Origin: a virus
IMG/VR virus record: IMGVR_UViG_3300009128_001952
Coordinates: 1-27,609 of that record
DNA: 27,609 nucleotides
Reading direction: 5' to 3' (one strand)
The notes under the pieces: model-generated
What the model saw: only the letters and a program-made list of their open reading frames with translations
The model's database searches: none
Told to the model about the DNA's origin: nothing
Translations under genes and position numbers: made by a program
Shown: positions 1 through 27,609 of the stretch, one piece after another
Numbering within the stretch: the stretch's first letter is position 1
How the letters are laid out: every line of letters starts with the position of its first letter

Positions 1-90
1 AAGCTTCGTGGGCACGATCCGCTCGACACCATCGTCACCGCCCTCCGTGCTTACGTTCGCAGCGGTACACTGCCGCCCTTGCCGAACTGA
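1..90 (+). CDS. C-terminal end of a probable IS66-type transposase (partial)
   Basis: An open frame enters from the left edge and stops at 88-90. Its 29 residues include GHDPLDTIVTALRAYV and then TGTLPPLP-like text (here SGTLPPLPN). This resembles the C-terminal tail of IS66-family DDE transposases as I remember them from planctomycetes. The stop lies 26 bases before a candidate IS right end, the spacing expected for that family. Too little sequence is present to see any catalytic residue, so the assignment rests on resemblance and position only. Confidence 0.35.
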   Translation, partial: KLRGHDPLDTIVTALRAYVRSGTLPPLPN

Positions 91-116
91 TCCACTTCAT
101 TCGGCTGAAGTGTTAC
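1..116 (+). mobile_element. Right end of a probable IS66-family insertion sequence
   Basis: The transposase-like tail ends at 90, and the sequence up to 116 ends CTGAAGTGTTAC. Read inward from the end this is GTAACACTTCAG, and IS66 elements characteristically begin GTAA. Directly after 116 a DUF4238 reading frame resumes in mid-domain, as expected if the element had inserted into that gene. The left end and the target duplication are outside the window. Confidence 0.35.
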
Positions 117-198
117 CATTCCGCATGCTTCAATCTCAGGGCAGGCCGCGAGGAGCCATTTCTACGGGAAGGACGGTAAGACCGAGAGCTCCCTTAGC

Positions 199-1128
199 AT
201 GATCGAAGGCAGCGCCGCAGGTGTCATATCGAATATCATTCGCACGAACGTCTTGCCCCAACTTTCTTCTGCCGACCACAGGAACCTATTGAGATTTGCA
301 GTCTTCCAGCGGTCCAGAACGGTCTACGCGGCCGAAGAGATGGATGAACTACTGGACAAAGTTGTCAAGATACTGGTTGGCAGGGATCCGGACCTCAAGG
401 ATCACATGGACGAGTTCAAGGCCCGCTTCGACAACCCTGCGCTCGCCGCTCTCGACCCTGCCGTCCGTCTCTGGCCGATGGCTTCTGATCTCAAGTCCCG
501 TCTGATTGTTAATGACACGGAGCAGCCCTTCATAACCTCAGACGCTCCAGCAGTGTTCTACAATCAGCTTATGGAGAAGAAGAAAACATACGGGAGCAAC
601 ACTGGGCTGCAGAGCAAGGGACTACAGATCTTCCTTCCGCTGTCGCCGAGGCACTGCCTCGTACTCTACGACGGAGAAGTATACAAACTCCGGGGTAAGG
701 GCAACGCGCCAGTTTCTGCCAAGAGGGAGAAGGACATCGCCGCGGTCAACGCTCTCCAATGCGTTAGCGTTCGTGAAAACCTGTACTTCGACGATAGAGC
801 CAAAGAGAAGGAAATCCGTCGGCTGGTGCAGATGGCGGGACGATTCCGTCGAAAGGCGAAGGCACGCGCAGAGGAGTATGAGGGGCCGACTGACGCCGAG
901 GGTATGCACTCGCTACTTCATACCTACAAGGAAGACGTGAGGTGTGACTTAAGCCTATCCTTGCTCAAGGTCCGACGCAAAGCTAAGAAGTACGAGTTGG
1001 GAGACAAAGCGGTGCACGTTAGAAACGAGGAAATCTGTCGCCTTTACGATGACGCCGTAGGGGGCGCGTCGCGGCCGAAACGAGAACCGCCTGAAGGGCC
1101 ATATGTGCGGCGGCGGCCTAGGCCGTAG
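199..1128 (+). CDS. DUF4238 family protein, probably 5'-truncated
   Basis: From the first in-frame ATG (199) the protein has 309 residues. It carries DUF4238 hallmarks: an acidic-helix start (IEGSAAGVISNII), a FITSDAPAVFYN segment near residues 110-121, and a following LQIFLPLSPRHCLVLYD segment. The family similarity clearly starts upstream of the ATG in the same frame: from about 118 the codons read an ASISGQAARSHFYGKDG-type segment, typical of the family just before IEG. No start codon lies between there and the in-frame stop at 106-108. The gene therefore seems to have lost its N-terminus, probably to the IS end at 116. DUF4238 proteins have no settled function and often lie in accessory islands. 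The gene lies outside the integrase, so it is probably chromosomal or island sequence rather than phage. Confidence 0.6.
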   Translation: MIEGSAAGVISNIIRTNVLPQLSSADHRNLLRFAVFQRSRTVYAAEEMDELLDKVVKILVGRDPDLKDHMDEFKARFDNPALAALDPAVRLWPMASDLKSRLIVNDTEQPFITSDAPAVFYNQLMEKKKTYGSNTGLQSKGLQIFLPLSPRHCLVLYDGEVYKLRGKGNAPVSAKREKDIAAVNALQCVSVRENLYFDDRAKEKEIRRLVQMAGRFRRKAKARAEEYEGPTDAEGMHSLLHTYKEDVRCDLSLSLLKVRRKAKKYELGDKAVHVRNEEICRLYDDAVGGASRPKREPPEGPYVRRRPRP

Positions 1129-1263
1129 GTAGTGCAGGTCAGCATGTCGCCTTGCGTAACTTCGCAAGCCAAGATGATCGCACACTCCCTGCTCGACCAA
1201 TGGACATGGCCGGCCTGGATCAACACGAACCCCTGACCCAAAACCCCGCGTGACTTCACCAAG
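1129..1263. other. Intergenic gap, probable location of the left prophage junction
   Basis: This gap separates the truncated DUF4238 gene from the end of the integrase. It holds a perfect 6-bp hairpin (CTTGCG, six bases, CGCAAG) near 1152-1169. I see no tRNA or tRNA fragment. By the usual position of att sites next to int, the phage-host junction should lie here, but the partner repeat at the right end is outside the window, so this is inference. Confidence 0.25.
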
Positions 1264-2439
1264 CTACGCTACGAATTCGGTCGCCTGCGCGCAGTTTCGA
1301 CTCGAATCGACGGATGGTAGTGCCTTAAGAGCGAGCGCCTTATCGTCAATCTGCGTATGAGTGTAGCGCATCGTGAGGCTCGGCTCGCAGTGGCGGGCGA
1401 GTTCCTGGTGGGTCTTCATGCTGACCGGCAGGCGGCCGATGTTCGTGATATACGTGTGCCGAAGCGAATGAAAATCCGCATATTTCCCCGACGCGTCCTT
1501 GTAGTCGATCTTCGCCGTTTCGAGATCCGCCTTCATCATCTTGCTCGTCTTATGCCAGAGCCATACCGACGTCTGGATTACCGGCTCGCCTCGCCGCTTC
1601 CACACCAGCCATAGCCGCAGCAGTTCAGCAAGGTCCTTGCGGATCGGCTGCACGTCCCGTCTGCGTCGCTTCGAGTACGACGCCTCGACCGTGATCGTCG
1701 GTGGATTCGCGTCGAGGTCAAACGACTCCGGCGTCAGGCTACGGATCTCATTGCGGCGGAACCCGGTCCCCGCCGCGATTCGGTAGAGCATCGCGCGTTC
1801 ACGTCCCGACAGCCCGCAAACCACCGGGCCTTTCTCCGCCGCGTCGATTAGCCTGCACAGTTCCTCGTCCTGCAACGCGCGCCGGTCGTGGCGCCGGTCC
1901 AGCTTGACATTGAACCCCGCGAGGTGGGCAAGCGTGTGTTCGGGCGCCCGACCGTCGCGCCACAGCCAACGAGAGAACTGCTTGATCGATCGGAGATAGT
2001 GGTTGCAGCTCTGAAGTGACAACCCCTCGCCGCGGAGCGCCTTGAGCGCCGCCTGTACCTTGGACGGAGTCAGTTGGCTGATACGCTTCGCTTTGCAGAG
2101 CTCGACCAACCTGCAGACCTGGTTGCGCCGACTCATCGCGTGCTTTTCTGTGTCGCCCTTGGCGATCAGGTCGTCGTAAAAGTCCGCGGCGTGGCCGCCG
2201 ACAACGTTCTTGTCCTTGTTCCGGACCACGAGCGGCCTCCCCTCGGCCTCGGTGTGCTGATCGGTCTTGACGTCGATGATGCCTTTACGGCGCAGGAACG
2301 CCTCGGCCTCGAGCTTGCGGGCGTAGGCCTCCGTCGCCGCCCGGTCGTGGCACCCCTTCTCCGTTTTGCGAACGCCGGGCCGGACCACGTAGGTGATGTA
2401 GTACGTGCCCTTGCCGCCACGCTTATAGATGCTTGCCAT
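1264..2439 (-). CDS. int: Phage tyrosine-recombinase integrase
   Basis: The 391-residue protein has the full tyrosine-recombinase layout. An N-terminal arm-binding start (MASIYKRGGKGTYYITY) is followed by a SAM-like core-binding domain at about 75-180 and the catalytic domain at about 185-375. The catalytic residues can be read as R228 (TGFRRNE), K257 (YSKRRRR), H324 and R327 (HSLRH), H350 (ARH) and nucleophile Y359 (MRYTH). A GGAGGT ribosome site precedes the ATG at 2439. It would insert and, with an excisionase, excise the phage by site-specific recombination. It is transcribed leftward, and the excisionase-like gene lies just upstream of it in the same direction, so the attachment site is probably in or near 1129-1263. 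I could not identify the core. Confidence 0.95.
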   Translation of the reverse strand: MASIYKRGGKGTYYITYVVRPGVRKTEKGCHDRAATEAYARKLEAEAFLRRKGIIDVKTDQHTEAEGRPLVVRNKDKNVVGGHAADFYDDLIAKGDTEKHAMSRRNQVCRLVELCKAKRISQLTPSKVQAALKALRGEGLSLQSCNHYLRSIKQFSRWLWRDGRAPEHTLAHLAGFNVKLDRRHDRRALQDEELCRLIDAAEKGPVVCGLSGRERAMLYRIAAGTGFRRNEIRSLTPESFDLDANPPTITVEASYSKRRRRDVQPIRKDLAELLRLWLVWKRRGEPVIQTSVWLWHKTSKMMKADLETAKIDYKDASGKYADFHSLRHTYITNIGRLPVSMKTHQELARHCEPSLTMRYTHTQIDDKALALKALPSVDSSRNCAQATEFVA

Positions 2440-2500
2440 TGTTCACATTACCTCCAGCAAGACCACTGCTCCCTTACCTCGCGTGCCCGGCAAGCTCAAG

Positions 2501-2719
2501 TCAATTCCGGGAGCTTTTCCGACCGCCTTCGGCCAGACCGTTGATGTAGGATTCCACGTCCGACGGCCGCCAGCGGATCGTCTTGGGCGCCAGTCGAAGC
2601 GGCTTCGGAAAGCGGCCGATGCCGGCCTCGGCCTGGTGCGCCAGTCGCCAGCAGGTCCGCTCGTTGATGTTGAGTAGGGCGGACAGGTCCTTGATGGTGA
2701 GCAGTCGGCTGGGAGCCAT
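2501..2719 (-). CDS. AlpA/MerR-like excisionase or helix-turn-helix protein
   Basis: The 72-residue protein begins MAPSRLLTIKDLSALLNINE, a helix-turn-helix of the AlpA/excisionase type, and continues with RFPKPLRLAPKTIRWRPSDVESYI. That second part is the wing and the typical 'RW..sdve.yi' ending of these small phage DNA-binding proteins. I chose the start at 2719 rather than 2734 because GAGGAC sits about 7 bases before it. It lies just upstream of int in the same direction, so it is likely a recombination directionality factor, or a regulator of int. Length and context suit an excisionase; the fold alone cannot exclude a repressor. Confidence 0.75.
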   Translation of the reverse strand: MAPSRLLTIKDLSALLNINERTCWRLAHQAEAGIGRFPKPLRLAPKTIRWRPSDVESYINGLAEGGRKSSRN

Positions 2720-2997
2720 TGGTCTCGTCCTCATAAGTTCATATACCTATCGCAACGTTGTCCTCTATATGGGTCTATACCGAAGACATGCCGATTATGT
2801 CGGGTGCGATGTCCGCAAATCCGGCAGCACCTCCTGTTCCTGCCCCGCTCGAAGGGCGGTCGCGGCGCCATCACCGAGAGAGCGCTCCGCCCGATCACGG
2901 CAGTGACCAACTGGCGCGAGCAGCGACGCATGTGGCGCGAACTGATCGTAAAGTAGCCGGCCATAAGGGCCGGTCCGGTTCGCGCGTACTCGGTGAA
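2720..2997. other. Regulatory gap between excisionase and the 1378-residue gene
   Basis: No convincing gene lies here. The plus strand has a 50-codon frame from a GTG at 2804 to a stop at 2954-2956, without a ribosome site. It is followed directly by a 6-bp hairpin (CCGGCC at 2957-2962, GGCCGG at 2968-2973). A weak dyad with arms GACAT and ATGTC spans about 2785-2801. The control region of the integrase-excisionase transcript should be in this gap, but I see no clear minus-strand promoter. Confidence 0.3.
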
Positions 2998-3025
2998 TTG
3001 ACTGCACGTCCTCAAGGCGTATAAT
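2998..3025 (+). promoter_or_regulatory. Near-consensus sigma70-type promoter of the 1378-residue gene
   Basis: A TTGACT -35 box (2998-3003), a 16-base spacer and a perfect TATAAT -10 box (3020-3025) are present. The predicted transcript would start near 3032, about 30 bases before the ATG at 3063. This is the best housekeeping-type promoter I can read in the window. Confidence 0.75.
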
Positions 3026-3062
3026 CCCCTCATCGCTCCGCAACCTCCCGAACGAGGCCGGT

Positions 3063-6000
3063 ATGTACGAACGAAGGGCAAACCGGGATGAGCCGTCAGC
3101 GGAAACCGCTGTCAACGAGGTTTCATGTTGCCACTGGGACATCCCGGCAGAGACTGTAGAGGACACACTCGGCGCTGCCCGATGGGCTTGGAAGTGCGTG
3201 GAAGATCTTGCCCGGGTGTTCTGCCAGCAATGCTGCGGCGCCCGTGCATGTACTCGCGGCGAGGCGGATGTTGACTCTCGGCTCGACGGAGCGTCCGGCT
3301 CAGATAGCGCAGCCGCGGCACGATGGGGCGAAGTCCAGCAGAAGCTTCATGAGGCGATGGCGTTCTTTCCGGAATGCTCGCCTGGACCTGACGACTGTCC
3401 CGCGTGCGCTGTCGTGAAGGCCTTCGCACAATTCCCGATCTTGGCGAAGTTCTCTCCGGTGCCCCCCGTTGCAACCGTGAAACTGAATGCGGTCGACTGC
3501 CACCCTGATGTAGTGTATGTGGGCAGCGTGCAGAAGGAGTCGGTACCATGCTCCATCCGAGATACGCTGATCGGTGATGCCGAACACGAGATCGACGAGA
3601 TGTTGCGCGAAGAGGCCCTCCTGAAATTCGATCTCAGCCAACTGCCTCCAATGCTGCCGGCGACGCTGGCCGAAGTAGAGCTCCCGCTGACCGCCGGCCA
3701 GCGCGTCCTCCAGCACCTCCGGCAGCTCTGTGATGAGGAGCGTGAATCGCTTGGGGACGAACGGACGCCCAAGACACCACGCCGCCATGCCGAAGAACCG
3801 GACAGTGGTCCGTACTACCTGCGCGTCTGGCATGGAGTCAGGGAACCGACCTACCGTGACGGAGAGCCAATGGGCGAAGACCTGCGGGAAGAAACAACGT
3901 ATTTCTACCGCCCTCATGATAGGGTTCTGGCCCGCAGGCTGACCCGCCTTTTCGCTAGACAGCTTGCTAACGAAACCTGCAAGTTCAGTTGTATCTCGGC
4001 CGATGATTTGAGTGAAGAAGACCATTTCCTGGTTGATGAGGCCATCGACGGTCTGCGGGAGCGAGTCCACGAGGCACACTTTGAGTGGCGTCAGGAACAG
4101 GGATTGCGCGTCAACCACGACGATCACGTCGTGACAGCCGGCGCCTACCTGCTCGACCGGAAGCCCCCGCTGAGAGGCGACCCGCTCGCGTCTGAGTGCT
4201 TGTATGACCAAGCAGAACGCTGGGAAGAAAGGCTGCTGACTAAGGCGGCTGAAGCAACGACCGAGAACACGCAAAAGGAAGATGGAGCGACCAGCAGCGA
4301 TCGGGTGACTGTAGCGGATTTTCTTCCGGAGTTGTCCACGGCCGTTGTAGCGGCCAAAGCGCTCCAGGAGCTCAGCCGGATCCGGTACTACTACCCCGGC
4401 GTAATTGAGGAATCAGAAGCCAAGCAGGTTCATTTGACACTTGTAGATGCCTTGGATGCGGCTATGCAGCACCGCGGCTTTCAGGACATCAGAGAGTTCT
4501 ACTCGCGGCCCGTCTTTGGAGAACCGCAGGTAGTAGAAGAGGACCTATTCGGGCCCAACGCCCTCCTTATCCTTCATCCTGATATCGTCATAAACGAAAA
4601 GGACCCCGCAAAGACGAAGACAAGCCTCAAGAATGCGCTCCGGAAGTGCCAGGAAGCCGCGTCTGAACCTGTACGCCAAGTCGGGGAACGTTTGGTCACG
4701 GCCGTGCTCTTCGACTGCAGGACACCACGGCCATCTGGGGATTCATCCTTTCAGGAACCGCAACGCTTCCTCCAAATGCTGCGCTTCTATTGGGGCATAT
4801 GCCGATCCCTCTTGCTTGATGCAGTTGACGCCAAGTGCGGCTACCAGCCACACCCATTGATGCCACTCATCACGAATCTCCGCGCACGCATGCATGTGTG
4901 CTGGCAAGAACTGACTAGCGGCGAGGAGGCCGGTAAAGCTGAAAACACCGCGAATGACTTGCTGGACGTTCTCGTCAGCGGCGAGCTTGACGGGCTTTCG
5001 GTGGTACCAGAATCGACGACAGGACAAGTAGCGGATGTGGATTCGTTCTTGGAGCATTGCCGTCTTGAGCTGGGATCAAAGACCTATCCGCTCACACCGG
5101 CAGAAGAAACCTTCCTTGACTGGGCGCGGGAGAGCGTGAAGCAACACCACGCGACCGTGGAGCAGCTCTGGAAGAAAATACTCGCGAACGCCGACCGAAT
5201 GAGGGCCAAGAGCGGTGATCCCCGAGAAGCCAGCGCTGATTCCCAAGAGACTGCTGAGACGGGAACTGGGACTGGCTGCCCGGGCGTGATTGGCCCGCGG
5301 GGAGCGACCCGGGCGCTGTCCTACGACTCACGCGGGCTCGTTGGAGATGAAAAGACATGGGTACATGCGGACGTGCTTGGCTTGACCCTGGACGAGGTCC
5401 AGCATGTCCTCAGCTCTTGGGGCAGCGAAGTGTCCCAGCTGGCTGACACGGGCGTAGTCGTCTTCGATGCTGCAGATGCGGATGCCGCCGCTTGGCTGGA
5501 AGGAGAGCTGAAAGACGGCGTCTCTCCCCCGACCAGCGTCGCCGAGAAGCTAATGCACCAAGTCTACTTGGTCGCCACAGCGATGAAGGTCGATCCAGAG
5601 GCAATGTGGGCCTACACAACGGCAGCAACGGACGGTGTCGTCCCCACGGATCTGTCTAATCAGCGCAAGGCTGCAATGCGCGCCCTAGATGCGCTCGGAG
5701 CCCAACTGGAGCTATTGAACCAGCAGGCTCGTCTGCTCGGCAGGGAGCCAGAGCAGGCAACTCTTGCTCAGGCCCTCGGCATGGTCCCAACACGAGTAAG
5801 CAAGTCACCTCCCGCACAACACAAGGACTTCATGAGAAGAGTTGCGACTACGACAACGACGTCACCGACGCAAGCTAGGGCGAGCCTGGTCGCCCAGAGC
5901 ATGCGGTGGGCCGCTACTGGCGCAGCTGGGGCAGGAAGCGCGGTGCCCCAAGATCCCACGAACGAGGAACTCGCCTACGCTGAGGCAGCGATCTTGGATT

Positions 6001-7199
6001 ACCTCGTGACTCGATTTGGCGAACAGGACGATGCAGGAGGCAATTGGCCGCGGGATTGGCACGAATGTCCCGAAGCATTTCAGCTCTGGAAACAAAAGGT
6101 CCTAGAGCTGCGCCACCTGCGTGCGGAACACACCATCCGTTCTGTCCCCAATGGGCCAGCAGCGACAGGAAGCGACGCACTTGACCTGAGCAACTGGCTT
6201 TGGCGGCTAGACTGCGTGCAGGGAGAGATGGAGCGCCTAGTGCCCGACTGCAATGTGCACGTCGCCTTTACGATCAAGGAAGCTGGCGTGTCGGGCGGAG
6301 GTGAGTTCGATTCATTTCCTTTTGGCGAGGCTTTCTGGAGAACCGGAACCGCTGTGCCCGGATGGAAGGACGCGGATGGTGCTCTGTGGCTTGAGTTGGG
6401 AAGCGAAGAACTGCCCTTCGTTATCCGGTGGGATCTGGAGGACACGTGGAGCGCATGCGATTCATTGCCGGCGGCAGCATCGCGGCGCGTGGGAGATGTG
6501 CTTGTCTACGACAAAACCTTCGGGTGGGACACTTGGTATTACTTCGACAAGCCCCTCGCCGATCAAGCGACGACGGACCACGATCAACTTGCCCACGCGC
6601 TCGTCGACCTCGAGGCGGCAGTCATGGAATGCTGTGACCTAGCCCCGCGGTCTGTGGCGGAAAAATGCGGCAACCTAGCATGGCTTGGCTCCTGGCCAAC
6701 CACCCTTTTCTATCTGGCGTTCGTGCGAACACATCCACTCCTGGGCGCCTATGGAACCCGCGTGGCCCAGGACACAAGTAAGACAGCGTTCACGAAATTC
6801 AACGACTACGTCATCAGGCTGTCCCCAGATTTGCGCACGGCCACTTTTCACGCGCTTGATGCGCTGCGGCACTTCGCGCAGATGCTACCCGGTGGTGAGG
6901 CCAAGGTGGCGACGCCAAAGAGGCCAAGTGCGAAGAAGCGCGCACCGAGGGCTGCCGCAATCGAGACACTGAAGAAGGAACTGATCAAACACATCAGGGC
7001 GGCTCGAGATCACGCACAGTCTGCTGTTGACTGTAGGGCAGAACCGTCGCTGTTGGAGCGGCCAAGCAAGCGTCTGCTTGGTTCGCTAGCCGGTGTGAAA
7101 CCGTGGACCGTGACTCGTTGTTTCGACGATTCCAAAGAACTAGAGCTGCTGTGGAGAATCGCGGGCAGCCTAGAAGACGTGATGAAATACGGCAAGTAA
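3063..7199 (+). CDS. Giant protein of unknown function (1378 residues) with a C-terminal HTH-like tail
   Basis: I do not recognise a family for most of this protein. The N-terminal 130 residues are rich in cysteine (CCHW, CQQCCGARAC, CPAC), suggesting metal binding. The middle is acidic and helical, with no Walker, nuclease, protease or membrane motif that I can see. A basic linker (about 1280-1298) leads to residues 1299-1378. There a long helix (LKKELIKHIRAARDHA) is followed by RPSKRLLGSLAGVKPWTVTRCFDDS and ELELLWRIAGSLEDVM. This resembles a helix-turn-helix tail I associate with planctomycete hypothetical proteins. The gene is monocistronic, with its own promoter before it and a perfect inverted repeat after it. 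One sampled 60-base stretch is about 53% GC, against about 68% in the terminase gene. Its position beside int suggests cargo, possibly defence or regulation, but no function is shown. Confidence 0.85.
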   Translation: MYERRANRDEPSAETAVNEVSCCHWDIPAETVEDTLGAARWAWKCVEDLARVFCQQCCGARACTRGEADVDSRLDGASGSDSAAAARWGEVQQKLHEAMAFFPECSPGPDDCPACAVVKAFAQFPILAKFSPVPPVATVKLNAVDCHPDVVYVGSVQKESVPCSIRDTLIGDAEHEIDEMLREEALLKFDLSQLPPMLPATLAEVELPLTAGQRVLQHLRQLCDEERESLGDERTPKTPRRHAEEPDSGPYYLRVWHGVREPTYRDGEPMGEDLREETTYFYRPHDRVLARRLTRLFARQLANETCKFSCISADDLSEEDHFLVDEAIDGLRERVHEAHFEWRQEQGLRVNHDDHVVTAGAYLLDRKPPLRGDPLASECLYDQAERWEERLLTKAAEATTENTQKEDGATSSDRVTVADFLPELSTAVVAAKALQELSRIRYYYPGVIEESEAKQVHLTLVDALDAAMQHRGFQDIREFYSRPVFGEPQVVEEDLFGPNALLILHPDIVINEKDPAKTKTSLKNALRKCQEAASEPVRQVGERLVTAVLFDCRTPRPSGDSSFQEPQRFLQMLRFYWGICRSLLLDAVDAKCGYQPHPLMPLITNLRARMHVCWQELTSGEEAGKAENTANDLLDVLVSGELDGLSVVPESTTGQVADVDSFLEHCRLELGSKTYPLTPAEETFLDWARESVKQHHATVEQLWKKILANADRMRAKSGDPREASADSQETAETGTGTGCPGVIGPRGATRALSYDSRGLVGDEKTWVHADVLGLTLDEVQHVLSSWGSEVSQLADTGVVVFDAADADAAAWLEGELKDGVSPPTSVAEKLMHQVYLVATAMKVDPEAMWAYTTAATDGVVPTDLSNQRKAAMRALDALGAQLELLNQQARLLGREPEQATLAQALGMVPTRVSKSPPAQHKDFMRRVATTTTTSPTQARASLVAQSMRWAATGAAGAGSAVPQDPTNEELAYAEAAILDYLVTRFGEQDDAGGNWPRDWHECPEAFQLWKQKVLELRHLRAEHTIRSVPNGPAATGSDALDLSNWLWRLDCVQGEMERLVPDCNVHVAFTIKEAGVSGGGEFDSFPFGEAFWRTGTAVPGWKDADGALWLELGSEELPFVIRWDLEDTWSACDSLPAAASRRVGDVLVYDKTFGWDTWYYFDKPLADQATTDHDQLAHALVDLEAAVMECCDLAPRSVAEKCGNLAWLGSWPTTLFYLAFVRTHPLLGAYGTRVAQDTSKTAFTKFNDYVIRLSPDLRTATFHALDALRHFAQMLPGGEAKVATPKRPSAKKRAPRAAAIETLKKELIKHIRAARDHAQSAVDCRAEPSLLERPSKRLLGSLAGVKPWTVTRCFDDSKELELLWRIAGSLEDVMKYGK

Positions 7200-7222
7200 C
7201 CAGCCCATTCCCTCCCGCCCCA

Positions 7223-7261
7223 CTTGCAGTTGCACATTGCCTCTTTTCCTGCAACTGCAAG
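7223..7261. repeat. Perfect 12-bp inverted repeat behind the giant gene
   Basis: CTTGCAGTTGCA at 7223-7234 is exactly complementary to TGCAACTGCAAG at 7250-7261, with a 15-base spacer. It begins 24 bases after the stop codon. It could form a transcript-ending hairpin, but there is no run of T after it, so a protein-binding site is also possible. Confidence 0.6.
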
Positions 7262-7359
7262 ACCCTCAGTTCTCTCTTCCATGCAGTGCCGTTACAAGCG
7301 CTTAGGAGCCACCACGACTTGTCCGTAGGCATGTTCTGCAATTCCTCCGTTGGGTGAGG

Positions 7360-7377
7360 CGGCTTGTGCAAGCCGCT
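7360..7377. promoter_or_regulatory. Palindromic operator-like site before the early operon
   Basis: The 18-base sequence GCGGCTTGTGCAAGCCGC has two perfect 8-base arms around TG. It lies 17 bases before the AGGAGG ribosome site of the next gene, where a repressor or activator of the early transcript could bind. It could also fold as a short hairpin in the mRNA. Confidence 0.4.
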
Positions 7378-7408
7378 ACCACTGGACACCTGTTAGGAGG
7401 TCGTGAGC

Positions 7409-7753
7409 ATGACAGTAGCTTCGCAGGATGGCGATCGGTTTAGCAACTTGTCACCCGGTCGGCAACGTCTCGTAAAGGAAATGCAGACGGTCGGATACGG
7501 GCGCCTACTCAACCGGGAGATTCGCGACGGTGAACCTGTTTACGACCCGCCGCCAACGAGAACGCGCGTTCTGCTCCTAGGTGGTCGCGGTCAGGACGTG
7601 AGCACCACACGCCAAACAGACTTCGTTCTCAAAAAGGAACACCGTGAATTGTTCGTTCTCTTTGATCGCGAACAGACGCTCCTGATCGAGGAGCTGGTGG
7701 TGGAGAACGGGCTCCCGGTCCGGGTAGGCCTGTCGGAAGTCGCTCGCGTCTAG
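7409..7753 (+). CDS. Small conserved phage protein, function unknown
   Basis: The 114-residue protein begins MTVASQDGDRFSNLSPGRQRLVKEMQTVGYGRLLNREIRDGEPVYDPPP. The LSPxRQRLVxxMQ..GYGR...RDGEPVxDPPP pattern is one I recall from small proteins at the head of planctomycete prophage early operons. No catalytic motif is visible. I chose the ATG at 7409 because AGGAGG (7395-7400) is 8 bases before it; an in-frame GTG at 7403 would be only 2 bases away. It opens the rightward early cluster and precedes the sigma-like gene, so a regulatory or host-takeover role is possible but not shown. Confidence 0.7.
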   Translation: MTVASQDGDRFSNLSPGRQRLVKEMQTVGYGRLLNREIRDGEPVYDPPPTRTRVLLLGGRGQDVSTTRQTDFVLKKEHRELFVLFDREQTLLIEELVVENGLPVRVGLSEVARV

Positions 7754-7802
7754 CGGGCACCGCGGACATCAGACAACAGACTGGCCGGAAAACGGAGGTC
7801 GT

Positions 7803-7884
7803 TGTGGGTGTCGCCGAAATCGGCGAACTCGCATCGGCCTCCTTTTCATGAGGCCCGGCCCTCCCGGTAACGACGACACCCACA
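7803..7884 (+). ncRNA. Candidate structured leader (three-stem junction) upstream of the sigma-like gene
   Basis: Three complementary pairings nest without conflict. An outer stem pairs TGTGGGTG (7803-7810) with CACCCACA (7877-7884), extendable by TCG/CGA. A hairpin pairs CGCCGA with TCGGCG (7812-7817 and 7820-7825). A second hairpin pairs GGCCTC (7836-7841) with GAGGCC (7850-7855). The outer stem closes 31 bases before the GTG start at 7916 and just before its GAGGAGGAG ribosome site. This suggests a translation- or transcription-controlling leader. It matches no riboswitch class I know. Confidence 0.35.
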
Positions 7885-7915
7885 CGAACTCCCCCTCGGC
7901 CGCGAGGAGGAGCAA

Positions 7916-8521
7916 GTGGGTTCGCAGAATCAATATGACGGGTTCGACGATTATGCCATCGCAATCATTCGACGCAAGGCAAGGCAACTCGGGAGACAAC
8001 TACAGCGTGATCCTTTGGATATCGAACAGGAACTGGCCATAGACCTACACGTTCGGCTCCGGAAGTACGACCCGAAACGGCTTCCCGAACACGTCTTCAT
8101 CTCACAGATCATCGACCACAAGGTTTCGTCCATCATCAAGCACGAGCGCGCGCAGATGCGAGACCGCCGCCGAGAAGAGCGGTCCTTGAACGATGCTCCG
8201 CCAGACCAGGAGGACGACCAGAACACCGCGTATGGTGACACCATCGACTCCGAGGTCGGGCGCGCCGGCCTCTCGACCGAAGCGCTTCAGCAGCTCAAAC
8301 ACGACTTGACGACCGTCGCCAAAGGCCTGCCCGATCGGGAACGGCGTCTCGTTGAACTCCTTCTTGAAGAACCCAACAAACGACGGGCCGCACGAATGCT
8401 CAACGTTCACCACACCACTACCGGTGCAGATCTCAGGCAACTCCTCGAGCGCTTCGAGAGAGCAGGACTGCGGGATTATTTGAACAAACGCCCGACACAT
8501 CACGGCCGCAAGAAGTATTGA
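7916..8521 (+). CDS. RNA polymerase sigma-factor-like protein (ECF type)
   Basis: The 201-residue protein starts at a GTG preceded by GAGGAGGAG. Residues about 7-85 (YDGFDDYAIAIIRRKARQL, DPLDIEQELAIDL, FISQIIDHKVSSIIKHERAQMRDRRR) match the shape of sigma region 2, including the acidic DIEQEL helix and a basic helix end. Residues about 135-190 (LPDRERRLVELLLEEPNKRRAARMLNVHHTTTGADLRQLLERF) form a region-4-like helix-turn-helix. It would direct host RNA polymerase to phage promoters, or bind DNA as a sigma-like regulator. Its place at the start of the early cluster, behind a structured leader, suits a switch gene. The sigma assignment rests on pattern, since these phage versions diverge strongly. 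Confidence 0.7.
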   Translation: MGSQNQYDGFDDYAIAIIRRKARQLGRQLQRDPLDIEQELAIDLHVRLRKYDPKRLPEHVFISQIIDHKVSSIIKHERAQMRDRRREERSLNDAPPDQEDDQNTAYGDTIDSEVGRAGLSTEALQQLKHDLTTVAKGLPDRERRLVELLLEEPNKRRAARMLNVHHTTTGADLRQLLERFERAGLRDYLNKRPTHHGRKKY

Positions 8522-8564
8522 CCCCAGTAGGCACACGATCAATCACAGCGACGAGGGCGATGCG

Positions 8565-8867
8565 ATGACTGACGTTTACAGATACACGTTCAACGAGAAT
8601 GTGCCGTTCCAGGATGTCAAGGAGTCGCTGTTGCTCGCCGTCCTTGCGGTGGAATGCTTGCACGGCGAGTCACGTGTCCGGCTCGACGCCGGCTACTGCA
8701 TCGACCAAGACGATTGTGCCTGCGTCGTGGATGCGAGCACCCCGGTCGGCCAGGACATCAGCAAGATCTTCACCGGCTTCTGCATCCGGGAGTTCGGCCA
8801 GGACGCATTCCGTGTGGAGCGCGTCGACGCCGCCTCCAAGTCCCAGCCCACCAATGAAAGGAGCTGA
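8565..8867 (+). CDS. Small conserved phage protein, function unknown
   Basis: The 100-residue protein reads MTDVYRYTFNENVPFQDVKESLLLAVLAVECLHG, then VRLDAGYCIDQDDCACVVDASTPVGQDISKIFTGFCIREFGQDAFRVERV. This alpha/beta layout with 'VRLDA.Y', 'VVDA.T..G' and 'FTGF..REFG..AF.VER' is one I recall in the same place, directly before the Sak4-type ATPase, in related prophages. No enzyme motif is visible. It is separated from the next gene by only 2 bases, so the two are surely co-transcribed. A partner role in recombination is a guess from position. Confidence 0.7.
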   Translation: MTDVYRYTFNENVPFQDVKESLLLAVLAVECLHGESRVRLDAGYCIDQDDCACVVDASTPVGQDISKIFTGFCIREFGQDAFRVERVDAASKSQPTNERS

Positions 8868-8869
8868 TC

Positions 8870-9727
8870 ATGGGCAAAGCAAGACCCACACCGCCCACGC
8901 GACCACGACCATCTGATGAACACGATCTGGCCGGACGCGTCACGTTCGGCCCGATCCAGGCCGGCGGCGGTCACCGTGCGGTACTTTTCGGAGCCGGCGG
9001 GATCGGCAAGACGACCGAGGCGGCCATCGCCCCGGAACCGGTCGCGTTCTTCGACCTCGACGACTCGCTGCCCCGACTGCGGCAGTCGTTCGAGGAGTCC
9101 GGCCTCGACCTCGACCTGCGCGTGGTGGACGGCGCCCAGACCTGGGAGGCGGTACGTTCCGCGCTGCACGCGCCCGGCTGGGACGAGGTCAGCACCATCG
9201 TCATCGACTCGGCCACGAAGGCCGAGGAACTGGCGCTGGCCTGGACGCTCCAGCATGTGCCCCACGAGAAGGGGAACAAGGTCAAAGGAATCGAGGATTA
9301 CGGATACGGCAAGGGCTACCAGCACCTGTACGACACGTTCCTCACGCTGTTGGGTGACCTCGACCAGCACGTCCGCGCTGGCCGGCACGTGATTCTCGTC
9401 TGCCACGACTGCACAAGCACGGTCCCCAACCCGCTGGGCGAGGACTGGATTCGCTACGAGCCGCGGCTCCAGTCGCCGTCGAGCGGCAAGTCGTCGATCC
9501 GGCTCCGTACCCGCGAGTGGGCCGACCACGTTCTGTTCCTCGGCTACGACGTCGACGTCAAGGACGGCAAAGGCCGCGGGAGCGGCACCCGGACGATCTA
9601 CCCGTGCGAGCTGCCGCACTGCATGGCCAAGAGCCGGACGCTGGCGGACCCGATGCCACTCGGCAAGTTCGATACCACTCTGTGGGAGCGCCTGTTCGGC
9701 TCCCCATCCACGGACAAGGAGGACTGA
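8870..9727 (+). CDS. Phage nucleotide-binding ATPase, Sak4/AAA_24 type (recombinase-like)
   Basis: The 285-residue protein has a clear P-loop GAGGIGKTT (41-49). A Walker B segment TIVIDSATK follows at 109-117, then HVILVCHD (173-180), which fits a sensor strand. This arrangement is that of the phage AAA_24 (PF13479) group, related to the RecA-like single-strand annealing protein Sak4. Such proteins promote homologous recombination of phage DNA, usually with a dedicated single-strand-binding protein. Here the next gene, one base away, encodes the usual DUF669-like partner. The start at 8870 has AAAGGAG ahead of it. ATPase membership is firm; the annealing role is by family and context. Confidence 0.85.
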   Translation: MGKARPTPPTRPRPSDEHDLAGRVTFGPIQAGGGHRAVLFGAGGIGKTTEAAIAPEPVAFFDLDDSLPRLRQSFEESGLDLDLRVVDGAQTWEAVRSALHAPGWDEVSTIVIDSATKAEELALAWTLQHVPHEKGNKVKGIEDYGYGKGYQHLYDTFLTLLGDLDQHVRAGRHVILVCHDCTSTVPNPLGEDWIRYEPRLQSPSSGKSSIRLRTREWADHVLFLGYDVDVKDGKGRGSGTRTIYPCELPHCMAKSRTLADPMPLGKFDTTLWERLFGSPSTDKED

Positions 9728-9728
9728 C

Positions 9729-10469
9729 ATGTTGCCCAACCGCGAAGGATTGTTCAACGCCCACCCCGCCAACGTCGGCGTGGGCGAGACCGGGCCGAAC
9801 AACCTGGCCACGTGCGTGATCGAGTTCCAGTTGTACGAGGAACTCCGGAACGGCGAGTGGACCGACTGTTCGACCGAGGATCTGTCGATCACCGGCTACT
9901 TCTACATCGAAAAGCGCGACCGCTCGATCAACCAGATGACCATCGACGCGCTGAAGGCCGCGCTCGGCTGGGACGGCGTCGACCTCTTCTGGCTCCAGGA
10001 CACCGACCTCTCCGAGCATCCGGTGCAGGTGCGGCTGGGGTTCGAGGAGTACCAGGGCAAGAACCGGATCAAGGTGCGGTTCCTGAACCCGTACGGCGCC
10101 TCACCGTCCGGCGTGACGAAGGCCGACGAAGCGACCCGGAGGTCGATCAACAACCGGCTCGGCGCCAAGCTCCGGGCCGTCGCTGGCGGCACGCCCGCAC
10201 CGGCCCCGCCGCCATCGGGGAAACCCGCGCCGCCGGCATCCAGGCCCGCCGCACCGCCCAAGCCTAAGAAAACGCCCGAGGAGGCGATGGACGAGGCCTG
10301 GGCGGCGTTCTCGAAGGCCTGCTCGCAGGACTGGACCGATGAGCAGGTCGAGGACGAATGGTTCCGTGTTCTCGGTGAGTTGTTCCCCGGCAAGAGGCCT
10401 GAAGACCTGACGCCCGCCGACTGGGCCGTGATGCTCAAGGAAGGGCCGGAGAAGATATGTCCGTTCTGA
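9729..10469 (+). CDS. DUF669-like phage protein, probable single-strand-DNA-binding partner
   Basis: The 246-residue protein has an N-terminal beta-rich domain (about 1-145) with VIEFQLYEE, ITGYFYIEKRDRSINQMTIDALKAALGWDG and VQVRLGFEEYQGKNRIKVRFLNPYG. The last part, with 'V.V....Y.GK.R.KV.FLNP', is what I expect of DUF669-type proteins that accompany phage recombinases. A proline/alanine linker (about 157-182) leads to an acidic C-terminal domain rich in tryptophan (WAAFSKA, WTDEQVEDEWFRVLGELFPG). That layout, OB-like domain plus acidic tail, suits a single-strand-binding protein. Its end overlaps the helicase start by 13 bases. The assignment is from pattern and from its neighbour. Confidence 0.6.
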   Translation: MLPNREGLFNAHPANVGVGETGPNNLATCVIEFQLYEELRNGEWTDCSTEDLSITGYFYIEKRDRSINQMTIDALKAALGWDGVDLFWLQDTDLSEHPVQVRLGFEEYQGKNRIKVRFLNPYGASPSGVTKADEATRRSINNRLGAKLRAVAGGTPAPAPPPSGKPAPPASRPAAPPKPKKTPEEAMDEAWAAFSKACSQDWTDEQVEDEWFRVLGELFPGKRPEDLTPADWAVMLKEGPEKICPF

Positions 10470-12019
10470 CGGAAACACTCGCACTCCGCGACTACCAGGA
10501 GACGGCGGTCACCGACGTGATCGCCGCCCTGGGCTCGCGCCCGATCCTGGTCGCGCCCACGGGCAGCGGCAAGACGGTAATGGCGACCGAGGTCGTGCGC
10601 CGACTCGATGCACCGACGCTCTGGCTGGCGCACCGGAAGGAACTGATCGACCAGGCGGCAGAGCGCCTGGAATCTCATGGCCTCTCCACCGGAATCATCA
10701 CGGCGGGATATCCGGCGCTCCCCTTGGCCCAAGTCCAGGTCGCCTCCGTTCAGACGCTCGTCCGCCGCGACAAGCCGCGGGCGGGCCTCATCGTCATCGA
10801 CGAATGTCACCACGCGACGGCGGATACATACCAGCGCATCCTCGACGAGTACCCTGACGTTCCACTGGTGGGTCTGACGGCGACGCCGTTCCGGCTCGAC
10901 GGGCGCGGACTCGGCGACCTGTTCGGTGAGCTGGTCGTTGCGGCGTGGGCAGACGATCTGTGCGAGCGCGGCGTCCTCCACAGCCCAAAGGTCTGGGCGT
11001 CGAAGGCGCCCGACCTGCGCGGCGTGCGGGTCACCGCAGGCGACTACAACCTCGGACAACTGAGCGAACGGTCGAACACCGCCGAACTTCACGCCGACAT
11101 CATCGAGACCTGGCGAAAGCGCGCTGCCGGAAGACGCACCGTCGCCTTTGCCGTCGACGTCGCGCACAGTCTCGCTATCACGGCCGCATTCCAGGCCGCC
11201 GGTGTCCCCGCTGAGCATCTCGACGGGCGAACTTCCAAGGATGAACGCGACGCGATCCTCGCCCGACTCCGGTCTGGCGAGACGCAGGTCGTGTCCAACT
11301 GCATGGTGCTGACCGAGGGCTGGGACCTCCCGGCGCTCGAGTGCGCTATCATCGCCCGGCCGACCGCCAGCCTGAACCTCCATCTTCAGATGATCGGGCG
11401 CGCGATGCGCGCCTGTGACGGCAAGGACGGCGCCATCGTCCTTGACCACGCCGGCAACCACCACGTCCACGGCCTCGTCACCCGTCGTTTGCAGTACGCG
11501 CTCGGCAACGAGAAGGTCGGGTTCGCCGAGCCGCTCGGACTACGGCGGTGCAGGCAGTGCGGACTCCTGTTCGAGACGCAGTTGCTCGCCTGCCCTGAGT
11601 GCGGCTGGGTGCCGGTCGCTGACGAATCGCGCCGGGGCCGGTTCGGCGTGCACTACGCCGGCGAGCTGGCGGAGTTCGACGACTCGAGCTTCGAATACCG
11701 CCGGCAGGTCTGGAACCTGATCGAGGCTGAGCGCGAGGCGAGCGGATACAAGCCGGGCTGGAGCTTCTACCGGTTCAAGGACCTGTTCGGCGAGTCGCCC
11801 GTCGTGGTCGCGGGCGAACTCATCGACCCCGCCCGAGCAACGATGGACGACAAGCGGGCGGTGTTCGCGCAGTTCGTCCGGATCGCCGCCGAGCGCGGCT
11901 ACAAGTCCGGCTGGGCGGCCTATCGCTACAAGGACGCCTTCGGCTGTTGGCCGCGCGGGTTCGTGACCGACGTACGGGCGGAACAGGCCCGGCAGCGATA
12001 CGCGGAGGCGGCTATGTGA
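10457..12019 (+). CDS. SF2 DEAD/DEAH-type helicase with zinc ribbon and duplicated C-terminal motif
   Basis: The 520-residue protein has motif I APTGSGKT (33-40), DECH (115-118), TATP (141-144) and motif VI QMIGRAMR (311-318), so both helicase lobes are complete. A zinc ribbon follows, with C365, C368, C379 and C382. Then a motif occurs twice: GYKPGWSFYRFKDLFG (430-445) and GYKSGWAAYRYKDAFG (481-496). This looks like an internal duplication of a small substrate- or partner-binding unit. It is most like the UvsW/RAD25-type phage helicases used in replication restart and recombination. The start overlaps the preceding gene by 13 bases and the stop overlaps the nuclease start (GTGA), so translation is probably coupled. 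Confidence 0.9.
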   Translation: MSVLTETLALRDYQETAVTDVIAALGSRPILVAPTGSGKTVMATEVVRRLDAPTLWLAHRKELIDQAAERLESHGLSTGIITAGYPALPLAQVQVASVQTLVRRDKPRAGLIVIDECHHATADTYQRILDEYPDVPLVGLTATPFRLDGRGLGDLFGELVVAAWADDLCERGVLHSPKVWASKAPDLRGVRVTAGDYNLGQLSERSNTAELHADIIETWRKRAAGRRTVAFAVDVAHSLAITAAFQAAGVPAEHLDGRTSKDERDAILARLRSGETQVVSNCMVLTEGWDLPALECAIIARPTASLNLHLQMIGRAMRACDGKDGAIVLDHAGNHHVHGLVTRRLQYALGNEKVGFAEPLGLRRCRQCGLLFETQLLACPECGWVPVADESRRGRFGVHYAGELAEFDDSSFEYRRQVWNLIEAEREASGYKPGWSFYRFKDLFGESPVVVAGELIDPARATMDDKRAVFAQFVRIAAERGYKSGWAAYRYKDAFGCWPRGFVTDVRAEQARQRYAEAAM

Positions 12020-12342
12020 CGGAGAAGCAACTGCAGAACGCGATCCTCCACGAGTTCGGCACGCGACCCGACATGCGCCTGTGGCGTGCGAATGCAGGTG
12101 CCGTGCGGATCGGAAGACGGTTCATCCGGTTCGGCATCCCCGGACAGGCGGACCTGACCGGCATTCTGCCGGGCGGCCAGCGCCTGGAGATCGAGGTGAA
12201 GTCGCCGACAGGCCGACAGACATCCGACCAGCGGGCGTTCCAGGCGATGATGGAACGGTTCGGCGGGTTGTACGTGTTTGCGCGGTCAGTGGACGATGTG
12301 AGGCGGGCGATCAATGCAGCGAGCGAAGACGCGATGGCGTAG
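12016..12342 (+). CDS. VRR-NUC domain nuclease
   Basis: The 108-residue protein starts at a GTG that overlaps the helicase stop. It begins TEKQLQNAILHEF, has a conserved RLWRANAGAVRIG strand pair, then GIPGQADLTGIL with the catalytic aspartate D46, and EIEVKSPTG with E60 and K62. This D..ExK arrangement is the PD-(D/E)XK active site of the VRR-NUC family, seen in phage Holliday-junction or structure-specific nucleases. The length equals that of stand-alone phage members. The operon position after the helicase suggests processing of branched replication intermediates. The longer in-frame start within the helicase gene was rejected because it adds unrelated residues. Confidence 0.88.
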   Translation: MTEKQLQNAILHEFGTRPDMRLWRANAGAVRIGRRFIRFGIPGQADLTGILPGGQRLEIEVKSPTGRQTSDQRAFQAMMERFGGLYVFARSVDDVRRAINAASEDAMA

Positions 12343-12514
12343 GTGCCTGAGATGTGGCCGGCCGTTCCGAAGCCGAGGCATCCATAACCGGCTTTGCGCC
12401 AAGTGCAACCGCGAGAACATCGGACAGCGTGTGGAGCCGTCGTCCTCGCCGCGCTGGAACGGGCGGCCGATGCGGGTCGCCACGCAACTGGAGCCGCGGC
12501 TCCCGGAGCTGTGA
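12314..12514 (+). CDS. Small zinc-finger protein
   Basis: The 66-residue protein overlaps the end of the nuclease gene by 29 bases. It contains CLRCGRPFRSRGIHNRLCAKCN, a clear four-cysteine finger (C..C, 15 residues, C..C), after a basic start. Small proteins of this kind are common in phage replication operons and may bind DNA or transcription factors. No function can be assigned. It ends 14 bases before the PrimPol start. An alternative is that this stretch is untranslated, but the intact metal site argues for a real gene. Confidence 0.6.
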   Translation: MQRAKTRWRRCLRCGRPFRSRGIHNRLCAKCNRENIGQRVEPSSSPRWNGRPMRVATQLEPRLPEL

Positions 12515-12528
12515 ACAAAGGAGCACAC

Positions 12529-14910
12529 ATGTCGGACGCGCAGGACGCTAACACGCTTCAGTCGAACGTCGCCTACGGTTATCAGGTCGGCTGGTCGTTC
12601 ACACCGTTGAACGGCAAGGCACCGGTGCTGAAGCAGTGGCAGAAACGCCCGCGCGAGACGCTGGAGGAGGCCCTCGCCTGGGCCGATCAGAGCAACGTCG
12701 GCCTGCGGACCGGGAGCACGAGCGGCGTACTCGTTATCGACCTCGATGAGTACAAGAAGACCTACGATCCTGACGCGGTCGCCGCGTTAGAACTGCCCGA
12801 CACGGTGACCGTGCGCTCCGGCGGCGGAGGACGGCAGCTCTACTACGCTCTCAACAACGGCGTCGATCTCGGTAACTCGTCAGGCAAGCTCGCACCTGCG
12901 GTCGAGACGAAAGGCACCGGCGGACAGGTCGTCTTTCCCGGCAGCGTCCACCTGGACACCGGAAATCCGTACGTATGGATCGAGGACCGCGAGCCGTGGA
13001 ACATTCCGCTCGCCGCTCTGCCCGAACACATCATAAAACGGCTCGTGGCGAAGACACCGTCCCGAAAACGCTCCCCCGGACCTCCTCCGCCTGATCCCGC
13101 TCCCCCACCGGGCGGCAGAACGAGCCACTACGCGCTGACAGCGATGCAGCTCGAGCTCCGCGCCGTCTGCGCGGCCAGTGATGGCACGCGAAACCACACG
13201 CTCAACAGGGCCGCGTTCAAGCTCGGCACGCTCGTGGGCGGCGGATACCTCGACCGCTCGGAAGTCGAAGCCGCGCTGCGAAGCGCCGCTGAGTCCGTTG
13301 GTCTTGAACCCAAGGAGATCGAGGCAACCATCCGATCGGGCATCGAGGCGGGCATCCGGAAGCCCCGCCATGTCGAGGAGAGACCGCTGCCGCACCAGGC
13401 ATCGGCCCGGCGGGACTACATCCTGACGCCTGGCCCGCACGTGGACGGGGACGGGACGTACACCGAACAGTCGACGGCGACGTTCGCCGCCCAGGTGCTG
13501 GCCGCGCTGCCGGCAGACGCGGTCTATCGGAAGGACTTCATCCCCGGTGAGATACTCGGACCCGCCGGGAAGCGGAAGTGGGTCGAGTTCGCGCCCGACC
13601 GGATGCGCCTCGTCGTGGACGGCCACGCCAAGCTCGGCAAGTGGGTCAAGAGCCGCCAGTCGAAGGAACAAGTGCTCATCTACCAGGCCTGCACTAAGGA
13701 CGCGGCCGGACTCGTCATCGCACACGCGCAGCAGGCCCCGCACATCCGCGAGCTCGAGTTGATGGTTTCCTACCCGGTCTACGGCCGTGGCTTCACGCGC
13801 ATCCCGCCCGGCTGGCACGATGGCCTCTACTACGACGAACCGGAGGACCTCAAGTGCCTCGTCCCTGAGACGGACTGCGAGGTGATCCACAACGTGCTTC
13901 ACGACCTGGTCGTGGACTTCCCGTTCAAGACCGAGGCGGACCGGCAGAACTTCTGCGGCCTGCTCCTCACGCCGATCGTCGCTCCTGCGCTCGACGGCAA
14001 CCGCCCGATGCACCTCATCAACTCGCCGCTCGAACGCACCGGAAAGTCCAAGCTGGTGAACGAAGTCCTCGGCGGCGTTCTCATCGGGCGCGACGAGATC
14101 GCGTCGATGCAGATCACCGAACGCGAAGAGGAACGCGAGAAGCGCATCATCGCGGCGCTGATCCAGGGCGACACGCTCCTTCACCTCGATAACCTGCCGC
14201 ACTGGATCGACTCGCAGTCTCTCTCGAGCCTGCTCACGTCGCACATCCTCGGCGGCCGCATCCTCGGCTTCTCGCGGACCGTCAAGCTCCGGAACAACCT
14301 GACCGTCGTCGGTACGGGCAACAACGTGCAGGCCTCCGGCGAGGTCGCCAAGCGCATCGTGCCGGTGATGATCGAGCCGACGTCGGCTCACCCCGAAACG
14401 CGCTCGGACTTCCAGCACCCCGACATTCGCGCCTACGTCCGTGAACGGCGACGGGTCGTGATCGAGTGCCTTCTTGGCCTGATCGAGAACTGGCTCGCCG
14501 CGGGCCGGCCGGCGCATCCGAACCGCCTCGGCGGCTTCGAGAACTGGTCGGAGATCGTCGGCGGCATCCTCAAGGTCAACGGCCTGAACGACTGGCGCAC
14601 CAACGAGGCGGACTGGCGCCGGCAGGCGGACCCGAAGGGCGCCGAGATGGAAGCGTTCGTCGACCTTTGGCACGGACAGTTCGGGCCGGGCAGCGTGGAC
14701 CCGAAGAACCTTCGCTCTCTTGCCCAGGAACACGAGCTCTTCGCCCATATCTTCGCCAAGCGAACCACCGGCGCCGTCAACGTGGCGTTCGGAAGAATGC
14801 TCGGACGGCACGTGAACATGCCGGTCGGCAAGTGGTTCATCCGTCGGGCAGCTTCAGGCAACCAGTCGCTCTACCACTTGGAACGGATCGGGCGTGAGGT
14901 CGGATATTAG
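12529..14910 (+). CDS. Bifunctional primase-polymerase (PrimPol) fused to a AAA helicase
   Basis: From the ATG at 12529 (AAAGGAG ahead of it) the protein has 793 residues. The N-terminal 165 residues are an archaeo-eukaryotic primase domain: GWSFTPLNGKAPVLKQWQ, then VGLRTGSTSGVLVIDLDE with catalytic D71 and D73, and RSGGGGRQLYYAL. The histidine often found in that last motif is a glutamine here (Q103). A linker and helical domain (about 195-285) follow. The C-terminal half has a P-loop ending TGKS (GKS 505-507) and a Walker B-like LLHLDNLP near 550. This is the phage replicative primase-helicase architecture. Its last codons overlap the first of the GGATATT repeats, which places it next to the likely origin. 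Confidence 0.88.
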   Translation: MSDAQDANTLQSNVAYGYQVGWSFTPLNGKAPVLKQWQKRPRETLEEALAWADQSNVGLRTGSTSGVLVIDLDEYKKTYDPDAVAALELPDTVTVRSGGGGRQLYYALNNGVDLGNSSGKLAPAVETKGTGGQVVFPGSVHLDTGNPYVWIEDREPWNIPLAALPEHIIKRLVAKTPSRKRSPGPPPPDPAPPPGGRTSHYALTAMQLELRAVCAASDGTRNHTLNRAAFKLGTLVGGGYLDRSEVEAALRSAAESVGLEPKEIEATIRSGIEAGIRKPRHVEERPLPHQASARRDYILTPGPHVDGDGTYTEQSTATFAAQVLAALPADAVYRKDFIPGEILGPAGKRKWVEFAPDRMRLVVDGHAKLGKWVKSRQSKEQVLIYQACTKDAAGLVIAHAQQAPHIRELELMVSYPVYGRGFTRIPPGWHDGLYYDEPEDLKCLVPETDCEVIHNVLHDLVVDFPFKTEADRQNFCGLLLTPIVAPALDGNRPMHLINSPLERTGKSKLVNEVLGGVLIGRDEIASMQITEREEEREKRIIAALIQGDTLLHLDNLPHWIDSQSLSSLLTSHILGGRILGFSRTVKLRNNLTVVGTGNNVQASGEVAKRIVPVMIEPTSAHPETRSDFQHPDIRAYVRERRRVVIECLLGLIENWLAAGRPAHPNRLGGFENWSEIVGGILKVNGLNDWRTNEADWRRQADPKGAEMEAFVDLWHGQFGPGSVDPKNLRSLAQEHELFAHIFAKRTTGAVNVAFGRMLGRHVNMPVGKWFIRRAASGNQSLYHLERIGREVGY

Positions 14911-15070
14911 TCGGATATTCGCGGATATTCGTTTTGCGAATATCCGAGTCAGAACGGAGTGAAATGACACGAGTTAGAACACAGGTCGGATATTCCGGAT
15001 ATTCCTTCAATAGCTTTACGCGTGCGCAGGCGCGCGCGCCCGGGACGTAGAGCCGGGTGAAACAATATCC
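14899..15070. repeat. GGATATT repeat cluster, candidate replication origin
   Basis: The 7-mer GGATATT occurs five times forward (starting 14902, 14913, 14923, 14988, 14997) and twice inverted (14939-14945, 15064-15070) within about 170 bases. Three forward copies share the longer GTCGGATATT. Two copies form a perfect 10-bp hairpin with arms CGGATATTCG and CGAATATCCG and a TTTTG loop (14922-14946). The cluster is AT-richer than its surroundings and sits directly after the primase-helicase gene, the usual place for a phage origin. No gene lies between 14911 and 15112. Confidence 0.55.
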
Positions 15071-15112
15071 AGAATCTCCGGAGTCTCCGCACAGTCCTAG
15101 AAAGGATGACTG

Positions 15113-15382
15113 ATGGACGCCATTGAACGCTATCGAATGCGCGGCCTCACCGAGGATCAGCGCTATGAGTACGAAGAACGAGTCGCCATCTGCGTCCTGG
15201 ACGGTGGTATCCCTGAAGCGGCGGCCAGAGAAATCGCCTGGGCACAGGTTCGCCCCACGTCGCCCGTGTCGCCGCGTGGGCTATCCGGGCCGCCGAGGCC
15301 GAGGGTTCGCTCGGCTCACGCGCCACGAACGCGACGTGGGCCAACACGGGGCGACACGGCCAATGGAGCCGAGTGTGCGTGA
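15113..15382 (+). CDS. Small phage protein, function unknown
   Basis: The 89-residue protein begins MDAIERYRMRGLTEDQRYEYEERVAICVLDGGIPEAAAREIAWAQV. The 'YEERVAI...DGG.P...A...A' pattern is recurrent in small proteins of phage replication modules. The C-terminal half is arginine- and proline-rich and may be disordered or degenerate. AAAGGA precedes the ATG by 8 bases. An overlapping longer frame (15123-15488) reads as low-complexity shadow sequence and was not chosen. No function is assigned. Confidence 0.5.
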   Translation: MDAIERYRMRGLTEDQRYEYEERVAICVLDGGIPEAAAREIAWAQVRPTSPVSPRGLSGPPRPRVRSAHAPRTRRGPTRGDTANGAECA

Positions 15383-15499
15383 TGATATAGCATCTGATAG
15401 GTACTTCCAGGCGAATCTCGGCCCTCGACCGTGGCGGGAATGGTCAGGCGGAGAGTTATTGTTGGTTGCGCGTGAAAGAACGAACTGAGGAGGACAGGT

Positions 15500-17641
15500 A
15501 TGCAGGTTAAGCAGTTGAACATCAATGACTTACGGCCGTATGAACAAAACCCGCGCATCAACGATGCGGCCGTGGACGCCGTTGCGGCGAGCATCACGGA
15601 GTTCGGGTTCCGGCAGCCTATCGTGGTCGACGAGCAGAACATCATCATCGTCGGCCACACGCGCTGGAAGGCGGCGAAGAAGCTCGGCTTGAAGAAGGTG
15701 CCCGTCCATGTGGCGACCGGCCTCACGCCGGAGCAGGTTCGGGCGTACCGCGTCGCCGACAACAAGCTTGCCGAGTTGGCGGAATGGAACCTCGATCTGC
15801 TGCCCATCGAACTGGCCGGCCTTCAGGAGATGGACGTCGACCTCGGCCTGCTCGGCTTCGACCAGGACGAGTTGGCCAAGCTGCTCAACCCTGACGGGAC
15901 GCCGGGCCTGACCGACCCCGACGACATCCCCGACCTGCCGGACAAAGCCATCACCCAGCCCGGCGACCTGTGGATTCTGGGCGAGCATCGTCTGCTCTGT
16001 GGCGATGCCGGGGTGGCCGAGGATGTCGATCGGTTGCTCGACGGCGCGTCGATCCACTTGGTCAACACCGACCCGCCGTACAACGTCCGGGTCGAGCCCA
16101 GGAGCAGCACGGCCATTGCCGCCGGCCAGAGCTCGCATCCCGACCTGTCGAAGAAGATGCATCACCAGAAGTTCGACGTAGCCCGCGGTGTCACCGACCC
16201 CAAGAAGGCCAAGCGGAAGATGCGCGCGAAGGACCGCCCGCTCGAGGGCGACTTCGTCACGGACGAGGAGTTCGTCGAAATGCTCCGCGCCTGGTTCGGC
16301 CAGATGGCACGCGTGCTGGAGCCCGGCCGGTCGTTCTACATCTGGGGCGGCTACGCGAACCTCGGCAACTATCCGCCCCGCCTCAAGGAGGCCGGGCTGT
16401 ATTTCAGCCAGGGCATCATCTGGGACAAGCAGCACCCGGTGCTCACCCGCAAGGATTATATGGGGTCGTTCGAGATATGTCAGCCGCCCGACACCAAGGT
16501 GCATACGCCGCAGGGGGAGGTTCCGGTCGAATCGCTGCGAAACGGCGACGAGGTGATGAGCTTCACCAAGCGGTCCCACGCCATTATCGGCCACCGTCAC
16601 GGACCGAAGGTGACGGTCGGTTCGCGGCGTTATGGTGGCCCGCTTTACGGTGTGGCGGTCGGATCGAACACGACGTGGAGCACCGATGGCCACCTCTTCA
16701 GCGTCCGGCTCGTTCCACATGCCCGCCGTATTTGGGGCGTCTATCTCATGCGCCGAGGGCGTTGGTGGCGGGTCGGTAAGACACAACTGCTAACCACTTG
16801 GGGATTGGGGGTGAAACAGCGCCTGGATATGGAGAATGGCGAGGAAGCGTGGATTTTGAGCACGCACTATTCGAATACCGAGGCCGCGACGGCCGAACAA
16901 ATCGTGTCGGCGCGGTACGGAATCCCGACTACTTTCTGGGTCGAGGCCAATACGTCGAAGCGGACGGTTTCTCAGATCGAGCACATCTACGACAAGATCG
17001 ACCCGATGGCGCTACACCGGGGCGCCCTCTGGGCACTGTCCGATCATCACCGGCGTCTGGAGTATCCGTTTATCCGAAGTGGGAACACACGTGCGAAGTA
17101 CAGTCGCCGCGTGTCATTCCTGGTGTGTGCGTGCAACCTGCTTCCCGGCGCAATGGAAGTCCCGGTGCCGACCGGCGGGCCGAGGTTCGTCTGGTCCGCG
17201 GTTCGGCATGTCGATGTGCAGTCGTACAGCGGGCCAGTTTATTCGCTCGACGTCGAGAAGTACCACCACTACATCGCAGACGGGATCGTGACGCACAACT
17301 GCTTTTACGGTTGGCTGGAGGGCGCAGGGCACTCGTTCTTCGGCCCGAACAACGCGACAGACCTGTGGCATCTCAAGAAGGTTGCTCCGCAGAAGATGGT
17401 GCATTTGACCGAGAAGCCCGTCGAGTTGGCCGTGCGGGCGATGCAGTACTCGTCCAAGACCGGCGAACACGTGCTTGACCTGTTCGGCGGCAGCGGCTCA
17501 ACCCTCATCGGCGCGGAGCAGACGGGCCGCAAGGCGTACCTGATGGAAATCGACCCGCTCTACTGCGATGTCATCGTCCAGAGGCACGAGCAGTTCACGG
17601 GGCAGAAGGCGGAGCGCGTTCCGTTGGAAGTGACCGCATGA
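15500..17641 (+). CDS. ParB-domain DNA methyltransferase interrupted by an intein
   Basis: The 713-residue precursor begins with a ParB/sulfiredoxin-like domain (about 5-90) including VGHTRWKAAKKLG (51-63). Next comes a beta-class amino-methyltransferase with DPPY at 191-194 (motif IV) and LDLFGGSGST at 659-668 (motif I, SAM binding). This order suits adenine-N6 or cytosine-N4 methylation. Residues 327-600 are an intein; joined, the mature enzyme is about 439 residues, normal for phage ParB-methyltransferase fusions. It would methylate phage DNA, probably to evade host restriction. No cognate nuclease is nearby, so it is an orphan. GAGGAGG precedes the ATG, and a strong hairpin terminator lies about 200 bases beyond the stop. 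Confidence 0.9.
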   Translation: MQVKQLNINDLRPYEQNPRINDAAVDAVAASITEFGFRQPIVVDEQNIIIVGHTRWKAAKKLGLKKVPVHVATGLTPEQVRAYRVADNKLAELAEWNLDLLPIELAGLQEMDVDLGLLGFDQDELAKLLNPDGTPGLTDPDDIPDLPDKAITQPGDLWILGEHRLLCGDAGVAEDVDRLLDGASIHLVNTDPPYNVRVEPRSSTAIAAGQSSHPDLSKKMHHQKFDVARGVTDPKKAKRKMRAKDRPLEGDFVTDEEFVEMLRAWFGQMARVLEPGRSFYIWGGYANLGNYPPRLKEAGLYFSQGIIWDKQHPVLTRKDYMGSFEICQPPDTKVHTPQGEVPVESLRNGDEVMSFTKRSHAIIGHRHGPKVTVGSRRYGGPLYGVAVGSNTTWSTDGHLFSVRLVPHARRIWGVYLMRRGRWWRVGKTQLLTTWGLGVKQRLDMENGEEAWILSTHYSNTEAATAEQIVSARYGIPTTFWVEANTSKRTVSQIEHIYDKIDPMALHRGALWALSDHHRRLEYPFIRSGNTRAKYSRRVSFLVCACNLLPGAMEVPVPTGGPRFVWSAVRHVDVQSYSGPVYSLDVEKYHHYIADGIVTHNCFYGWLEGAGHSFFGPNNATDLWHLKKVAPQKMVHLTEKPVELAVRAMQYSSKTGEHVLDLFGGSGSTLIGAEQTGRKAYLMEIDPLYCDVIVQRHEQFTGQKAERVPLEVTA
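16478..17299 (+). mobile_element. Intein within the methyltransferase, with a GIY-YIG-like insert
   Basis: The intein runs from C327 to N600 of the precursor (274 residues), with extein residue C601 after it. Block A reads CQPPDTKVHTPQGEVPVESL and continues with NGDEVMSF. Block B is TTWSTDGHLF with its T and H. Block F/G is VYSLDVEKYHHYIADGIVTHN followed by C. All splicing residues (C1, block B T/H, terminal HN, C+1) are present, so it should be active. It exceeds a minimal Hint domain by about 120 residues. The extra part contains GVY (413-415), RVG (424-426), R441 and E466, in the order and rough spacing of a GIY-YIG nuclease. Removing the intein joins GSFEI to CFYGW, a conserved methyltransferase stretch. 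Confidence 0.88.
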
Positions 17642-17836
17642 GCCTTGGAAGGAAGGATGGTGCGGAAGCAGGCAGCGCAGCCCCTTGGAAGCCCCAGGGG
17701 GAGTGGCCAGGACTTCCGGGGGTGGGGCTACTTCCCGCAAGCGCGATGCCCGCGGGCGGCAAGCCTCCGCACCACATGGATTATAGCGCGCCGCTGCGTG
17801 AAGGCAAGGAAATGATGATGAACTCAGATGCCGGAG

Positions 17837-17866
17837 AGAACCCCAGTCGACGGCGACTGGGGTTCT
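17837..17866. terminator. Strong bidirectional hairpin terminator
   Basis: A perfect 13-bp stem (17837-17849 with 17854-17866, beginning AGAACCCC) closes on a four-base ACGG loop. It lies between the converging methyltransferase (+) and HARE-HTH (-) genes, where it would end both transcripts, although the T tract is short. The stretch 17642-17836 before it has no convincing gene. Confidence 0.7.
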
Positions 17867-17882
17867 TGGAGGAGGGATGATG

Positions 17883-18407
17883 CTACTTGGCGAGCGTGAA
17901 CTTCCCGCGGTCGGTCTTGCGGAAGCGCGAGGCGTCGCCGCGCTTCGCAATCTCCCGAATGATGGCGGCGTAGATGGTCGCCCCCGGCGTCTTGCCCTTG
18001 GTCTGCCAGAGACCCTTGGCGAGCATCCGTTCGACCATCGTCTTGGTGTCGAGCGGTTCGCCCGCTTCGGCCAGGACCTGTGCCGCCGCGTCCAGGCCGC
18101 TCAGTTTGCCGTCGGCGCGTTTGCGCGCCGGCTTGTCGGTCTTCTCCGGCTTCGGAGCCTCGAGCGTTTTCGCGGCCGCGAGCCCCTTCAGAAGCCCGTG
18201 CGGCGTCTCCTTGATGCGGCAGAGCCGCTTGCCGCGGGCCAGGAGCGCCTGGCCGCATTCGCACCGGCCCTTGCCGTTCGGAAGTTCGACCGTCCGGCGG
18301 CACGCCGGGCACACGCCACGAGCCTTCTCGGCCTTGGCCGCCGTCTTCTTGGGAGCCGCCTTCTTCGCAACCTTCTGGCCCTGCTTCTTGCTCTGCTTCT
18401 TTGCCAT
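17883..18407 (-). CDS. Zinc-ribbon and HARE-HTH domain DNA-binding protein
   Basis: The 174-residue protein has a lysine/alanine-rich tail (1-30) and a short zinc ribbon with C33, C36, C49 and C51 (CPAC, CECG). A linker follows, then a C-terminal winged helix (about 104-174): LSGLDAAAQVLAEAGEPLDTKTMVERMLAKGLW, GKTPGATIYAAIIREI and FRKTDRGKFTLAK. That domain matches HARE-HTH, found in restriction enzymes, RNA polymerase delta and chromatin proteins, where it is proposed to sense DNA modification state. Finding it close to an orphan methyltransferase is therefore suggestive. AAAGGAG precedes the start. It is the last gene of a leftward cluster of small genes. Confidence 0.8.
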   Translation of the reverse strand: MAKKQSKKQGQKVAKKAAPKKTAAKAEKARGVCPACRRTVELPNGKGRCECGQALLARGKRLCRIKETPHGLLKGLAAAKTLEAPKPEKTDKPARKRADGKLSGLDAAAQVLAEAGEPLDTKTMVERMLAKGLWQTKGKTPGATIYAAIIREIAKRGDASRFRKTDRGKFTLAK

Positions 18408-18422
18408 CGTCTCATCTCCTTT

Positions 18423-18662
18423 CTACGGTTCCAATATGTCCACCACGTATCGGAGCAGCGCACCGAGCGCCCGCTCCGGGACCCGGACTCCGCTGTCCGG
18501 GTCGAGCGACCCGAGGACCGCCATCGCCGCCGTGCGGACGGCCGTCTCGCGTTCGCCAAGACGGTCCGGGTCCCAACCCGGAACGATGTGCTCCTCGTCG
18601 CCTTGCCACATCTCGTCCGCGACCTTGCGGACCACCGAGATGTCTTCGAGCCTCCACTGCAT
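18423..18662 (-). CDS. Small protein of unknown function (leftward cluster)
   Basis: The 79-residue protein starts MQWRLEDISVVRKVADEMWQGDEEHIVPGWDPD and ends in a helix-rich part (RALGALLRYVVDILEP). I chose this start because AGGAGG lies 8 bases before it; upstream GTG and ATG codons are too close to the ribosome site. No motif is recognised. It is one of a run of closely spaced small acidic proteins read leftward, between 15-base and 15-base gaps. Coding is supported by the ribosome site and compact packing. Confidence 0.6.
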   Translation of the reverse strand: MQWRLEDISVVRKVADEMWQGDEEHIVPGWDPDRLGERETAVRTAAMAVLGSLDPDSGVRVPERALGALLRYVVDILEP

Positions 18663-18677
18663 CGTCATCACCTCCTT

Positions 18678-18917
18678 TCACCAGGTTCGCTCGTCGCACA
18701 TCCGGTTGAACTCGTCCGCGCCGAGCATCTCAATCAGGAACCCGCGGAACCAGGTCACCTCGCGGGCGACCTTGTCTCGCTTGCCGACGGCCGGCGTCAG
18801 GCAACCCGCGACCGCGGCCACCGCCTCCGGCGACAGATGGTCCTTGAGGACGTCCCGCAGGACGTCCGTCATCTCGCCGGAGTACGCGACCATCACATTG
18901 GTCTTCCGCTTCGCCAT
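18678..18917 (-). CDS. Small protein of unknown function (leftward cluster)
   Basis: The 79-residue protein begins MAKRKTNVMVAYSGEMTDVLRDVLKDHLSPEAVAAVAGCLTPAV, continues KRDKVAREVTWFRGFLIEMLG and ends DEFNRMCDERTW. It looks like a compact helical protein without a known motif. AAAGGAGGTGAGACGA stands directly before the ATG and is almost the same leader as that of the HARE-HTH gene. Co-transcription with its neighbours is likely. The function is unknown. Confidence 0.6.
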   Translation of the reverse strand: MAKRKTNVMVAYSGEMTDVLRDVLKDHLSPEAVAAVAGCLTPAVGKRDKVAREVTWFRGFLIEMLGADEFNRMCDERTW

Positions 18918-18935
18918 TCGTCTCACCTCCTTTCG

Positions 18936-19145
18936 TTATGCGACGTGGTAGAACGCCTCGCGGGTCTCGTTCGCAATGTTCATCGCCCGCTCGGCCTCGT
19001 CCGCGATGTCCTGGAGGTTCCCCTCGACCGGCACGCCGGTCTCGCCGTCCTCGACGTCGCGGATGGCCTCCTCGATCATCCGGTACTGGTTGTCGATGTG
19101 GGCCTTGATGCGTTCCAACTCGTCTCTCAATTCCTGCTCGTCCAT
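18936..19145 (-). CDS. Small acidic helical protein, unknown function (leftward cluster)
   Basis: The 69-residue protein (MDEQELRDELERIKAHIDNQYRMIEEAIRDVEDGE, then LQDIADEAERAMNIANETREAFYHVA) is strongly acidic. It is predicted by eye to be two long amphipathic helices around a short VEDGETGVPVEG turn, a helical-hairpin shape. No family is recognised. GGAG sites precede the start. It could be a protein-protein interaction module or an inhibitor-like small phage protein, but nothing in the sequence decides this. Confidence 0.6.
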   Translation of the reverse strand: MDEQELRDELERIKAHIDNQYRMIEEAIRDVEDGETGVPVEGNLQDIADEAERAMNIANETREAFYHVA

Positions 19146-19226
19146 TCTGGTTCTCCTTCTCCTTACCGCCGGCCCATCCGGCGGGCTGGTCGAGGCACCC
19201 GGCCCTCGCTGGACGCCTCAAGCGTT

Positions 19227-19517
19227 CTACAGGCCGGCGACCGTCTCGAGCAACCGGTACACGTCGTGCGTCATCGAATTCGTTCCACGCTGGCCCTCGA
19301 GACACGACTGGACCTCGACCGCGACCTCGAACAGCCGGTCGGTCGCATCCTCGATGGGTTCGCCCGCCGCCCGCTCCCACGACCATTGCTTCACGAGACC
19401 ATCGTCATAACAGATCTCGACCGCGACGCAGGCCGCCGTCTCGAAGCGGCTGCACGGTCGCCTAATCTTGCCAACACACCCAAGGCCCTCGACTTCCATC
19501 GCCAACGTTCTCATCAT
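19227..19517 (-). CDS. Small protein of unknown function (leftward cluster)
   Basis: The 96-residue protein begins MMRTLAMEVEGLGCVGKIRRPC. It has a beta-rich first half (AACVAVEICYDDGLVKQWSWE) and a helical second half (EDATDRLFEVAVEVQSCLEG, HDVYRLLETVAGL). No motif is recognised. AAAGGAG lies 5 bases before the first of two ATG codons, and either could be used. An 81-base gap (19146-19226) separates it from the next gene downstream and holds no feature I can name. Confidence 0.55.
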   Translation of the reverse strand: MMRTLAMEVEGLGCVGKIRRPCSRFETAACVAVEICYDDGLVKQWSWERAAGEPIEDATDRLFEVAVEVQSCLEGQRGTNSMTHDVYRLLETVAGL

Positions 19518-19532
19518 CGTGCTCCTTTCCCG

Positions 19533-19757
19533 TTATGCGTACACTTCGCATTCGGCTACGTGCCAGCTCCGGCCCTCGGCGGCCAGCTCGCGGCGGCGGG
19601 CGTCGTTCGCCCGGTCGGCCTGCTGCCAGGTCCGGTAGACCTTCGCGTTGGCCTTGCCCCGCGCCCATTCACAGCCCGTCCACCAGGTGCCCGTCCATAC
19701 GTGCTTCAGGGCGTATCCGACCATCTTCCGCGTCCTCGTCTTCTTCGCCTTTCGCAT
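19533..19757 (-). CDS. Small basic protein, unknown function (first gene of the leftward cluster)
   Basis: The 74-residue protein starts MRKAKKTRTRKMVGYALKHVWTGTWWTGCEWARGKANAKVYRTWQQADRAND. It is very basic and tryptophan-rich, which suggests nucleic-acid binding, although no family is recognised. I chose the ATG at 19757 because AAGGAGG stands in front of it; a longer frame reaches 19778 but starts inside the ribosome site. The promoter of the whole leftward cluster must lie in 19758-19933, shared with the divergent terminase operon. I found no clear boxes there. Confidence 0.6.
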   Translation of the reverse strand: MRKAKKTRTRKMVGYALKHVWTGTWWTGCEWARGKANAKVYRTWQQADRANDARRRELAAEGRSWHVAECEVYA

Positions 19758-19933
19758 CTCTATCCTCCTTATTACCAATGTCTTACGTCTCCAACGCCAC
19801 CTACATTAAGCCATCATAACTGCGCATTGGGAAGGGGAATCCCCGGAATCTGCCAAGACGCATGTCTGTGTGTGTTCGATAGTTACGTCCGCCAAAAGAT
19901 GTTTTTCGAAGGAACCCGCTGCGAGGATTTGCG
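19758..19933. promoter_or_regulatory. Divergent intergenic region between small-gene cluster and terminase operon
   Basis: The 176 bases separate two divergent operons, so both promoters should be here. They are AT-richer than the genes and contain a small dyad, GGGGAATCCCC (near 19835). No -35/-10 pair near consensus is visible, which would fit promoters read by the phage sigma-like protein or by an activator. Confidence 0.35.
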
Positions 19934-20131
19934 ATGTCCGGCGACAACGCCCAACAACTGAACCCGGCGGCGCTCCGGCCCGAAGACGCGGCCCAAGCCC
20001 TTGGCATATCAGAAGATATGCTCCGGACTGACATCGACGCCGGTGCGCCGACGAACCCGGACGGCACGGTCAACCTCGTCCACTACGCCGCCTGGCTCAA
20101 CCGGGAGATGAGGAACGCCGATGGCACTTGA
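19934..20131 (+). CDS. Terminase-small-subunit-like DNA-binding protein
   Basis: The 65-residue protein (LRPEDAAQALGISEDMLRTDIDAGAPTNPDGTVNLVHYAAWLNREM) has a helix-turn-helix and winged layout like phage Nu1-type small terminase N-domains. It is preceded by GAGGA and overlaps the large terminase start by 11 bases, so translation is coupled. Small subunits recognise the packaging site and load the large subunit. This one is much shorter than usual and lacks an oligomerisation tail, so it may be only the DNA-binding part, or a regulator. Confidence 0.6.
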   Translation: MSGDNAQQLNPAALRPEDAAQALGISEDMLRTDIDAGAPTNPDGTVNLVHYAAWLNREMRNADGT

Positions 20132-22421
20132 CGTCCAGAGGCTGACGCCGACCGAGGCCGTGCGCCTCCTCAACTCGACCCCGCTCGGGATCGTGGTGTC
20201 GGCCGCCACGCTGCACCGGCAGATGAACAAGGCCGGCTTCCGGATCGGCGACGGCAAGGCCGTCCACCTGCTCCGATACGTGAAGTGGCTGGCCGCCGAA
20301 TACCATCAGCCCAAGCGCGGCCCGATGACCTACGAGGAACGGAAGCGCCGTGAAGCCGAGCGCAATCGCCTGAAGGCGCTTGCCGGCCAAGACATCGGCC
20401 CGATACCCGACATTGCCGACCCGGATCGTCGAGAGGCCACCTGCGCCAGACTGCGAGTCTTCTGCGAGACATATTTCCCCCGCGTCTTCTACCGCCCGTG
20501 GTCGGACGATCACCTCCGGGTCATCGCGAAGATGGAGCGTTGCATCTTGGAAGGCGGTCTGTTCGCGTTCGCCATGCCTCGGGGCAGCGGCAAGACCACG
20601 CTGGCACGGCTCGCGGCGCTCTGGGCGGTGCTCACCGGCTCCCGGCAGTTCGTCTGCCTGATCGGGGCGTCACAACCACGCGCGACCGAACTGCTCTCCA
20701 ACATTCGGAAATCTATCCTGTCGCCGGAGTGCAACGACCTGCGGGCCGACTTCCCGGAAGCGCTCCATCCGCTCTGGAGCCTTCGCAACAACGCCCGGAA
20801 ACAGATCGGCCAGCACATTGATGGCGAACTAACCTACTGCACCTGGGCCGCGGACAAGCTCGTCTTCCCCACGGTCACCGGGGAGCAGTTGCCGGAGACG
20901 CTGCGGGGCCGGGGCCTCGATCAGTCGCCGTCGAGCAGTTCGATTATCACGGTGACCAGTCTCGACTCGAACATGCGCGGGCAGCAGCACACGCGGATGG
21001 ACGGCAGCATTATCCGCCCGTCGCTCGTGCTCCTGGACGACCCGCAGACGCGGGAGTCGGCGCGGTCGCCGTCGCAGACCAAGTACCGGCTCGACCTGCT
21101 CCAGGGCGACGTGCTCGGCATGGCGGGCCCGGGCGAGAAGATCGCCGCGTTCCTCGCCTGCACCAAGATGTACGAGGACGACCTGGCCGATCACGTGCTT
21201 GATCAGCAGAAGTGCCCGCAGTGGCAGGGCGAGTGCACCCGGCTCGTTTCCGCGTGGCCCAAGAACGAGAAGCGGTGGGACGAGTACCGAGCCATCCGCG
21301 AAGAGAGCCTGAGGCAGGGTAACGGCGGCAAGGAGGCAACGGAGTTTTACCGGCAGCATTCTGCCGAGATGGACGAGGGTGCCAAGGCGGCGTGGGCGGC
21401 GCGGTTCAACGAAGATGAGATCTCTGCCATCCAGCACGCGGTGAACTTGCGCTGCGACATGGGCGAGGAGGCCTTCGACGCCGAGTACCAGAACGAGCCG
21501 GCGGGCAAGCAGGAGTCCGAGGCCGTGATGATTACCCCAGACCAGGTCGCGGAACGGTTCAACGGCCGCAAACGCGGCGAGGTCCCGCTCGCCTGCACCA
21601 AGGTCACCGGCTTCGTCGACGTCCACAAAGCAGTCCTGTTCTACTGCGTCTGTGCCTGGCAGCAGGACTTCACCGGGTTCGTGATCGACTACGGCACGTT
21701 CCCGGACCAGGGCCGGTCGTTCTTCACGCTGTCCAACGCGCGGAAGACGCTCGGCCGGGCATTTCAGGGCATGGGTGAGGAAGGTGCGATGCAGGCGGGG
21801 CTTGAAAAACTCGTGTTGGACCTGCTCGGGCGCGACTGGCACAAGGCCGGCGGGGGACTGGCGCGGATCGACCGGCTGTTCGTGGACATGGGCTACAAGC
21901 CCGGCGTTGTCGCGGCGGTCAAACACAAGGCCGGCGGATCAGCGATGATGCTCTCGAAGGGCGTGGGGCTGCGCGCGGGATCGAAGCCGATCTCGATGTA
22001 CCAGCGCCGCCCCGGTTGGACGCTCGGGGCGAACTGGTACATCCCCAACGTGCGCGGCACGGCGGAGTTCCCGCACATCTGCGTCGACGTGAACTGGTGG
22101 AAGAGCTTCGTCCAGGAACGGCTGGCCGTTGCGCCGGGCGACCCCGGCGCGCTGACGCTGTTCGGCAAGAAGGGAGCCGAGCACCACCTGTTCGCCGAGC
22201 ACGTCGCCGGCTCGGAGACCTACGTCACGACGTTCGGCCACGGGCGCCAGGTGCAAGAATGGCGTCAGCGCCCGGAGCGCCCGGACAACCACTGGCTCGA
22301 CTGCCTCGTCGGCTGCGCCGCCGCGGCATCTTACGAGAGCATTCCGCTGCCCGGCGCGGAGGCGGCTCGGTCGTCACGCGGGCGAAAGCGCTACACACAG
22401 GCCGACCTGGCAAGGAAATGA
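20121..22421 (+). CDS. terL: Phage terminase large subunit (ATPase-nuclease), GpA-like
   Basis: The 766-residue protein has an N-terminal extension (about 5-70, LTPTEAVRLLNSTPLG and ATLHRQMNKAGFRIGDGKAV) that resembles the small DNA-binding protein encoded just before it. The packaging ATPase follows, with Walker A MPRGSGKTT (152-160) and Walker B LVLLDDPQT (D306, D307). The C-terminal nuclease has acidic residues D500 (GFVDVHK), D589 (FVDMGYKPG), and D722 and D727 (DNHWLDCLVG), a typical RNase H-like set. It cuts concatemeric DNA and pumps it into the prohead. The length is at the long end for the family, mainly because of the N-terminal extension. The stop overlaps the next gene by four bases. 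Confidence 0.92.
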   Translation: MALDVQRLTPTEAVRLLNSTPLGIVVSAATLHRQMNKAGFRIGDGKAVHLLRYVKWLAAEYHQPKRGPMTYEERKRREAERNRLKALAGQDIGPIPDIADPDRREATCARLRVFCETYFPRVFYRPWSDDHLRVIAKMERCILEGGLFAFAMPRGSGKTTLARLAALWAVLTGSRQFVCLIGASQPRATELLSNIRKSILSPECNDLRADFPEALHPLWSLRNNARKQIGQHIDGELTYCTWAADKLVFPTVTGEQLPETLRGRGLDQSPSSSSIITVTSLDSNMRGQQHTRMDGSIIRPSLVLLDDPQTRESARSPSQTKYRLDLLQGDVLGMAGPGEKIAAFLACTKMYEDDLADHVLDQQKCPQWQGECTRLVSAWPKNEKRWDEYRAIREESLRQGNGGKEATEFYRQHSAEMDEGAKAAWAARFNEDEISAIQHAVNLRCDMGEEAFDAEYQNEPAGKQESEAVMITPDQVAERFNGRKRGEVPLACTKVTGFVDVHKAVLFYCVCAWQQDFTGFVIDYGTFPDQGRSFFTLSNARKTLGRAFQGMGEEGAMQAGLEKLVLDLLGRDWHKAGGGLARIDRLFVDMGYKPGVVAAVKHKAGGSAMMLSKGVGLRAGSKPISMYQRRPGWTLGANWYIPNVRGTAEFPHICVDVNWWKSFVQERLAVAPGDPGALTLFGKKGAEHHLFAEHVAGSETYVTTFGHGRQVQEWRQRPERPDNHWLDCLVGCAAAASYESIPLPGAEAARSSRGRKRYTQADLARK

Positions 22422-22600
22422 TGAACGAGCAACTGAAACAGAAGCGGGAAGGTCCCGAGCGCGGTCTCGAATGCCGCAAGTGCGGCTGCCGGCACTTCCG
22501 GGTGATCAACACCATCCCGCTTCCGGGCGGCCGCATCAAGCGCCGGCGGATTTGCCGGCACTGCGGCAAGAAGACGGTGACCTACGAGCGGCAGGCATGA
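22418..22600 (+). CDS. Zinc-ribbon phage protein
   Basis: The 60-residue protein overlaps the terminase stop (ATGA). It holds CRKCGCRHFRVINTIPLPGGRIKRRRICRHCGKKTVTYE, a four-cysteine zinc ribbon (CxxC, CxxC) with a basic strand between. This is the form of small Ogr/Delta-like or NrdR-type zinc ribbons that sit after terminase genes in related prophages. It may bind nucleic acid and activate late transcription, but only the metal site is certain. It is the last plus-strand gene before the AbiE insertion. Confidence 0.75.
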   Translation: MMNEQLKQKREGPERGLECRKCGCRHFRVINTIPLPGGRIKRRRICRHCGKKTVTYERQA

Positions 22601-22639
22601 CCCCGCGCGCCGGGGCGGCCTCAAGAGTTTTCCGGAAAA
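22601..22639. repeat. Hairpin and 12-bp palindrome at the AbiE-side end of the terminase operon
   Basis: CCCCG-CGCGC-CGGGG (22601-22615) directly follows the zinc-ribbon stop and could be a weak transcript end without a T tract. TTTTCCGGAAAA (22628-22639) is a perfect palindrome. They lie between the converging zinc-ribbon and AbiEii genes, near one boundary of the AbiE module. Confidence 0.4.
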
Positions 22640-22678
22640 ACAATCGACGCGCAGTTCCTTGCGCCGAGCCGACCGTTC

Positions 22679-23656
22679 TCACCCGCGTTGGTGTCCCTGG
22701 TGTTGTCGCACGTTCAGGGCTTTCCATTGGAGCAGAGGGTGTCGCTGGATGCGGTCCACCATCTCCTCGTCCGCTACCAAGAGCGTCGCATCGATCTCCC
22801 CGTGGTCAAGAAGCCTGTTGAGGAACTCCACTTCGTTGTCGGTGAAGGGGAGCACCGTCTGGAGTTTCTGGCGGGTCTCTTCGACGAGTTGCGCGGCCCA
22901 CTCCGCAAGGCCACCGATCTCTTCTGGGAGGCCGGATCGCATCACCGGGAGAAGCTGGTGCTCCAGTTCTCGGGGTGCTGCATTCACGTCATCCGTACTG
23001 ACAGTCCGCCAGTCCTTGCGGTTCATTGCCCCGTAGAGCACAAAGCCAAGCCGAAGCTTCTGCGGGTCCAGGGCTTCCACTGTGAGCAACTGATGGACAT
23101 CGAAGAGGTCGCGACTCGCGTGCCTCGACAGGAGCGCAGCGAGCTTCCCCGCTGCGAGCTCGTGGATGTCCAGCACGGGGATCTCGCGCGCGGCAGAGCT
23201 GCCGACGGCATGCGAGTCCTGCCGGACGATGGGCCACAGCGGCATGCGGAACATGTAGTTCAGGTCGAGCTCGAGGTTGCCGCCTTCGCCCATCGAGCTG
23301 TCATAGCGGAGCCGCCACTTGCCGCCGGCGTGGCCGCCGGGTTGGCGGGCCACGGTCACGCCCTCGCGCCCGCACACGTCTTGCACTGCCTGTTCGAGCT
23401 TGGGCCGCTCCTCCATCATCTTCTCACGGTCGACCGCGCCGACGTAGTTCAGGTCGATGTCGACCGAGAGGCGCGGCACGTCGAACACGAACAGGTTGAG
23501 CGCGGTCCCGCCCTTCAAGGCAAGCCAATCCTTGAGGAACGGGTGGCTCTGGAAACCTTCCAAGAGACCGAGCAACTGGAAGACCTTCTCCAGCACCTCT
23601 GGTCGGAACCCGGTGGCCTGTGCGTCGGCAAGGAGTCTCTCGCGCGAGATCTTCAT
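22679..23656 (-). CDS. abiEii: AbiEii-family nucleotidyltransferase toxin
   Basis: The protein has 325 residues from its MKISRE start. It has the DUF1814/AbiEii nucleotidyltransferase core: LKGGTALNLF (47-56), SVDIDLNYV with the metal ligands D66 and D68, a third acidic strand LELDLNY (D131), and the family signature AAGKLAALLSRHASRDLFDVHQL (K171; RDLFD 182-186). It is the toxin of the type IV-like AbiE abortive-infection system. Related toxins transfer nucleotides to tRNA or otherwise stop growth, protecting the population against other phages. The start overlaps the antitoxin stop (ATGA). All active-site motifs look intact, so the toxin is probably functional. Confidence 0.93.
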   Translation of the reverse strand: MKISRERLLADAQATGFRPEVLEKVFQLLGLLEGFQSHPFLKDWLALKGGTALNLFVFDVPRLSVDIDLNYVGAVDREKMMEERPKLEQAVQDVCGREGVTVARQPGGHAGGKWRLRYDSSMGEGGNLELDLNYMFRMPLWPIVRQDSHAVGSSAAREIPVLDIHELAAGKLAALLSRHASRDLFDVHQLLTVEALDPQKLRLGFVLYGAMNRKDWRTVSTDDVNAAPRELEHQLLPVMRSGLPEEIGGLAEWAAQLVEETRQKLQTVLPFTDNEVEFLNRLLDHGEIDATLLVADEEMVDRIQRHPLLQWKALNVRQHQGHQRG

Positions 23657-24459
23657 TGCACCTCCTCCCACGCCCTCTCAGCGACGTGGACCGGGACCAC
23701 CAAGTTCCATTCAGGTATCAGCCGTCCTTCACTTCGACGGTCTCTGTCCATATAGTGTGGCTGCTTGGGCCGGCGCTTTCTCAATGACTGCAGCTGGGCG
23801 CGCTCGATCATCAGTCGGTCGTGATGCTGGTCGAGGAAGTACCCGACCTTCGCTGCGGTCGTCGCGTTGTCGAGCAGCCGCGCATACTCCACGACGCGGT
23901 CAACGTCGAAGAACTCCACCGACTCGAGCGAGCGCCAGACCTCCTCCCAACCACCGCCGAGGTCGGGGCGGTCGAGGAGGTCCACGAGGGCGCGCTCAAG
24001 GCTAGTCACCTTGACGGCAACGCCAGCTCGGTCAACCGTCTTCACGCCGTACTCCTCGCGGCCCTCGTCACGGAGCGCCTTTGGGAACAGCACGCCGCGG
24101 AAACGATGCGACCGGAACGTCGTCGGCTTGGGTGGGGTCCGGCTCAGGAAGAAGAACACCTGGAACACGGAGTGGGCCTTGCCGTGCAGTTCAAGCGCCG
24201 TGTGGTACGCGAGCACGGCGTCGTCTCTCATCTTGCCCGCCAGCAGGTACGGATCGACGGCGCAGGTGTCCGGTCTGGCACCGAACGGCACCACGGCGTA
24301 CAGCCCCCGGCGGGCCACAACGAGGCGCCCCTGCTTCCGGTGGTGTGCCAGAAGGGCTTTCCGCGTCCACCGGCTCTCAGAGCCCCTGCTGCGTTGGTAT
24401 TCGGCCAGGTCCCGCATCGTGAAGACGGGATGGCTTGCGAAGAACGTTTCTAGGCCCAT
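23653..24459 (-). CDS. abiEi: AbiEi-family antitoxin and transcriptional repressor
   Basis: The 268-residue protein starts MGLETFFASHPVFTMRDLAEYQRSRG, an N-terminal winged helix-turn-helix (about 1-55). It continues with the AbiEi C-domain: GLYAVVP, DPYLLAGKMRDDAVLAYHTALELHG, and VKVTSLERALVDLLDRPDLGGGWEEVWRSL. I chose the ATG at 24459 because GTAGGAGG stands 7 bases before it. AbiEi neutralises AbiEii and, in studied systems, represses its own promoter by binding repeats there; two such repeats lie immediately upstream. The pair reads against the flanking terminase and portal genes, so it is an independent cargo unit. Confidence 0.92.
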   Translation of the reverse strand: MGLETFFASHPVFTMRDLAEYQRSRGSESRWTRKALLAHHRKQGRLVVARRGLYAVVPFGARPDTCAVDPYLLAGKMRDDAVLAYHTALELHGKAHSVFQVFFFLSRTPPKPTTFRSHRFRGVLFPKALRDEGREEYGVKTVDRAGVAVKVTSLERALVDLLDRPDLGGGWEEVWRSLESVEFFDVDRVVEYARLLDNATTAAKVGYFLDQHHDRLMIERAQLQSLRKRRPKQPHYMDRDRRSEGRLIPEWNLVVPVHVAERAWEEVQ

Positions 24460-24473
24460 CTGCCACCTCCTAC

Positions 24474-24605
24474 TTGACAATATCGGAAGAACGGGCTATT
24501 GACTTTAGCCCTTTTCGCCAACAAGGTCAAGCGCCCTGGCGCGGGAATTGACAAAATCGGTAGTAAGGGCTAACAGGCTCGGCCCTTTCTGCTGACAGTT
24601 TCAAG
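24474..24605. repeat. Two 58-bp direct repeats, probable AbiEi operators
   Basis: Unit 1 (24474-24531) and unit 2 (24548-24605) align without gaps at 39 of 58 positions. The best-conserved parts are TTGACAA.ATCGG.AG at the start, GGGCTA, GCCCTTT and TCAAG at the end. Unit 1, with the base before it, is bounded by CTTGAC and GTCAAG, which are inverted. Unit 1 covers the promoter of the AbiE pair. Confidence 0.65.
24502..24530 (-). promoter_or_regulatory. Promoter of the abiEi-abiEii operon
   Basis: On the minus strand TTGACC (24525-24530), a 17-base spacer and TAAAGT (24502-24507) form a sigma70-type promoter about 45 bases before the AbiEi start. It lies wholly inside the first 58-bp repeat, so a protein bound there would block it. 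The second repeat keeps the -35-like end but has no -10 box. Confidence 0.6.
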
Positions 24606-24641
24606 TCATTTGCCCACACGCTGGGGTCCGCCGGAAAAAGA

Positions 24642-24655
24642 TGCTACATGTAGCA
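24642..24655. promoter_or_regulatory. Perfect 14-bp palindrome
   Basis: TGCTACATGTAGCA reads the same on both strands. It lies between the AbiE repeats and the structured element before the portal genes. The size suits a dimeric helix-turn-helix protein, but no promoter boxes are recognisable next to it. Confidence 0.4.
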
Positions 24656-24728
24656 CTTGCCCCTCTCAGATACTGATGAAACCCTTGCACCATAATGAAT
24701 CCCGTGTGAGAATAGCATAGACAAATGA

Positions 24729-24833
24729 AACCGGGCGACGGCTTGGGCTGATCACCTGAGCCGATGCCGATGAGATTGAAGGCCGTACGGGGCCGTACCC
24801 CCGTGCGGCCTTTTCTTTTGGCTTCGCCCGGTT
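24729..24833 (+). ncRNA. Candidate structured RNA element enclosing an intrinsic terminator
   Basis: An outer 10-bp stem pairs AACCGGGCGA (24729-24738) with TCGCCCGGTT (24824-24833). Directly stacked on it is a hairpin with CGGCT (24739-24743) and AGCCG (24759-24763). After a 15-base joiner comes the 14-bp terminator hairpin (24779-24812). All pairings are compatible, giving a three-way junction. The element ends 21 bases before the next gene's ATG. I know no RNA family with this layout. It may control read-through into the portal operon, or be a separate small RNA. Confidence 0.4.
24779..24819 (+). terminator. Intrinsic terminator upstream of the portal operon
   Basis: A 14-bp stem with one G-U pair (24779-24792 with 24799-24812) and a CCGTAC loop is followed by TTTTCTTTT. 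This is a textbook rho-independent terminator on the plus strand. It stands before, not after, head genes that should be co-transcribed with the terminase, so late transcripts would need antitermination or a new start. Confidence 0.75.
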
Positions 24834-24854
24834 AAGAACAAGCGGAGCAGACCA

Positions 24855-25052
24855 ATGCCCGATGACCTGAAGGACGTGATCAAGGAAAACGCCGAGGGGC
24901 CGGAGTCGGCCGAGGTGGACGGTGTCCGCACGAAGCAGCATTCGCTGAAGGAGCAGATCGAGGCGGACAAGTATCTCGCGAGCAAGCGAGCGGGCAGCAA
25001 TCCGGCGGCCGCGTTGACGCGCGTGAAACTGATTCCCCCGGGAACGGTGTAG
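24855..25052 (+). CDS. Small conserved phage head-module protein, unknown function
   Basis: The 65-residue protein (MPDDLKDVIKENAEGPESAEVDGVRTKQHSLKEQIEADKYLASKRAGSNPAAALTRVKLIPPGTV) lies 8 bases before the portal gene, where gpW-type head-tail joiners or similar small proteins often sit. I recall close relatives with the same 'IKENA.GP....V.QHSL..QI.AD.YLASK' and final PPG segment, all in front of portal genes. No function is known to me. GCGGAG precedes the ATG. Confidence 0.75.
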   Translation: MPDDLKDVIKENAEGPESAEVDGVRTKQHSLKEQIEADKYLASKRAGSNPAAALTRVKLIPPGTV

Positions 25053-25060
25053 GAGCGGCG

Positions 25061-26491
25061 ATGTTCAGGTGGCTCAAACATCTCGTGGTCGGGCGGCGGA
25101 TCACCCAGGTGCGCGTGATTCGCGCGAAGTACGACGCCGCGCAGACCACGCCCGACAACCGGCGCCATTGGGCCAACGCCGACCTGCTCTCGGCGGACGC
25201 GGCGGCGAGCGCCGAGGTCCGGCGCAAGCTCCGCAGCCGCTCGCGTTACGAGGTCGCCAACAACTGCTACGCGCAGGGCATCGTGCTCACGCTCGCCAAC
25301 GACGTCATCGGCACGGGGCCGCGGCTCCAGATGCTGGCCGACGCCGACGAGACGAACCGAGCCGTCGAGCGCGAGTTCACGCGCTGGGCCACGGCGATCC
25401 GGCTGGCCGAGAAACTCCGCACGATGCGCAAGGCCCGCGCTGTGGACGGCGAGGCGTTTGCGCTGTTCTTCAACAACGGCAACCTGTCGCACCCGGTGAA
25501 GCTCGACCTGCGGCTCGTCGAGGCCGAGCAGGTCACCACGCCCGGCTTCACGCCGGGCAAGACTGGTGGGCAAACACACGCCGTCGATGGGATCGTCTTC
25601 GACGAGTTCGGCAACGTGGTCGAATATCACGTCCTGAAGGCGCATCCGGGCGGCGGTACTGCCGCTCTCGGCATGAAATACGACCGCGTGCCGGCGGAGT
25701 CGATGATCCATTGGTTCCGCGCCGACCGGCCCGGTCAGAGCCGCGGCATCCCGGAGATGACGCCGTCGCTGCCCTTGTTCGCGCAACTGCGGCAATATCG
25801 CCAGGCGGTCCTCGACGCGGCGCGGACGGCGGCCAACATCGCCCTCTTTATGAAGACGACGATGCCGGCCAGCGGCGAGGCGGCCGAGGTCGAGCCGATG
25901 GTCACGATGGACCTCGAGCCAAACATGGCCGTCTTCACGCCTGAGGGCTGGGAACCGTCGCAGATCAAGGCCGAGCAGCCGACCGCGAACTTCAAGGAGG
26001 TGTGTGAGGGGTACATCGCCGAGGCGGGGCGGCCGTTCAGCATGCCCAAGAACGTCGTCCTGTGCGACTCGTCTCAATACAACTACGCATCGGGGCGGCT
26101 CGACCATCAGACGTATTTCAAGAGCATCCGCGTGGAGCAGGCCGAGATCGAGGAAGTGATCCTGGATCGCATCCTCGCCGCGTGGCTGGCCGAGGCCGCA
26201 CGAATCTTCGACATCGGCGAGCAGGACGGCCCACCGCACCAGTGGTTCTGGGACGGGCGCGAGCACGTCGACCCGGCGAAGGAAGCGAACGCGGCCGAGA
26301 AACTCCTGAAGGCCGGTCTTCTGACCGAGGCCGAGTACCAGGCGCGCCGGGGCACGGACTGGGAGGAGCACCAGGCGCAGCGCCAGCGTGAGGCCGAGGG
26401 CCGACGCACGCGCGGCCTGCCGCAGCCGTGGGAGACGGGCGAGGCCGGCGCGGCGGTCACCGTTCCCCCGGAGGATGAAGAGGAGGACTGA
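25061..26491 (+). CDS. Phage portal protein, lambda family
   Basis: The 476-residue protein matches the lambda-type portal family (PF05136). It begins with a short basic N-terminus and RAKYDAAQTTPDNRRHWANADLLSADAAASAEVRRKLRSRSRYEVANNCYAQGIVLTLANDVIGTGPRLQ, and a middle domain includes IHWFRADRPGQSRGIPEM. The conserved YNYASGRLDHQTYFKSIRVEQ stretch follows. A charged C-terminal tail (about 420-476) ends in EEDEEED-like sequence. The portal forms the dodecameric ring through which DNA enters the head and to which the terminase docks. AGGAGCG precedes the start, and the next gene starts 4 bases after its stop. Confidence 0.93.
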   Translation: MFRWLKHLVVGRRITQVRVIRAKYDAAQTTPDNRRHWANADLLSADAAASAEVRRKLRSRSRYEVANNCYAQGIVLTLANDVIGTGPRLQMLADADETNRAVEREFTRWATAIRLAEKLRTMRKARAVDGEAFALFFNNGNLSHPVKLDLRLVEAEQVTTPGFTPGKTGGQTHAVDGIVFDEFGNVVEYHVLKAHPGGGTAALGMKYDRVPAESMIHWFRADRPGQSRGIPEMTPSLPLFAQLRQYRQAVLDAARTAANIALFMKTTMPASGEAAEVEPMVTMDLEPNMAVFTPEGWEPSQIKAEQPTANFKEVCEGYIAEAGRPFSMPKNVVLCDSSQYNYASGRLDHQTYFKSIRVEQAEIEEVILDRILAAWLAEAARIFDIGEQDGPPHQWFWDGREHVDPAKEANAAEKLLKAGLLTEAEYQARRGTDWEEHQAQRQREAEGRRTRGLPQPWETGEAGAAVTVPPEDEEED

Positions 26492-26494
26492 ACA

Positions 26495-27609
26495 ATGCCG
26501 CTGCCGGAGCCACGCAAGGGCGAGAAACAGGACGAGTTCATCAGCAGGTGCATGGGAGACGAAGTGATGAACAAGGAGTTCCCGAAGGAAGAGCGGCGGG
26601 CGGCGGTCTGCCACGGCCAATGGGACAAGGCGCACAAAGCAGATGCCAATTCGGAGCTCAGCTTCGTAAGCGAGCCGGGCGGCTTGATCATCGAGGCGGC
26701 TGCCGACGCTGCGGACGGTCCGCCGAAGCTGCCGCGCTTCACAATGGTCGCGTACAGCGGCGGCCCGATGCGGCTGGCCGGCTGGCGGTATCCCGTGATC
26801 GTCGACCTGGCCGGCCTGGCAATTCCGTCGCAGTCGCGGCCCATCCGGTTCGGCCACGACATGGCAAGCGGCGTCGGTCACACCGACAGCATCGCGGTCC
26901 AGGAGGGCCGGCTGATTGCGGCGGGTGTCATATCGCGCGACACCGCCATCGCCCGCGAGGTCGTGGCGTCGGCCCGGAACGGGTTCCCGTGGCAGGCGTC
27001 GATCGGCGCCGCCGTCGAGCAGTTCGAGTTCGTGCGAGAGAACCAGACCGTGACGGTCAACGGCAGAGAGTTCAGTGGCCCCGTGAACGTCGTGCGGAAG
27101 GCGACGCTCGGGGAGATCAGCTTCGTAGACCTTGGTGCCGACGCCGGCTCGACTGCGAGCCTGGCCGCGTCGGCCAATCTGGAGGATGTACCGATGGACG
27201 AGAACAAGACCGATGCAACCGAGACGCAGGTCGAGACGGCCCAGGAGGCCGAGACCAAGACCGAGGTCAAGATCGAGGCGCAGGCGCCGCCTGTTGAAAC
27301 CGCGGAGACCACGCCCGATCCCGTCGACGAGATGCGCCAGAAGGCGGCGGCCGAGCAGGAGCGCATCGCCGCGGTGCGGAAGGTCTGCGGCGAGGGGCAC
27401 TGCGACATCGCCGCGAAGGCGATCCGCGAGGGGTGGGACGTGACGAAGTGCGAGCTGGAAGTCCTGCGCGCCAGCCGGCCCAAGGCGCCCGCCGTGCACG
27501 TGCCCGACAACAACGTGGACGGAACCGTCCTGGAGGCGGCCTGCATGCTGACCGCCAAGCTGGCCGACGCCGAGAAGCTCTACCCCGAGCAGACGCTCGA
27601 TCTGGCCGC
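26495..27609 (+). CDS. Prohead protease, HK97/U35-like, with N-terminal extension (partial, runs off the window)
   Basis: The frame starts at an ATG with AGGAGG 8 bases before it and is still open at the window end (371 residues seen). Residues 1-50 (PRKGEKQDEFISRCMGDEVMNKEFPKEERRAAVCHGQWDKA) are a small domain often found ahead of phage proteases. The protease domain follows, with PIRFGHD (catalytic histidine), RNGFPWQASIGA (likely nucleophile serine) and LGEISFVDLGAD. The region after about residue 230 is acidic and rich in E, T, A and Q (TETQVETAQEAETKTEVKIEA), as in a scaffold. Such fusions cleave the scaffold and capsid during head maturation. The capsid, either fused or next, should lie just beyond the window. 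Confidence 0.85.
   Translation, partial: MPLPEPRKGEKQDEFISRCMGDEVMNKEFPKEERRAAVCHGQWDKAHKADANSELSFVSEPGGLIIEAAADAADGPPKLPRFTMVAYSGGPMRLAGWRYPVIVDLAGLAIPSQSRPIRFGHDMASGVGHTDSIAVQEGRLIAAGVISRDTAIAREVVASARNGFPWQASIGAAVEQFEFVRENQTVTVNGREFSGPVNVVRKATLGEISFVDLGADAGSTASLAASANLEDVPMDENKTDATETQVETAQEAETKTEVKIEAQAPPVETAETTPDPVDEMRQKAAAEQERIAAVRKVCGEGHCDIAAKAIREGWDVTKCELEVLRASRPKAPAVHVPDNNVDGTVLEAACMLTAKLADAEKLYPEQTLDLA

Follow-up and report, generated by a model that had tools for sequence, protein, structure and literature searches.

A contiguous class 1 intein with a predicted GIY-YIG nuclease domain in a phage ParB-methyltransferase gene

Host gene and genomic setting

The window, i.e. the whole stretch of 27,609 nucleotides that was analysed, is a virus contig of IMG/VR (record IMGVR_UViG_3300009128_001952). 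An open reading frame at 15500..17641 on the plus strand encodes 713 amino acids with no stop in frame. The gene, all features of which are given on this strand, combines a ParB-like N-terminal domain (Pfam PF02195, residues 2-71 of the protein) with an N6/N4 adenine-specific DNA methyltransferase (PF01555) that is split in two; the match to phrog_498 has an E-value of 2e-121. The methyltransferase is interrupted by an intein. Its N-extein (15500..16477) ends in ...RKDYMGSFEI, from where intein-free homologues pass directly into the C-extein (17300..17641). The latter begins with Cys+1 (CFYGW...), and its first ~27 bases form the target-side motif that is shared with a second host gene (see below).

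The neighbours of the methyltransferase are a temperate-phage set, consisting of an integrase, a Sak4-like annealing protein, a DEAD helicase, a Prim-Pol, terminase gpA, and a lambda-type portal. Close to the integrase, an open reading frame of 1378 amino acids (3063-7199) has no match in Pfam or PHROGs. A second intein was considered for the long terminase reading frame, and none was seen there.

The intein and its splicing domain

The intein (16478..17299) comprises exactly 274 codons, from C1 to N274, between ...DYMGSFEI and CFYGW.... All features of a class 1 sequence are present, namely C1, T69xxH72, H273-N274, and Cys+1. Residues 1-79 of the intein (16478..16714) make up the N-terminal half of its Hint splicing domain, with Cys1 in block A and the TxxH motif of block B (T69-D-G-H72, 16682..16693). 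The C-terminal half (17117..17299) contains blocks F and G and ends with H273-N274. Domain searches match Pfam Intein_splicing (E 3e-7), Hint_2 (E 2e-5), and NCBIfam intein_Cterm (TIGR01443, E 4.5e-9). Across 73 non-redundant full inteins of the family described below, C1, H72, G269, T272, H273, and N274 are invariant and T69 is kept in at least 90%; the +1 residue is Cys in 83 relatives and Ser in 47. An AlphaFold model of the whole intein, built from the 73-row alignment, has a pLDDT of 96.3, and its best Foldseek matches are all Hint or intein structures. On sequence and predicted fold the element qualifies as a class 1 intein.

The insert and its predicted fold

Inteins are described as carriers of LAGLIDADG and occasionally HNH nucleases. 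In the window's intein, residues ~80-213 (16715..17116) occupy the position at which inteins carry homing endonucleases. No LAGLIDADG or HNH motif is found in this insert, no Pfam domain of either class matches it, and the predicted fold differs from both. The insert consists of a putative GIY-YIG catalytic core (residues 86-147, 16733..16918), delimited by AlphaFold models, structure searches, and profile comparison, and a remainder (residues 148-213, 16919..17116) with predicted helices at 164-172 and 176-189, presumably the DNA-recognition part. The remainder has no match in Pfam, nor does Pfam detect a NUMOD DNA-binding module in any of 73 family members.

The core is predicted to comprise strands 86-93 and 96-103, helix 111-118, strand 123-130, and helix 133-147, i.e. 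the beta-beta-alpha-beta-alpha order of the GIY-YIG fold. Within the model, the tyrosine and the RVG motif lie in strands 1 and 2, the arginine in helix 1, and the glutamate in helix 2. The counterpart of the GIY tyrosine is Tyr89 (16742..16744), the last residue of a GVY at 87-89; eleven residues after the GVY, R98-V99-G100 (16769..16777) corresponds to YIG with Arg in place of Tyr. Arg115 (16820..16822) in the first helix would correspond to the conserved arginine of the superfamily, and Glu140 (16895..16897) to its catalytic, metal-binding glutamate. Trp125 (16850..16852) in the third strand is invariant in this group.

Sequence searches give little guidance. Across 73 members, the insert has no match of substance in Pfam, PHROGs, or PDB sequences, and among these neither a Pfam GIY-YIG family nor a PDB chain is matched. 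A loose GIY-YIG-like pattern appears in 0.19% of shuffled inserts, which renders the motif alone only moderately convincing. A profile of the insert core was aligned (hhalign) with 26 PF01541 domains taken from genomes, with 200 column shuffles and a reversed profile as controls. The score is 34.5 (probability 91-93%), as compared to a mean of 10.1 for the shuffles (SD 2.0, maximum 20.1) and 10.7 for the reversed profile; unrelated controls (Hint halves, methyltransferase) reach 6-14 with no meaningful alignment. The UvrC-type subset alone scores 29.0 against a shuffled maximum of 16.8. The Slx1-like subset alone is not significant (15.3, below a shuffled maximum of 21.8). T5orf172/MUG113 was considered as the nearest branch on account of the resemblance of KIG and RVG, but hhalign shows no significant similarity of the insert to a small alignment of this branch; the Lys at the position of the YIG tyrosine in aligned T5orf172/MUG113 sequences is nevertheless a parallel for a basic residue. 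In the significant alignments R115 is out of register with the GIY-YIG arginine; the weaker Slx1-like alignment alone pairs the two correctly. The case for equating them thus depends on where R115 lies in the model, namely in helix 1, and on its invariance. The C-terminal Asn of the UvrC and I-TevI types has no evident counterpart in the insert; Slx1 likewise has none (PMC1564403).

Structure comparison points in the same direction. The insert modelled separately has a pLDDT of 91.6. Foldseek of this model against the PDB yields no significant match. After VIA re-alignment, the best 14 rows are all GIY-YIG proteins with individually weak Z-scores of 3.1-4.6 (UPF0213 4.6, Slx1 3.9-4.5, GIY-YIG domain of UvrC 3.1-3.5), and the next unrelated rows have Z 3.1 and 2.3. 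A search of a viral structure library lists three relatives of the insert first, followed mostly by GIY-YIG, Hef, Seg, and intron endonucleases. What counts for the predicted GIY-YIG fold is the agreement of these scores, each of which is weak.

Conservation singles out the same residues. Among the insert columns of the 73 non-redundant full inteins, Y89, R98, G100, R115, W125, and E140 are invariant. Counted over all inserts, Y89 is present in 147 of 147, R98 in 147 of 148 (one Lys), G100 and R115 in 148 of 148 each, W125 in 149 of 149, and E140 in 150 of 150. As judged from these alignments, conservation of the catalytic set is not due to chance. For 14 tested pairs with computable dS, dN/dS of the insert ranges from 0.04 to 0.35, indicating that the insert is under purifying selection. 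Since Arg98 is kept almost throughout the ~150 relatives, in which RVG, RIG, or RLG is the norm, the sequences indicate that an Arg in place of the YIG tyrosine characterizes a divergent group and does not signal decay.

The model, the structure searches, the profile similarity, and the conservation of catalytic residues together support an assignment of the insert to the GIY-YIG superfamily, with one canonical residue, the YIG tyrosine, replaced. The earlier note had read the locus as an intein at 16478-17299 with GVY, RVG, Arg, and Glu in GIY-YIG order and a nuclease of this type instead of LAGLIDADG or HNH. Limits and motif layout are borne out, and the nuclease class is supported by fold prediction, structure search, profile comparison with shuffled controls, and conservation. 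The earlier note had also left a choice between a degenerate and a divergent nuclease, of which the second is upheld and the first is not.

Relatives and distribution

With the whole intein as query, tblastn detects methyltransferases of Streptococcus suis prophages (42% identity), the intein that is annotated for SPO1 and CampHawk in a helicase of the UvrD type (33%), a Providencia plasmid (47%), helicases of Vibrio phage RYC and Justusliebigvirus, UvrD genes on cyanobacterial plasmids, and a Thermobispora plasmid. A single-protein scan of viral contigs with the intein gave no match; an alignment-based scan succeeded. A further 67 viral and 80 genome loci came from scans guided by a profile. 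In total the family comprises ~150 loci, more than 50 of them in the same methyltransferase gene. The host genes are phage methyltransferases and UvrD helicases of phages and bacteria, with two main insertion places: the ParB-methyltransferase at the position occupied in the window (HEW/FEI/HEP^C, the caret denoting the insertion point) and motif III of UvrD/PcrA (GDxxQ^[SC]IYx[WF]RGA). The points within motif III differ slightly, with GDS^CQQIYDWRGA, GDxDQ^[SC]IYxWRGA, and QxIY^SWRGA (L059, L062, L063, L066, L105 versus L107-L159). Other sites, which deviate from the Y-x-W motif, are found at loci L045, L049-L051, L054, L060, and L064 (IIDELQD^CSASVI, HIEA^CDNMQ, DISL^CLGTGAL, FLSY^CGIGPET).

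Several members deviate from the common architecture. The UvrD inteins L107-L159 (357-372 amino acids) as well as L006 and L012 have ~90 extra residues after the shared insert, in the chromosomal long relatives for example LCGDRRGxxPMHRISMxGxD...VRPARxGSxxWRFET; the stretch is possibly an additional DNA-binding module. The helicase of Klebsiella phage KP13-16 (L005:1240-4836) harbors, together with the GIY-YIG-type intein, a second and different intein in its P-loop (AGTGK^AQPL...VTHN^TSTLKF) with LAGLIDADG-like motifs, perhaps of class 3 given the Ala at its start. Two copies, L097 (about 1499) and L104 (about 3001), are missing the N-terminal intein half, and the remainder is fused to an AAA/P-loop gene and to the methyltransferase's own N-part, respectively; these may reflect rearrangement or assembly chimeras. 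In the helicase of Bacillus phage phiBsKO1-1 (L011), the SPO1-like intein and the helicase region lie in several frames relative to SPO1, which points to frameshifts through decay or sequencing error. A two-piece methylase match in Acidithiobacillus phage AcaML1 (L240) was rejected as an intein: the pieces are two neighbouring genes, each with the annotation DNA modification methylase, that jointly span the window's methyltransferase.

Empty alleles, methyltransferase tree and mini-inteins

The earlier note had suggested looking for intein-free alleles at the insertion site, and such alleles are found. All of 80 sampled methyltransferase homologues are uninterrupted here, mostly with the junction GAFEI^CFYGW, in a sample that is biased because the empty junction was among the search seeds. 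On a methyltransferase tree with 77 empty members and 32 intein carriers, the window's extein groups with 23 intein-free ones at a support of 99; L161, its sister at 84% identity, has no intein either. The inteins nearest to the window's (L013, 69%; L080, 65%) reside elsewhere on this tree. At least six to seven gains or losses are required, and a single clade of intein carriers is rejected (p-AU 0.005).

Two mini-inteins, L065:3001-3447 (149 amino acids) and L109:1733-2164 (144 amino acids), are found at the same methyltransferase site; both keep the splicing blocks and lack the whole insert, which is in keeping with a separable module and with a homing cycle. Homing is supported, but not proven, by these comparisons together with the dN/dS of the insert and the target motif described next, and a function of the insert as a homing endonuclease is probable.

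A target motif shared by two host genes

Immediately downstream of the insertion point, a stretch of 27 bases is similar between the two unrelated host genes (TGCTTCTACGGCTGGC.. and TCcATCTACGGCTGGCGC..). The upstream flanks of the insertion sites in both genes do not match each other. When a motif profile built from one gene is run on the other, the insertion site there has a median rank of 1 of ~1844 positions, and the reverse comparison gives 0 of ~925. When the first codon is ignored and only Cys, Ser, and Thr codons are considered, the true site is at the top in 42 of 52 and 33 of 34 genes. The median rank fraction of the true site is ~0.003 among in-frame codons and 0.014-0.025 among splice-compatible codons. 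Because a single protein motif is common to all UvrD sites, this is effectively one comparison with a chance of about 1-3%, and the idea of a shared motif was noticed post hoc. The similarity suggests that recognition mainly reads the C-extein side, which would allow the element to change genes.

Interpretation

We consider the locus, with a good deal of confidence, to harbor a mobile class 1 intein whose Hint domain carries a putative GIY-YIG homing endonuclease in the usual endonuclease position. The computational basis consists of the intein anatomy, the Hint fold, the GIY-YIG fold with its catalytic set, purifying selection, empty alleles, and a patchy distribution. The precursor methyltransferase would splice itself via the standard pathway of Cys1, TxxH, His-Asn, and Cys+1 to give a functional methyltransferase. 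The insert would act as a GIY-YIG nuclease with the catalytic set Tyr89, Arg98 (for the YIG tyrosine), Arg115, and Glu140. It would introduce a double-strand break in intein-free methyltransferase alleles at or near a GAGATC^TGCTTCTACGGCTGG-type site, with DNA specificity presumably provided by the C-terminal helices of the insert (within residues 148-213) and perhaps by the Hint domain too. Repair from an intein-bearing copy, i.e. gene conversion, would then insert the element.

A GIY-YIG homologue might alternatively reside in the intein with no role in homing, for example as a structural or regulatory DNA-binding domain or as a domain that aids splicing. The replaced YIG tyrosine and the co-variation of the insert with the splicing domain would be compatible with such a role, as would the presence of some relatives in chromosomal UvrD genes of bacteria, the empty-allele comparison having covered methyltransferases. 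But the complete catalytic set is near-invariant in ~150 sequences from many phyla, the element was repeatedly gained or lost among methyltransferase lineages, and a mini-intein can persist without the insert, and we regard a non-homing role as unlikely.

It is very improbable that the insert is some other small alpha/beta domain, unrelated to GIY-YIG, that bears the motif by chance. Pfam and PDB sequence searches are blind to the insert, Foldseek against the PDB is non-significant, and VIA Z-scores stay below 5, all of which such a domain would explain; yet GIY-YIG proteins head the blind structure lists, the profile score far exceeds those of the 200 shuffles, the reversed profile, and the unrelated controls, and the invariant residues coincide with the catalytic positions of GIY-YIG and lie in the secondary-structure elements expected for them. 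We attach hardly any weight to the idea that the window's copy is the decayed remnant of a formerly active homing endonuclease, because its one ground, the departure of RVG from the canonical YIG, is the usual state of the family (RVG, RIG, or RLG, with R98 in all relatives but one), the insert retains all invariant residues in an intact reading frame, and the intein, nested among empty alleles, is apparently a recent arrival.

The mobile intein with a candidate GIY-YIG homing endonuclease is therefore the reading that we prefer. A wider proposal is more tentative and, in our estimate, falls somewhat short of an even chance: that the relatives form a large, unrecognized family of contiguous inteins with an Arg-for-Tyr GIY-YIG homing endonuclease, residing in phage methyltransferases and, in phages as well as several bacterial phyla, in UvrD/PcrA, and that they moved between these genes because both share the downstream target motif (approximately xTCTACGGCTGGCGCG, which specifies [FI]Y-x-[WF]-[RK]). 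The family to which the window's intein belongs is widespread in phages and bacteria and has apparently been overlooked until now. If these readings hold, protein-splicing elements have captured a third major nuclease class, which has spread unnamed through phages, the textbook phage SPO1 among them, and bacterial UvrD genes. The family would further represent a group of compact sequence-specific nucleases with an unusual active site. In addition, with a short DNA motif common to its two unrelated host genes, the intein would provide a naturally occurring example in which ectopic homing is testable.

Comparison with known systems

A survey of the GIY-YIG superfamily from 2006 states that it had not been found in inteins (PMC1564403), the one explicit statement on this point that we encountered. 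In the open-licence papers searched, no contiguous intein with a GIY-YIG domain is described, and an earlier description elsewhere is possible. The earlier note calls such modules rare in inteins; with ~150 loci found here, the arrangement is better described as apparently unreported. Both host genes are familiar: UvrD/Rep/PcrA are among the listed intein hosts (PMC5874633), and inteins in phage N6/N4 methyltransferases have already been tabulated (PMC5050341). Together with the more than 50 loci in the same gene, the latter contradicts the suggestion that a methyltransferase is an uncommon location. The methylase inteins of mycobacteriophages and actinophages (PMC5050341, PMC9957025) have a phage DNA methylase as host in common with the window's intein but differ in their homing nuclease, which in actinophages is LAGLIDADG (PMC9957025).

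The closest known elements are members of the same family. The intein of SPO1 gp34.33 (FJ230960) and its relatives in CampHawk and Goe phages is the same intein throughout its 274-275 amino acids, insert included, at 33% identity (E ~1e-35). The records already mark it as an intein, with a UvrD-type helicase as host, and neither these records nor the papers examined name a nuclease class for it. The methyltransferases of Streptococcus suis prophages (phiD12, Javan599, SsuJS7, and others) share host family and type of site, with 42% identity over the whole intein; the records annotate a methylase only and leave intein and nuclease unmarked.

A combination of intein and GIY-YIG nuclease has been described for the split intein AceL NrdHF, in which a free-standing GIY-YIG gene lies between the two halves (PMC7891396). 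As predicted for the window, the GIY-YIG nuclease is situated at the endonuclease breakpoint of the intein, on a phage-like contig. In AceL NrdHF it is a separate gene between the halves of a class 3 split intein, whereas here it would be encoded in cis within a contiguous class 1 intein. With Slx1, UPF0213, the N-domain of UvrC, and homing endonucleases of the I-TevI type, the insert has in common the predicted core topology and the order Tyr, x-(V/I)-G, Arg, Glu. It differs from the superfamily in the Arg that replaces the YIG tyrosine, a longer loop before helix 1 (G100 to R115), the invariant Trp125, the lack of an evident C-terminal Asn, as in Slx1, and its location inside a Hint domain.
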